Assembly (NCBI GenBank): GCA_036387335.1
Contig: DASVTZ010000230.1
Span: 1 to 51,618, forward strand
DNA from: Longimicrobium sp.
GTDB taxonomy: Bacteria > Gemmatimonadota > Gemmatimonadetes > Longimicrobiales > Longimicrobiaceae
Length of the DNA: 51,618 bases
Direction of reading: 5' to 3'
Every line of letters starts with the position of its first letter. The stretch's first letter is position 1. The position numbers were made by a program, and so were the translations under genes. A model generated the notes under the pieces. The model had not been told where the DNA came from and did no database searches. It worked only from the letters and a program-made list of their open reading frames with translations. Positions 1 to 51,618 of this stretch are shown piece after piece.

Positions 1-557
1 GTGAAGAAGAGCGACGCCACGTAGGTGAGCATCAGCACCACCGAGATCTCGAACGACAGGTTGCGCTCGGCGGCGCGCGCCGTGTTCCCCACCAGCATGT
101 GGAAGACGGCCGGCACCACCAGCCCCACCGCGCTCAGCACCAGCAGGGTGGAGCCGAGCGAGGCGGCGGTGCGGTTGAACTTCTGCGTCTGGAAGCGCAG
201 CCCGCCCACCATGGCGCTCAGCCCGAACACCAGGAGCAGGTTGCCGATGATGGAGCCGGTGATCGACGCCTTCACCAGGTCGTAGAGCCCCGCGCGCAGC
301 GCCACGATGGCGATGATCAGCTCCGCCGCGTTGCCGAACGTCGCGTTCAGCAGTCCTCCGACGCCCTCGCCCACGCGCTCCGCGATCTCCTCGGTGGCGT
401 GCCCCATCAGCCCCGCCAGCGGGATGACGGCCAGGCAGGCGACCACGAAGATCCACACCGGCGGCGAGTGGAGCCACCACTCCATCACCATGGCGATGGG
501 CACGAAGACCAGGAGCAGGTTGAGGGCGTTCTCGGCCGAGATCAGTCGCTTCGCCAC
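1..557 (-). CDS. Ca2+/H+ antiporter (CAX/ChaA family), 3' end cut by window edge
   Basis: The reverse strand is open from a GTG at 555-557 to base 1 with no stop, giving about 185 residues. The product is very hydrophobic with several membrane segments and carries the CAX signature: HATEEIAERVGEG followed by LLNATFGNAAELIIA, the acidic and Asn-rich alpha-repeat that binds Ca2+ in these exchangers. The family exports cytoplasmic Ca2+ in exchange for protons across the inner membrane. The GTG start (residues VAKRLISAEN) is preceded by AGGAAG about 8 nt upstream. Only the first half of the usual 350-400 residues is here; the second alpha-repeat lies outside the window. It is divergent from the next gene. 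Confidence 0.9.
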   Translation of the reverse strand, partial: MAKRLISAENALNLLLVFVPIAMVMEWWLHSPPVWIFVVACLAVIPLAGLMGHATEEIAERVGEGVGGLLNATFGNAAELIIAIVALRAGLYDLVKASITGSIIGNLLLVFGLSAMVGGLRFQTQKFNRTAASLGSTLLVLSAVGLVVPAVFHMLVGNTARAAERNLSFEISVVLMLTYVASLFF

Positions 558-710
558 TCTCTTCTTCCTTTGCTTGACGGGGGTGCTGGATCGGGAGCGC
601 GCAAACGTTACCGCGCGCGCGGGGCGGACGCAACCGGGCGCGCGTTGTCGGGATGCGCGGGGGAGCGTATGTTTCGCGCCCGTTCGTCCATCATCCCCGC
701 GCCACGATCC

Positions 711-1562
711 ATGAGAGCTTTCCGCGCCGCGCTGGCGTGCGTGCTGGCCACGTTCGCCCTTCCCCGGCTCTGCCCCGCGCAGCCGCAGCCGGGGTGGGTG
801 GAGGATTTCACCGTGCTCTCCGCCAACGTGCTGGTGGGCGCCGTCTCGGCCGGGGCGGTGCAGAAAGCGCGCGGCGGGTCGTTCCGCGACGGCTTCGCGC
901 GCGGGGCGGCGGGCGGGGCGGGGGTGTTCGCGGGAAAGCGGATCGCAGCGGCGCGCTGGGCCGGCGCGGGGCTGGTGGGGCGGCAGGTGGCGTCAGTCGG
1001 CTCGTCGGTGGTGTGGAACGCGGGGCAGGGACGGCGCTCGTTCGAGGAGGTGGCGCTCCCGCTGGGGCCGGTTCGCTTCTACGTGCGCCCGCTCGGCGGC
1101 GGGCCGCGCGTGCGGGCCCGGGTGGACGCGCTGGCGCTGGCGAGCACCGTGTACGCCGTCGCGCGCCCCGAGCTGGAGTGGAACCCCGGGCACAGCCTGT
1201 CAGCCGGGACGATGGTGTTCGATGCGCCCTCGCACGAGCTGGTCGTGGACGGCGGGCCGGTGGCGGGGCTCGCGTATCCCGGGACGATCTTCCTGGGCGT
1301 CACCCGCTTCTCCGATCCGGGGGAGACCGTCACGACCTTTGCGCACGAGCGCGTGCACAACCTGCAGGCGGACCAGCTCTACTTCGCCGCGGGGCGGCCG
1401 CTGCAGGAGTGGGCGGCGGAGCACAGTCCCCTCGCGCGCACGCTGAGCCGCTGGTTCGACGTGGACCTGTCCGTCTTCGGGATCGCGGGGCTCGCCACCA
1501 TCATCCACGAGCACGATCGCCGCCCGTGGGAGATGGAAGCTTCCGCGCTGGCCGAGCCATGA
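711..1562 (+). CDS. secreted protein with HExxH zinc-metallopeptidase-like motif
   Basis: A 283-residue protein with an N-terminal signal peptide (MRAFRAALACVLATFALP, cleavage probably after CPAQ), so periplasmic or outer-membrane associated. I do not recognise the family. Residues 212-216 read HERVH, preceded by VTTFA and followed by NLQADQLYF; an HExxH helix is typical of zinc metallopeptidases, but no distant third ligand is obvious. A Gly/Ala-rich stretch at about 55-85 may be membrane-embedded or flexible. An in-frame ATG at 669 would add 14 residues; I chose 711 because it gives a clean signal peptide. Its TGA overlaps the ATG of the downstream lipoprotein (ATGA at 1559-1562), so the two are translationally coupled. 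Confidence 0.75.
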   Translation: MRAFRAALACVLATFALPRLCPAQPQPGWVEDFTVLSANVLVGAVSAGAVQKARGGSFRDGFARGAAGGAGVFAGKRIAAARWAGAGLVGRQVASVGSSVVWNAGQGRRSFEEVALPLGPVRFYVRPLGGGPRVRARVDALALASTVYAVARPELEWNPGHSLSAGTMVFDAPSHELVVDGGPVAGLAYPGTIFLGVTRFSDPGETVTTFAHERVHNLQADQLYFAAGRPLQEWAAEHSPLARTLSRWFDVDLSVFGIAGLATIIHEHDRRPWEMEASALAEP

Positions 1563-2281
1563 AGCGCGTTCTCGTTGCTGCGCTGATTCTGCTGGCGGGG
1601 TGCGTCGATTTCGTGGACGTGACCTCGCCGGAGTACGCGGTCGTGGGGCGCACGGGGGCGAGCGTGGACCTGGATCTGGTGCAGCCGGTGGAGGGCGCGG
1701 ATTCGTTGGGCGTAAACGGGTGGATCGGCGTTCAGGCGACGCATATCCAGTTCGTGGACGATTCGCTGCGGGTGCTGGGGCAGGCGCTGCGCCCCAGGCC
1801 GCGCGCGCAGGGGACCGGCCGGACCTACGACAGCACGCTGGTGGTGGCGCCGGGCGCGCTCGGCGCGGGGGTGGTTGGGGTGACGCTCCCCGTGGTGAAG
1901 GGGGTGGAGTTCTTTCCGGCGGCGTTCCGGGCGCCGGTCTGGACCCGGAGCGGCCCCGCGAAGCTGACCGTCGCCCGGGGCACGGACCTGGTGCTTCCGT
2001 TTTCGCAGGGGGCATCCTCCGCCGAGCTGGGCCCGGCATTCTACGAGTTCTGGCGGCTGGATCTCACGCGCGGGGCGCAGAGGCTGAACATCAGCAGCTC
2101 CGGGCCGCTCCCCGCCCGCATCGTGGTCCCCGCCGCCTCGGTGCCCCCGGACAGCTCGAACGTCCTCGACGTGGAGGTAACGGCGAACCGCGGTTTTCAG
2201 GTGGATTCCAGGGGCGATTCGTCGTTCGTCAGCGTCTTCACCCGCTCGGTCGTGCGCTGGTCGGTGGAGATTACGCCGTAG
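1559..2281 (+). CDS. lipoprotein of unknown function
   Basis: A 240-residue protein beginning MKRVLVAALILLAGC: a short basic N-region, a hydrophobic core and the lipobox LAGC, so a lipoprotein modified at Cys15. The rest is rich in Val, Ser and Gly with many predicted beta-strands and no motif I can name. The second residue after the Cys is Asp-Phe rather than a clear inner-membrane retention signal, so the final membrane is uncertain. It overlaps the HExxH gene upstream by 4 nt, which suggests the two products act together in the envelope. A G+C-rich hairpin lies 22 nt after the stop. Confidence 0.75.
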   Translation: MKRVLVAALILLAGCVDFVDVTSPEYAVVGRTGASVDLDLVQPVEGADSLGVNGWIGVQATHIQFVDDSLRVLGQALRPRPRAQGTGRTYDSTLVVAPGALGAGVVGVTLPVVKGVEFFPAAFRAPVWTRSGPAKLTVARGTDLVLPFSQGASSAELGPAFYEFWRLDLTRGAQRLNISSSGPLPARIVVPAASVPPDSSNVLDVEVTANRGFQVDSRGDSSFVSVFTRSVVRWSVEITP

Positions 2282-2302
2282 CCCGCTTCGTCCGCTCCAC
2301 GC

Positions 2303-2336
2303 CGGGCCCGCTCTCCTGTCGAGGGGAGCGGGCCCG
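2303..2336 (+). terminator. G+C-rich hairpin, probable terminator
   Basis: The 14-nt arms 2303-2316 and 2323-2336 are inverted repeats with one T:G mismatch and a 6-nt loop. The hairpin lies 22 nt after the lipoprotein stop. It is followed by CTTCGTTCTC, which is pyrimidine-rich rather than a true T-run, so it could be a weak intrinsic terminator or simply an mRNA 3' stabiliser. Confidence 0.55.
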
Positions 2337-2448
2337 CTTCGTTCTCGCCCGCCCTTTCGCCGCTGGCCGGGGGGCGGTAGCCTTTCCGGCGATGCCGCCG
2401 CGCGGGAGAAGGCGCGGCTCCGGGGGTGGACGGCAACGGGAGATGGAG

Positions 2449-3294
2449 ATGTTCCGCGACGACCTGCTGGCGGAGAAGGTGGTGCTGGTGACGGGGGGCG
2501 GCTCCGGGCTGGGGCTCTCGATGGCGAAGCGCTTCGCGTCGCTGGGCGCGCGGGTGGCGATCACGGGGCGCAGCGAGGAGCGGCTCCAGGGTGCCGCCGG
2601 GGAGATCGATCCCACCGGCGAGCGCGTCTTCGGCGTGCCGTGCGACGTCCGCGACTTCGCGCAGGTGGAGGCGATGGTGGGCGCGGTCGTGGGGAAGTGG
2701 GGCGGGATCGACGTCCTGGTGAACAACGCGGCCGGCAACTTCCTCTCCGCCACCGAGGACCTCTCCCCCAACGGCTTCCACGCGGTGGTGGGGACGGTGC
2801 TGTACGGGACCTTTCACGCCACGCTGGCGGTGGGGCGCGCCATGATCGAGCGCGGAAAGGGCGGCAGCATCCTCAACATCGCCACGACGTACGCCTGGAC
2901 GGGCTCGGCGTTCGTGGTGCCAGGGGCGGCGGCCAAGGCGGGGGTGCTGGCGATGACGCGCTCGCTGGCCGTGGAGTGGGCCACCTACGGGATCCGCTCC
3001 AACGCCATCGCCCCCGGCCCCTTTCCCACCGAGGGCGCGTGGAAGGCGCTGATGCCCACTCCCGAGCTGGAGGCCGAGGCGCGCAATCGCATCCCCATGA
3101 AGCGCTTCGGCGAGCACGAGGAGCTCACCAACCTCGCCGCGTTCCTGGTTTCCGATGCGTCGCCGTACATCAACGGCGAGTGCGTGACCATCGACGGCGG
3201 CGAGTGGCTGGCGTCGGGCGGCGAGTTCAACGGGTTCACGCGCATGCCCCGCGAGGCGGTCAAGGGCGCGCTGCGCGGCATGCGGAAAGGATAA
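2449..3294 (+). CDS. SDR-family oxidoreductase, 2,4-dienoyl-CoA-reductase-like
   Basis: A classical short-chain dehydrogenase of about 281 residues. Near the N-terminus is the NAD(P)-binding motif TGGGSGLG, then CDVRD and the NNAAGNF segment. The active-site region reads NIATTYAWTGS and then GAAAKAG, and an APGPFPTEGAW loop follows. The Ala-Gly-Asn-Phe after the NNA motif and the ALAVEWA-type helix are features of the peroxisomal/mitochondrial 2,4-dienoyl-CoA reductase branch (fadH2-like), which removes double bonds during unsaturated fatty-acid oxidation. The usual YxxxK is replaced by a xxxxK arrangement (GAAAK), as in that branch. Start: ATG 2449 has GGGAG 6 nt upstream; ATG 2443 is in frame but overlaps the Shine-Dalgarno. 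Substrate is inferred, not proven. Confidence 0.85.
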   Translation: MFRDDLLAEKVVLVTGGGSGLGLSMAKRFASLGARVAITGRSEERLQGAAGEIDPTGERVFGVPCDVRDFAQVEAMVGAVVGKWGGIDVLVNNAAGNFLSATEDLSPNGFHAVVGTVLYGTFHATLAVGRAMIERGKGGSILNIATTYAWTGSAFVVPGAAAKAGVLAMTRSLAVEWATYGIRSNAIAPGPFPTEGAWKALMPTPELEAEARNRIPMKRFGEHEELTNLAAFLVSDASPYINGECVTIDGGEWLASGGEFNGFTRMPREAVKGALRGMRKG

Positions 3295-3301
3295 CTGCCG
3301 T

Positions 3302-3386
3302 CTCACGCAGAGCCACAGAGGAGACAGCAAGAACCGCGAAGGGGTTTCTCCGCGGCTTGCGGTTCCCTCTGTGTTCTCTGTGTGAG
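3302..3386. repeat. dispersed inverted repeat, CTCACGCAGAG type (CACAGAG variant)
   Basis: An imperfect inverted repeat: it starts CTCACGCAGAGCCACAG and ends CTCTGTGTTCTCTGTGTGAG. It starts 8 nt after the SDR stop and ends 21 nt before cinA. It belongs to the same family as 6781-6850, 11640-11708, 34854-34937 and 50391-50460; this copy and the 34854 copy use the CACAGAG variant. Confidence 0.85.
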
Positions 3387-3407
3387 GCTTCTTCCACGAA
3401 ACTGATT

Positions 3408-4703
3408 ATGAATGCCGCGCTGCTTGCCATCGGCGACGAGATCGTCGCGGGGCTGACGACGGATACGAACTCCGGGTTCCTGGCCGGCGAGCTGCGCGCG
3501 GCGGGCGTGGAGCCAGTCGCCGGGTTCGCGGTTACGGACGATGAAGACGCCATCGTCCGCGCCCTGGAGCGCGCGCTTGAGGAGGCGGAGATCGTCGTGT
3601 GCACGGGCGGGCTTGGGCCCACGGCGGACGACCTCACCACCGCGTGCGTGGCGCGGCTGGCGGGCGTGCCGATGGTGATGCACGAGGAGTCGCTGGCGCA
3701 CATCGAGGGAATCTTTCGCGCCCGCGGCATCGAGATGCCCGCCAACAACCGCAAGCAGGCGCTGATCCCGGAGGGCGCCACCGTCATCCCTAACCCCACC
3801 GGCACCGCGCCCGGCATCATCTGCCCCGTGGAGCGCGGCGGCGTGACGCGCTTCGTCGCATGCCTCCCCGGCGTGCCGCGCGAGATGCGGCGCATGGCGC
3901 GGGAGACGCTGATCCCCTGGGCCGCGGCGCGCAACCCGGGGCGGCGCTTCGTGTCGCGCGTCTTCAGCACTTTCGGGCTGGCGGAGAGCAAGCTGGACGA
4001 GCTGCTGGTGGGCGTGGTCGATCCCGCGGAGGCGCGCCTCGCCTTCCGCGCCGCCTTCCCGCGCGTGCAGGCCCGCATCACCGTGAGTGGCGCGCCCGGC
4101 GACGACCTCGAAAGACGCCTGGACGCGCTGGAGGCCCGCGTGCGCGAGCGGCTCGGCACGCACGTCTACGCCATCGGCGACGAGGGGATGGAGGAGACCG
4201 TCGGCAAGCTGCTGAAGGAGCGCGGGATGACGCTGGCCGTCGCGGAGTCCTGCACCGGCGGGCTGATCGGGCACCGCATCACCGACGTCCCCGGAAGCTC
4301 GGCGTACTTCCTCCTCGGCGTAGCCACGTACTCCAACGATGCCAAGGAGTGCGTCCTGGGCGTGCGCGCCGACACCCTGCGCGAGCACGGCGCCGTCAGC
4401 ACCCAAACGGCGGAGGAGATGGCGGAGGGCGTGCGCCGCCTGGCCGGGGCGGACCTGGGCGTATCCACCACCGGCATCGCGGGCCCGGGCGGCGGCACCG
4501 ACGAGAAGCCGGTCGGCACCGTCTGCATCGCGGTGGCGTGGGCGGGCGGCGTCTGGTCGCGCCGCTACGACGTGGGCGACCGCGGGCGCGAGTGGGTCAA
4601 GGGGATGACGGCCCAGATCGCCCTCGACCGCGTCCGCCGCCACCTCCTCGGCCAGACCGAAGAGACCCTCAGCGCCGCAGCCGGAGGGGTGCGCCCGCGA
4701 TGA
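3408..4703 (+). CDS. cinA: CinA family protein (NMN deamidase / competence-damage-inducible)
   Basis: A 431-residue protein of full length for CinA. The N-terminal MoaB/MogA-like domain (about 1-170) has AIGDEI, then TGGLGPTADDLT and LPGVPREM. A KH-like linker follows, and the C-terminal PncC domain (about 265-425) has AESCTGGLIG with the catalytic Ser and GIAGPGGGTDEKPVGTV. In characterised members the C-terminal domain deamidates nicotinamide mononucleotide and the N-terminal domain is an ADP-ribose pyrophosphatase, so the role is pyridine nucleotide recycling. The ATG at 3408 follows a dispersed repeat and has no strong Shine-Dalgarno. Its TGA overlaps the ATG of kptA (ATGA, 4700-4703). 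Confidence 0.93.
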   Translation: MNAALLAIGDEIVAGLTTDTNSGFLAGELRAAGVEPVAGFAVTDDEDAIVRALERALEEAEIVVCTGGLGPTADDLTTACVARLAGVPMVMHEESLAHIEGIFRARGIEMPANNRKQALIPEGATVIPNPTGTAPGIICPVERGGVTRFVACLPGVPREMRRMARETLIPWAAARNPGRRFVSRVFSTFGLAESKLDELLVGVVDPAEARLAFRAAFPRVQARITVSGAPGDDLERRLDALEARVRERLGTHVYAIGDEGMEETVGKLLKERGMTLAVAESCTGGLIGHRITDVPGSSAYFLLGVATYSNDAKECVLGVRADTLREHGAVSTQTAEEMAEGVRRLAGADLGVSTTGIAGPGGGTDEKPVGTVCIAVAWAGGVWSRRYDVGDRGREWVKGMTAQIALDRVRRHLLGQTEETLSAAAGGVRPR

Positions 4704-5257
4704 AGACGGACCGCTCCCTCACACGTCTGAGTAAGTGGATGAGCCTCGTGCTCCGCCACGAACCGGCGAAGTTCAGCGTGGAGCTGGACGAAGCCGGGTG
4801 GACGCGTGTTGACGGCCTCCTCGCCGCCGCCGCGCGCGCGGGCGTGCCGCTCGACGACGCCACCCTGCGCCGCGTGGTGGCCGAGAACGACAAGCAGCGC
4901 TTCGCCCTCAGCGACGACGGCGCCATGATCCGCGCCAGCCAGGGCCACTCGGTGGATGTGGAGCTCGGGCTGGAGCCGGTGGAGCCGCCGCCCGTCCTCT
5001 TCCACGGCACGGCGACGCGCTTCCTGGACTCGATCCGCCGCGAAGGCCTCGTCCCCGGATCCCGCCGCCACGTCCACCTCTCCACCGATGCCGCCACGGC
5101 TACATCGGTAGGTTCACGCCACGGCCGCCCCACCGTCCTGCGCATCGACGCCGCGCGCATGCACGCCGCCGGCCACCGCTTCTTCCGATCCGCCAACGGC
5201 GTGTGGCTCACGGACGCGGTGCCCGCGGAATACCTGGGTTCCCCCGATGCATCCTGA
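4700..5257 (+). CDS. kptA: RNA 2'-phosphotransferase (Tpt1/KptA family)
   Basis: A 185-residue protein with the complete KptA signature in order: LSKWMSLVLRH near the N-terminus, ASQGHSVDVE in the middle, LFHGTA, HVHLSTD, and the C-terminal NGVWLTDAVP. KptA enzymes transfer an internal RNA 2'-phosphate to NAD+, giving ADP-ribose 1'',2''-cyclic phosphate. The conserved Arg-His of the first motif and the His of QGH, FHG and HLS are present, so it should be active. In bacteria the RNA target is uncertain because they lack the eukaryotic tRNA splicing pathway. It overlaps cinA by 4 nt and phyH by 11 nt; cinA also deals with NAD/ADP-ribose metabolites, which may explain the coupling. Confidence 0.93.
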   Translation: MKTDRSLTRLSKWMSLVLRHEPAKFSVELDEAGWTRVDGLLAAAARAGVPLDDATLRRVVAENDKQRFALSDDGAMIRASQGHSVDVELGLEPVEPPPVLFHGTATRFLDSIRREGLVPGSRRHVHLSTDAATATSVGSRHGRPTVLRIDAARMHAAGHRFFRSANGVWLTDAVPAEYLGSPDAS

Positions 5258-5963
5258 CTGGCTCGCCCTGCTCGAAGAAGACGCCTACGCGATCGTCCCG
5301 CACGTGATCGGGCGTGCCGAGGTCGAGCGCCTCCTCCACGCACTGGACGCTGCGGGCGGGGCAGAGGGCGCGCGGCGGCGCGAGAGCGTGTACGCCATCC
5401 GCAACCTCTTGGACGCGGTGCCTGAAGTGCGCGCGCTGGCGGAGTCACCGGCCGTACGCGCGCTGGTGGAGCCCGTGCTCGGCGCGAGCGCCTTTCCCGT
5501 GCGCGGCATCCTCTTCGACAAAACGCCCGACGCGAACTGGAAGGTGGCGTGGCACCAGGATCTCGCCATCGCCGTGCGCGAAAGGCGCGAGACGCCCGGC
5601 TTCGGGCCCTGGTCCGAGAAGGCGGGCGTGACCCACGTGCAGCCGCCCGCCGCCGTGCTGGAGCGGATGCTCACCGTCCGCGTGCACCTGGACGACTGCG
5701 GACTGGAGAACGGGCCCGTCCACGTCGTCCCCGGCTCGCATCGGCACGGACGGCTGGATGCGGATGCGACCGCGTGCTGGCGTGAAAGCGCCGCCCCCGT
5801 GCCGACCTGCACCGGAGCCGGCGGGGCGCTGCTGATGCGCCCGCTCCTCCTCCACGCATCATCGCCCTCGACCACGCCCGCGCACCGCCGCGTCGTCCAC
5901 ATCGAGTACGCCGTGGACGACCTTCCCGGCGGGCTGGAGTGGCACGACCGGCGCCGCGCCTGA
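5247..5963 (+). CDS. phytanoyl-CoA dioxygenase (PhyH) family protein
   Basis: A 238-residue Fe(II)/2-oxoglutarate-dependent oxygenase. The iron triad is visible: His103-x-Asp105 in WHQDLA and His203 in LLLHASSP, with Arg214 placed to bind 2-oxoglutarate. HVVPGSH at 159-165 is typical of the PhyH family. The substrate cannot be told from sequence; bacterial members hydroxylate lipids, amino acids or secondary metabolites. The ATG at 5247 lies within the last codons of kptA, so it is the third gene of the cinA-kptA-phyH operon. Confidence 0.88.
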   Translation: MHPDWLALLEEDAYAIVPHVIGRAEVERLLHALDAAGGAEGARRRESVYAIRNLLDAVPEVRALAESPAVRALVEPVLGASAFPVRGILFDKTPDANWKVAWHQDLAIAVRERRETPGFGPWSEKAGVTHVQPPAAVLERMLTVRVHLDDCGLENGPVHVVPGSHRHGRLDADATACWRESAAPVPTCTGAGGALLMRPLLLHASSPSTTPAHRRVVHIEYAVDDLPGGLEWHDRRRA

Positions 5964-5982
5964 CCATCAAAGGACTTACGAG

Positions 5983-6753
5983 ATGAACCGAAACTTCAAC
6001 ACCGTCCTCATCACCGGCGCATCGGCCGGCATCGGCGCGGCGTGTGCGCGCGCGTTTGCACGCGAGGGAGCGCGGCTCGTGCTCGCGGCGCGCCGTACGG
6101 AGCGGTTGGAGGCGCTGGCGGAGGAGCTGCGCACCGCACACGGCACCGAGAGCCACCTGATCGCGCTGGACGTGCGCGACGCTCAGGCGGTGGCCTCCGC
6201 GCTGGGCGGGCTGCCGGCCGAGTGGGCGGAGGTGGACGTGCTGGTGAACAACGCCGGGCTGGGGCGCGGGATGGAGAAGCTCCAGGAGGGGACGCCCGCG
6301 GACTGGGACGAGATGATCGACACCAACGTCAAAGGCCTCCTCTACACCACCCGCGCGCTGGTGCCGGGGATGGTGGAGCGCGGGCGCGGGCACGTGGTCA
6401 ATCTCGGGTCGGTGGCGGGGCACGAGGTGTATCCCGGAGGCGCCGTCTACTGTGCCACCAAGCACGCGGTGGACGCCATCACCCGCGGGCTGCGAATGGA
6501 CCTGCTGGGCACGGGCGTACGCGTGAGCACCGTCGATCCCGGGATGGTCGAGACGGAGTTCAGCGTGAACCGCTTCCGCGGCGACGAGGAGCGCGCCCGC
6601 CGCGTGTACGCCGGCATGACCCCGCTGACGCCCGACGACATCGCCGACGCCGTCGTCTGGTGCGCGACGCGCCCGCCGCACGTGAACATCGACGAGATCA
6701 TCCTGAAGCCCACCGACCAGGCCAGCGCGACACTCGTGCACCGCCGCGGCTGA
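5983..6753 (+). CDS. SDR-family NADP-dependent oxidoreductase, YdfG-like
   Basis: A 256-residue classical SDR. TGASAGIG binds the nucleotide, and the Arg-Arg after LVLAA suggests NADP(H) preference. LDVRD, NNAGLG, NLGSVAGHEVYPGGAVYCATKHAV (catalytic Ser and the YxxxK pair) and VDPGMVETEF follow in order. The C-terminal segment NIDEIILKPTDQA is characteristic of the YdfG branch, NADP-dependent 3-hydroxy acid / malonic-semialdehyde dehydrogenases. An AAAGGA Shine-Dalgarno lies upstream of the ATG. It sits 19 nt after phyH, so it may be co-transcribed, and is followed by a dispersed hairpin repeat. Confidence 0.9.
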   Translation: MNRNFNTVLITGASAGIGAACARAFAREGARLVLAARRTERLEALAEELRTAHGTESHLIALDVRDAQAVASALGGLPAEWAEVDVLVNNAGLGRGMEKLQEGTPADWDEMIDTNVKGLLYTTRALVPGMVERGRGHVVNLGSVAGHEVYPGGAVYCATKHAVDAITRGLRMDLLGTGVRVSTVDPGMVETEFSVNRFRGDEERARRVYAGMTPLTPDDIADAVVWCATRPPHVNIDEIILKPTDQASATLVHRRG

Positions 6754-6780
6754 GCGTCACGCCGGCTTCTACGGATTGGC

Positions 6781-6850
6781 CTCACGCGGAGGCGCGGAGA
6801 CGCTGAGAGAACTTCGCGTGCTCCTCCGTGCCTCCGCGTCTCCGCGTGAG
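6781..6850. repeat. dispersed inverted repeat, CTCACGCGGAG type
   Basis: A 70-nt near-perfect inverted repeat running from CTCACGCGGAGGCGCGGAG to CTCCGCGTCTCCGCGTGAG. It lies 27 nt after the ydfG-like stop and 51 nt before plsC. It is almost identical to 11640-11708 and 50391-50460. Confidence 0.9.
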
Positions 6851-6901
6851 ATTGCGGTCAAGGGCCTTGCCACGGAGCCGCGCGGCGGAAAGGTTGGGGG
6901 G

Positions 6902-7714
6902 ATGTTCTATCTGCGCATGTTCGCCGCCCTGCTCGCCTTCGTGGCCGCATCCACGTACGGCGTCGTCATCGCCCTCACGCGCCGCGACAGGTCGCGCGTG
7001 GCGCACGACTACGCGCACCTGCTGCACCGGTGGATGCTCCCCATCTTCCGGCAGCGCGTGACGCTGCGTGGCACGGAGCACCTGACGGCGCACCGGCCCT
7101 GCATCTTCATCGCAAACCACCAGAGCCTGCTGGACGTGCCGGTGCTCGCGGTGTGCTTCGCGCCGGGCTCGGTGGTGATCGCCAAGAAGGAGATCCGCAC
7201 CGTCCCCTTCTTCGGCTGGCTCTACATGGTGACGGGGAACCTGCTGATCGACCGCGGCAACACGGCGCAATCGGTGGGGATGCTGCGCGCGGCGGAGGAC
7301 GCCATCCGCGAGCGGCGGGTGGCGGTGTGGATCTTTCCCGAGGGGACGCGCGGCGAGGTGCCGGGCAAGCTCCTTCCGTTCAAGAAGGGAGGCTTCCGCA
7401 TGGCGGTGGCGACGGGCGCGCCGCTGGTGCCGGTCGTCGCATCGCCGCTCAAGCCGAAGTCAGACCTCAAGCAGCGCCGCCTGGACCCCAATGACATCGA
7501 GATCCGCATCCTGGAGCCGATCCCCACCGCCGGCCTCGGCGAGGGCGACGTCGCCGCCCTGATGCACGAGGCGCAGCGACGGATGGGCGCCGCGCTCGCG
7601 GAGATGGCTGCCGAACGGGGGATCGCGCCGCCCGCTCAGGGGCCCGTCGTCGGCTCCGGCGGAGTGTCGGGCGCGGGGAGCGGGGGCGGAGACTCGGCGG
7701 CCAGGTCGTCGTAG
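6902..7714 (+). CDS. plsC: 1-acyl-sn-glycerol-3-phosphate acyltransferase
   Basis: A 270-residue PlsC-family enzyme that adds the second acyl chain to lysophosphatidic acid at the inner membrane. An N-terminal membrane anchor (MFYLRMFAALLAFVAAS) is followed by block I IANHQSLLD (the HX4D catalytic pair), block II with the GNLLIDR region, block III FPEGTRG, and block IV with VPVV. ATG 6902 is preceded by AAAGGTTGGGGGG; earlier in-frame ATGs fall inside the dispersed repeat and would add residues translated from it. The Gly/Ser-rich C-terminal tail overlaps the 3' end of the convergent PRC-barrel gene by 79 nt. Confidence 0.92.
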   Translation: MFYLRMFAALLAFVAASTYGVVIALTRRDRSRVAHDYAHLLHRWMLPIFRQRVTLRGTEHLTAHRPCIFIANHQSLLDVPVLAVCFAPGSVVIAKKEIRTVPFFGWLYMVTGNLLIDRGNTAQSVGMLRAAEDAIRERRVAVWIFPEGTRGEVPGKLLPFKKGGFRMAVATGAPLVPVVASPLKPKSDLKQRRLDPNDIEIRILEPIPTAGLGEGDVAALMHEAQRRMGAALAEMAAERGIAPPAQGPVVGSGGVSGAGSGGGDSAARSS

Positions 7715-8445
7715 TCGGGGGCGGAGAGGCCGAAGGCGTGGAGCACGGCGCGCTCCATCCACCGGTCCACCGCGCCGCCGGTGTAGGCGGGGAGCGCGGC
7801 GACCTGGCGGGCGGTGGCGCCCATGATCCACGCGTCCTCCCCGCGGTCGCGCAGCTCCACCGTCTCCATCGGCACCAGGACGTGCCGGTCCTCGCGCAGG
7901 TTGAACAGGTCGTCCGCCAGGTCCACGGAGATGAAGCGGATCTTCATGGCGACGGGATCAACCAGCATCTCCTTCACCACGCCGACGCGCTCGTTGTCGC
8001 CCGCGAAGACGGTCCAGCCGAGCGGGTTGGGCGCGCCTTTGGCCAGGCGGAAGTCGCGCGCCTCGCTCAGCGGCACGATGCGGTGCTCGCCGCTGTCCGA
8101 GACGTTGGGCGCGTCGCCGTAGAAGCGCGGATGGGCGCGCTCCATCTCCTCCAGCACGGCGGCGGTCATCGGCTCGCCCTCGTAGGCGGGGAGCGCCTTG
8201 ACCTCCGCCGCCGTCCACGGCGACACCACCAGCGCCCCCGACGCCCATTCCAGCACTTCCGCGGGCACGAGCACGTGCTTGCGGAAGAGCCCCAGGTTCA
8301 CCGACACGAAGCGGATCTTGCCGTCGAGCCCGAACAGCAGGTCCGCCAGGTCGCCGATCTTGGTGCCCTCGCGGTCGGTCACGTCCCACCCCACCAGGTC
8401 GCGGGTGCGGAGCACTTCGGCCCGCGGCGCGGTTGATTCGGTCAT
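7636..8445 (-). CDS. PRC-barrel domain protein (two PRC-like domains)
   Basis: A 269-residue protein with two PRC-barrel-like modules. The first, about residues 14-85, has LVGWDVTDREGTKIGDLADLLF, with FVSVNLG and VLVPAEVLE. The second, about 138-215, has GWTVFAGDNERVGVVKEMLVD, with RFISVDLA and HVLVPMETVEL. PRC barrels occur in photosynthetic reaction-centre H subunits, RimM and stress proteins, and act as small protein- or RNA-binding beta-barrels. No membrane segment or catalytic motif is present. The Pro-rich C-terminal tail is read from DNA that also encodes the end of plsC on the other strand. A composite repeat lies just upstream. Confidence 0.82.
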   Translation of the reverse strand: MTESTAPRAEVLRTRDLVGWDVTDREGTKIGDLADLLFGLDGKIRFVSVNLGLFRKHVLVPAEVLEWASGALVVSPWTAAEVKALPAYEGEPMTAAVLEEMERAHPRFYGDAPNVSDSGEHRIVPLSEARDFRLAKGAPNPLGWTVFAGDNERVGVVKEMLVDPVAMKIRFISVDLADDLFNLREDRHVLVPMETVELRDRGEDAWIMGATARQVAALPAYTGGAVDRWMERAVLHAFGLSAPDYDDLAAESPPPLPAPDTPPEPTTGP

Positions 8446-8466
8446 GGTGTTACCTCGAGTTGAAAG

Positions 8467-8824
8467 CCCCCTCCCCCCGGCCCCCTCCCCCGCCTGCGGG
8501 GGCGCAGGGCGGGTGAGGGGGAGAACTCCGCGCCTACCGCGGATGCCTCGTAGGGGCGCGATTTATCACGCCCGTGCCCCGCGCCGCCGCGTCGCCCGTA
8601 CATCCGCACCGTTGCCGGTAGGGGCAGACCTGCGTGTCTGCCCACCCTCGCCCCGGCCCCAATCCTCGCCCCCTCACACCGATACCTCGTAGGGGCCGCC
8701 CCACGTGGCTGCCCGTGCCCTCCCCCGCACCGCCGCCCGCCACCGGACCCGTCATCCTCCCCCTCTCCCGAGAACGAGAGGGGCACCCTCTCCTGTTATC
8801 GGGAGAGGGGGCCAGGGGGTGAGG
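8467..8824. repeat. composite intergenic repeat block (GTAGGGGC palindromes)
   Basis: This block fills the gap between the PRC-barrel and LysM genes. It contains CCCCTCCCCCCGGCCCC, CCTGCGGGGGCGCAGGGCGG, the palindromic modules GTAGGGGCGCGATTTATC and GTAGGGGCAGACCTGCG with their complements, a module GGGGCCGCCCCACGTGGCTG, and a CTCTCCCGAGAACGAGAGGG/CGGGAGAGG hairpin. The first four modules recur in the same order at 34010-34272. No gene is evident in it. Confidence 0.85.
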
Positions 8825-8829
8825 GCCCT

Positions 8830-9636
8830 CTACGGCCCCGGGATCACGATCGTCTGCCCCGCGCGCAACTGGTCGCTGCCCAGGTCGTTGGCGCGGCGGA
8901 TCGCATCCGTGGTCACGCCATACCGTCGCGCCAGCCCGAACAGCGTCTCGCCCGCGGCGACAGTGTGCGTGCGCCGCCGCGGCGCCGCGGGACGGCCGGA
9001 TGCAGGCGCCGGACGGGCGGGAGCGGCGGCCGGGCGCTCGGGCGTGGTGCCCGACGGGCGCGGCGCGGGCGGAAGACGCAGCACCATGCCGGCCTCCAGC
9101 GCGCCCGCGGTGTCGTTCGGGTTCAGGGCGCGGAGCTGCGCCGTCGTCACACCGTAGCGCCGGGCGATGGCGGAGAGCGTTTCCCCCGCGGCCACACGGT
9201 GCGTGCGCGGACGGGGGCGGGGAGTCGCGGTCGCGGTGTCGCGGCGAGCCGTGGTCCGTGCCGTTGTGTCGCGGCGCGCGGGCGTGCGGCGCGCGGTGGC
9301 GGTGTCCGGACGCGTGGTGCGGCGCGGGGGCGGAGTGCTGTCCGAATCGGCCGTCTCGGTCGTGGTGGAGTCGCGGGGCCCGGCGGGCTGCTCGGCGGCG
9401 GGCGCGGCACGGCGAGTGGTGCGCGCGGCAGTGATCCACACGACCTCGCCTTCCACGCGGTGCGGCGTGGGGCGGCCGGTGGACTCCACCGAAAACGGCG
9501 CAGCCCAACGCGATGGACGCACGGGGGCGGCCGGCGCGGAATCGGACGGAACCGTGTCCGCGGGCTCGGTGCTCTGGGCGAGCGCGGCGCCGGGAGCCAG
9601 CAGGAGCGCGGCGAGCGACCAGGCGCGCAGCGTCAT
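8830..9636 (-). CDS. secreted LysM peptidoglycan-binding protein
   Basis: A 268-residue protein with a signal peptide (MTLRAWSLAALLLAPGAALAQ) and two C-terminal LysM domains. The first begins HRVAAGETLSAIARRYGVT (about residues 152-195) and the second HTVAAGETLFGLARRYGVT, ending at the C-terminus (about 224-268). The intervening and preceding sequence is a low-complexity linker very rich in Thr, Arg, Ala and Pro. LysM domains bind N-acetylglucosamine in peptidoglycan, so it is a periplasmic wall-binding protein; no hydrolase domain is attached. Its ATG overlaps the stop of the DedA gene (ATGA at 9633-9636), suggesting a joint envelope role. Confidence 0.9.
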   Translation of the reverse strand: MTLRAWSLAALLLAPGAALAQSTEPADTVPSDSAPAAPVRPSRWAAPFSVESTGRPTPHRVEGEVVWITAARTTRRAAPAAEQPAGPRDSTTTETADSDSTPPPRRTTRPDTATARRTPARRDTTARTTARRDTATATPRPRPRTHRVAAGETLSAIARRYGVTTAQLRALNPNDTAGALEAGMVLRLPPAPRPSGTTPERPAAAPARPAPASGRPAAPRRRTHTVAAGETLFGLARRYGVTTDAIRRANDLGSDQLRAGQTIVIPGP

Positions 9637-10289
9637 CGAGCCGCCGGGACGCGCGCGCGCCGGTGCTTCACGTACTCGAAGACGCCCGGCAGAATCGACA
9701 GGACGATGATGGCGACCACCACCGTCTCGAAGTTGTTCTTCACGAACGGCACCGCGCCGAAGAAGTACCCGGCGAAGAGCATCGACGAGACCCACAGGAT
9801 CCCGCCCACCACGTTGTACAGTAGGAACTTGGGGTAGTCCATCTTCGACGCGCCCGCCACGAACGGCGCATAGGTGCGCACGATGGGCATGAAGCGCGCG
9901 AGGATGATCGTCTTGCCGCCGTACTTCGCAAAGAAATCCTGCGTCTTCACCAGGTACGCCGTCTTCAGGATGCGCGCGTCGTCCTTGAACACCCGCGTCC
10001 CCACCGCCTGCCCGATCCAGTAGTTCACCGTGTCGCCCAGGATGGCGGCGGCCAGCATGACGGCGTACAGGGGGAAGATGGAGAGCCCCATCTGCGGGTT
10101 CGCGGCGAGCGCCCCGGCCGCGAACAGGAGCGAGTCGCCCGGCAGGAACGGCGTCACCACCAGGCCCGTCTCGCAGAAGATGATGGCGAACAGGATGGCG
10201 TACGCCCACGTTCCGTACTGGGTGATCAGCGCACCCAGGTGGACGTCGAGATGGCGGAAGTAGTCGAGCGCCTGCGCGAAAAAGCTCAT
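9633..10289 (-). CDS. DedA family membrane protein
   Basis: A 218-residue polytopic inner-membrane protein of the DedA/VTT family, implicated in lipid-carrier (undecaprenyl phosphate) or phospholipid flipping and membrane homeostasis. Motifs in order are ETGLVVTPFLPGDSLLF (membrane-embedded acidic Glu plus PGD), ILGDTVNYWIGQAVG, and FMPIVRTYAPFVAG with the conserved Arg. A C-terminal membrane helix ends in basic KHRRAR. Length is normal. It is co-transcribed with the LysM gene through a 4-nt overlap. It is divergent from the moeZ-like gene, with both promoters in the 162-nt gap. Confidence 0.92.
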   Translation of the reverse strand: MSFFAQALDYFRHLDVHLGALITQYGTWAYAILFAIIFCETGLVVTPFLPGDSLLFAAGALAANPQMGLSIFPLYAVMLAAAILGDTVNYWIGQAVGTRVFKDDARILKTAYLVKTQDFFAKYGGKTIILARFMPIVRTYAPFVAGASKMDYPKFLLYNVVGGILWVSSMLFAGYFFGAVPFVKNNFETVVVAIIVLSILPGVFEYVKHRRARVPAAR

Positions 10290-10451
10290 CCCGGACCTGA
10301 CTGGGGGTGCGAGTGCGGCGTCCCGGCGAGGGGACCGCGGGAGGCGAATGCTATCGTAAAGCGCTGCACGATACAAGACTGCGGCCGGACGGTTGACGCA
10401 CCCGTTACCCTTGTGGAGCAGCTTCGCGGACCCAGAACAGACAGGCGGACG

Positions 10452-11630
10452 ATGTTGGAGCAGACACCCCCGGCGCTCACCCCGGACGAGTCGCTGCGCT
10501 ACGCGCGGCACCTGATCCTTCCCCACGTGGGCCCCGCCGGCCAGGCGCGGCTCAAGGGCGCGCGTATCCTGGTGGTGGGCGCGGGCGGGCTCGGCTCGCC
10601 GGTGGCGATGTACCTCGCCGCGGCCGGCGTGGGGACGCTCGGGATCGTGGACTTCGACGTTGTGGACGCCACCAACCTGCAGCGCCAGGTCATCCACGGC
10701 ACGCGCGACATCGGCCGCCCCAAGCTGGACTCCGCGCGCGACCGCATCGCCGAGATCAACCCGCACGTCCACGTGGAAGGCTTCGCGCTGCGCCTCACCT
10801 CGGCCGATGCGCGGGAGATCGTACGCGGCTTCGACGTGGTGATCGATGGCACCGACAACTTTCCCACGCGCTACCTGCTGAACGACGCCTGCGTGCTGGA
10901 GGGGAAGCCCAACGTCTACGGCTCCATCCTGCGCTGGGAGGGGCAGGCCTCCGTCTTCTGCGCGGAGCGCGGGCCGTGCTACCGCTGCCTCTTCGCCGAG
11001 CCGCCGCCTCCGCACCTTGTGCCCAACTGCGCGGAGGGCGGCGTGATGGGAGTGCTGCCAGGCATCATCGGCTCCATCCAGGCCACGGAGGCGCTCAAGA
11101 TCGTGCTCGATGTGGGTGAAACGCTGGTGGGGCGGCTCTTGCTTTTCGATGCGCTGCGGATGAGGTTCCGCGAGATGCGCCTCCGCCGCGACCCGGCATG
11201 TCCCGCGTGCGGCGAGCACCCCACGATTCACGAGCCGATCGACTACGAGCGCTTCTGCGGGCTGGACACCGCCGAGGCAACACGGGAGGATGCGATGCAC
11301 GACGATGTACCCGAGATGACCCCCACGGAGCTCAAGGCGCGCCTGGACCGCGGCGACCGCGTGACCATCGTGGACGTGCGCGAGCCGTGGGAGTGGGAGA
11401 TCGGCAACCTCGGCCCGCAGGGCGCGCGCCTCATCCCCCTGAACGACCTCCCTAGCCGGATGGACGAGCTGAACCCGGAGGACGAACTGGTGATGCAGTG
11501 CCGCTCCGGCGGCCGCAGCGCGCACGCCGCCGGGTTCCTGCGCGAGCAGGGCTTCGAGCGCGTGCACAACCTGACAGGCGGCATCCTGCGGTGGTCCGAC
11601 GAAGTGGATCCGTCCATCCCTAAATACTGA
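10452..11630 (+). CDS. moeZ: MoeB/ThiF-type adenylyltransferase fused to rhodanese (MoeZ-like)
   Basis: A 392-residue two-domain protein. The E1-like domain (about 1-265) has VVGAGGLGSP at 41-50 for ATP binding, DFDVVDATNLQRQ, and the zinc cysteines Cys176/Cys179 and Cys250/Cys253. The conserved Cys193 lies in PNCAEGGVMG. The rhodanese domain (about 290-392) has the active-site loop QCRSGGRS with Cys350. Such fusions adenylate and thiocarboxylate small ubiquitin-like carriers (MoaD, ThiS, CysO) for molybdopterin, thiamin or cysteine synthesis. No carrier gene is adjacent, so the pathway is undetermined. Confidence 0.92.
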   Translation: MLEQTPPALTPDESLRYARHLILPHVGPAGQARLKGARILVVGAGGLGSPVAMYLAAAGVGTLGIVDFDVVDATNLQRQVIHGTRDIGRPKLDSARDRIAEINPHVHVEGFALRLTSADAREIVRGFDVVIDGTDNFPTRYLLNDACVLEGKPNVYGSILRWEGQASVFCAERGPCYRCLFAEPPPPHLVPNCAEGGVMGVLPGIIGSIQATEALKIVLDVGETLVGRLLLFDALRMRFREMRLRRDPACPACGEHPTIHEPIDYERFCGLDTAEATREDAMHDDVPEMTPTELKARLDRGDRVTIVDVREPWEWEIGNLGPQGARLIPLNDLPSRMDELNPEDELVMQCRSGGRSAHAAGFLREQGFERVHNLTGGILRWSDEVDPSIPKY

Positions 11631-11639
11631 AACAGCAGC

Positions 11640-11708
11640 CTCACGCGGAGGCGCGGAGACGCAGAGAGAACTTCGCGCGCTCCTCTGCGGCTCCGCGTCT
11701 CCGCGTGA
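11640..11708. repeat. dispersed inverted repeat, CTCACGCGGAG type
   Basis: A 69-nt inverted repeat nearly identical to 6781-6850 and 50391-50460. It begins 9 nt after the moeZ-like stop and ends 9 nt before the next start codon, filling almost the whole gap. Confidence 0.9.
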
Positions 11709-11717
11709 ACCTTTTGC

Positions 11718-12722
11718 ATGGACCTGCCCTCGTATGACTACATGCCGGTAACCGAAACCCTGCCAACGGCGGACGACGTGCGGGCTGCGGCGGAGCGGCT
11801 GCGTGGGATCGCGAACCGCACCCCCGTGCACACGTCGCGCACGCTGGACGAGATGACGGGAGCGCGCGTCTTTCTCAAGTGCGAGAACTTCCAGCGTGGC
11901 GGCGCCTTCAAATTCCGCGGCGCCTACAACGCCGTCTCGGTCCTTTCGGATGAGGAGCGGGCGCGCGGCGTCCTCACCTTCTCCTCCGGCAACCATGCGC
12001 AGGCGGTGGCGCTCACGGGACGACTGCTTGGGGTCAGGGTCGTCGTGGTGATGCCGGACAACGCCCCCGCCGCCAAGATCGCCGGCACCCGCGGCTACGG
12101 TGCCGAGGTGGTCCTCTACGACCCCGAAGTCCGCGACCGCCAGGAGATCGCCGCCGAGCTGCAGCAGGAGCGCGGGATGGCGCTGATCCCCCCCTACGAC
12201 CACGCCAACGTCGTCGCCGGCCAGGGCACGGCGGCGCTGGAGTTGATGGAGGAGACGGGGCCCCTCGACGCCCTCTTCGCCCCCTGCGGCGGCGGCGGGC
12301 TGCTGAGCGGCTCGGCGCTGGCGGCGCGCGACTTCGCCCCCGGCTGCCGCGTCGTCGGCGTGGAGCCGGAGCTGGCGGACGATGCCACGCGCTCCTTTCG
12401 CACGGGCGAGCTCGCCACCATCCGCAACCCGCCCACCATCGCGGACGGCCTGCGCACCCCCTCGCTCGGCCGCATCACCTTCCCCCTCGTGCGCGCCCAC
12501 GTCACCGAAATGCGCACCGTAACCGAGGAAGCCATCCTTGAGGCGATGCGCTTCCTCTGGACCCGCGCCAAACTGGTAGTCGAGCCCTCCGGCGCCGTCC
12601 CCCTCGCCGCCCTCCTCGCCACCCCCGGCGAGCTCGCCGGCCAGCGCGTCGGCGTGATCCTCAGCGGCGGCAACGTGGATCTGGCGGCGGCGTGTGCGTT
12701 GTTGGGGGAAAAAGTGCGTTAG
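11718..12722 (+). CDS. threonine dehydratase-like PLP enzyme (serine/threonine ammonia-lyase or racemase)
   Basis: A 334-residue fold-type II PLP enzyme. The Schiff-base Lys is in GGAFKFRGAYNA, the substrate loop is SSGNHAQ, and the phosphate-binding loop is CGGGGLLSG. The end of the barrel has ILSGGNVD. There is no C-terminal ACT regulatory domain, so it is the short catabolic type (TdcB, serine racemase or threo-3-hydroxyaspartate ammonia-lyase) rather than biosynthetic IlvA. An alternative start is ATG 11742; neither has a Shine-Dalgarno. The last codons (GTG CGT TAG) fall inside an AGTGCGTT tandem repeat that provides the stop. Confidence 0.88.
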   Translation: MDLPSYDYMPVTETLPTADDVRAAAERLRGIANRTPVHTSRTLDEMTGARVFLKCENFQRGGAFKFRGAYNAVSVLSDEERARGVLTFSSGNHAQAVALTGRLLGVRVVVVMPDNAPAAKIAGTRGYGAEVVLYDPEVRDRQEIAAELQQERGMALIPPYDHANVVAGQGTAALELMEETGPLDALFAPCGGGGLLSGSALAARDFAPGCRVVGVEPELADDATRSFRTGELATIRNPPTIADGLRTPSLGRITFPLVRAHVTEMRTVTEEAILEAMRFLWTRAKLVVEPSGAVPLAALLATPGELAGQRVGVILSGGNVDLAAACALLGEKVR

Positions 12723-13100
12723 TGCGTTAGTGCGTCAGGGGAGATTCCACGAGCGGACGATCAGGGGCGAATGGCCAGGTCGCATGACCGGGAGCGAATG
12801 GAATTCGCCCCTGGAACCACGCGAAGTCCGCCTGCGCGGAACCACGCATACGGCGGAGCGCGGTCCCACCTTTCTGTCATCCTGAGCGACGCGCCCCACC
12901 GTCGCTCGACCGGCTCCACACTCTGGCGCGGAGCGAAGGATCTACTGCGCGTGCCGAGGGATCGCTCGCGGGCCACGGACCTCCTGCCTCGCCGGCTAGA
13001 TCCTTCGGTCGCCGCAGGAGTGTGGAGAAGCGGCGAGTTCTGTGAGGCGGCTTCCCTCAGGATGACATAGGGGTGCACCGCACTAACGCACTAACGCACT
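12713..13100. repeat. 388-nt nested inverted-repeat element
   Basis: The outer arms 12713-12734 and 13079-13100 are perfect 22-nt inverted repeats built of AGTGCGTT octamers. Inside lies a second pair, TGTCATCCTGAG (12875-12886) and CTCAGGATGACA (13056-13067), and a third, GCGAAGGATCTA (12933-12944) with TAGATCCTTCG (12997-13007). Short GCGAATGGAATTCGC and AGTCCGCCTGCGCGGA palindromes lie near 12793-12840. No credible gene is seen between 12723 and 13169; open frames here are translations of the palindromes. Confidence 0.88.
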
Positions 13101-13169
13101 TCCCTCCCCGCTTGCCCCGCCCGCCCCAGCCGCCTAAAATCCGGTACCCAACTAACCCGAGGTGACCTG

Positions 13170-13745
13170 ATGTCGTTGCACCCGAAGCAGATGCGTACCC
13201 GCGCGCTCGCCGCGCTGCTGGCCCTGACGGCACTCACCGCGCCCGCCGCGGCGCAGCAGGGAGGCCAGCCGCTCTCCCCGCGCGACACGGCGCGGCTGGA
13301 GATCGCGGCCGGGAAACGCGTGTACGTGGACTACGGCCGCCCCTCGATGCGCGGGCGCCGGATCGTGGGCGAGCTGGTGCCGTACGGCCGAGTGTGGCGC
13401 ACTGGCGCCAACGCCGCCACCACGCTCGTCACCGAGGCGGACCTGCGCATCGGCGACGCGCTCGTCCCGCGCGGCACGTACACACTCTACACCCTCCCGA
13501 CTGCGCAGGGATGGACCCTGATCGTCAACCGCCAGACGGGCCAGTGGGGCACCCAGTACGATGCCTCCCGCGACCTGGTGCGCATCCCCATGCGGAGCAC
13601 GAGGGTGGCGCAGCCGGTGGAGAAGTTCACCATCGCGCTGGAGCGCGGGGCCGCTCGCGGCACGGGCACCCTGGCGATGGCGTGGGAGAACACGCGGCTG
13701 ACCGTCCCCGTCCGCGTGCAGGCGGCCGCCGCAACGCGCCGGTGA
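13170..13745 (+). CDS. secreted DUF2911 domain protein
   Basis: A 191-residue protein with a signal peptide (MRTRALAALLALTALTAPAAAQ from the second Met; the annotated ATG adds MSLHPKQ). The DUF2911 core is plain: VYVDYGRPSMRGRRIVG, then LVPYGRVWRTGANAATTL, then VPRGTYTLYTLPT. The function of this family is unknown; members are periplasmic or surface proteins common in Bacteroidota and Gemmatimonadota. GAGGTGAC lies just before the ATG as a Shine-Dalgarno. The TGA overlaps the GTG start of pdxH by 4 nt. Confidence 0.88.
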   Translation: MSLHPKQMRTRALAALLALTALTAPAAAQQGGQPLSPRDTARLEIAAGKRVYVDYGRPSMRGRRIVGELVPYGRVWRTGANAATTLVTEADLRIGDALVPRGTYTLYTLPTAQGWTLIVNRQTGQWGTQYDASRDLVRIPMRSTRVAQPVEKFTIALERGAARGTGTLAMAWENTRLTVPVRVQAAAATRR

Positions 13746-14368
13746 GCACCAGCGCACCCGAGGTCCGCGCGGCGCCCTTTGCCGAGCCCTTCGCCCGCTT
13801 CGGCGAGCTGCTCGCCCGTGCCCGCGCGGAGACGGAGATCCGCGAGCCCACCGCCATGTCCATCGCCACCGTGGGCGAGGACGGGCGTCCCTCGCTCCGC
13901 ATGGTGCTGCTCAAGGACTTCGACGAGCGCGGCTTCGTCTTCTACACCAACCTGGGAAGCCGCAAGGCGCGCGAGCTCGAGGGCAACCCCCACGCGGCGC
14001 TCTGCTTCCACTGGCAGCCCTTCGAGATCCAGGTGCGCATCGAGGGCCGCGTCGAGCAGGTGAGCGACGCGGAGGCGGACGCCTACTACGCCTCGCGCCC
14101 GCGCGGGAGCCGGGTGGGCGCGTGGGCCTCGATCCAGAGCACGCCGCTCCCCTCGTACGACACCCTCGTGCGCCGCGTGGAGGAGGCCGACGCCCGCTTC
14201 GGCCCCACCGGCGAAATCCCGCGCCCGCCGTTCTGGAGCGGCTTCCGCGTGGTGCCCTCCGCCATCGAGTTCTGGCAGGGACGGCCCAGCCGCCTCCACG
14301 AGCGCGACGTCTACACCCTGCAGCCCGGCGACCCGCCGCGGTGGAGCGTGGGGCTGCTCTTCCCCTGA
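13742..14368 (+). CDS. pdxH: pyridoxamine 5'-phosphate oxidase
   Basis: A 208-residue FMN enzyme oxidising pyridoxamine/pyridoxine 5'-phosphate to pyridoxal 5'-phosphate, the last step of vitamin B6 salvage and synthesis. Visible motifs are MSIATVGEDGRPSLRMVLLKDFDERGFVFYTN, SRKARELEGNPHAALCFHW, RGSRVGAWASIQS and the C-terminal substrate loop EFWQGRPSRLHER (here written in pieces), ending in LLFP where most end RLAP. The GTG at 13742 overlaps the previous TGA (GTGA) and no internal ATG keeps the conserved N-terminus. It is the last + strand gene before the convergent conflict-system operon. Confidence 0.94.
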   Translation: MSTSAPEVRAAPFAEPFARFGELLARARAETEIREPTAMSIATVGEDGRPSLRMVLLKDFDERGFVFYTNLGSRKARELEGNPHAALCFHWQPFEIQVRIEGRVEQVSDAEADAYYASRPRGSRVGAWASIQSTPLPSYDTLVRRVEEADARFGPTGEIPRPPFWSGFRVVPSAIEFWQGRPSRLHERDVYTLQPGDPPRWSVGLLFP

Positions 14369-14424
14369 CCGGCCTTGTTGGACAGGCGCACCACCTGGCA
14401 GAGTGTGGAAGACCCGGACGGGCG

Positions 14425-16791
14425 CTACAGGTGTATCGTCGACACGAACTTGCGCACCTTCAGGTCGCCTTCCGCGAACTCCTGCGCCTCCAAGAGGTCC
14501 AGGAGCGACTCGCGCAGGGCGGGCATGCGGGCCATTTTCTCCAGCAAGGACTTCATAGCGGCGGCATGGTCCGGATTGGGGAGCGCGCTATGCACCCAAT
14601 CCGTCAGGTGCTCCCGTAGACTGGCGGCGCAGTGTCGCTGCAGCTCCGTCTCTACCAGGAACGGCGTCGCCAGGCTGTCGAATAGATCCTCCAGGAAGCG
14701 CGCGGCGAGCCGCACCTCATGCTCGCCTTCGCTCATCCACGTCACCATTGCATTGCAACCACCGGCCGCACCCGCATCTCCCCGGGGCTTCTTCAGGCGG
14801 TCGGCGATGCCTTTCTCATTCAGGAACATCATCGCCACGAGCACACCCATCTGCCACCCGCCCTCGGCTACCCACCGACGCAGCTCGCCCAGGACGACGC
14901 GAAGGCCGCGCGTGGCGATGAGAGACGCCACTGTCATTTGTATCGCCACGTACGTGCTTGCCTTCTCTGCGTAGACGCGGGTCACCAGGTCGCGCAGCAT
15001 GGACTGATACGATTGCAGCACCGCCCGGGCGGTGGCGGAGCGCTGCTGGCCGCGTTTCTGCGCCACGCGAGCCATTAGCCGGCCCAGACGCTGGACGTCC
15101 GCTATCATGGGCGCCAGGTGCTCGCGCGCCATGGCGCCCAACTCGCGCATGGCGTGCGCGGGCTCGAAGTCGCCAATCCACGAGTACGCGGCGATGATGG
15201 CTGGCAGCCGTACTCCCGCCGCCGCGGGACTGCACCGCAGCTCGTGCAGATGATGCAGGCAGAGCTTCTGGTACGGCTCGCTTCCGCTCCCCAGCACTCC
15301 CTCGTACAGCGCACCAACGGCTCCCTGCAGTCCGTCGTGGTCAGAGGCCATCCACCGGGATACCAGCGGGAAGACGATTCGCTCCGGGTCCAGTTCACCG
15401 ATGCGCCCAATGACTTGCGCCGCCAGCACCGCCAGGTCCCCACCTTCCTCGGCCAACTGGCGGAGCCCAGGCAGCAGGGTTCCGAGCGCACGCCGGTGCC
15501 GCTGGAGCAGGGCCTGCCAGACCTCTTCCGGCGGGACTCCGCCGCGAAAGCGGACCATGCAGGCGAGTGTCGCTGGGTCCACGTAGTCTTCGGCATGTGC
15601 CGCGGCCAGGAGCGGCTCATCAGAGAATTCGACTGGGACGGCAGGGACTCGCCCTCCTTCGTCCTCTACCGTACGCGGAGTGCGCAGTTCCAGGTCAGCA
15701 CGCAACCAATCGCGGACGTGCCGGTGCAGCCGGTCGAAGTCCACCCAGCGCACTCCCCGTGCATCGCGCAGGCACTGCGAAACCGCCAGGGCAAGCACGG
15801 CCGACCACCCGTCCAGATCCCCGTCGGGATTGCGCAGCAGCCGCCCCCCCGTATCGCAGAAGCGCGCCCACACCTCTTCCGGCTCCAGGGCGGGACGGTT
15901 CAGCTCCGCGTACAGCGAAACGAACTCGGCGATCTGCGGCGCGTAGGTAAAGTTGCCGAGCAGCCAATCGCGGCGTGCGTCCAGCGCGGCGGCTATTTCG
16001 GCCACGTCGCCACCCTGACGCCCCATCTCCCGAAGCCGCGCCTCCAGTTCAGCCTCCAACCGCTCCCGTGAATGCCGGGGCAGCGCGCGGACGAAAGGCC
16101 GGGTGGGCGCCAGATCATCGCGCGCAGCCTCGCCGGATTCCGTGATGAAGACGACGTATGCGTTACGCTCGCGCAACTGCTCCTTCAGCTGCTGCCAGCC
16201 GGAATGGTCAGTTTTGTCCACCCGCGACAGCGTGTCGCGAAAGATCACCATCCGGTTGCGCATCTCCCTGTCGGCGACCGCCACGCGGCGCAGGTCCAGG
16301 CGCACCTGGCGGTCCAGGGACTGCACCAGCAGAGTAGGCTTGTCGCAACTTCCCCGTTCGCGCAACCGCCGGCCGACGTAGATGGACGCCGTCACCCGGC
16401 CTGCGCCTCGGGTCGCGTCCAGCAGCAGCACGCGCTGATCTTCCAGGTGCCTCACGAGGCCATCAATCGCCTCGCTCGCGTCCTCGTAGCTCCACACGCT
16501 GGTTTCTTCCCAGCTTTCCGAGACCGGCTGGGCGTCGGCGCACGTGAAGTCGCGCAGCGCCGTGCGGCTTCGGTACATGTGGACGATCTGGTTCTCGATC
16601 GTGGAGAAGCTGACATTGTCCGCTTCGATGTCGCCGGTTTCGTTGGCCTGCCGGAAGGCGCTTTCACCTTTGGACGCGCCGGGAAGCGGTCCGTCGCCCA
16701 TCGCCGCCTGGCCGCCGGAGTCGCTCGGGGGCACGGGTTCGGCAGCTGCATCAGGGGCAGGCACATTTACCAAGGTGTCCTGGTCGGACAT
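14425..16791 (-). CDS. large helical protein with degenerate P-loop (STAND-like), conflict-system component
   Basis: A 788-residue protein, last gene of the six-gene operon. Residues 1-50 are Pro/Ala/Ser-rich and probably disordered. GDIEADNVSFSTIENQIV at about 53-70 looks like a short beta-strand tail. At 120-135 RVLLLDATRGAGRVTAS sits where a Walker A would be, but the Lys is replaced (GAGRVT), and MVIFRDTLSRVD (181-192) and YVVFITES (212-219) could be the following strands. From about 260 onward the protein is almost wholly alpha-helical with many Leu/Ala/Arg helices, like a superhelical repeat array. I infer an inactive or nucleotide-independent STAND-type sensor/scaffold; this is a pattern call, not a recognised family. 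A GGAG lies 10 nt before the ATG. Confidence 0.6.
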   Translation of the reverse strand: MSDQDTLVNVPAPDAAAEPVPPSDSGGQAAMGDGPLPGASKGESAFRQANETGDIEADNVSFSTIENQIVHMYRSRTALRDFTCADAQPVSESWEETSVWSYEDASEAIDGLVRHLEDQRVLLLDATRGAGRVTASIYVGRRLRERGSCDKPTLLVQSLDRQVRLDLRRVAVADREMRNRMVIFRDTLSRVDKTDHSGWQQLKEQLRERNAYVVFITESGEAARDDLAPTRPFVRALPRHSRERLEAELEARLREMGRQGGDVAEIAAALDARRDWLLGNFTYAPQIAEFVSLYAELNRPALEPEEVWARFCDTGGRLLRNPDGDLDGWSAVLALAVSQCLRDARGVRWVDFDRLHRHVRDWLRADLELRTPRTVEDEGGRVPAVPVEFSDEPLLAAAHAEDYVDPATLACMVRFRGGVPPEEVWQALLQRHRRALGTLLPGLRQLAEEGGDLAVLAAQVIGRIGELDPERIVFPLVSRWMASDHDGLQGAVGALYEGVLGSGSEPYQKLCLHHLHELRCSPAAAGVRLPAIIAAYSWIGDFEPAHAMRELGAMAREHLAPMIADVQRLGRLMARVAQKRGQQRSATARAVLQSYQSMLRDLVTRVYAEKASTYVAIQMTVASLIATRGLRVVLGELRRWVAEGGWQMGVLVAMMFLNEKGIADRLKKPRGDAGAAGGCNAMVTWMSEGEHEVRLAARFLEDLFDSLATPFLVETELQRHCAASLREHLTDWVHSALPNPDHAAAMKSLLEKMARMPALRESLLDLLEAQEFAEGDLKVRKFVSTIHL

Positions 16792-16824
16792 GGATCGCGG
16801 CTCCAGGTCTTGAGAATGGAAGCG

Positions 16825-18036
16825 TCAGACCCCCAGCGCGTTTTGCAGCCAGGTGGGATCCATCAGGTTGTTCAGCACATTCAGTTCAACGTCACCCGGC
16901 ACGGGGTGCAGCGAGGAGACCAGTGTGCGCGCCCGGTGCGCGTACTGGTCACGCCGGATCTCATCGCTCGTGCCGTCCGCCAGCACCTCGGCGACAAGGT
17001 GCAGCAGCGAGGAGCGAATGGCGTTTTTCGTCGGGGTCGGATGCACGTCGCTGGTGGCGGCGGCCAGGTCGATTACCACCGCGGCCAGGCGATCGCCACG
17101 TGGCACAGGTGGAGAGGAGGCACCTTCCTTCCCAGGGGAAAGCAGTGTGGGAGGGTGGCTGCCGCCACCCTCGCCGGCGGTCAGGCCGCGCGGGCCATGG
17201 AACGTGTTGCGGTATTCAGCAGCGTTGCGGACGGCCCCTCCGACGGTGCGAATCGCTTCACGCTCGGCTTCGTACCTGCCCTCCCGCAGGCCCCGCCGAT
17301 GCGACACCTCCTGCTCCTGATCCTCCAGATCGGCGATCTCGAGGCCCGCCGAGATGGCGTGTCCGCGTACGCTGATATCTTTCTGCCTACGGCGTCGCGC
17401 GAGGATCTCCTCGTTCTCGATCTCCGCGAGCTTCAGCTCCCGGGTCAGCTCCAGGTCGGTGATCCCGCGATCGACGGTGCGGATCGTCTTCGTCTCGCTT
17501 TCAGGAAGCTGCAGGTCCACCCCGATCGAGCGGATCCCGATTCCGAAGCGCGCGGCGTCTTTCCGAAGGGGGCTCAGGTTGTCGTGGATCACGGTGTCCA
17601 CGGATGCCCGGAAGGAGTGCCACACCGAATTCCATGGAAGCTCACACACGAGGGCGGAGATTACGTCTCCCACCTTTCTACACACGGAGCCCAGCGGGTC
17701 ATTGGTGCGGGTCGTGACCAGCAGGCGGGCATCGTCCACGTAGTAGCACAGGTTGAACAGCAGGTCGAACTCGTGCGCGTGATCCGACAAGACCACGTGG
17801 CGGCTGAAGTCCGCGTACAGCTCCGGTGCGGCGGTGACGGCGTACGCCACGTACTCCTTTCTGGGCCCGAGAGTGCGGCGCAGAAACCCCTCTTTCTGCA
17901 TCGGAGTGCCGGAAGGGAGTATGCAGTGGAACTTCTCGCCCAGGTCGCCCGCGCGCTCGAACACCACTACCGTGTGTCCTTCCAGCGGCTCCGCCTCATG
18001 CTTTCTGAGCAGGCGCTCTTCGAAGGTCTGGTTCAT
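16825..18036 (-). CDS. SPFH/band-7-like protein
   Basis: A 403-residue protein. Residues about 15-180 have the pattern of an SPFH/band-7 (stomatin, prohibitin, flotillin) domain: alternating strands, then VWHSFRASVDTVIHDNLSP and FGIGIRSIGVDLQLPES, which match the end of band-7 domains where the conserved I-V-D-L-P segment leads into a coiled coil. The charged helix LTRELKLAEIENEEILARRRRQKD (around 195-218, shown in part) is that coiled coil. No N-terminal membrane hairpin is obvious. Such proteins form ring scaffolds on membranes. The C-terminal 130 residues are unrecognised. It overlaps the upstream gene by ATGA (18033-18036). Confidence 0.6.
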   Translation of the reverse strand: MNQTFEERLLRKHEAEPLEGHTVVVFERAGDLGEKFHCILPSGTPMQKEGFLRRTLGPRKEYVAYAVTAAPELYADFSRHVVLSDHAHEFDLLFNLCYYVDDARLLVTTRTNDPLGSVCRKVGDVISALVCELPWNSVWHSFRASVDTVIHDNLSPLRKDAARFGIGIRSIGVDLQLPESETKTIRTVDRGITDLELTRELKLAEIENEEILARRRRQKDISVRGHAISAGLEIADLEDQEQEVSHRRGLREGRYEAEREAIRTVGGAVRNAAEYRNTFHGPRGLTAGEGGGSHPPTLLSPGKEGASSPPVPRGDRLAAVVIDLAAATSDVHPTPTKNAIRSSLLHLVAEVLADGTSDEIRRDQYAHRARTLVSSLHPVPGDVELNVLNNLMDPTWLQNALGV

Positions 18037-19025
18037 CGTGGTTTTTCCTGGTGAGAGCTTTGGTTGGTGGTGAGGTCGCCCGAGCCCGCGGGACCCAGGC
18101 TGGAGCGGGCACGGTTCAACCGCTCGTGTTGGCTCCCCGCCCTCTGCAGAGCGGTCTGCACGCGCGAGCGCCAGAGCTCCATGGTGGCGGAGGCCCAGGT
18201 ATCCTCGTCAGCGCCCCCATTCAAGGGCCCGGGCAGTATCCCGGCGTCTTCCGCCCCGCCGGCGCCGGAGCGCGTGAGCTCGAGGTAAAACCGGCTGCGC
18301 GACGCGAACAGGAACGCGAGCTCGTCCGCTATCCGCTCGGCGAAAGCCAGGTAGCCGTCGCGCGCCAGGGCCACGCCTACATCGACGGACCCGTCGGCCA
18401 GAGGATCGCCGGCGCCATCGCCAGACAGCTCGCGCGTTCCTGAACAGAGGGTGCGGATCTGGCCGAAGCGGGCCACCAGCTCCGCGACCCGAGTCAGGGG
18501 GGCCGGCCGTTCACGCCCCGCCAGGGGTGCCGCCTCAACCAGACACGCGCCCGCAAGGTAAAGGGCCTGGCCATAGCGACGGCGGCCCATCTGCCGGCGG
18601 GCCTGCACCAGCAGCCGTGCGGGGGCCTGAAGGCAGGGCAGACCGCGCAGGCGGTTCGCGCCCGCCAGCCCGTGCAAGTGCTCCACCGCGCCCGCGGCTT
18701 CACGTACCCGCGCGTCGGCGTCTGCCAGGGCGCGCATGGTCGTCAGGACCACGCGCCCGCGGAGGGCATGTTCCATCGCTTCGCGGTACCTGCCGGTCTT
18801 GATGGCCGCATCGGTCCTGGACAGGAATGCGTCACGGTCGTCCAGCAGATCCGGATCGTGCCTGCGAATGGCCGGAACGCCTCCAGCCAGGTGATCGAAT
18901 TCGCGCGCGGTTCGAAGGTATTCCGCGCGTAGCTCGCGCTTCATTCGCAACGGCGAGAGCGCCCGGTACTCGTATCGCCACAGCAGGCGGCGCAACTCCA
19001 GCTCCGGGCGGGCGTCGCGGCTCAC
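18033..19025 (-). CDS. unrecognised helical protein of the CHAT/ZorAB-like operon
   Basis: A 330-residue protein I do not recognise. It is rich in Arg, Ala and Leu and appears mostly alpha-helical, with spacing such as YREAMEHALRGRVVL and YGQALYLAGACLVEAA that recalls TPR-type helical pairs. The C-terminal 50 residues are polar and low complexity. No membrane segment, signal peptide or catalytic motif is seen. It has 4-nt overlaps with both neighbours (19022-19025 and 18033-18036), so its synthesis is tied to the OmpA-like and SPFH-like proteins. It holds the slot ZorC fills in Zorya but shows no similarity to ZorC that I can see. Confidence 0.7.
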   Translation of the reverse strand: MSRDARPELELRRLLWRYEYRALSPLRMKRELRAEYLRTAREFDHLAGGVPAIRRHDPDLLDDRDAFLSRTDAAIKTGRYREAMEHALRGRVVLTTMRALADADARVREAAGAVEHLHGLAGANRLRGLPCLQAPARLLVQARRQMGRRRYGQALYLAGACLVEAAPLAGRERPAPLTRVAELVARFGQIRTLCSGTRELSGDGAGDPLADGSVDVGVALARDGYLAFAERIADELAFLFASRSRFYLELTRSGAGGAEDAGILPGPLNGGADEDTWASATMELWRSRVQTALQRAGSQHERLNRARSSLGPAGSGDLTTNQSSHQEKPR

Positions 19026-19681
19026 CGAGCTTCTGCCGGTGAGTCGGTTCCCGACCGCTGCCCGGAAAAGTAGATCCGGATCTCGATCCGGCGGTTCCGG
19101 TTGCGCCGCTTGCTAACGGGCCGGTTCTGGGCATACCCGTTCACGGACATGCGGCGCTCCTCCAGCGGGCGCGCGCCACGTGTCAGAAACTTCATCACCG
19201 ACATGGCGCGCGCGGTGGAAAGCTCCCAGTTGTCGTGCGGGTACGAGGAGCGTCGAAAGGGAAGGTCGTCGGTGTGCCCTTCCACCTGGATCTGCTGGTA
19301 CAGCGGCCCCGCCGCCGCCACGTCCACCCGCTGGAACACAATGGCCAACCGCCGCAACAGTGCCGCTCCGCGGGGATGCAGCTCGTATCGGCCCGGCTCG
19401 AACAGTACCCCGTCGCCGAAGCGCAGCTGCAACAGGTTCAGCACGGCGGTGTCCGCCACCTGCCCATTGCGGATCTCATGCGCGAACTCCTCGTGGAGCA
19501 CGGCAACGAACCGTGCCTGTTTTTGCCGGGCGACGGCCAGCTCGGCGCTAGCCGAGCTGAAGTTGTGCTCCACGAAGTAGATGAGCAGAAAGAACATCAA
19601 CATGGAGGTGAGCATGTCGATCAGCCCCGGCCAGTAATTTATGCCGGTATGGACAGTCGGTGCGCCGCGCGTGGTATGCAT
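19022..19681 (-). CDS. MotB/OmpA-domain peptidoglycan-binding protein (ZorB-like)
   Basis: A 219-residue protein with one N-terminal membrane helix, NYWPGLIDMLTSMLMFFLLIYF, whose Asp22 is placed like the proton-carrying Asp of MotB, TolR and ZorB. After a linker a C-terminal OmpA-like domain follows (about 88-206): VEGHTDDLPF, NWELSTARAMSVMKFL, and the NGYAQNRPV...RNRNRRIEIRI end, the residues that bind diaminopimelate in peptidoglycan. Immediately downstream of the MotA/ExbB-like gene (15-nt gap), it would complete a 5:2-type proton-driven membrane complex. The short linker sets it nearer ZorB than a porin. Confidence 0.88.
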   Translation of the reverse strand: MHTTRGAPTVHTGINYWPGLIDMLTSMLMFFLLIYFVEHNFSSASAELAVARQKQARFVAVLHEEFAHEIRNGQVADTAVLNLLQLRFGDGVLFEPGRYELHPRGAALLRRLAIVFQRVDVAAAGPLYQQIQVEGHTDDLPFRRSSYPHDNWELSTARAMSVMKFLTRGARPLEERRMSVNGYAQNRPVSKRRNRNRRIEIRIYFSGQRSGTDSPAEAR

Positions 19682-19696
19682 GCTCGTGCTCTCCGT

Positions 19697-20863
19697 TTAG
19701 AAGAGGAAGATGAGCAGGGAAACCAGCGCGCCCGCCGCGAGCAGGGTAGGAAGCGGATTACGGCTCAGCAGGGAAAGGCCATCGTCCAGCAGCGTGCCCA
19801 GCGTAGCGGGCCTGTGAACAGTGGTCGCTTGAAAGGCCTGCTGCCGCTGCTGCACCGCGCTCAAGGCCACCGACTCGGCCACCTTGACCAGCGTTTCGTT
19901 GGCGTCGCCCAGCTGCTTGACCAGCGTGCTCAGGGCGCCCGCCGCCTCTTCGGCCGGTCCGCGCGCGGACTGCTGAGTGATCGCCCGGATGCTGTGGACG
20001 ATCTCCCCGAACGAGACCTGCATCTCCTGCATCCGCTCCAGATTACCCGCGTGGTGCTCCGACAGGCTGCCCAGATTGGCGAACGTGTCGCTAAGCTGCA
20101 GCGACAGCTTTTCCATGGCGGTTTCGTCCTCCACCGCAGGCACGGTTGCGGGGAGCAGTTCAGCCGTGGTGAAGCGCTCCAGCGCGTCGTAAAAGGCCGA
20201 CTGGGCACGCGCAAGCCGAAAGTTGAGGAAAGAGATGACAATGGCGCAGGCCAGCCCCACCAGGGTGGTGACGAACGCGGTCTTCTTGCTGGCGATGATG
20301 TGCCCCAAGCTGTCCACCGCCTCGCTGAATCCCCCCGCCGCCGGAACGCCGGACGCGCTGGGCAGCACCGCCTGCATTTCCAGCAGCATCAGGCACAACC
20401 CCAGGAAGGTGCCGAGCATTCCCAACATCATCGCCAGGTCCACCGCGTAACCGGGAAAGGCCAGTCCCGGGCTGGCGCCTTCGCGCAAGATCGTCATCTG
20501 CTGGAGCGCGTCAACATTCACCTTCACGCGCGCCTGCTTCATGCGGGCCAGCGCGTCCAGCCGGTCACCGATCAGCGTGTCGCCGGGTACGTGCTCTCGC
20601 AGCAGGTGAAGATCCACGGGAGGAGGGAGCGGAGAGCGCTTCCCGTGTTCCGCCCCCTGCGTCGGCTGCTCCGCGTCCCGAAGCTCCTGCAGCCGCGAGC
20701 GCACGTGGTTCAGCGTGCGTGTCTCGCGGTGGCGGTACCGGGCGCGGTGGCGCACAGCAGCTGATCCGGCGGCCGTTCCCAAAACCAGCAGGAATAGCAG
20801 GATCACTCGCCCGGCGACCGTGTTGTCCTGCCAGAGAAGAGAGATGATGCCGTGGGCGCTCAT
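19697..20863 (-). CDS. MotA/TolQ/ExbB proton-channel family protein (ZorA-like)
   Basis: A 388-residue membrane protein. Helix 1 is about 18-34. The two signature helices are 140-165 (AMMLGMLGTFLGLCLMLL) and 195-214 (KKTAFVTTLVGLACAIVIS), with the GMLGTFLGL and AFxTTLVGL patterns of the MotA/TolQ/ExbB family that conducts protons with a MotB/TolR/ExbD partner. A cytoplasmic loop of about 100 residues lies between helices 1 and 2. After helix 3 comes a helical coiled-coil tail (about 215-345), and a last hydrophobic segment, LPTLLAAGALVSLLIFLF, ends the protein; ZorA has a longer tail without this. AAGGGA is the Shine-Dalgarno. The start is 14 nt after the CHAT gene. Confidence 0.87.
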   Translation of the reverse strand: MSAHGIISLLWQDNTVAGRVILLFLLVLGTAAGSAAVRHRARYRHRETRTLNHVRSRLQELRDAEQPTQGAEHGKRSPLPPPVDLHLLREHVPGDTLIGDRLDALARMKQARVKVNVDALQQMTILREGASPGLAFPGYAVDLAMMLGMLGTFLGLCLMLLEMQAVLPSASGVPAAGGFSEAVDSLGHIIASKKTAFVTTLVGLACAIVISFLNFRLARAQSAFYDALERFTTAELLPATVPAVEDETAMEKLSLQLSDTFANLGSLSEHHAGNLERMQEMQVSFGEIVHSIRAITQQSARGPAEEAAGALSTLVKQLGDANETLVKVAESVALSAVQQRQQAFQATTVHRPATLGTLLDDGLSLLSRNPLPTLLAAGALVSLLIFLF

Positions 20864-20877
20864 AAGTCCCTTCGTTG

Positions 20878-21642
20878 TCAGCCGTTGAATTTCACGTCGC
20901 GCGCGGAAAGGTGCCCGATCTCGTTCGCCTGCCCTCCCGGGGCTCCTGAGCGTCCTCCCGCGTTGAATCCGATGTCGTTGCTGGCCACGATCCGGCCGAT
21001 CTTGTTGTGCTGTCCACCGGCCGACTGTGGGGCGGGGGCGGGTGGCGCGTCCAGCAGCGGCCGCCGGTCCGCGCCGAACTGCTTGCGCAGCACCGGCACC
21101 GCCGCCTCTTCGCTGCCGTCCAGCTCCATCTGGTTCACCGCGAGGTCGAACGCCTGCTGCACTCCGGCGCCGGACCCCAACGCGGTGTAGAAGGCCTGTG
21201 AGAAGGTGAAGGCGGCCTCGTCGGTGATGGCGTGGTTGGTGCCGATCGCGTAGTCCACGATGTCGCGCAGCACCTCGACGATGGAATGCGTGTGGCAGGC
21301 GTTCAGGACCACGACGCGCACCCCGCCGTCCAGCAGGTCGAACAGCTTGCCCAGCGCCGCCTTGTCCACCGCCGTGGGATTCCCCGCCGCGTCGCTCAGG
21401 TAGAGGACGCCACCTTTGCCGCCGTGCCCCGAGAAGTGGACGATGTCGGGTCGGTAGTCCAGCAGGGCAGCCTGCAGGTCGCGCGTGCGCGTGCCGAAGT
21501 GAGACTCCATTTCCAGGGTATCGTGTGCCTTCCCACGCATCAGCGCGCGCCGGATCGCGCGCATCTCCGCTTCCAGCTCCAGCTTTGCGCGGTCGCGGAA
21601 CGGGTCGGCGGCCAGGAACAGCACTTTGATCTTGTCGGACAT
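20878..21642 (-). CDS. CHAT-domain (caspase-like) protease, first gene of the operon
   Basis: A 254-residue protein. Residues 5-195 form a compact CHAT domain: KIKVLFLAADP, then IVHFSGHG with catalytic His73, then VRVVVLNACHTHS with catalytic Cys116. CHAT proteases belong to clan CD with caspases and separase, and act as effectors in bacterial death and defence systems. After a Pro/Ala linker, the last 45 residues contain two copies of a short strand motif: NKIGRIVASNDIGFN (213-227) and NEIGHLSARDVKFN (240-253). The ATG at 21642 has GGAG 8 nt upstream; the frame is open further upstream but that part is low complexity. Confidence 0.88.
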   Translation of the reverse strand: MSDKIKVLFLAADPFRDRAKLELEAEMRAIRRALMRGKAHDTLEMESHFGTRTRDLQAALLDYRPDIVHFSGHGGKGGVLYLSDAAGNPTAVDKAALGKLFDLLDGGVRVVVLNACHTHSIVEVLRDIVDYAIGTNHAITDEAAFTFSQAFYTALGSGAGVQQAFDLAVNQMELDGSEEAAVPVLRKQFGADRRPLLDAPPAPAPQSAGGQHNKIGRIVASNDIGFNAGGRSGAPGGQANEIGHLSARDVKFNG

Positions 21643-22028
21643 AGGAGTCTCCGGGGGTTGGTTTCGCGCTCTAATCTGTGCGGAGCATCTGTCGGACGGA
21701 CGGCTCCGGTTTCTCACGCGCGGCACCGGCGCCGGTCCCATGAGATCGGGGCGGCGGTCTGAACGTGGAGCGGTGGGTGGATGGGCAGCACCGCGGATCG
21801 GACCGGGCTGCATCCTCACCGTTCCCGACGAGTTGCCGAAGCTGGTGCGTGACGAACGGATGACGGCGAGGGTCGGCACGGCACCCGCGCGTCAGGTGCT
21901 GAGCGAGGTGGAGGACTCGGAGTTTACATCCTGGAGAGCGGATGCCTCGGAGTGGCGGCAGCTTGGCTACGAGGAGGGGGCACTACGAGGTGGGCCAGAT
22001 CACAGCGGTTGAGGGGTGATTTCGCCCA
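21643..22028. other. intergenic region upstream of the CHAT operon
   Basis: 386 nt between the CHAT start and the LytTR gene stop. A + strand frame ending at 22012 (beginning with non-coding-looking residues, then ILTVPDELPKLVRDERM and FTSWRADASEWRQLGYEEG) looks protein-like only in its last 65 residues and has no clear start signal near 21810. It may be the remnant of a small gene. I see no convincing sigma70 promoter for the operon; the leader is Shine-Dalgarno plus G+C-rich sequence. Confidence 0.35.
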
Positions 22029-22754
22029 TCAGCGCACCATCTCGCGCAGCGACTGGGAGCCGGCACGGCTGGCGACCACCTCCGAGCCGTCGGAGAAGCG
22101 GACGGAGAGGCGCCGCTCGTCGTAAGGGCGGATGGCGGAGACGTGGTCCAGGTTCACGATGTGCGCCCGGTGCACGCGCCGGAAGGATGCCGGGTCCAGG
22201 CGGCGCTCCAGCTCGTTCAGGCTGATGTCGGCCAGCACCTGGCCGGCGCCGGTGCACAGGGTCACGTAGTCGCCCGCGCCCTCGATGCGATGCACGTCGC
22301 GCATGCTCACGGGCACCATCTCGCCCTTTCGACGCACGAACAGCCGCTCCAGGTACGGCTCCGGCGCGGGGGCGGGCGCAGACGGGGCAGACAGGCGGCG
22401 CGCCACGCGGTCCACAGCGGCCTGGAAGCGCGTCCATCCGAACGGCTTCACCAGGTAGTCGTACGCTTCCACCTCGAAGGCGCGCAGGGCATACTCCGGG
22501 TACGCGGTGGTGAACACCGGCGCGGGGCGGTGCGCGGCGCGCTCCAGCACCTCCAGCCCGGTGCACTCCGGCATCTGCACGTCCAGGAACACCACGTCGG
22601 GCGCCAGGCGATCGATCAGCTCCACGGCCGCCATCCCGCTCTCCGCCTCGCCCACCAGCAGCAGGCGCGGATCGCGTTCCACGAAGCGCCGCAGCCGCTG
22701 CCGGGCCAGCGGCTCATCCTCCGCCACTACGGTACGCAGCGCCATCGCGCTCAT
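22029..22754 (-). CDS. LytTR-family response regulator
   Basis: A 241-residue response regulator. The receiver domain (about 5-120) has the acidic pair Glu12-Asp13, phospho-acceptor Asp58 in VVFLDVQMPE, the Thr in FTTAYPEYA, and Lys in YLVKPF. A Pro/Ala linker leads to the LytTR DNA-binding domain (about 140-240) with HRIEGAGDYVTL, FRRVHRAHIVNLDHV and RLSVRFSDGSEV. Its start overlaps the stop of the sensor kinase gene (ATGA, 22751-22754). The target genes are unknown; the S41 peptidase next to the pair is one candidate. Confidence 0.94.
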   Translation of the reverse strand: MSAMALRTVVAEDEPLARQRLRRFVERDPRLLLVGEAESGMAAVELIDRLAPDVVFLDVQMPECTGLEVLERAAHRPAPVFTTAYPEYALRAFEVEAYDYLVKPFGWTRFQAAVDRVARRLSAPSAPAPAPEPYLERLFVRRKGEMVPVSMRDVHRIEGAGDYVTLCTGAGQVLADISLNELERRLDPASFRRVHRAHIVNLDHVSAIRPYDERRLSVRFSDGSEVVASRAGSQSLREMVR

Positions 22755-23857
22755 CGCTGCCCCGCCATCGCCAGAGCGGGCGCGCCGGCCGGGAGCGCGA
22801 GCGCCACGCGGAACCCCGCGCCCGGCGCCGTGGTGATCCGCATCTGCCCCGCATCGCCGTAGCGCGCCTCCAACCGCCCGCGCACCAGCCGCAGCCCCGC
22901 GCCCGGCGCCCGCTCCACCTGCTCCAGGATGGCGCCCGCCCCGTCATCCTCCACCGACAGCAGAAGCTGGCCGCCGTCCCGCGCCGCGCGTATGCGGATG
23001 GAGGTGGGCGCCACGCGCATCGACGCGGCGTGCTTCACCGCGTTCTCCACCAGCGGCTGCAGCACGAAGGAGGGCACGGTGCACCGCAGGGCGTCGTCAT
23101 CCACCTCGATCTCCGCGTGCAGGCGCGCGCCCAGGCGAAGCTGCTCGATCCACAGGTAGTCGCGCACGAGCTGGATCTCCTCGGTCAGCGGCACGTCGTC
23201 GGCGGCGCTGCGGCGGACGTCGCAGGTGCGGTGCAGCAGCGCGCCGAAGCGTTCGATGGCCTCCTCGGCCCGCCCGTCGCCCGCGCTCACCAGCTCCAGC
23301 AGGGAGTGCAGCGTGTTGAACATGAAGTGCGGATTGATCTGCGCGCGCAGGGCCTGCATCTCCGCGCGCGCGTGCAGCGCCTCGGCCCGCGCGGCGCGCG
23401 CCTCCTGTACGCGAAGGCGCTCGCCGACCTCGCCGACGTAGCGCACGGCCGCGATGGTCACGTACAGCAGCACGCCGGCGCCCAGCTGCCAGCGGAGCTC
23501 CTCGAAGGTGAGCGTGGCCACCCGCGCGCGCCACGCCCAAAGCGAGTCCACGACCGTGCGCAGGGCCAGCATCAGGCCGCACCACGCCAGCGAGAAGGCG
23601 ATGGCGAGCACGGCGTGGATCCCCAGGAACGCGCCCGATCCGCGGCTGCCCCAGGGGATCGCCGCGCACGCGTACACCACGCCGATGCCGGCCAGCGCGG
23701 CCGGAACGGTGTTGCTCAGGGCCAGCGTGAAGCTTCCCAGCGCGTCGCCGCCGCCGGCCATGATGGCGCCGAAGTACGCGGCGAGCATGGGGAGCCACGC
23801 CGCCGCGTACAGCGTCCAGCGGCGCCGGTCGGAGCCGGCGGAAAGTGCGTCGGTCAT
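22751..23857 (-). CDS. LytS/YehU-type sensor histidine kinase
   Basis: A 368-residue kinase. The first 140 residues hold about four membrane helices (for example LYAAAWLPMLAAYFGAIM and LGIHAVLAIAFSLAWCGLMLAL). A coiled coil then leads to the His_kinase domain RAQINPHFMFNTLHSLLELV with phospho-acceptor His177. The C-terminal HATPase has PSFVLQPLVENAVKHA and SVEDDGAGA, and the G2-like GLRLVRGRLEARYG. This subclass normally pairs with LytTR regulators, as it does here through a 4-nt overlap. No extracellular sensor domain is present, so the signal is likely sensed within the membrane. Confidence 0.93.
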   Translation of the reverse strand: MTDALSAGSDRRRWTLYAAAWLPMLAAYFGAIMAGGGDALGSFTLALSNTVPAALAGIGVVYACAAIPWGSRGSGAFLGIHAVLAIAFSLAWCGLMLALRTVVDSLWAWRARVATLTFEELRWQLGAGVLLYVTIAAVRYVGEVGERLRVQEARAARAEALHARAEMQALRAQINPHFMFNTLHSLLELVSAGDGRAEEAIERFGALLHRTCDVRRSAADDVPLTEEIQLVRDYLWIEQLRLGARLHAEIEVDDDALRCTVPSFVLQPLVENAVKHAASMRVAPTSIRIRAARDGGQLLLSVEDDGAGAILEQVERAPGAGLRLVRGRLEARYGDAGQMRITTAPGAGFRVALALPAGAPALAMAGQR

Positions 23858-23862
23858 GCGGA

Positions 23863-25233
23863 TCAGGGGGAGGGTACGCGCAGGGCCTGAGCGGCGGCTC
23901 GGAACAGCGCCGCCTCGTCCGCCGGGGGAGCCGCGACGTTGGGCTCCACACCGTTGCCTTCCAGGCGGCGGCCGGCGGCGGTGCGGTAGTCCATCGCGGG
24001 AAAACGAAGCCGCCACCCGGGCGCCACCACCACGTCGGCGGAGGAGAGCATGGCGCCCGCCGTGCGCTCGCCCACGACGACGGCGCCGCGCGCTTCCTGG
24101 AGCACGGCGGCCACCGCCTCCGCGGCGCTCCCCGTGCCCTTGTCGGTCAGCACGGCCACGCGACCCGCGTACGGCCGCTCGAGCCCGCCGCCGATGTACA
24201 GCATCGCGGCACCGCCTGCCGCCGCCACCGCCTCTGCCAGCCTTTCGCCGGGCACCGAGCCGTCGGTGGGGAGCGCGGGCACCTTCGCGGCATCCAGTGC
24301 GCCCGCGGTGCGCATCCCCCGGCTGTCGTACCCGTTGCGGACGACGAAGTAGCCGGCGGGCACGGGGGTCGCGTTCAGGTGCTGCCCCAGGCGGTAGGCC
24401 AGGTCCACGGAGCCGCCCTCGTTTCCGCGGAGGTCGATAACGATGGCCGGCAGCGCCGCCATCGCGGCGAACGCGCTGTCCATCCGCGCCACCTCGGGCA
24501 CCAGCGCCGCCCCGGACGGGTTGAAGCTCTCGATGCGGAGGTAGCCCAGCGACGGCGAAAGTACCCGCCAGCTCACGGATGGCCTGGCCGCCGGCGCGGG
24601 TGCGGCCGCCGTGCTCGGCCCCAATGGCCGCGTCAGGCGGACGGAGGGGACGAAATTCAGGTGCGAGGTGCGCAGCGCGCGAAGCAGCCCGGCGATGACC
24701 TCGTACGCCTCGGGGTCGGTGCGGGCGGCGGCGGCGCCCGGGCGTGCCTCGGCCACGAGCTGGTTCCAGTCTGCGCCGTTGTACCCGGGATCGTAGAAGC
24801 TGCGTCCGAGCACCGCCACAACACTGTCGAACACCGCCGTCCCGGTCAACGGCGCCAGCGCCTCGCGCGTCAGGCGCAAGCCCGTTGCGGCCACGGGCGC
24901 CTGGCCGGCGCCGCTCCAGGTGCCCCGCAGCGAATCGCCGCGAACCGCCACGTCCAGCGCGAACTCGCCGCCGCGCGCCGTCCCGCGGGCCACGAACCCC
25001 GAGTCCGTCCGCGTGGCCGAGGCGGGCACCACGGTCTGCGACCAGGAGAAGGCGCCGGGCGTGAGCACGCCGCCGCGCTCGTCCATCGACAGCACCGCCG
25101 TGAGCGGCTGCGGCGCCTCCACGCGCACCAGCCAGTTGCCGGCGACCTCCGGCCGCCCCTGGGCAAGGGTGTCGGACGCGAGTGCCGGGATCAGGAGCAG
25201 GGGAATCAGGAGACGGCTGCGGGTGTGCATCAT
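23863..25233 (-). CDS. secreted S41-family peptidase
   Basis: A 456-residue protein with a signal peptide (MMHTRSRLLIPLLLIPALASDTLAQ has its core in LLIPLLLIPALA). The central and C-terminal part is an S41 (C-terminal processing peptidase-like) domain: LGYLRIESFNP, AIVIDLRGNEGGSVDLAYRL, and VLTDKGTGSAAEAVAAVLQ with the catalytic Ser in TGSAAE; VVVGERTAGAM follows. No PDZ domain is obvious; instead residues about 30-130 form an N-terminal beta-rich region. It ends 5 nt before the sensor-kinase start, so the three genes are probably one operon. A double Met allows starts at 25233 or 25230. Confidence 0.9.
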   Translation of the reverse strand: MMHTRSRLLIPLLLIPALASDTLAQGRPEVAGNWLVRVEAPQPLTAVLSMDERGGVLTPGAFSWSQTVVPASATRTDSGFVARGTARGGEFALDVAVRGDSLRGTWSGAGQAPVAATGLRLTREALAPLTGTAVFDSVVAVLGRSFYDPGYNGADWNQLVAEARPGAAAARTDPEAYEVIAGLLRALRTSHLNFVPSVRLTRPLGPSTAAAPAPAARPSVSWRVLSPSLGYLRIESFNPSGAALVPEVARMDSAFAAMAALPAIVIDLRGNEGGSVDLAYRLGQHLNATPVPAGYFVVRNGYDSRGMRTAGALDAAKVPALPTDGSVPGERLAEAVAAAGGAAMLYIGGGLERPYAGRVAVLTDKGTGSAAEAVAAVLQEARGAVVVGERTAGAMLSSADVVVAPGWRLRFPAMDYRTAAGRRLEGNGVEPNVAAPPADEAALFRAAAQALRVPSP

Positions 25234-25391
25234 CGCTCAGACGGTTGCTGGGAACGGAACAGCCACGTGCGACAACAGTGGCGTTTCCCCGCAACTTGCC
25301 CAAGCGTCGTTCGCCCAACCGGCCGGCTACGCGCCCGACCGGGCCGTATCGTCGTCGGATGGCGGGCCCCTCACCTCCGTTTGTCCCAGGA

Positions 25392-26330
25392 TCAGGACGG
25401 ATCAGCGCGGACGGTGCCCGCCCAGGTACCCTGCGCGAAGAGCGTGTCGCCGGGGTCGTCGGTGACACGGAACCAGCGCTGGCCTTCGGCTTCGCCCACC
25501 CAGAGGCGGGCGTGGGCCGGGAGCGGGAGCGGGGCGCGGAAGGCGATGCGCATGCGGCGGAGCGCGGTGGGGTCGCCGCCCAGCGGACCTTCGACGAGGG
25601 CGTGCGCCGCCATCGCCGCCGTGCAGAAGCCGTGCAGGATGGGGCGCTTGAAGCCGAACGGCCGCGCCGTCCACCCCCAGAGGTGGATCGGGTTGTAGTC
25701 GCCCGAGGCGCGCGCGTGCCGCCGGCCGGCACCGCCGCCCAGCACCCAGCTCGCGAGCGGCTCCCACGTCTGCGGCCCCTCCGCCGCGGGGTCGCGCCGG
25801 GGCGGGTCGCCGGTGCGGGGTTGCCGCGGCGCGCGCGTGCGGGCCAGGAAGATGGCGGTGCTCTGGGAGCATAGCTGGCCGGTGGCTGTCCAGTTGCGCG
25901 CGGTTACCGTCAGCCGTAGCCCACGGCTCACCTGCTCGGCGCGCTCCAGCTCCACGCGGCAGCGCACCGTGTCGTCAAGGCGGATGGGGCGCAGGCAGAG
26001 GATCTCGCTCTCCAGGTGCACCACGCCGCCCACCGGGAGCGGTCGGTCCAACCCGGCGAAGAGCTCCAGGCACCGCTCCGTCTCCCAGGTCGTGGGGAAG
26101 AGCGGGGGAAGCGGCGCGCCATCGCCCTTGAACGCGGCGATGTCCGCTCCCTCGGTGGCGCGGAGGTAGCGCTCCACCGACGCCGCATCCGCAAACACCC
26201 CGGTGCGCTCCACGGCCGGTTTGCGGCGCGGCGCCTCCAGCGGCAGCTCCGGTTCGTTGCGCGCCATCAACCCGCGCACGGCCAGCCGCAGCGCCGAGCC
26301 GAGTTGGGAAGCAGAGCTCAAGATCGGCAT
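25392..26330 (-). CDS. MaoC-like dehydratase domain protein
   Basis: A 312-residue double hot-dog protein. The C-terminal half carries the R-hydratase motif ASGDYNPIHLWGWTARPFGFKRPILHG (Asp and His of the catalytic dyad in DxNPIH), followed by MRIAFRAPLPLPAHARLWV. The N-terminal half is the degenerate hot-dog typical of fungal/bacterial MaoC pairs (VHLESEILCLRPIRLDDTVRC). Such enzymes hydrate trans-2-enoyl-CoA in beta-oxidation or polyhydroxyalkanoate supply, or act in fatty-acid synthesis. Length fits a two-domain MFE2-like hydratase. No fatty-acid genes are adjacent. Confidence 0.88.
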   Translation of the reverse strand: MPILSSASQLGSALRLAVRGLMARNEPELPLEAPRRKPAVERTGVFADAASVERYLRATEGADIAAFKGDGAPLPPLFPTTWETERCLELFAGLDRPLPVGGVVHLESEILCLRPIRLDDTVRCRVELERAEQVSRGLRLTVTARNWTATGQLCSQSTAIFLARTRAPRQPRTGDPPRRDPAAEGPQTWEPLASWVLGGGAGRRHARASGDYNPIHLWGWTARPFGFKRPILHGFCTAAMAAHALVEGPLGGDPTALRRMRIAFRAPLPLPAHARLWVGEAEGQRWFRVTDDPGDTLFAQGTWAGTVRADPS

Positions 26331-26440
26331 CGTGGATCGGGCCTGTGCAGGTACAGGACCGCCTTGATCGTAGAATAGCGCGCGGTTACAGAATCGAGCC
26401 CATCCACCTGCCCCTCCGTTGCAGTATTTGCATAGATCAA
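26318..26440 (-). pseudogene. possible truncated VapC/PIN toxin remnant
   Basis: A 40-codon frame starts with TTG at 26440, overlapping the TGA of the antitoxin-like gene by 4 nt (TTGA), the arrangement usual for toxin-antitoxin pairs. Its first residues MIYANTAT resemble the N-terminus of PIN-domain toxins (consensus MIYLDTSA) but the Asp is missing and similarity stops after eight residues. The rest resembles nothing I know and it ends within the MaoC gene start. Read as a decayed toxin; very tentative. Confidence 0.3.
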
Positions 26441-26622
26441 CGTTCCCAGGGGTCCTGCGGGAAGACAGGATCGGCCAACTGGGATCGAGCCTCTTCGATG
26501 TCCCATTCGAAGCTGTCGATGTCGTCTTGCGACAGATGTGGAAGGGACGCGTAAAGTTCCCGCAAATCCTCCAGGGTACATCCGCGGGGCAGAGGCCGGG
26601 GGTCGGCGTCTCGATCAGGCAT
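26437..26622 (-). CDS. small acidic antitoxin-like protein
   Basis: A 61-residue acidic protein, MPDRDADPRPLPRGCTLEDL at its start, then SQDDIDSFEWDIEEARSQL and a Pro-rich end DPVFPQDPWER. Short proteins of this style with a W-D-x-E-E-A-R helix are common first genes of VapBC-type modules. The start at 26622 is chosen because AAGGAG lies 9 nt before it; the nearer ATG at 26631 overlaps that Shine-Dalgarno. The downstream partner appears to be lost (see 26318-26440). Confidence 0.6.
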   Translation of the reverse strand: MPDRDADPRPLPRGCTLEDLRELYASLPHLSQDDIDSFEWDIEEARSQLADPVFPQDPWER

Positions 26623-26675
26623 CGGACTCATCTCCTTTTTTCTGATCAGCAGAAAATGCAGGCGCCAGGGTCGAA

Positions 26676-27080
26676 TCAGCCCGCTGCAGCTATCACCTGC
26701 ACGGCCACGGTCCTCTCGCGCGGCCCGTCCCACTCGCACAGGTAGATGCCCTGCCAGCGGCCGAGGAGGGGGCGGCCGTCGTGGACGATCAGGGTCAGCG
26801 ACGGGCCGAAGAGGGAGGTCTTTACGTGGCTGTCGCTGTTCCCCTCCGCGTGTCGGTAGTACGGCTCGGTGGCGGGGACGATCTCGTCCATCTTGCGCAG
26901 GACGTCGTGCACCACGTCGGGGTCGGCGTTCTCGTTGACGGTCAGGGCGGCGGTCGTGTGGAGGCTCTGCACGACGACGATCCCCTCGCGCACGCCGGTG
27001 CGGCGAACGGCTGCTTTCACCTGCCCGGTGATCTCGACCAGCGCGTTGCGGTCGCCGGTGCGGACGCGGATCTCTTCCAT
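26676..27080 (-). CDS. YjbQ/UPF0047 family protein
   Basis: A 134-residue protein of the UPF0047 family (YjbQ; some members have weak thiamin-phosphate synthase activity). The family residues are plain: VVQSLHTTAALTVNENADPDV, then HAEGNSDSHVKTSLFGPS and LGRWQGIYLCEWDGPRERTV (each shown in part). The His and Glu of HTTA, NEN, HxEGNSxSH form the conserved metal-like site. The Met at 27080 (MEEIRVRTG) aligns with the family start; the frame is open to 27119, which would overlap the upstream gene's stop. Confidence 0.9.
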   Translation of the reverse strand: MEEIRVRTGDRNALVEITGQVKAAVRRTGVREGIVVVQSLHTTAALTVNENADPDVVHDVLRKMDEIVPATEPYYRHAEGNSDSHVKTSLFGPSLTLIVHDGRPLLGRWQGIYLCEWDGPRERTVAVQVIAAAG

Positions 27081-27106
27081 TTGCTTTACGTGGATGCGAA
27101 GGGGGC

Positions 27107-27730
27107 CTACTCCGGCCACACCTCGGGGTCGTCGAGCACCTTGTACCCGCCGCGCTTCCAGGCCTGGTCGGTGGGCTCGGCGAACCAGACGGGCTGCCCG
27201 GCGGAGGTCACGTATCCCAGCAGGTCGTTGGACGGCGTCACGATGAACCCGACCGCTGCGCCGTCCCCGAGGCTCAGGAACAGCTCTCGGGCCACCGCGA
27301 AGTCCATCTGCCGCACCGGCTCCGCCTGCACGCGCTGGGCATCAGGCCCAAGGATCACGCGAGTGTCGATGCGGGCGTCCACCATCCACTTGGCGAAGTG
27401 GGCGACCGGCACCCGGTTCTCGGCGTCGTCAGGGCCCTCGTTGGCGTCCCAGACCTTCCTCCACATGCGCCGCCCCGCGATCCGGCCCACGAAGACCATG
27501 GGATCCCCCGCCGTGGTCGGGCGGATGACGACGCCGTAGAACAGGCCCGCGAGAAGGCCCAGCGCCACGCCGACAGGGGGCGCGAAGGGAAGCGTCACGA
27601 GCGCGGCGCCGCCGATTACCATGCCGGTACGCCGAAGGGTGGGGAGCGCCGCCCGGGTCCGCGCCCGCGCCTCGCCGGCGATGGCGCTCCAGTCCGCGTC
27701 GATGGGTTCCGATCGGTCGTGTGGATCCAT
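27107..27730 (-). CDS. hypothetical membrane protein
   Basis: A 207-residue protein I do not recognise. A single strongly hydrophobic region, MVIGGAALVTLPFAPPVGVA continuing to about residue 70, probably makes two closely spaced membrane helices. The N-terminal 35 residues are polar and the C-terminal 135 residues look like a soluble domain, with GFIVTPSNDLLGYVTSAGQ. It lies upstream of the YjbQ gene with a 26-nt gap, so the two may be co-transcribed. Confidence 0.7.
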   Translation of the reverse strand: MDPHDRSEPIDADWSAIAGEARARTRAALPTLRRTGMVIGGAALVTLPFAPPVGVALGLLAGLFYGVVIRPTTAGDPMVFVGRIAGRRMWRKVWDANEGPDDAENRVPVAHFAKWMVDARIDTRVILGPDAQRVQAEPVRQMDFAVARELFLSLGDGAAVGFIVTPSNDLLGYVTSAGQPVWFAEPTDQAWKRGGYKVLDDPEVWPE

Positions 27731-27771
27731 TCGCAGGCTCCCGAGGCACGAGGACGCCGGTGCGCAGCCGG

Positions 27772-28185
27772 TCAGTTCATCATGGGATCGCTGGCCGTGG
27801 CCTGCACCAGGAACGGGGTGTCGTACGGCTCCGCGCCGCCGATGCTCACGGAGAAGCGGTACATCCCCTCTGCGGGAAACTGCACGCCAACCATCGAAAA
27901 GACCTGGTTGGCGGTGGCGAACTCGCCCGGCGGGACGGCGGGCGCCATGATCTCGCCGACCGCCTCGAACATCGCGGTGCCGTCCTGGTCCAGCAGGCGC
28001 ACCTCGACGGGGAAGGTGCGCCCCGCGTCGCCGAACTCCATCTGCACGCGGAAGGCGAAAACCATCCGCGGGTGGACCACGGGGAAGTTCGCCGCGTTGA
28101 TGCGGTCGAAGATGCCCAGCACGTTCAGCTTCCCTTCCTGCGACACGTTGGCTTCATCCGCCAGGAAGGCGAGAGAGATGTTCAT
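27772..28185 (-). CDS. small beta-rich protein, DUF6941-like
   Basis: A 137-residue protein beginning MNISLAFLADEANVSQEGKL, followed by NVLGIFDRINAANFPVVHPR. Short proteins with this opening are common in Actinobacteria, Gemmatimonadota and others and are usually labelled DUF6941; that label is from memory. The pattern of strands (VQMEFGDAGRTFPVEVRLLD, YRFSVSIGG) suggests an all-beta sandwich. Function unknown. Its ATG overlaps the stop of the lipoprotein gene upstream (ATGA, 28182-28185). Confidence 0.75.
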   Translation of the reverse strand: MNISLAFLADEANVSQEGKLNVLGIFDRINAANFPVVHPRMVFAFRVQMEFGDAGRTFPVEVRLLDQDGTAMFEAVGEIMAPAVPPGEFATANQVFSMVGVQFPAEGMYRFSVSIGGAEPYDTPFLVQATASDPMMN

Positions 28186-29210
28186 CGGGTCCCTTCCGGC
28201 CGCGCCGGGCATGGAGTGTCTTTTCCGTGGATCCAGAGCGACGCCACCTTTACCTCGTCGCGCAGCGAGTCGGGCTGCGCGACTGCACCCACTGTATCCG
28301 CAGGGGCCAGGCCGAAGCTGACCCCCGGCGCGTTCGGCGACCAGAGCGCGAGGCGCCCTTCGCCCAGCATCGCACAGAGCCGGCCGTAGCGGCTGCGCAG
28401 GTCGCCCAGCGTGGAGCCGATCCCCACGCCCACCGCCGTGCGCACCTCGGGCGAGACCGCCACGATGCGCACCACGCTGTCTCCCGCGAGCTGCGCCACC
28501 ACCGCGCGACCGGCCAGCGAGACGAGGAGCCCCTTCTCCGCCGTCCCCTCGGCCTGCCAGGCGGTGTCGCGGGCCTCGGGGCAGGCGGCGCGGAGGGCGG
28601 CGCCCGTCATCCCCAGCCGCACCGGGCCGATGCCGTAGCGCTGCGCCGGCGACGATCCCGCCGTCGCGCACCCGCCCGCCGCCCGCTCGGAGCCAGGACG
28701 GATGCGAATGGTGTCCTGCCGCGGAGGGGCGAGCGGCGCCCCCGCGCGCGAAAGGAGGGCCACTCGCACCGGATACACCGGCGTCGTCGCGGCGGCACCC
28801 GCGGGAGCGGGCGGCGTGCGGACGGCTTGGCGCACCTCGATCGCGGCCCCCTGCGCCACCGTCCCCAGCTCCCAGGTGACGCGCGTCTCGCCGCCGGCAG
28901 AGTCGATGGCGGGAGCGCCCGGCGTGCCTGCCGGCGCCGCGACAGCACCCATCGCCCCCTGCATCACCAGCTGGATGCGCGCGCCCTCGAGCGCCGTGGC
29001 GGTGCGGTTGGCGAGGGCGACGACGATCGTGTCCTCCTGGTTCCACCCCATCGGCTCTGGGACGGCGAGCGTGACCACGGCCCCGGGCGCGCTGGTCGTG
29101 TCCACCACCGTCTGCACCTCGGGCGCGTCCGTGCGGTCGCCGCGGCACGCCGCCAGGGCCAGCGCCATCGCCATCATCGACCCGAATGCCCTGCCCATCC
29201 GTCGCCTCAT
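28182..29210 (-). CDS. lipoprotein of unknown function
   Basis: A 342-residue protein with a lipoprotein signal (MRRRMGRAFGSMMAMALALAAC, cut here at the lipobox Cys). Residues about 45-165 look like an immunoglobulin-like beta domain (VVTLAVPEPMGWNQEDTIVV, IQLVMQG, VTWELGTV). A second part from about 190 has YGIGPVRLGMTGAALRAACP and IGSTLGDLRSRYGRL, a pattern seen in repeats of unnamed periplasmic proteins. A divergent promoter region of 131 nt separates it from the LOG gene. Confidence 0.75.
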   Translation of the reverse strand: MRRRMGRAFGSMMAMALALAACRGDRTDAPEVQTVVDTTSAPGAVVTLAVPEPMGWNQEDTIVVALANRTATALEGARIQLVMQGAMGAVAAPAGTPGAPAIDSAGGETRVTWELGTVAQGAAIEVRQAVRTPPAPAGAAATTPVYPVRVALLSRAGAPLAPPRQDTIRIRPGSERAAGGCATAGSSPAQRYGIGPVRLGMTGAALRAACPEARDTAWQAEGTAEKGLLVSLAGRAVVAQLAGDSVVRIVAVSPEVRTAVGVGIGSTLGDLRSRYGRLCAMLGEGRLALWSPNAPGVSFGLAPADTVGAVAQPDSLRDEVKVASLWIHGKDTPCPARPEGTR

Positions 29211-29341
29211 CCGGTCTCGCGCGTGTGGGAAAGATGCGCCGGCCGCGGACGCGGTTTTGCGTGGCGGCGGCCCGGCTCTATTTTGTCGTGCGCGCCGCTC
29301 CGGCGCGAGGGCGGCGCGTTCACCACTGCCACACCGGTACG

Positions 29342-30148
29342 ATGGCCCAGGTCAACCAGGACAACCCCACGCTCAACCGCGCGGCGCGCACCGGCACCCC
29401 CACCGAGGACGAGCGGCTGCTGGAGTCGCCCGCCCAGGCGCCGGCGCGGGCGGGCGACTTCGTGCACACGGATCCGTGGCGGGTGTTCCGCATCATGGGC
29501 GAGTTCGTGGAGGGGTTCGACGCGCTGGCCAACCTGGGCCCCGCCGTCACCATCTTCGGCAGCGCGCGGGTGAAGCCGGACCACGAGCAGTACGCGCTGG
29601 CCCGGGAGACGGCGCGGCTGCTGGGCGAGGCGAGCTTCACCATCATCACCGGCGGCGGGCCGGGGATCATGGAGGCGGCCAACGCCGGGGCGCGCGACGC
29701 GAAGGTGATGTCGGTGGGGTGCAACATCGAGCTCCCCTTCGAGCAGCACGTGAACCCGTACGTGGACGTTGCCATCAACTTCCGCTACTTCTTCGTCCGC
29801 AAGACGATGTTCGTCAAGTACGCGGAGGCGTTCGTCATCTTCCCTGGCGGCTTCGGCACGCTGGACGAGCTGTTCGAGGCGCTGACTCTGATCCAGACCC
29901 GCAAGGTCCGCGATTTCCCGGTGATCCTCTTCGGCCGCTCCTACTGGCAGGGTCTTCTCGATTGGATCCACGGGACCCTCCTCGCCGAGGGCAAGATCTC
30001 GCCCGACGACCTCAAGCTGATGGTCGTCACCGACTCGCCCGAAGAGGTCGCGCGCATCATCGTCGACTGCCACGAACGCAACTGCGCGGCCGCGGAGGAG
30101 AAGAGCGTGCGGGAGGAGGTTGGGGTGAGGAGCGGGCCCGGCGGTTGA
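29342..30148 (+). CDS. LOG family protein (nucleotide 5'-monophosphate phosphoribohydrolase)
   Basis: A 268-residue protein with the LOG/TIGR00730 core at about 70-240: VTIFGSARV, then GGGPGIMEAANAGARDA and PGGFGTLDELFEALTL, the last being the PGGxGTxxE catalytic motif. Family enzymes release the base from nucleoside monophosphates; plant homologues activate cytokinins, bacterial ones act in nucleotide salvage. The N-terminal 65 residues are an extension relative to the core. The stop TGA lies inside a GCGGTTGAAACCGC palindrome that starts a repeat block, so the last residues come from repeat sequence. Confidence 0.9.
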   Translation: MAQVNQDNPTLNRAARTGTPTEDERLLESPAQAPARAGDFVHTDPWRVFRIMGEFVEGFDALANLGPAVTIFGSARVKPDHEQYALARETARLLGEASFTIITGGGPGIMEAANAGARDAKVMSVGCNIELPFEQHVNPYVDVAINFRYFFVRKTMFVKYAEAFVIFPGGFGTLDELFEALTLIQTRKVRDFPVILFGRSYWQGLLDWIHGTLLAEGKISPDDLKLMVVTDSPEEVARIIVDCHERNCAAAEEKSVREEVGVRSGPGG

Positions 30149-30360
30149 AACCGCTGCAACAACTGCGGGAAGCCTGCCTTCGCAGGCTCCGGGGCCGGTT
30201 GGGTGATTCACCCCGGGCATCGCGCCGCCGGGGGCTGAAGCCCCCGGCTGAAACCACGCGAAGGCGGCTGAAGCCGGCTAGAGAGACGTGATATGGACCC
30301 CGAGTCCGCGAAGGCGGACTTTGTGCTGTTGTTGACGCGAGTTCACTCGCCACGAAATCC
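30141..30360. repeat. palindromic intergenic repeat cluster
   Basis: Starts with GCGGTTGAAACCGC at 30141-30154, which includes the LOG stop codon. Further palindromic pieces follow: GCCTGCCTTCGCAGGC, CCGGGGGCTGAAGCCCCCGG, GGCGGCTGAAGCCGGCT and AGTCCGCGAAGGCGGACT. Similar short pieces (AGTCCGCCTGCGCGGA) appear in the 12.8-kb element. No gene lies between LOG and the downstream gene. Confidence 0.8.
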
Positions 30361-30382
30361 AAACACCAGGCGATTCTCAGAC

Positions 30383-31543
30383 ATGTCGAAGAGCAAGTTC
30401 CTGAGCGGCAAGCGCATCGAGCCCACGCGGATCGGGCCGGGGCTGAGCGTGTCCGAGCTGGTGGACGGGACGTTCCAGGCGTACAACGCGGCGCGTCTCA
30501 GAGAAGGGTGCCACCTCCTCACGAAGAAGATGCTGGACGACGACGTCACCGTCGGGCTGACGATGACGGGGGCGCTGACGCCGGCGGGGCTCGGGATGAG
30601 CTCCGTGATCCCGCTGATCGAGGCCGGGTTCGTCGACTGGATCATCTCCACCGGCGCCAACCTGTACCACGACACGCACTTCGGCATCGGGCTGGAGCTG
30701 CGTCAGGGAAGCGCGCAGATCTCCGACACCGTGCTGCGCGAGGAGGAGGTCGTACGCATCTACGACATCTTCTTCGACTACTCGGTGCTGCTGGACACCG
30801 ACGCCTTCTTCCGCCAGATCATCACCGGCCCCGAGTTCCAGCGCCCCATGTCGTCGGCCGAGTTCCACTACCTGTGCGGAAAGTACGTCGCCGCGCGCGA
30901 GGAGGAGCTGGGGATCGGGCGCAAGTCGCTGCTGGCGGCGGCGTACGAGCACGCGGTGCCCATCTACACCTCGTCCCCGGGCGATTCGTCGATCGGGATG
31001 AACGTGGCGGCCAAGGCGCTGCAGGGAAACAAGCTGATGTTCGACGTGAACGCGGACGTCAACGAGACCGCGTCCATCGTGCTGGACGCCAAGCGCGGCG
31101 GCGGCAAGTCGGCGATCTGGATCCTGGGCGGCGGGAGTCCCAAGAACTTCGCTCTGCAGACGGAGCCGCAGATCCAGGAGGTGATGGGGATCGACGAGCG
31201 CGGCCACGACTACTTCCTCCAGATCACCGACGCGCGCCCCGACACCGGCGGCCTCTCCGGCGCCACCCCCGCCGAGGCCGTGTCCTGGGGCAAGATCGAC
31301 CCCGACCGCCTTCCCGACGCGGTCGTGTGCTACATCGACTCCACGGTGGCGCTCCCCATCCTGGCCGCATACGCGCTCGACCAGCACGCGCCGCGCACCC
31401 CCAAGCGCCTCTTCGACCGCCGCGAGGAGATGATGCAGCGCATTCGCGACGAGTACCAAAAGTCCTCGCGCAACGAGGCCGCCCAGGAGACCGCGCGCGA
31501 GCACGCCGTGCACGAAGGCAGCATGCTGGACCGGGACCGGTAG
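30383..31543 (+). CDS. deoxyhypusine synthase family protein
   Basis: A 386-residue protein with the full deoxyhypusine-synthase fold signature: [21 protein letters not shown], and [24 protein letters not shown] (here in parts) with Lys304 at the position of the catalytic enzyme-imine Lys. NAD-binding segments such as [18 protein letters not shown] are present. Eukaryotic and archaeal DHS modify eIF5A with spermidine; bacteria lack eIF5A, and bacterial homologues characterised so far act in polyamine synthesis (homospermidine/spermidine type). The C-terminal 40 residues form a charged extension. Its start follows the repeat cluster with no good Shine-Dalgarno. Confidence 0.9.
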
Positions 31544-31637
31544 GCGGCTCGAGACGGAGTGCCGCACTCGTGGATTGCCAGGGCGTCACTCCTCTCAACC
31601 GCTCCCCTCGCCGATGGCAACGCCATCTGAGCCACGG

Positions 31638-32720
31638 ATGAGTTTCAACCGCGACGAGCCTTTCAACGACCTTCCCCCGCTCCCGCCCAATGCGGAGCTG
31701 GAAACCAGGGCCGTGCTCAAGCAGTTGATCCGCTCGCGAACAGCGCTCGCCGATCTGAAAGGCGCTGGCTCACTGATCCCGAACCAGGCGATCCTGATCC
31801 AGACCCTCGGGGTGCAGGAAGCGCGGAGTTCCAGCGAGATCGAGAACGTAGTCACCACCAGCGACCAGCTTTATCGCGCCCTCGCTGACGCTCCGCGAGT
31901 CGCGGACGCCGCGACGAAAGAAGTGTTGTTTTACACGGACGCACTCTGGTTCGGCTTCCAGGCTATCCGAGATCAGGGAAGGCCACTCACCACCCGTCTG
32001 TTCGAGGAGATGGTGGGGATCATCAAACAGAGCGATGTCGGTGTAAGGCGCGTTCCCGGAACGAAGCTCGCCAATCCTGCGGGTGACGTCATCTACACGC
32101 CCCCAGAGGGCGAATCGCGCCTGCGGGATCTACTGAAGAACCTCGAGGAGTTCCTTTACACGGAGGATGAACTGGACCCGCTCGTCCGGATGGCGGTGAT
32201 ACACTACCAGTTCGAGGCAATCCATCCCTTTACGGATGGGAACGGCCGCACCGGGCGGATCGCAAACATACTGTTTCTTGTAGAACGCGGGCTGCTGGAC
32301 ACTCCGGTGCTCTACCTCTCCAGGTTCATTCTGGAGCGGAAGCGTGAGTACTATCAGGGTCTCCGGGACGTCACTGAAGCGGGCGGTTGGGAGTCGTGGA
32401 TCCTGTACATGCTCGAAGCGGTGGAAAAAACGGCGCGACACACGGAAGGACGTATACGCGCGATCCAATCGCTCATGGAACACTGGATAGAGCGCGTTCG
32501 CCGTGAGCGCCCGTCGGTGTATTCACGCGAGCTTCTGGAGATCGTTTTTCAGCGTCCATACGCCAAGATCCGTTTCGTCGAAGAAGCAGGGATTGCGACG
32601 CGGCAAACGGCATCCAAATACCTGCAGTCGCTCGTTGATCTTGGATTACTGCGGGCAGTTGCGAGCGGAAGAGAGGTGTACTTCTTGAACGACCCGCTTC
32701 TGCACGTACTTGTTGAATAG
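31638..32720 (+). CDS. Fic family protein (AMP-transferase type) with C-terminal winged helix
   Basis: A 360-residue Fic protein. The N-terminus MSFNRDEPFNDLPPLPP is the normal start of this subfamily. The inhibitory motif SSEIEN (65-70, S-xxx-E-N) is N-terminal, making it class II. The Fic core is HPFTDGNGRTGR at 196-207 with catalytic His196. The C-terminal 100 residues end in a winged-helix-like part (EEAGIATRQTASKYLQSLVDLGLLRAV). Such proteins transfer AMP to Tyr/Thr/Ser of targets or regulate themselves. Its base composition looks less G+C-rich than the flanks and AT-rich inverted repeats follow it, so it may be acquired. Confidence 0.92.
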   Translation: MSFNRDEPFNDLPPLPPNAELETRAVLKQLIRSRTALADLKGAGSLIPNQAILIQTLGVQEARSSSEIENVVTTSDQLYRALADAPRVADAATKEVLFYTDALWFGFQAIRDQGRPLTTRLFEEMVGIIKQSDVGVRRVPGTKLANPAGDVIYTPPEGESRLRDLLKNLEEFLYTEDELDPLVRMAVIHYQFEAIHPFTDGNGRTGRIANILFLVERGLLDTPVLYLSRFILERKREYYQGLRDVTEAGGWESWILYMLEAVEKTARHTEGRIRAIQSLMEHWIERVRRERPSVYSRELLEIVFQRPYAKIRFVEEAGIATRQTASKYLQSLVDLGLLRAVASGREVYFLNDPLLHVLVE

Positions 32721-32765
32721 GTTAAATTTTCCTCCAGAATTTAACACGTTTTTAGATCGTGTTAA
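32721..32765. promoter_or_regulatory. two interlocking AT-rich inverted repeats after fic
   Basis: GTTAAATT (32721-32728) pairs with AATTTAAC (32738-32745), and TTAACACG (32741-32748) pairs perfectly with CGTGTTAA (32758-32765); the middle arm is shared, so the two hairpins exclude one another. Loops are 9 nt each. The segment is far more AT-rich than the rest of the window and starts directly after the fic stop. It could be an operator for the Fic winged helix, an attenuator, or an integration scar. Confidence 0.55.
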
Positions 32766-32853
32766 GCAGATCACCATATTTGCCTTCTGGTTTTTCGGGT
32801 GGAGATTTGGCCCTCCGCCAGCCCAGCGCTCACGCACTCACGCACCCGTTTCG

Positions 32854-34059
32854 ATGGCCACCACAGAGCACGACCTCCTCATCCGCACCCGGCGCGACCT
32901 TCACCGGCACCCGGAGCTCGGCTTCCAGGAGCATCGCACGGCCGGGATCGTCGCGGAGCGTCTGCACGCCGCGGGCTACGAGGTGAAGACCGGAGTAGCC
33001 GAGACGGGCGTGGTCGGCACGCTGCGCGGGGGCGCGGGCGAGGGGCCCACGCTCCTGCTGCGCGCGGACATGGACGCGCTCCCCATCGAGGAGGAGTGCG
33101 CGCACGACTTCATCTCTACGCACGCGGGGGTAATGCACGCATGCGGGCACGATGCGCACGTCGCCATTGGGCTGGCCGTGGCGGAGAGGCTGGCGCGCAC
33201 GCGCGACGAGTGGGGCGGCACCGTGCGCTACGTCTTCCAGCCCGCCGAGGAGGGAGGCGGCGGCGCGCTGCGGATGGTGGAGGAGGGGGTGCTGGAGGGG
33301 GTGGACGCCGCGCTGGGGCTGCACGTCTGGCTGGGGATGGAGAGCGGCGTTGTGGGCGTGGTGCCGGGGCCGTTCATGGCGTCGGCGGGGTCGTTCGAGA
33401 TCACCCTCCGCGGGCGCGGCGGGCACGGCGCCCTCCCGCACGAGACGATCGACGCCGTGATGGTGGGGAGCCAGGTGGTCGTCGCGCTGCAGAGCATCGT
33501 ATCGCGCAACGTGTCGCCGCTCGATTCGGCGGTGGTGTCGGTGGGGACCTTCCAGGCCGGCACCGCGCAGAACGTGATCGCGGACACGGCGCGCCTCACC
33601 GGCACCGTGCGCGCCTTCGACGTGGACGCCTGCGCCGAGCTTCCGCGCCGCATCGAGCGCGTGGTGGCCGGCGTCTGCTCCGCACTGGGCGCGGAGTACA
33701 GCTTCGACTACGTGCAGGACACCCCGCCCACCATCAACGACCCCGCGCTCGCCGAAGCCGTGCGTCTCGCCGCCGAGGAGGCGGTCGGCGCCGGGCGCGT
33801 GCGCACCGACCCGGACGTGCGCACGATGGCCTCGGAGGACTTCGGCGAGTTCCTGCTGCGCGTGCCCGGCTGCTACTTCTTCGTGGGCGCGCGCAACGAG
33901 GCGCGCGGCGCCGTCCACCCGCACCACTCCCCCCGCTTCGACCTCTGCGAGGATGCGCTGCCCGTGGCGGTGGACGTGCTGGAGCGCGCGGCGCGGCGGG
34001 TGTTGAGTGCCCCCTCCCCCCGGCCCCCTCCCCCGCCTGCGGGGGCGCAGGGCGGGTGA
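32854..34059 (+). CDS. M20-family amidohydrolase (IAA-amino acid hydrolase-like)
   Basis: A 401-residue metallopeptidase. Visible motifs are RRDLHRHPELGFQEHRTA, LLRADMDALPI, the zinc-site MHACGHDAHVAIGL, FQPAEEGGGGA with the catalytic Glu, GLHVWLGM, the dimerisation-domain GGHGALPHETIDAV, and ASEDFGEFL and VHPHHSPRFD near the end. The family removes acyl groups from amino acids (hippurate hydrolase, N-acyl-amino acid deacylase). The normal protein ends near RAARRVL; the last 16 residues SAPSPRPPPPPAGAQGG are encoded by a dispersed repeat that begins at 34010 and also supplies the stop. Confidence 0.92.
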   Translation: MATTEHDLLIRTRRDLHRHPELGFQEHRTAGIVAERLHAAGYEVKTGVAETGVVGTLRGGAGEGPTLLLRADMDALPIEEECAHDFISTHAGVMHACGHDAHVAIGLAVAERLARTRDEWGGTVRYVFQPAEEGGGGALRMVEEGVLEGVDAALGLHVWLGMESGVVGVVPGPFMASAGSFEITLRGRGGHGALPHETIDAVMVGSQVVVALQSIVSRNVSPLDSAVVSVGTFQAGTAQNVIADTARLTGTVRAFDVDACAELPRRIERVVAGVCSALGAEYSFDYVQDTPPTINDPALAEAVRLAAEEAVGAGRVRTDPDVRTMASEDFGEFLLRVPGCYFFVGARNEARGAVHPHHSPRFDLCEDALPVAVDVLERAARRVLSAPSPRPPPPPAGAQGG

Positions 34060-34272
34060 GGGGGAGAACTCCGTGCGCCGCGCCAATGCCCTTGTAGGGG
34101 CGCGATTCATCGCGCCCACCCTCCGCGCGTCTCGGCCACCGCGCAGCACACAAATTTCGTAGGGGCAGACCTGCGTGTCTGCCCGCCCTTGCCCCCGCCG
34201 CGATCCCCGCCCTCCGCACCCCAAATCCTTCGTAGGGGCCGCCCCGCGTGGCTGCCCGTGCCCTCCCCGGCG
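34010..34272. repeat. composite intergenic repeat block, second copy
   Basis: A second copy of the block at 8467-8824, with the same module order: CCCCTCCCCCCGGCCCC, CCTGCGGGGGCGCAGGGCGG, GTAGGGGCGCGATTCATCGC, GTAGGGGCAGACCTGCG, GTAGGGGCCGCCCCGCG. It overlaps the last 50 nt of the amidohydrolase gene. The 107 nt after it, up to the next start, show no feature. Confidence 0.85.
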
Positions 34273-34378
34273 ACGCACCGTGCCGCCACGCACCGAGAGC
34301 GTGGCCGCGCCCCGGCCCCCCGCTTGCGTCCGTCGGGGCGAGGACGGCGCGAATCCACACCAGTCGGCAGGCGAAGCC

Positions 34379-34831
34379 ATGAACCTCAGACTCCTTCCGA
34401 AGCACCTGATCGGGCAGATGATCCGCGGGATTCGCGGGCGGCTGAGGCTGAGCCAGGCGTCGCTGGCGGAGCAGCTCGGCCTGGAGGGTGGCGAGGAGAC
34501 GGTGCGCCGCTGGGAAAGCGGCGAGGAGCAACCCGACCGCAACGTGCTCACCCGCCTCGCCACCATGGGGCTGGTCGATGTTCTCGTGTTCCACCAGCAG
34601 GAAGACACGGAACACCTTCCCCCGGGGGAGGCGGCAGAGCTGCAGGGAATCCTGCTGCGGATGGAGGCGCTCCTGGTGGAGGCGCGCGAAGTCGTCGAAC
34701 GGGCCGCGCGCCGCTCGCAGCCTGCGCTGAGCGCGTCGGTCGAAGTCTCAGCCGAGGTGCGCCCTCGCAAGACCGCGAAGAAAGCACCCGCACGAAAGAG
34801 CACCCGCGCAAAGAAGAACACCGGCGAGTGA
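34379..34831 (+). CDS. XRE-type HTH protein with lysine-rich C-terminal tail
   Basis: A 150-residue protein. Residues 10-60 form a Cro/C1-type helix-turn-helix: GQMIRGIRGRLRLSQASLAEQLG, then ETVRRWESGEEQPDRNVLTRL. A central helical part (LQGILLRMEALLVEAREVVERA) may dimerise. The end is a histone H1-like tail, RPRKTAKKAPARKSTRAKKN, strongly basic and likely to bind DNA without sequence preference. I read it as a DNA-binding regulator or nucleoid protein. ATG 34379 follows 107 nt of featureless G+C-rich DNA. Confidence 0.8.
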   Translation: MNLRLLPKHLIGQMIRGIRGRLRLSQASLAEQLGLEGGEETVRRWESGEEQPDRNVLTRLATMGLVDVLVFHQQEDTEHLPPGEAAELQGILLRMEALLVEAREVVERAARRSQPALSASVEVSAEVRPRKTAKKAPARKSTRAKKNTGE

Positions 34832-34853
34832 CTCGCCAAAGAAAACGGCAGGA

Positions 34854-34937
34854 CTCACACAGAGCCACAGAGCCACAGAGAGAACAGCAAAAGGAAGTTC
34901 TCCCTGGCTTGTAGTTCCCTCTGCGCACTCTGTGTGA
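34854..34937. repeat. dispersed inverted repeat, CTCACACAGAG variant
   Basis: An inverted repeat from CTCACACAGAGCCACAGAG to CTCTGCGCACTCTGTGTGA, lying 23 nt after the HTH gene and 35 nt before the M28 start. It matches the 3302-3386 copy more closely than the CTCACGCGGAG copies. Confidence 0.85.
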
Positions 34938-34972
34938 TGCTTTTCCCTCCACACCCCGAACCGATACGTGTC

Positions 34973-36670
34973 GTGACCCAGCATCGCATCGCACAACTCC
35001 TGGTCCTGGCCGCGATCACCGCAGCGCCGCTCGCCGCGCAGGATGGGCCGCGCACCCACACCGCCCGCCCCACCGCCGGGCCGATCCGCGTGGAGGACGC
35101 CCGCACGCGGCTGTACGTGCTGGCCGACGACTCCATGAAGGGACGCCAGTCCGGCGAGCGCGGCAACGTGATGGCCACCGAGTTCATCGCCGCCGAGCTG
35201 CGCCGTGCGGGGCTGGAGCCGATGGGCGACAACGGCACCTTCTTCCAGACGATCCCGCTGGTGCGCAAAGGACTGAACCCCGGCGCTGCCCTCTCGGTGG
35301 ACGGCTCCGCGCTGCGCCTGTGGACCGATTGGGCGCCGCTTCCCACGACGGAGGGCGTCTTCCCCTTCGCCCCAACCCTCGCCGCGCGGGGCAGGCAGGT
35401 GGTGTTCGGCGGGCGGATCGGGGGCGAGATGATCCCCGAGGCGGAGTCGCGCGGCAAGGTCGTCGTCCTCCTTCCGCCGTCCGGGGCGAACGGGCGGGGC
35501 GAGTACCGTTTCTGGCGCACGCAGAGCACCAACCCGTACCCCGCCGCGGCCGCCGTCGCCATCGCGTCGCTGGACATCTCGCCACCGTCGATCCTGGAAT
35601 ACGTGCAGGCGGAGCAGTCCGAGCTCGTCGATCCCGAGGCGGCACCCGCGGCGGGCGCGCCGGGGATGCTGGTGACGGCGGCGGTGGCGGAGCGCATGCT
35701 GGGCGCGGCGCCCGCCGGGCTGCGGCCGGGAGCGGCGGGGCGCACGATCACCGGCGCCTTCTCCTTCGCGCCCCGGCCGATGGAGGCACCCTCCCGCAAC
35801 GTCGTCGCCGTGCTGCGCGGGAGCGACCCGCGGCTGCGCAACGAGTACGTGGTCATCAGCGCGCACAACGACCACGTCGGGCGCGCGGCGGTGCCGCTGG
35901 ACCACGACTCGGTGCGCGCCTACAACCGCGTGATGCGTCCCCAAGGGGCCAACGATCCCACCGGCACGTCGACGCCGGCGCAGGCGTCCCGCATCCGCGC
36001 GCTGGCGGACAGCATGCGCCGCGCGCACGGCGGCACGCGGCTCGACTCCATCTTCAACGGCGCGGACGACGACGGCAGCGGCACGGTCGCGCTGCTGGAG
36101 ATCGCGGAAGCGATGGCGTCCGCGCCGCGGCCGCGGCGGTCGATCCTCTTCGTGTCGCACACGGCGGAGGAGGCGGGGCTGTACGGCTCGCAGCACTTCA
36201 CCGATCATCCCACCGTGCCGCTCGGCTCCATCGTGGCGGCGCTGAACATGGACATGGTGGGGCGCGGCCGGGCGGAGGACATCCGGGGCGGAGGGCCGCG
36301 TTACATCCAGCTGATCGGGTCGCGCCGCCTCTCCACGCAGCTCGGCGCCACCATCGATTCGCTGAACGCCGCACGCACGGAGCGGATGTCGATCGACTAC
36401 TCATTCGACGCGCCCCGTCATCCGCTGAACCGGTATTGCCGCAGCGACCACTTCATGTACGCGCGTTACGGCATCCCCATCACCTACTTTTCGCGCGGCT
36501 ACCACGTGGATTACCACCAGGTTGGGGATGAGCCGCAGTACATCGACTACGACGGGCTGGCGCGCGTGGCCGGCTTCGTACGCGACATTGCGTTCGCCGT
36601 GGCGAACCGCCCCGCGCGGCTGGTGGTGGACGGTCCGAAGCAGGACCCCAACGCTCCCTGCCGCCAGTAG
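34973..36670 (+). CDS. secreted M28-family metallopeptidase
   Basis: A 565-residue protein with a signal peptide (GTG start, MTQHRIAQLLVLAAITAAPL). It has an N-terminal region and a protease-associated-like insert (about 100-265), then an M28 zinc aminopeptidase core: VVISAHNDHVG, FNGADDDGSGTVALLEIAEA, VSHTAEEAGLYGSQHF, NMDMVGRG, and SDHFMYARYGIPITYF with GYHVDYHQ. The zinc ligands His, Asp, Glu, Asp and His are all seen in order. An in-frame ATG at 34934 would start in the repeat; the GTG gives the cleaner signal peptide. Confidence 0.9.
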   Translation: MTQHRIAQLLVLAAITAAPLAAQDGPRTHTARPTAGPIRVEDARTRLYVLADDSMKGRQSGERGNVMATEFIAAELRRAGLEPMGDNGTFFQTIPLVRKGLNPGAALSVDGSALRLWTDWAPLPTTEGVFPFAPTLAARGRQVVFGGRIGGEMIPEAESRGKVVVLLPPSGANGRGEYRFWRTQSTNPYPAAAAVAIASLDISPPSILEYVQAEQSELVDPEAAPAAGAPGMLVTAAVAERMLGAAPAGLRPGAAGRTITGAFSFAPRPMEAPSRNVVAVLRGSDPRLRNEYVVISAHNDHVGRAAVPLDHDSVRAYNRVMRPQGANDPTGTSTPAQASRIRALADSMRRAHGGTRLDSIFNGADDDGSGTVALLEIAEAMASAPRPRRSILFVSHTAEEAGLYGSQHFTDHPTVPLGSIVAALNMDMVGRGRAEDIRGGGPRYIQLIGSRRLSTQLGATIDSLNAARTERMSIDYSFDAPRHPLNRYCRSDHFMYARYGIPITYFSRGYHVDYHQVGDEPQYIDYDGLARVAGFVRDIAFAVANRPARLVVDGPKQDPNAPCRQ

Positions 36671-36689
36671 CGCACCTTGTCGGCGCGGG

Positions 36690-36727
36690 ACGCGAGCTCT
36701 CTTCGCGTCTCCGCGCCTCCGCGTGAG
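36690..36727. repeat. half copy of the CTCACGCGGAG repeat
   Basis: Only the right arm of the dispersed repeat (GAGCTCTCTTCGCGTCTCC, CGCGCCTCCGCGTGAGG) is present, 20 nt after the M28 stop. The 343-nt gap to the next gene otherwise holds only a palindrome at 36866-36882. Confidence 0.75.
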
Positions 36728-36865
36728 GCAAAGGGGAGCCGCTCGCTGCGCCTAACACGTTGTTGCGCGCGACGATGCCCCCTTGTCAGCGCCAAAGCGT
36801 ATGAGCCGCGTTCATTCCGATTCGCGCTGGCCTATTCAGAGCGGATTCGTGACGATGGGAGCGGG

Positions 36866-36882
36866 ATGTGCGTCACGCACAT
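36866..36882. promoter_or_regulatory. perfect palindrome ATGTGCGT-C-ACGCACAT
   Basis: A 17-nt palindrome with 8-nt perfect arms, 132 nt before the GGDEF-EAL gene. Its size fits a dimeric regulator's operator. A loosely related ATGATGTGACTCATGACA follows at 36895. No regulator is assigned. Confidence 0.45.
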
Positions 36883-37013
36883 GCATCGGGGGCGATGATG
36901 TGACTCATGACACTTCCGGAGCGGTATAGGGCGTATTACTATCCCTGTCCCGCACATCTGCCCCGCACGACCGCACGCCGCACCAGCGGCGACACTCTGG
37001 CCGCCGAGCGCCC

Positions 37014-39176
37014 GTGAGCCTCGCCTCCCCATCCCGAACGGTCATCCCAGGCGCCGATCTCGCGCGCCTGGTACGCCTCGCTACCCGCCTGGTGGAGGCA
37101 CCCGCCGCCTTCCTCACGCTGGCGGACGGCACGACCGTGTCCGCGGGCACCGGCGACGACGACGCGTGGCGGACCCGGCGCGAGGCCCCGCTCGCGCGCA
37201 CGCTGTGCGGGCACGTGGTGGCCGAGGGGCGCCCGCTGCGCATCACCGACGCGCGCACGCACGAGTACGTGGACGAGGACCCGGGCCTGTGGCTGGGCGA
37301 GGGCGGCTACCTGGGCGTCCCCATCCGCACCGCCGACGGCGACACGGCGGGATCGCTGTGCGTGGTGGACTCGCGCCCGCGCAGCTGGACCGACGACGAC
37401 GTCTCGACGCTCGCCGGGGTGGCGGAGCTGGTGGCGCACGCCCTGCCCGGCGCGGGTATGGAGCGCGCGGCGGCCGGCTTCGTGGGGGCGCTGGGGACCG
37501 CGCGCGGGCGCATGTCGCTGCGCGTGCTGGAGAAGGCGGTGGAGACGATGCAGGTCGGCATCACCATCACCGACCTGGAAGGGCGCATCCTCTACACCAA
37601 CCCCGCCGAGGCGCGCATCCACGGCTACACCGTCGAGGAATTGCGCGGCAAGCACGCCCGCATCTTCGCCCCGCAGGACCGCCACCAGCCCTTCCAGGCC
37701 CGCGAGACGGACGGCGTGGTGAGCTGGAGCCGCGAGACGGTGAACCTGCGGAAGGACGGCACCCCCTTCCCCGTGCTCCTGCGCTCGGACGTGGTGCTGG
37801 ACTCGCGCGGACGCCCGGCCGGCCTCGTCACCTGCTGCGAAGATCTCACACAGCGCAAGGCGCTGGAGCGCAAGCTCCTCCACAACGCCTTCTACGACCA
37901 GCTCACCGGCCTTCCCAACCGCGGTCTCCTGATCCACCGCCTGGACCTGGCCGTGGAGCGCGCGCAGCGCGGCGACGGCGCCTTCGCGGTGATGGTGGCG
38001 GGGCTGGACCGCTTCAAGCGCGTCAACGACGGCATGGGCCGCGAGGCGGGCGACGAGCTTCTCTGCGCCGTCGCCGAACGGATCCGCGAGTGCATCCGCC
38101 CCGACTCCATGCTCGCGCGCATGGCCGGCGACGAGTTCGCCATCCTGCTGGACGGCGCCGAGGGCGTGGCCGACGCGGTACGCGTAGCCCAGGGCGTGCA
38201 GGCGGCGCTCTCGGCCCCCTTCCACCTCTCCGGCGGCGAGGTGTTCACCGGCGCCAGCGTGGGGATCGCGCTGTCGATGACGGGCTACGCCAAGTCCGAG
38301 GACGTGCTGCGCGACGCCGCCATCGCCATGTACCGCGCCAAGGACCGCGACCAGGGCCAGTACCAGGTGTTCGACCTGGAGATGCACGGCCACGCGATGG
38401 ACCGCCTGCGCCTCGAGGGCGACCTGCGCCGCGCGCTGGAGCGCGACGAGCTCACCGTCCACTACCAGCCGGTGGTGTCGCTGGAGACGGGGCGCATCGC
38501 GGGCTTCGAGGCGCTGGTGCGGTGGGAGCACCCGGAGCGCGGCACGGTCCTCCCCGACGTCTTCATCCCCCTGGCCGAGGAGACGGGGCTGATCCTCCCG
38601 CTGGGGCTGTACGTGCTGGAGCAGGCGTGCGCGACGCTGCGGCGCTGGCAGGACCGGCCGGGGTGCGAGCGCCTGACGATGGCGGTGAACCTCTCCGCGC
38701 GCCAGTTCACCCACTCCGACGTGGCGGCGAAGGTGGGCGAGGCGCTGCGCCGCTCCGGGATCGAGCCGGGCACGCTGAAGCTGGAGATCACCGAGAGCAT
38801 CGTCCTCCAGCTCACCTCCGAGGTCGCGGAGACCATGCGCCGCCTCAAGGAGTTCGGGGTGCAGCTCTACCTGGACGACTTCGGCACGGGGTACTCGTCG
38901 CTCTCGTACCTGCACCGCATCCCGCTGGACGCCATCAAGATCGACCGCTCCTTCCTGGGCCCCGACGCCGGCGCCGAGAGCCCGCACCTGGTGCGCACCA
39001 TCGTGGCCATGGCGCACGCGCTGGGCGTCGCCGTCGTCACCGAAGGAGTGGAGCGCGAAGACACCCTCGCCGACCTGCGCCGCCTGGGCTGCCAGTACGC
39101 CCAGGGCTACCTCTTCTCCCCCCCTCTCGACGAAGCCGCCGCCGGAACCTTCCTCGCCGCCGACCAGTGCTGGTGA
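37014..39176 (+). CDS. GAF-PAS-GGDEF-EAL cyclic-di-GMP phosphodiesterase
   Basis: A 720-residue signalling protein. A GAF domain (about 15-145) has CGHVVAEGRPLRI and YLGVPI; a PAS domain (about 170-285) follows; then GGDEF (about 290-455) and EAL (about 465-715). The GGDEF signature reads MAGDEF (370-375), and the metal-binding Asp before it is missing (MVAGLDRFK at 327-335, normally DLDRFK), so cyclase activity is probably lost. The EAL part is intact: GFEALVRWEHP (Glu499), MAVNLSARQF, LEITES, LDDFGTGYSSL, IKIDRSF, VTEGVE. The enzyme should degrade cyclic di-GMP, controlled by the GAF/PAS inputs. GTG start at 37014. Confidence 0.93.
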   Translation: MSLASPSRTVIPGADLARLVRLATRLVEAPAAFLTLADGTTVSAGTGDDDAWRTRREAPLARTLCGHVVAEGRPLRITDARTHEYVDEDPGLWLGEGGYLGVPIRTADGDTAGSLCVVDSRPRSWTDDDVSTLAGVAELVAHALPGAGMERAAAGFVGALGTARGRMSLRVLEKAVETMQVGITITDLEGRILYTNPAEARIHGYTVEELRGKHARIFAPQDRHQPFQARETDGVVSWSRETVNLRKDGTPFPVLLRSDVVLDSRGRPAGLVTCCEDLTQRKALERKLLHNAFYDQLTGLPNRGLLIHRLDLAVERAQRGDGAFAVMVAGLDRFKRVNDGMGREAGDELLCAVAERIRECIRPDSMLARMAGDEFAILLDGAEGVADAVRVAQGVQAALSAPFHLSGGEVFTGASVGIALSMTGYAKSEDVLRDAAIAMYRAKDRDQGQYQVFDLEMHGHAMDRLRLEGDLRRALERDELTVHYQPVVSLETGRIAGFEALVRWEHPERGTVLPDVFIPLAEETGLILPLGLYVLEQACATLRRWQDRPGCERLTMAVNLSARQFTHSDVAAKVGEALRRSGIEPGTLKLEITESIVLQLTSEVAETMRRLKEFGVQLYLDDFGTGYSSLSYLHRIPLDAIKIDRSFLGPDAGAESPHLVRTIVAMAHALGVAVVTEGVEREDTLADLRRLGCQYAQGYLFSPPLDEAAAGTFLAADQCW

Positions 39177-39255
39177 GCCGCGAACCTGATTCGCTTCGCG
39201 CGGTATCTGGTTTTACGATCGTTTGCGTGACGCGACTTGAAACCGGGGGGTGGGG

Positions 39256-39480
39256 ATGGCACCACGAGAGAAGGAGATCCACGAGCGGCTGGCGGCACTC
39301 ACTCCCGACGAACAGGATCGGGTGCTGGATTACATCCGGGAGCTGAGCGGCGAACCACGCCGGGGGGAACCGGGGCGCAACCTGTTGCGGTTCGCGGGGA
39401 TCTGGACCGAGGAAGAGGCGGATGAGATCAGCAGGGCGATCGAAGACGGGTGTGAGAAGGTGAATCCAGATGGTTGGTAA
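39256..39480 (+). CDS. VapB-type antitoxin, copy 1
   Basis: A 74-residue acidic protein: MAPREKEIHERLAALTPDEQ, LRFAGIWTEEEADEISRAIE, and a terminal CEKVNPDGW. The FxGIWxxEEADEI segment is usual for antitoxins that pair with PIN toxins. The N-terminal 35 residues form a helical DNA-binding/dimerisation part. A run of G before the ATG serves as Shine-Dalgarno; a GTG at 39250 is also in frame. It overlaps the toxin gene by 11 nt. Confidence 0.85.
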   Translation: MAPREKEIHERLAALTPDEQDRVLDYIRELSGEPRRGEPGRNLLRFAGIWTEEEADEISRAIEDGCEKVNPDGW

Positions 39481-39859
39481 AATCCTCCTCGACTCCAACT
39501 TCATCGTCGACCTGTTCAAGGGGGATCGGGCTGCGGAGGGCCTATTGGCCGCCGCCGAGGAGGTGTTCGTCCCCGCGATCGCGATGGGCGAGCTGTTCCA
39601 TGGCGCCGAAATATCGACTCGCCGCGAAGCCAGAATGGCGGAGGCCGAGGAATTCGCAGCCCGCAGAAAACTCCTTCCCTGTGACCTGGAAACCGCGCGC
39701 CACTACGGCGGAATCAAGGGCACCCTCAGGCTCCGCGGCCGGCCCATCCCCGACAACGATATCTGGATCGCCGCCCTGGCGCAGCAGCACGAACTCGCCG
39801 TCGCGACCAAGGACGCGCACTTCCGCGAGGTCGACGCGCTTCCCCTGCTGTCGTGGTAA
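39470..39859 (+). CDS. vapC: VapC-type PIN-domain toxin, copy 1
   Basis: A 129-residue PIN ribonuclease. The acidic residues are in place: Asp8 in ILLDSNFIVDLF, Glu of MGELFHGAE, and the Asp pair in IPDNDIWIAALAQQH with KDAHF near the end. Such toxins cleave tRNA or rRNA when the antitoxin is lost. It overlaps the antitoxin stop by 11 nt and ends in LPLLSW, the same as copy 2. Confidence 0.9.
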   Translation: MVGKILLDSNFIVDLFKGDRAAEGLLAAAEEVFVPAIAMGELFHGAEISTRREARMAEAEEFAARRKLLPCDLETARHYGGIKGTLRLRGRPIPDNDIWIAALAQQHELAVATKDAHFREVDALPLLSW

Positions 39860-39968
39860 GTAATCGGCTCGCCGTCGGGCAGTGCTGGTGACGGGGAACC
39901 CGTTTCGCATCTGCGCGGTATTTTTCCTTCAGGATGGGTTTGCGCGAGGAGACTTGCAACGGGGGGGG

Positions 39969-40214
39969 ATGACGACGCAGGAGAAGGAGATCCACGAGCG
40001 GCTGGCGGCACTCACTCCCGCGGAACAGGATCGAGTGCTGGGCTACATCCGCCAGATCAGCGGGGAACCGATCGGGTTGAAGCCGGGGAGCGATTTGCTG
40101 CGGTTCGCGGGGATCTGGACCGATGAAGAAGCCGATGAGATCAGCAGGGCGATAGAAGAAGGATGTGAGAGGGTCGATCTGGCAGGCTGGAAGGTAGATC
40201 TGGATGGTCGGTAA
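39969..40214 (+). CDS. VapB-type antitoxin, copy 2
   Basis: An 81-residue paralogue of 39256-39480. The first 60 residues align nearly throughout (KEIHERLAALTPAEQDRVLG, LRFAGIWTDEEADEISRAIE), but the C-terminus is longer and different (CERVDLAGWKVDLDGR versus CEKVNPDGW). As antitoxin C-termini contact the toxin, the tail difference may set specificity. The start is the ATG after a run of eight G. Confidence 0.85.
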   Translation: MTTQEKEIHERLAALTPAEQDRVLGYIRQISGEPIGLKPGSDLLRFAGIWTDEEADEISRAIEEGCERVDLAGWKVDLDGR

Positions 40215-40593
40215 GATCCTCCTCGATACGAACTTCGTCATCGACCTGCTCAGGGGCAGTCAGGCCGCTCAAAGCGTGGTGACGGCGGCTGAGCAGGTGT
40301 ACGTCCCCGCGACTGTGATGGGGGAGCTGTTCCACGGCGCTGAGGTGTCGGACCGGCGCGAAGCCCAAATGGCGAAGGCTGAGGAATTCGCGTCCCGCAG
40401 CAACCTCCTCCCGTGCGACCTGGAAACCGCGCGACACTACGGCGGGATCAGGGGCACGTTGCGGCGACGAGGGAAGCCGATTCCTGAAAACGACATCTGG
40501 ATCGCCGCCCTGGCGCAGCAGCACGACCTTGCCGTTGCGACGAAGGACGCGCACTTCCGACAAGTTGACGCGCTGCCACTGCTGTCCTGGTAG
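40204..40593 (+). CDS. vapC: VapC-type PIN-domain toxin, copy 2
   Basis: A 129-residue PIN toxin, the same length as copy 1 and matching it over all motifs: ILLDTNFVIDLL, MGELFHGAEVSDRREAQ, LPCDLETARHYGG, IPENDIWIAALAQQHDLAVA, KDAHFRQVDALPLLSW (part shown). The catalytic acids are conserved; the changes lie mainly in residues 18-35, where SQAAQSVVTAAEQV replaces DRAAEGLLAAAEEV. It overlaps its antitoxin by 11 nt and is followed by a strong terminator. Confidence 0.9.
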   Translation: MVGKILLDTNFVIDLLRGSQAAQSVVTAAEQVYVPATVMGELFHGAEVSDRREAQMAKAEEFASRSNLLPCDLETARHYGGIRGTLRRRGKPIPENDIWIAALAQQHDLAVATKDAHFRQVDALPLLSW

Positions 40594-40628
40594 TGCCTAC
40601 CCCCCGGATTGCTTCGGCGACCGGGCGC

Positions 40629-40658
40629 GAGGCCGCCGTCCGGCGGCCTCTGCTTTTT
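40629..40658 (+). terminator. intrinsic terminator after vapBC copy 2
   Basis: A 9-bp perfect stem GAGGCCGCC / GGCGGCCTC with a GTCC loop, then TGCTTTTT. It ends where the convergent minus-strand gene stops (40657). Confidence 0.9.
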
Positions 40659-41658
40659 ACGCCGGCCAATCGCCGATCAGCTCGATCTCGCACAGCTCCG
40701 ATGGTCGCTGGGGATCGTCGGCGTCGACGACGGCCCAGAGGCGGTGGGTGTGGTCGCGCCAGAAGGCGATTCCCTCCACCTTGCCGTCAAAGGGCGCGCC
40801 CGCGGCGTCCACGAGCAGCGTCCAGCGGCCTCCCTCATCGTCCAGAACACCGAGCACCGAGCCGGCCACGCGGCCGTCGCGGGTGGCGTCGGGTGAGTCC
40901 TCCGCGGCGGCGCTGAAGTACACGGTGCCGCCGCGCGCCGTCGCGTCGGTGAAGCCCAGGCGGAGGCTGTCGATGGCGTCGAGGTGGTGCTGGACCACGT
41001 TAGCCGGGGCGGGCGGCGGGCTGGAAGGGTCGCCCAGGTAGGCGAGAAGCGCGGCCAGCGGGAGGTCGCAGGACGCATCGACCGGCTGGAGCCCATCGCG
41101 CGCGGCGCCGTTGCCACGGTTGAAGAGGCGCACCACGCTCCCGACCAGCGCGGCGCCCTCGATGTTCATCTCGCTCCCGCTGAAGCGCCGCTCCGCGCGG
41201 AGCAGGGCGTAGAGCGAGGATGCATCCACCATCTCCACCGCGGGCTCGGCGGTGTTCAGGCGGCGCGCCACCAGCACGCGCTCGCGCTTCCCGGTCGAGC
41301 CGGAGCCGAATGCGAGAAGCACCTCGGCGCCATCGTGCGGCACGGTGACGCACGCCTCCAGGTCCGCCTTGAGGTGCTTGTTGCCGCGCTCGTCGCCAAA
41401 CTGGCGCACCCCGCCCTCCGCCGCCTCCAGCGCGATCGCCCGCACCTCCATGGTGGCGGGATCGACGAGCGCGAGAAACGCGGCATCGTCCTGCACCACC
41501 GCCAGCCGCTCGCCCACCCACGCCATCCCCGAGCCCGCGCGCACGTGGGCCGGCCGGTCCAGCTCGGCGTCCGCGCCCTCCGTGTACAGGAGCGGCGCGG
41601 TGCGTAGAATCCGCGCCGTGAGGCGTGGGTCAGGCAGGATGGCGCGCGGGTCGGTCAT
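40657..41658 (-). CDS. hypothetical protein, probable beta-propeller-like
   Basis: A 333-residue protein I do not recognise with certainty. It has no signal peptide. Repeated strand-turn units such as GMAWVGERLAVVQDDAAFLA, VEGIAFWRDHTHRLWAVVDAD and AGSVLGVLDDEGGRWTLLVD (each in part) suggest a beta-propeller, as in phytase-like or SdiA-regulated proteins. The start at 41658 (MTDPRAILPD) is preceded by non-conserved residues if read further to 41709. It is convergent with the duplicated vapBC module and divergent from the RoxA-like gene. Confidence 0.7.
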   Translation of the reverse strand: MTDPRAILPDPRLTARILRTAPLLYTEGADAELDRPAHVRAGSGMAWVGERLAVVQDDAAFLALVDPATMEVRAIALEAAEGGVRQFGDERGNKHLKADLEACVTVPHDGAEVLLAFGSGSTGKRERVLVARRLNTAEPAVEMVDASSLYALLRAERRFSGSEMNIEGAALVGSVVRLFNRGNGAARDGLQPVDASCDLPLAALLAYLGDPSSPPPAPANVVQHHLDAIDSLRLGFTDATARGGTVYFSAAAEDSPDATRDGRVAGSVLGVLDDEGGRWTLLVDAAGAPFDGKVEGIAFWRDHTHRLWAVVDADDPQRPSELCEIELIGDWPA

Positions 41659-41940
41659 GGGCGCAGGTGGTTGCGGTGCGGCGAAGTTCGAGACGCGCGG
41701 GAGGTGCAAATCTCACGCGCGCCGAACCGCCCCCACGAGACACTTCACCGGCGAAACCGGGCGTGTACGTCCGCCAAACGTTTCCATAGCGGACACATAT
41801 CGGCCGACCGCATCCGAATAGAATGCTTGCATTCGGCCCATATTCCACCCAATGTGCGCCACATACGCGTCTTTTGGAGCGCGCGATGTTACAGGAGGTC
41901 ACGAGCGAACGTCCTCTCAACCCGGACCGGGAGTCGCGTC

Positions 41941-43890
41941 ATGGTGCCGAAATCCTACTGGTTACCGCTGGTTGGCGCGGGCATCATGGCGCTGCTGGCC
42001 GGCTGCGATCAAAAAACCAAGGAGCCGGAAGCGGGTACAACGGACCCCCCGAGCTCGACGGAGCCGCGCCCGCTGACGTCGCAGGAGCGGAAGACGTTCT
42101 ACCACCTTACGGAAGGCAGCGAGGTGATTCCGCTGGATTGGGTAAGGGCCCTCCGCGATTCGAGCACGGGACGGCCGTTCCTGGAGAACCCGGAGCGGTT
42201 CGGCCTGATCGCCGATTCCGCGAACGCGTACCGCCTTCCGGTCGGCGTCACCGCTGGACCAACGGTGGACACGCGCTTTCTCGGCGTGCAGATGCTCGGC
42301 TTCAACTGCTCCGCGTGCCACGTGAACGAGGTCACGTACCAGGGGAAGCGCATCCGCATCGATGGAGGCCCGAGCCGGTTCGACGCGGACGGGTTCAAGG
42401 CGGCGCTCGCCGGGAACATCCGGTATACGATCCGGCATCCGAAGGCGCTGCTGCGGTTCATCTATGACCAGTTGAGGCTGCCTGCCCCAAAGGCGGGACC
42501 GGAGACGTTTCGCCTGCCGCGGAGCCGCGATCCCGCGGCCACCCAGGCGCTCCAGTCGCTTTCGGACGACACCGTCACGCCGCAGGAGGAGGCTTTCCTC
42601 GCGGCGCTGGAAGAAGAGATTCGCGCCGATGAGAGCCGCTTTCCCGCCGTAGACCTCGAAAAGGTCCCGTTCGACAGCACGCACCCCGCCAACCAGCAGC
42701 TCCGCGCCCGGTATTCGCACGTGGAAGGTGGAAGGGCGGAGTCCCGCTTCCGGGAGTCGCTGGACGCACGCGAGTCCGAGGTGCTGCAGAGCCTGGCGCC
42801 GCCCGCAAGCAGAGCCCTATCGGGATCGCTGGCCGAGGCGTTCGTCGTCGCGCGGCTGCTTCGCGACCGCGTGGCCACCCTTACCGGGCTCAGCGGCGAA
42901 AAGGGCGGGTCGGGACCGCCGGACGGCCCGGGACGGGTGGACGCGTTCGGCGTGGCGCGCAACCGCATCTATCCGCAAAGGGCCGTGCCGACGAACGCAC
43001 CCGTCAGCTACCCGCACCTGTGGGGATTCGGGCAGCAGGCGTGGCTGCACTGGGACGCCAACACCAACTCCGTGATGGAGCGCAACCTGGGGCAGGCGCT
43101 GGGCGTGGGCGCCGTGTACGACAAGACTTCGATGCGCTCCACGCTGAATCCGGTCCACATCCACCAGCTCGAAAAGCTGGCGCGCCTCCTTCCAGAACCG
43201 GGCTGGCCGGCCGCCTTTCCCCCGATCGACTCGGCGAAGGCGCGGCAGGGTGCGCCGCTCTTCGGCCAGCGCTGCGCCGGGTGCCACGCGGACAAGCCCG
43301 CCGGCGACCCGTGCTATCCGCTTGCGGTGATCCGCACCGACTCGATGCGCGCGGTCAACTTCGCCACCCCGCTCGGCAACGGGAGGTTCACGGACTCCGT
43401 GGCCCCCGTGCTGCACGCCCTCAAGACGCAGGCATACCGGACGTTCAAGGTGCCCGCATCACAGCAGGCGGAGATGAACGGGATACCGGACAGCGCGGTG
43501 GTGTGGCGCACCACGCGGATGTACGGATCGCGCCCGCTGCGCGGCATATGGGCGACGGCGCCGTTCCTCCACAACGGCTCCGTGCCCAGCCTGTACGAGC
43601 TGCTGCTCCCCGTGGGGCGCCGTAGCCCAACCTTCCCCGTGGGCCACGCGGAGTTCGATCCGGTGAAGGTGGGGTACGTCACCACCGCGCAGCCGGGCTC
43701 GGCCACGTACGACACAAAGGTGGTGGGCAACGCGAACACCGGCCACGAATACGGCACCGACCTCCCGGAGGAGGCGCGGCTCGCCCTGCTGGAGTACCTG
43801 AAGACGCTCGGCTCCTACACCGGCGTCGTCGCGCCGCAGCAGGGCGCCGTGAGCTGTCCCAGCCTGCACGGAACGCAGGCCGGCGGGTAA
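41941..43890 (+). CDS. RoxA-like di-heme cytochrome c lipoprotein
   Basis: A 649-residue lipoprotein (MVPKSYWLPLVGAGIMALLAGC, lipobox AGC; shown in part) with two c-type haem sites: CSACH in the N-terminal third (FNCSACHVNEVTY) and CAGCH in the C-terminal third (GQRCAGCHADKP). Between them are LWGFGQQAWLHWDANTNSVMERNLGQALG and MRSTLNPVHIHQLEKLA (parts shown), typical of the RoxA-like/di-haem cytochrome c peroxidase group. RoxA is a rubber dioxygenase; many relatives have unknown substrates, so I call only the family. Located in the periplasm, it would need an electron donor. A 20-bp perfect terminator follows. Confidence 0.88.
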   Translation: MVPKSYWLPLVGAGIMALLAGCDQKTKEPEAGTTDPPSSTEPRPLTSQERKTFYHLTEGSEVIPLDWVRALRDSSTGRPFLENPERFGLIADSANAYRLPVGVTAGPTVDTRFLGVQMLGFNCSACHVNEVTYQGKRIRIDGGPSRFDADGFKAALAGNIRYTIRHPKALLRFIYDQLRLPAPKAGPETFRLPRSRDPAATQALQSLSDDTVTPQEEAFLAALEEEIRADESRFPAVDLEKVPFDSTHPANQQLRARYSHVEGGRAESRFRESLDARESEVLQSLAPPASRALSGSLAEAFVVARLLRDRVATLTGLSGEKGGSGPPDGPGRVDAFGVARNRIYPQRAVPTNAPVSYPHLWGFGQQAWLHWDANTNSVMERNLGQALGVGAVYDKTSMRSTLNPVHIHQLEKLARLLPEPGWPAAFPPIDSAKARQGAPLFGQRCAGCHADKPAGDPCYPLAVIRTDSMRAVNFATPLGNGRFTDSVAPVLHALKTQAYRTFKVPASQQAEMNGIPDSAVVWRTTRMYGSRPLRGIWATAPFLHNGSVPSLYELLLPVGRRSPTFPVGHAEFDPVKVGYVTTAQPGSATYDTKVVGNANTGHEYGTDLPEEARLALLEYLKTLGSYTGVVAPQQGAVSCPSLHGTQAGG

Positions 43891-43933
43891 CGAAAAGCGG
43901 GAGCCCCGGATGGTCCGGGGCTCCCGCTTTTCG
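43891..43933. terminator. bidirectional intrinsic terminator between roxA-like and argH
   Basis: A perfect 20-bp stem with a TGG loop; the stem begins with CGAAAAGCGGGAG and ends with CTCCCGCTTTTCG, so each strand carries a G+C-rich stem followed by T's. It serves both the di-haem gene and the convergent arg cluster. Confidence 0.93.
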
Positions 43934-43945
43934 TCTGCCCTCGCT

Positions 43946-45364
43946 TCAGAGCTGCGCGCGAAGTGCCGCGATCTGCTCGCGCACGGCGTCGGGCGCGGTG
44001 CCGCCGATGCCGGCGCGGGCGGCGAGCGAGGCGGCGGGGGAGAAGAGGTGCGCGAAGTCCGCGTCCGCGAAGTGCGGCGACACCTCGAGGAAGATCGCCC
44101 GGTCCAGCTCGTCCACGGCGCAGCCCGTCTCCTCGGCCGTGCGCACCAGGCGGCCGACCGCGCCGTGGGCCTCGCGGAACGGCATCCCGCGGCGCACCAG
44201 GAAGTCGGCCAAGTCGGTCGCGAGCATCCCGGCGTCGACGGCGGCGGCGCAACGCTCGGCGTTCAGCTCCAGCGTGCGCACCGTGCCCGCGACGGCCGGG
44301 AGGAGCGATTCGAGCGTGTCGAAGGTGTCGAAGAGCGCTTCCTTGTCTTCCTGCAGGTCCTTGTTGTAGCCGGAGGGGAGCCCCTTCAGCACGGTGAGGA
44401 TACCGGTCAGGTTGCCGATGAGGCGCCCCGCCTTGCCGCGCGCCAGCTCCATGGCGTCGGGGTTGCGCTTCTGCGGCATCAGCGACGAGCCGGTGCTGAA
44501 GCGGTCGGAGAAGCGCACGAAGCCCCACTCCTGCGATCCGAACACCACCAGATCCTCTGCCAGCCGCGACAGGTGCATGCCCACGGCGGCGCCCACGAAC
44601 AGCAGCTCCGCCACCCAATCGCGGTCCGCCACCGCATCGATGGAGTTGGGTGAAACAGCGTGGAAGCCGAGCGTTTCCTTGAGGAGCACGCGGTCCACGG
44701 GGAACGGGCACCCCGCAATGGCCCCGGACCCGAGCGGAAGGACGGCCACGCGGTCGCGCGCCTGCCCCAGCCGCTCGCGGTCGCGCGCCAGCGGCCACGC
44801 GTGCGACAGGAACCAGTGCGCCGCCGAGACCGGCTGCGCGCGCTGCATGTGCGTGTACGACGGCATCACCGTGCCGCGGTGCGCCTCGGCCTGCTCCAGA
44901 AGGGCGCGCTGGAGCTCGCGCACCGCCGCGTCCAGCCGCGCCACCGCGCCCATCGCCCAGAGGCGCGAGTCGGTGGCGACCTGGTCGTTACGCGAGCGGC
45001 CGGTGTGGAGCTTCCCCGCCACGTCGCCGGCCTCCTCGTACAGGAGGCGCTCGACGAGGGAGTGCACGTCCTCGTCGTGGGCGGCGCGCCAGTCGTCGGC
45101 GGACCACCCCTCCAGGCGGGCGGCCACGGCATCCAGCCCCGCCTGCAGCCGCAGCCACTCCGCGTGCGTGACGACCCCCGCCGCGGCGATGGCCGAGGCC
45201 CACGCCTGGCTCCCCGCCACGTCCTCGCGCCACAGGCGAAGGTCCACGGGGAGGGAGCGGTTGAGCCGGTCCATCTCCGGCGCCGGCTCCGCGGCGAAGC
45301 GGCCGCCCCAGAGCTTGGGCTTGGGCTTGGGCGTAGCGTCGGGGTGGGTGGCGGATGCGATCAT
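43946..45364 (-). CDS. argH: argininosuccinate lyase
   Basis: A 472-residue fumarase-superfamily lyase that splits argininosuccinate to arginine and fumarate. It has the family signature GSSLMPQKRNPDAMELARGK (catalytic Ser in the flexible loop), plus KLWGGRFAAEPAPEM at the start, AGKLHTGRSRNDQVATDSRL, and PSYTHMQRAQPVSAAHW (parts shown). Length is typical. It is the last gene of the arg cluster, separated from argG by a 94-nt gap holding an octamer repeat and followed by a strong terminator. Confidence 0.97.
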   Translation of the reverse strand: MIASATHPDATPKPKPKLWGGRFAAEPAPEMDRLNRSLPVDLRLWREDVAGSQAWASAIAAAGVVTHAEWLRLQAGLDAVAARLEGWSADDWRAAHDEDVHSLVERLLYEEAGDVAGKLHTGRSRNDQVATDSRLWAMGAVARLDAAVRELQRALLEQAEAHRGTVMPSYTHMQRAQPVSAAHWFLSHAWPLARDRERLGQARDRVAVLPLGSGAIAGCPFPVDRVLLKETLGFHAVSPNSIDAVADRDWVAELLFVGAAVGMHLSRLAEDLVVFGSQEWGFVRFSDRFSTGSSLMPQKRNPDAMELARGKAGRLIGNLTGILTVLKGLPSGYNKDLQEDKEALFDTFDTLESLLPAVAGTVRTLELNAERCAAAVDAGMLATDLADFLVRRGMPFREAHGAVGRLVRTAEETGCAVDELDRAIFLEVSPHFADADFAHLFSPAASLAARAGIGGTAPDAVREQIAALRAQL

Positions 45365-45380
45365 CGGTGCCTCGACAGAA

Positions 45381-45453
45381 GTGCGTTAGTGCGTTAGTGC
45401 GTCAGTGCGTTGGGCCGCGTGAGTCGTAAGCGCACTCACGCACTCACGCACTA
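45381..45453. repeat. AGTGCGTT octamer inverted repeat between argG and argH
   Basis: A run of AGTGCGTTAGTGCGTTAG followed by more octamers (45381-45412) faces GCACTCACGCACTCACGCAC (45433-45452), able to form an imperfect hairpin. The same octamers bound the 12713-13100 element, and a half copy lies at 32829-32846. It fills nearly all the argG-argH gap. Confidence 0.8.
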
Positions 45454-45458
45454 TCCGT

Positions 45459-46712
45459 TCAGTCCGCCGCCAGATCCCCCGCCAGCCGCGTGATGCCGAG
45501 CGGCGGCGCGGGCGTCTGCTGCTCCTTCAGCGCGGCGACGCGCATGGGGAGGCCGTAGAGGCGGATGAAGCCCGCCGCGTCCGCCTGGTTGTAGACGTCG
45601 TCCTCGCCAAAGGTCACGAAGCGCTCGTCGTACAGCGAGTAGGGCGAGGTGCGGCCCGCGATGGTGTGCGTGCCCCGGTACAGCTTCAGGCGCACGTCGC
45701 CCGTCACGCGCTGCTGCGTCACGTCCACCAGCGCGTCCATGGCCGCGCGCTCCGTGGTCCACCAGCGGCCCTCGTACACCAGGTCCGCGTAGCGCGGGGC
45801 GAGCGCGTCCTTGAGCGCCAGCGTGCGGCGGTCCAGCACCATCTGCTCCAGCTCCGAGTGCGCGGCGTAGAGGAGGGTGCCGCCGGGGGTCTCGTAGACA
45901 CCGCGGCTCTTCATCCCCACCAGCCGGTCCTCCACCAGGTCGATGCGCCCCACGCCGTGCAGCCCGCCGATCTCGTTGAGCCGCTCCAGCAGCGCCACCG
46001 GCGACAGCGCCTCGCCGTCGACGGCCACGGGGTCGCCGGCCTCGAAGGTGATCGTGACGTACTCCGCCTTCGCGGGCGCGTCCTCGGGCGAGCGCGTGAG
46101 GAGGAAGAGGTCCTCGGTCGGCTCGTAGTTGGGGTCCTCCAGCGGGCCGCCCTCGTGGCTCACGTGCCAGATGTTGCGGTCGCGGGAGTAGATCTTCTCG
46201 CGCGTGGCCGTCACGGCGACGTTGTGCAGCGCCGCGTAGTCCAGCGCGTCCTCACGCGAGCGGATGTTCCACTCGCGCCAGGGGGCGATCACCTTCATCT
46301 CCGGCGCGAGCGCGGCATAGGTGAGCTCGAAGCGCACCTGATCGTTCCCCTTCCCCGTGCAGCCGTGCGAGAGGACGTTCGCGCCGATCTTCTGCGCCAC
46401 CGCCACCTGGCGTTGCGCGATGATGGGGCGCGCCATCGAGGTGCCCAGGAGGTACTTGCGGTTGTAGATGGCCCCCGCGCGGAGCGTGGGCCACACGAAG
46501 CCGGTGAGGAACTCCTCGCGCAGGTCCTCGATGAAGCACTCCTTCGCCCCGGACGCGATCGCCTTGGCGTGCACCCCTTCCAGCTCGTCCCCCTGCCCCA
46601 CGTCGCCCGCCACGCAGATGACTTCGGCGTCGTAGTTCTCGCGCAGCCAGGGCACGATGATGGAGGTGTCGAGTCCGCCGGAGTAGGCGAGGACGATGGT
46701 TTGCTTGGGCAT
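45459..46712 (-). CDS. argG: argininosuccinate synthase
   Basis: A 417-residue enzyme joining citrulline and aspartate with ATP. Motifs: [12 protein letters not shown] (PP-loop), [14 protein letters not shown], the WEFREWNIR-like [15 protein letters not shown], and [15 protein letters not shown]. Length is typical of the short ArgG class. AGGAGA stands 8 nt before the ATG. The gap upstream (46713-46827) is mostly a repeat, so argG may have its own transcript or depend on read-through from argC. Confidence 0.97.
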
Positions 46713-46765
46713 TGGGGCGGTCTCCTGTATGGGTAAGCGCGGATGGTTCCGGCTCGTTCGTCGGA

Positions 46766-46836
46766 AAGTGCTAAGTCCTAAGTGCTAAGTCCTGAACCGC
46801 TGTTACTCAGCACTTAGGACTTAGCACTCAGCACTC
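46766..46836. repeat. GTGCTAAGTCCT inverted repeat between argA and argG
   Basis: AAGTGCTAAGTCCTAAGTGC and following (46766-46795) faces CTCAGCACTTAGGACTTAGC and following (46806-46835), a near-perfect hairpin. The stop codon of the GNAT gene (46828-46830) lies inside the right arm. Confidence 0.85.
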
Positions 46837-47367
46837 GATCTCCTTCACCACCGCGATCTCATCGCACTTCTCCAGCTTCGCGCAGCCACGGCAGTCCGCC
46901 CAGACCTTGAGGGGGAACATCTCCTTAGGGACCGTGCGGTAGCCCTGCTTGTGGAAGAAGACGTCCTGCAGCGTCAGGGCGAAGACGGTGCCGATGCCGT
47001 GGCGCGCGGCCTCTTCCTCGACGGCGGCGACGAGCTTGCGGCCGACGCCCATGCCGTGCGCGGACTCGTCGACGGCCAGCGAGGCCAGCTCGGCGAGCTG
47101 CGGCGTGTAGACGCGGAGCGCGGCGCAGCCCAGCAGCTTGCCGGAGCCGTCCAGCGCAACCACGAACTCGCGAAAGGTGCGGGCGAGCTGCACGGTCGTC
47201 TTGTGCAGCATCAGCTGCTTGTCGGCAAAGCCGTTGATCAGCGTCTCGATCTGCGCCACGTCCGGAAGGAGCGCTGGACGCACGACGACCTGGGTGTCGA
47301 TGGGCACCGCGGCCGGGCCGTAGCCACTGGGCACCAGGCACTCGGCACTGCGCACTGCGTTGTTCAT
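46828..47367 (-). CDS. argA: GNAT N-acetyltransferase, probable short N-acetylglutamate synthase
   Basis: A 179-residue GNAT protein with the acetyl-CoA site LASLAVDESAHGMGVGRKLVAAVEEEA (parts shown; the Q/RxxGxG/A loop is HGMGVGRKL), and a Cys-rich end WADCRGCAKLEKCDE. Short GNAT NAGS enzymes of this form, without the kinase-like domain, are known in actinobacteria and others; inside arg genes the role is making N-acetylglutamate from glutamate. TGATG joins it to argD (1-nt overlap). The N-terminal residues after MNN (VRSAECLVPSGYG) are read from AGTGCC repeats and probably are not ancestral; a later start is possible. The stop also lies in a repeat. Confidence 0.85.
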   Translation of the reverse strand: MNNAVRSAECLVPSGYGPAAVPIDTQVVVRPALLPDVAQIETLINGFADKQLMLHKTTVQLARTFREFVVALDGSGKLLGCAALRVYTPQLAELASLAVDESAHGMGVGRKLVAAVEEEAARHGIGTVFALTLQDVFFHKQGYRTVPKEMFPLKVWADCRGCAKLEKCDEIAVVKEIEC

Positions 47368-48551
47368 CACAGCACCTCGTCCAGGATGTCGATCCCGCGC
47401 CGCAGCTCGTCGTCCGAGGCCACCAGCGGCGGGAGGATGCGCACCACGTTCGTGCCCGCGGTGCAGAGCAGCAGACCGGCCTCCAGGGCGCGCGCCACCA
47501 CGTCGGCGGCACTGCCCTCCACTTCCACGCCCCACACCATCCCCGCGCCGCGAACGTCGCGGACCTTGCGGTTGCTCAGTGCCAGCGCGCCCAGCCCGTT
47601 CGCCAGCTCGTGCGACTTGCGCCGCACCTCGGCCATGAACTCCGCGCCGCCGAGCTTGCGGCAGGCGGCCAGGGCGGCGCTCGCCACCAGCGGTCCGCCG
47701 CCAAAGGTGGTGCCGTGGTCCCCCGGCTGAAGCGCGGCCGCCACGCGCTCGGTCAGCAGCACCGCGCCCATCGGCAGCCCGCCCGCCAGCGGCTTCGCCA
47801 GCGTCATCAGGTCGGGGGTGACGCCGGCCTGCTCGTGCGCCCAGAGCGTCCCCGTGCGGCCCAGCCCCACCTGCACCTCGTCGAAGATCAGCAGCGCGCC
47901 GGCCTCGTAGCACATCGTGCGCAGCGCCTGGAGGAAGGCGGGCGGCACCGGGAGGACGCCACCCTCCACCTGCACCGGCTCGATGATGACGGCGGTCACC
48001 GTCCCGCCGGCCAGCAGCGCCCGCACGCCGTCCACGTCGCCCACCGAGGCGAAGTGCACCCCCGGCATCAGCGGGAGGAAGGGCGCCTGGTACGCGGGGC
48101 GGTCGGTCGCGGCGAGCGCGCCCATGGTCCGCCCGTGAAAGGAGCCGCGGAAGGCGATGACGTCGGTGCGGTCCTCGTGGCCCTCGGCGCGTGCCCAGCG
48201 GCGCGCGAACTTGAGGGCGCCTTCGTTGGCCTCCGCGCCGGAGTTGCAGAAGAAGGCGCGGTCCGCGAATGAGTGCTCCACCAGCCACTCCGCCAGCTCA
48301 CCCGCGGGACGCGTGCGGAAGAGGTTCGAGGTGTGGATCACCCCGGCGTCCAGCGCGGCGCGGATGGCATCGGCCACCGTGGGGTCGCCGTAGCCCAGGG
48401 CGTTCACCGCGATGCCGCTGGTGAAGTCAAGGAAGCGGTCGCCCTCCTCGGAGACCAGCCAGCACCCATCGCCGGACACGAAGACGGGCCCCGCCGGACG
48501 GTACACGCCCAGGAGCGCGCTGCTGCCGGTGGACATCGCCGCTGTGGTCAT
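47367..48551 (-). CDS. argD: acetylornithine aminotransferase
   Basis: A 394-residue class III aminotransferase: NSGAEANEGALKFAR, SFHGRTMGALAAT, IIEPVQVEGGVLP, FDEVQVGLGRTG, and the PLP Lys in TLAKPLAGGLPMGAV. It converts N-acetylglutamate semialdehyde to N-acetylornithine. ATG 48551 overlaps the argB stop (ATGA, 48548-48551); ATG 48557 is an alternative only two residues earlier. It is joined to the GNAT gene by TGATG. Confidence 0.96.
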   Translation of the reverse strand: MTTAAMSTGSSALLGVYRPAGPVFVSGDGCWLVSEEGDRFLDFTSGIAVNALGYGDPTVADAIRAALDAGVIHTSNLFRTRPAGELAEWLVEHSFADRAFFCNSGAEANEGALKFARRWARAEGHEDRTDVIAFRGSFHGRTMGALAATDRPAYQAPFLPLMPGVHFASVGDVDGVRALLAGGTVTAVIIEPVQVEGGVLPVPPAFLQALRTMCYEAGALLIFDEVQVGLGRTGTLWAHEQAGVTPDLMTLAKPLAGGLPMGAVLLTERVAAALQPGDHGTTFGGGPLVASAALAACRKLGGAEFMAEVRRKSHELANGLGALALSNRKVRDVRGAGMVWGVEVEGSAADVVARALEAGLLLCTAGTNVVRILPPLVASDDELRRGIDILDEVL

Positions 48552-49333
48552 CTCCACGCTCCCTCCGGGGTCGCCCCCGCTTCCGTCCGGGCGGCGTGCA
48601 CGCGGGTCCCCGCGGCCTCATCGCCCAGCATCTCCACCCCCCCGATCCTCACCCGCCCCACCCCGCCCGCCGCCGCCCGCGCGGCCGCGCGGAGCTTGGG
48701 AGCCATCCCACCCGCCGCCGTGCCGTCCGCGATCAGGGCCTCCACCTCGTCCGCGCCGATCGCGCCGACCACCTCGCCGCCCGCCAGCACGCCGGGGACG
48801 TTGGAGACGAAGAGGAGCTCGCCGGCTCCCATCGCCGCCGCCACCGCCGCCGCCGCGTCGTCCGCGTTGACGTTGATCGCCCGCCCGTCCGGCCCGCGCG
48901 ACACCGGCGACACCACGGGCACCAGTCCCTGCGCGAGGAGGCCGTGGAGGAGCGCGCTCCTGACCCGCCGCACCTCGCCGGTGCGCCCCATCGCCCCGCC
49001 GCGCGCCACGACGGCCTCCAGCAGCGCACCGTCCTCGCCGGAGATCCCCACCGCGTCCACGCCGGCCGTCAGCAGCGCGGAGGCGATCCGCTTGTTGACG
49101 AGCCCGGAGAGAACCATCGCGACGGCGCGCATCCCCTCGTCGCTGGTCACGCGCAGCCCGTCGCGCCACTCCGGCTCGGCGCCGAGGGCGCGCTGGAGGG
49201 CGGTGACCTCCTTGCCGCCGCCGTGCACCAGCACCGCCCGACCCGCGCGCGCGGCGACCGCATCGGCCAGCCGCGCCAGCCACTCGCGGTCGTCCACCTC
49301 GTTGCCGCCCAGCTTGATGACCGAGACGCTCAC
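48548..49333 (-). CDS. argB: N-acetylglutamate kinase
   Basis: A 261-residue amino-acid kinase: VIKLGGNEV at the N-terminus, VLVHGGGKEVTAL, VNADDAAAAVAAAM, LFVSNVPGVL, and GGMAPKLRAAARA near the end. It phosphorylates N-acetylglutamate. It lacks the N-terminal helix found in arginine-inhibited hexameric enzymes, so feedback inhibition may be absent; this is inference. The start is GTG at 49333, overlapping the argC stop by 4 nt (GTGA). Confidence 0.94.
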   Translation of the reverse strand: MSVSVIKLGGNEVDDREWLARLADAVAARAGRAVLVHGGGKEVTALQRALGAEPEWRDGLRVTSDEGMRAVAMVLSGLVNKRIASALLTAGVDAVGISGEDGALLEAVVARGGAMGRTGEVRRVRSALLHGLLAQGLVPVVSPVSRGPDGRAINVNADDAAAAVAAAMGAGELLFVSNVPGVLAGGEVVGAIGADEVEALIADGTAAGGMAPKLRAAARAAAGGVGRVRIGGVEMLGDEAAGTRVHAARTEAGATPEGAWR

Positions 49334-50319
49334 AGCAGCCCCTCCGCCTCGTCCAACCCGAACATCAGGTTCACGTTCTGGATGGCCTGCCCGGCGGCGC
49401 CCTTGACCAGGTTGTCGATCGCCGCCACCACCGTCAGCATCGGCGCCGAGACTCCAGCCACCGCCGTCACCCCGATCGCGACGCGGTTGCTCCCGACGAC
49501 GTCCGCCAGCGTGGGGGCCCGATCCATCACTTCCACAAAGGGCTCCGCGGCGTACGCGGACCGCCACAGCTCCAACGGATCGTCCAGCGGCTCGCGGAGG
49601 GTGACGTAGATCGTCTCCAGGATGCCGCGTCGCACCGGGAGGAGGTGGGGCGTGAAGACGAGCTCGGGCGCCGTGCCGCCGTTCATCCGCGCCGCCTGGT
49701 CGCGCATCTCGGCGAGGTGGCGGTGCGTGTTCCCCAGCCCGTAGGCGCGGAAGTCCTCCGCCACCTCGGCGAAGAGGTACTCGCGCTTGGGCGAGCGCCC
49801 CGCCCCCGTGACCCCCGACGCCGCGTTGACGATCACCGGCCCGGCCACGTTCCCCGCGCAGAGCAGCGGCGCCAACGCCAGGAGCGCGGCCGTGGGATAG
49901 CACCCCGGGTTGGCGACCACGTCCGCCCCGCGGATCCGCTCGCGGTGCAGCTCGGGGAGGCCGTACACCGCCCCGCGCGCCCACTCCGGCGTCTCGCGCC
50001 CCTGCACGCGCAGGTCGGCCGAGAGATCCACCACCTTCGCCCCCGCCTCGCGCGCCCGCTCGGCCCAGCGCGCGGACTCGCCGTGCGGAAGGCAGGAGAG
50101 GACGACGTCGCACCCGCCCAGCTCCGCATCCTCCAGCCGCACCATCGCCAGCTCGGGAGCGCCGCGCACCGCCCGGGACAGCATCGCCCCCGCATCGCTC
50201 TGAGAGCTTGCGAGGGCGAGGGTCGCCCCCTGATGCTTCGCCAGGAGCCGCACCGCCTCCTGACCCGCGTAGCCGGTTGCGCCCAGGATTCCAACCCGGA
50301 CGCGCGAGAATCCATTCAT
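49330..50319 (-). CDS. argC: N-acetyl-gamma-glutamyl-phosphate reductase
   Basis: A 329-residue reductase: GILGATGYAGQEAVRLL binds NADP, VVANPGCYPTAALLAL has the catalytic Cys, and NAASGVTGAGRSPK and HRHLAEM follow. It reduces N-acetylglutamyl phosphate to the semialdehyde. ATG 50319 (MNGFSRVRV) is chosen because the frame upstream runs into the promoter. It is first in the order argC-argB-argD-argA-argG-argH. There is no Shine-Dalgarno, and a strong promoter ends only 7 nt before the ATG (see 50327-50355). Confidence 0.96.
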   Translation of the reverse strand: MNGFSRVRVGILGATGYAGQEAVRLLAKHQGATLALASSQSDAGAMLSRAVRGAPELAMVRLEDAELGGCDVVLSCLPHGESARWAERAREAGAKVVDLSADLRVQGRETPEWARGAVYGLPELHRERIRGADVVANPGCYPTAALLALAPLLCAGNVAGPVIVNAASGVTGAGRSPKREYLFAEVAEDFRAYGLGNTHRHLAEMRDQAARMNGGTAPELVFTPHLLPVRRGILETIYVTLREPLDDPLELWRSAYAAEPFVEVMDRAPTLADVVGSNRVAIGVTAVAGVSAPMLTVVAAIDNLVKGAAGQAIQNVNLMFGLDEAEGLL

Positions 50320-50326
50320 TGCGTCG

Positions 50327-50355
50327 AATATAATCCCGTTTTCCTGAATGGTCAA
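50327..50355 (-). promoter_or_regulatory. sigma70-type promoter of argC, likely leaderless transcript
   Basis: On the minus strand TTGACC (50350-50355) and TATATT (50327-50332) are separated by 17 nt. The next 7 nt CGACGCA run straight to the argC ATG, so the transcript should start at or within one or two bases of the initiation codon. A partial dyad (TTATGCATGTAA, 50361-50372) just upstream could be an operator, but it is not a clear ArgR box. Confidence 0.75.
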
Positions 50356-50390
50356 CCGGTTACATGCATAATCAACCAGCAACAGCAGGG

Positions 50391-50460
50391 CTCACGCGGA
50401 GACGCGGAGACGCAGAGAGAACTCCGCGAACTCTTCCGCGGCTCCGCGTCTCCGCGTGAG
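50391..50460. repeat. dispersed inverted repeat, CTCACGCGGAG type
   Basis: A 70-nt inverted repeat (CTCACGCGGAGACGCGGAG to CTCCGCGTCTCCGCGTGAG) matching 6781-6850 and 11640-11708. Here it lies between the divergent argC and SDR genes, 36 nt upstream of the argC -35 element. Confidence 0.9.
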
Positions 50461-50547
50461 GCCATTCGGTAGAACTCAGCCCCGCACCAGTTCTTGCAAC
50501 GTCCCACGAAAGGGTGCCGATGCAGCCGCGACGACGGGGAGGGCGGG

Positions 50548-51342
50548 ATGGGTGGAGCGTGGGAGTACCGCGGGCGCTGGGGGCTGGTCACGGGCGCATC
50601 CTCCGGCATCGGCGAGGAGTTCGCGCGGGCGCTGGCGGCGCGAGGGATGAACCTGGTGCTCGCCGCGCGCCGCGAGGACCGGCTGCAGGCGCTGGCCGCC
50701 GCCCTCCGCTCCGAGCACGGTGTGGAGACGGCCGTCGTGCCGGTGGACCTGGCGAAGCCCGGCGCGGCCGGCGTCCTCTGGCTGGAGGCGAGCGACGGCC
50801 GCCCGCTCCATCTGCTCGTAAACAACGCCGGCTTCGGGCTCAAGGGCCGCTTCGACGAGCTTCCCGCCGATCGCCAGACGGAGATGGTGCGCGTCAACTG
50901 CATGGCGCTGCTGGAGCTGGCGCACTTCGCCGTGCGCGATATGCGCCCGCGAGGAGAGGGCGGCATCGTCAACGTCGCCTCCATCGCCGGCTACCAGCCG
51001 ATCCCCTACCTGGCCGCGTACGCCGCGAGCAAGGCCTTCGTGGTCGCCCTCTCCGAAGCGCTGGCGGAGGAGAACCGCGATGCGGGCGTGCGCGTCGTCA
51101 CCCTGAACCCCGGCCCGGTCGCCACGGAGTTCCAGGACGTCGCCGGCACCGTCTTCGGCGACAACCCCGTGGGGCTGCGCACGCCGCGGCAGGTGGTCGA
51201 GGCCGCACTAGGCGCGCTCGAAAGGGGCCAGCGCACCATCACCCCCGGCCTCGTCAATCGCCTCAGCACCTACGTGGTGCGCGTCTCGCCGCGCGGGATG
51301 GTGATCCGCACAGCCAAGACGATCATGAAGAAGATGAGGTAG
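50548..51342 (+). CDS. SDR-family oxidoreductase
   Basis: A 264-residue short-chain dehydrogenase: LVTGASSGIGEEFARAL, NNAGFGLKGRFDE, VNVASIAGYQPIPYLAAYAASKAFV (catalytic Ser, Tyr, Lys), NPGPVATEF (segments shown). The branch resembles DltE/YqjQ-type NAD(P)-dependent oxidoreductases of unknown substrate. A basic C-terminus (RTAKTIMKKMR) is usual there and may bind membrane. GGGAGG lies just before the ATG at 50548. Confidence 0.88.
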   Translation: MGGAWEYRGRWGLVTGASSGIGEEFARALAARGMNLVLAARREDRLQALAAALRSEHGVETAVVPVDLAKPGAAGVLWLEASDGRPLHLLVNNAGFGLKGRFDELPADRQTEMVRVNCMALLELAHFAVRDMRPRGEGGIVNVASIAGYQPIPYLAAYAASKAFVVALSEALAEENRDAGVRVVTLNPGPVATEFQDVAGTVFGDNPVGLRTPRQVVEAALGALERGQRTITPGLVNRLSTYVVRVSPRGMVIRTAKTIMKKMR

Positions 51343-51511
51343 CCGCAGCGAAGATTTCCCCTAGCGAGCCGTGCACTTGCGGACCTCCCGCGACTCCGCG
51401 GATCCACATCCTTGCTCCCGCCTCGCGGCGCAACGTAAATAAGCCGCAGGGGGCGCGCTTCTTGCCGCCCCGGGGCGCGGCGACCCGCACGGAACACCGG
51501 CACGAGGGGCG

Positions 51512-51618
51512 ATGAGCGACGGCGAAACGGAAAGCACGGACGGGCTCCTGGCCCTCGGCGGCCAGGCCATCGTGGGAGAAAGCCCACCGATGCGGGACGC
51601 GGTGGAGCGAGCCTGCGC
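51512..51618 (+). CDS. sigma-54-type AAA+ activator, 5' end only
   Basis: An ATG at 51512 with GAGGGG upstream opens a frame to the window edge: MSDGETESTDGLLALGGQAI, then VGESPPMRDAVERAC. The segment IVGESPPMRDAVERA matches the beginning of sigma-54 interaction AAA+ domains (consensus GxSxxMxxVxxxIxxVA). Only 20 residues precede it, so no receiver or sensor domain is attached at the N-terminus. The rest lies outside the window. Confidence 0.7.
   Translation, partial: MSDGETESTDGLLALGGQAIVGESPPMRDAVERAC

Follow-up and report, generated by a model that had tools for sequence, protein, structure and literature searches.

Tandem VapBC-type modules behind a GGDEF-EAL gene in Longimicrobium sp.: a probable old duplication carrying an EAL-derived scar

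Genes and elements at the locus

We analysed a 51,618-nucleotide stretch of Longimicrobium sp. DNA (contig DASVTZ010000230.1, assembly GCA_036387335.1), referred to here as the window, in which two VapBC-type modules, A (39256-39859) and B (39969-40593), lie head-to-tail between a GGDEF-EAL gene and a convergent DUF6929 gene. The elements of the site are the following:

37014..39176, + strand: gene of a GAF-PAS-GGDEF-EAL protein, 720 aa (Pfam EAL 1e-75, GGDEF 2.9e-37, GAF_2 3.7e-17, PAS_9 3e-15)
39153-39176, + strand: last 24 nt of the EAL gene, source of the scar; orthologues end in W-stop
39177..39255, + strand: leader of module A, homologous to 39892-39968
39256..39480, + strand: antitoxin A, VapB-like, 74 aa, C-terminus VNPDGW, 11-nt overlap with toxin A (the query of its Pfam scan began at the alternative GTG start 39250)
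39470..39859, + strand: toxin A, VapC-like, PIN domain, 129 aa (PF01850, 2.3e-18)
39868..39891, + strand: scar copied from the end of the EAL gene (21/24 positions identical), beginning 8 nt past the toxin A stop
39892..39968, + strand: leader of module B, homologous to that of module A
39969..40214, + strand: antitoxin B, VapB-like, 81 aa, C-terminus VDLAGWKVDLDGR, 11-nt overlap with toxin B
40172..40213, + strand: tandem repeat of 21 nt, imperfect (15/21), spanning the vapB/vapC overlap, probable source of 7 extra residues
40204..40593, + strand: toxin B, VapC-like, PIN domain, 129 aa (PF01850, 7.2e-19)
40657..41709, - strand: DUF6929/DUF6910 gene in convergent orientation, bordering the site on the right (candidate start codon; PF22000, 7.4e-66, matched on 40657-41622)

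Upstream of the EAL gene and on the same strand, the window encodes at 34934-36670 a protein whose C-terminus reads QDPNAPCRQ; in genome G007 (L033) a protein sharing this C-terminus is found downstream of the EAL orthologue and convergent to it, a difference of side that suggests a local rearrangement.

Modules A and B have in common with VapBC type II systems a PIN toxin, a small antitoxin gene directly upstream and an overlap between the two genes. In type II pairs the antitoxin binds and inhibits the PIN ribonuclease, besides repressing its own leader, and, judging from the family, each module would probably work as an autonomous pair of this kind. Both toxins score far above the PF01850 cut-off (67.4 and 69.0 bits against 23.6), their nearest solved chains are VapC tRNA(fMet) endonucleases (e.g. 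3tnd, 1.8e-11), and D8, E41, D97 and D115, which we take to be the conserved acidic active-site residues with a catalytic role, are invariant in all five toxins known from this site, in the window and its relatives. The tRNA(fMet)-specific NCBIfam models NF047863 (57.6/68.8 against 140) and NF010285 (39.3/46.1 against 143) were missed by the two proteins. As the initial annotation had noticed, the toxins are of equal length yet diverged, being 78% identical over 129 residues; elsewhere in the same genome two further toxin matches reach 30-31% identity, none of them closer.

The antitoxins differ from those of VapBC type II systems in being predicted all-helical and in matching PF02697 below the cut-off only (22.2 bits for antitoxin A and 18.8 bits for the other, against 27.9). 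The AlphaFold model of antitoxin B (mean pLDDT 77.2, pTM 0.38) places putative helices at residues 3-13, 17-31, 40-46, 52-65 and 71-74. A PDB sequence search with the antitoxin gave no credible match and, when the antitoxins of two relatives were scanned, one touched DUF2281 at 16.7 bits, the cut-off being 26.5. A defence-system label for the locus was discarded, PADLOC having matched none of the four proteins.

The leader of module A contains the inverted repeat GCGAA-CCTGA-TTCGC at 39180-39194, a candidate operator that is perfect in A and in the related genome G008, 4/5 in B and in the first module of genome G005 (u1) and 3/5 in the second (u2). A perfect 5-bp inverted repeat of this kind is held by 893 of 2000 random 80-mers; therefore, the palindrome was not accepted as an operator on its own significance and is a lead only.

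The repeat, the scar and the site in relatives

Local alignment of A with B runs from 39153 to the toxin stop, unbroken through the leader and both genes, and the A/B homology ends to the left of 39153 and 39868. The segments 39153-39176 and 39868-39891 form a direct repeat spaced by 715 nt and identical at 21 of 24 positions, in agreement with the initial annotation, which had the second unit open at 39868 with the bases of the EAL end. The unit length of about 715 nt given there holds for the left part, the antitoxin blocks (39248-39477 and 39961-40190, 81% identity) being spaced by 713 nt, but not for the right part, because an insertion in antitoxin B widens the spacing to 734 nt in the toxin blocks (39456-39755 and 40190-40489, 76% identity). 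The upstream match was also confirmed to exceed chance: only one of 1,997,697 random 24-mer pairs from the window had 21 or more matches and, among 11 window words ending in CTGG-stop, a single pair of the 55 reaches 21, which is the highest value. A degenerate pattern fitted to both 24-nt copies and allowing up to 3 mismatches found just those two places (0/100 shuffles reached two).

Our genus set comprised ten genomes, including that of the window (G000), one of which (G002) has no clear EAL orthologue; a leader pattern matched, among these ten genomes, only at the leaders of A and B. Each of the eight EAL orthologues examined outside G000 closes with W-stop at the aligned position, six of them with no module behind, and this end is therefore native to the EAL gene. 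Inspection by eye of three unlinked modules of the same family (in G014, G010 and G004) revealed neither the site leader nor the 24-nt block. Thus, from the native W-stop end and the unlinked modules lacking the block, the sequence before B was copied from the EAL end and does not belong to the module, and since the homology crosses the non-coding leader without a break and ends 24 nt inside the EAL gene, module B carries an EAL-derived scar, a short passenger sequence. Independently of its origin, the scar contains at 39882 a GTG from which the antitoxin B frame is open (39882-40214), making a longer antitoxin formally possible; we judged this upstream start to be a likely effect of chance, the DNA being GC-rich.

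Comparison of copy states among relatives, also put forward in the initial annotation, returned two modules at the site in G000 and in G005, one in G008, and no toxin match on the contig holding the EAL orthologue in the six genomes G001, G003, G004, G006, G007 and G009. The single module of G008 follows the same EAL gene, in the corresponding intergenic position, and represents the unduplicated state; directly 3' of its toxin, this locus (L023) also has a long inverted repeat of CACAGAGACACAGAGGCACAGAG and its complement. In a toxin tree modelled on a protein alignment (39 of 80 genome-contig loci, five site and three family sequences), the five toxins from the site fall into a single clade (93/94; 91% of bootstrap trees), within which A, B and G005u2 are grouped at 99/99 and A with G005u2 at 90/77. 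This clade and the states of the site are most simply read as a single local origin followed by multiplication. Taken together with the homology continuous from 39153 and the native W-stop of the relatives, the one-copy and no-copy states bear out the proposal of a tandem duplication with its breakpoint in the EAL gene.

It could be argued that the 24-nt sequence is the VapBC module's own and that the EAL gene had its end overwritten when a module first inserted, given that the block directly precedes the leader of both modules in G000. Such an origin is very improbable in view of the module-free EAL orthologues, all six of which end in W-stop at the aligned position, of the unlinked modules, where no similar block was seen by eye, and of G005u2, which is likewise without it. 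VapBC modules are mobile and the first module of G005 is divergent, its toxin being 58% identical to toxin A and 62% to toxin B, features that would also suit two independent insertions at one site with a chance or convergent 24-nt match. This is, however, barely conceivable when the homology takes in leader and EAL end as well, when A, B and G005u2 constitute one well-grouped clade and when a match as good is so rare among random pairs.

Age of the tandem state and probable remodelling in G005

For the EAL gene of G000, synonymous divergence is 0.15 from G005 and 0.38 from G008, and toxin dS amounts to 0.78 for A-B, 0.45 for A-G005u2, 0.71 for B-G005u2 and 1.0-1.1 against G008. The toxin-to-EAL ratio is about 2.6-3.0 in both A-G005u2 and A-G008, taken as vertical pairs; these similar ratios and the intermediate A-B value would place the duplication after the G008 split and before the G005 split, provided that the pairs are indeed vertical. 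In the antitoxin tree B joins G005u2 (97/95), and the AU test rejects both A+B (p 0.028) and A+G005u2 (p 0.026); both this tree and the divergence estimates used a roughly trimmed antitoxin stretch of G005u1, lacking its final residues or carrying a few bases too many. The toxin DNA leaves the branching order unsettled when taken alone (AU test, A+B p 0.17, B+G005u2 p 0.168). Therefore, from the A-B divergence of 0.78 against 0.15 and the grouping of antitoxin B with G005u2, the tandem state probably predates the separation of G000 and G005.

The second module of G005 occupies the position of B, with the same 3' flank. Between the two G005 modules the EAL scar is absent (5/24 matches in register and no more than 10/24 within 6 nt), so that one has to suppose that it was lost or replaced, and this speaks against a simple history. 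Informative sites of G005u2 divide into A-like and B-like as 10:9 in the leader, 2:16 over the N-terminal half of the antitoxin, 10:0 over the stretch that follows, 4:2 over the antitoxin's C-terminal part and 49:24 in the toxin, and the maximum chi-square was attained in 34 of 10,000 shuffles. This distribution suggests that G005u2 is an A/B mosaic arising from exchange between A- and B-type copies, a pattern that in turn suggests that both types formerly coexisted in the G005 lineage. As a separate observation, the 3' halves of the two leaders in G005 (L022) are nearly identical, with coding parts only about 60% alike, which hints at a recent leader conversion.

Uneven local rates in A and B could mimic a mosaic where none exists. 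With three sequences only, short stretches and a tree left unsettled by toxin DNA, this objection has some substance, but the shifts from 2:16 to 10:0 and 49:24, together with the few shuffles attaining the chi-square maximum, make it the less favoured account of G005u2. Another possibility is a recent, G000-specific duplication, A and B having diverged fast after the G005 split and G005u2 being the unduplicated orthologue. The scar missing from G005 would suit this history, and the A+B clade is not rejected by toxin DNA; it is nonetheless quite unlikely, for toxin dS is larger between A and B than between A and G005u2, the protein tree groups A with G005u2, the antitoxin tree joins B to G005u2 and rejects A+B, and a 7-residue antitoxin tail is common to B and G005u2.

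We therefore favour, with a probability of roughly 0.86, an old local tandem duplication from one module, with its left end in the EAL gene, and a later remodelling in G005. At the start, the GGDEF-EAL gene would have been followed immediately by one VapBC-type module that had a leader of its own. The sequence shows a tandem duplication of illegitimate type, extending from 24 nt inside the EAL gene to just past the toxin stop, which generated modules A and B and kept the EAL end as a short scar before B; to judge from divergence, this most likely happened before the G000 and G005 lineages split, and recombination would afterwards have remodelled the G005 array. The duplication first annotated here thus stands as regards its left end in the EAL gene but not as a recent or simple event, since it probably predates the G005 split and the G005 array is scar-less and apparently remodelled.

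Tandem duplication has been suggested for the closely related pairs in the COG2880-PIN clusters of Archaeoglobus fulgidus (PMC2701414); compared with what that paper says of those clusters, the present site has kept a scar of the breakpoint, derived from the gene next to it. Tandem duplication of PIN toxin-antitoxin pairs is known from there as a suggestion, to which the present site adds the scar, a rough date and a remodelled relative. The A/B pair is a clean but essentially ordinary gene duplication, by an ordinary mechanism, in a soil-type bacterium.

The antitoxin tail and the significance of the site

The antitoxin tails differ in length and sequence, as previously annotated, the 74 residues of A and the 81 of B being separated by a single 7-residue extension. 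We compared 83 relatives (3 family sequences and 80 genome-contig loci retained out of 329), none of which has the extension elsewhere: a scan near the toxin start covered 81 of the 83, with 78 antitoxins ending in W-stop and 3 in WK-stop, and the two outside the scan, read by eye, end in WK-stop (L099) and W-stop (L114). In a 28-row alignment, seven residues past the final tryptophan occur in antitoxin B and in G005u2 only, and C66 and W74 are invariant in 28/28 antitoxins (alignment A2, A and B included). PIN-associated antitoxins with an invariant cysteine and a terminal tryptophan form a family poorly covered by Pfam. The extension matches the preceding 21 nt at 15 of 21 positions, a score equalled at 86 of 5000 random places, which makes a 21-nt repeat across the vapB/vapC overlap likely, short of certain; it is probably by such a repeat that the extension of antitoxin B arose, with the 11-nt overlap retained despite it. 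The AlphaFold model of antitoxin B puts residues 75-81, the added ones, outside its predicted helices and scores them low.

According to a review (PMC7354431), partner choice is affected in some VapB antitoxins by the C-terminal 30 residues and in Haemophilus VapB1 by one tryptophan. Set beside the determinants that the review describes, the extension reported here lies beyond the terminal tryptophan of the relatives. Since VapB C-terminal residues are reported to affect partner choice, the B tail is a reasonable place in which to seek a separate specificity, and we consider this longer tail the best candidate for a putative pairing difference. With toxins 78% identical and a 7-residue extension, separate specificity of pairs A and B is plausible. 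It is tempting to go further and to regard the site as a single-origin VapBC array that renews itself by tandem duplication and by exchange of antitoxin and toxin segments among its copies, in which a 21-nt repeat across the vapB/vapC overlap shifted the antitoxin end beyond a near-invariant tryptophan and gave one pair a new partner specificity, a speculation that we hold to be rather doubtful.

With one-copy, two-copy and remodelled states in relatives, the site is a roughly dated, scarred example of in-place toxin-antitoxin multiplication. Modules A and B and the G005 mosaic offer a system for asking when a duplicated antitoxin stops neutralising the sister toxin, and whether a short tail extension suffices to end that neutralisation.
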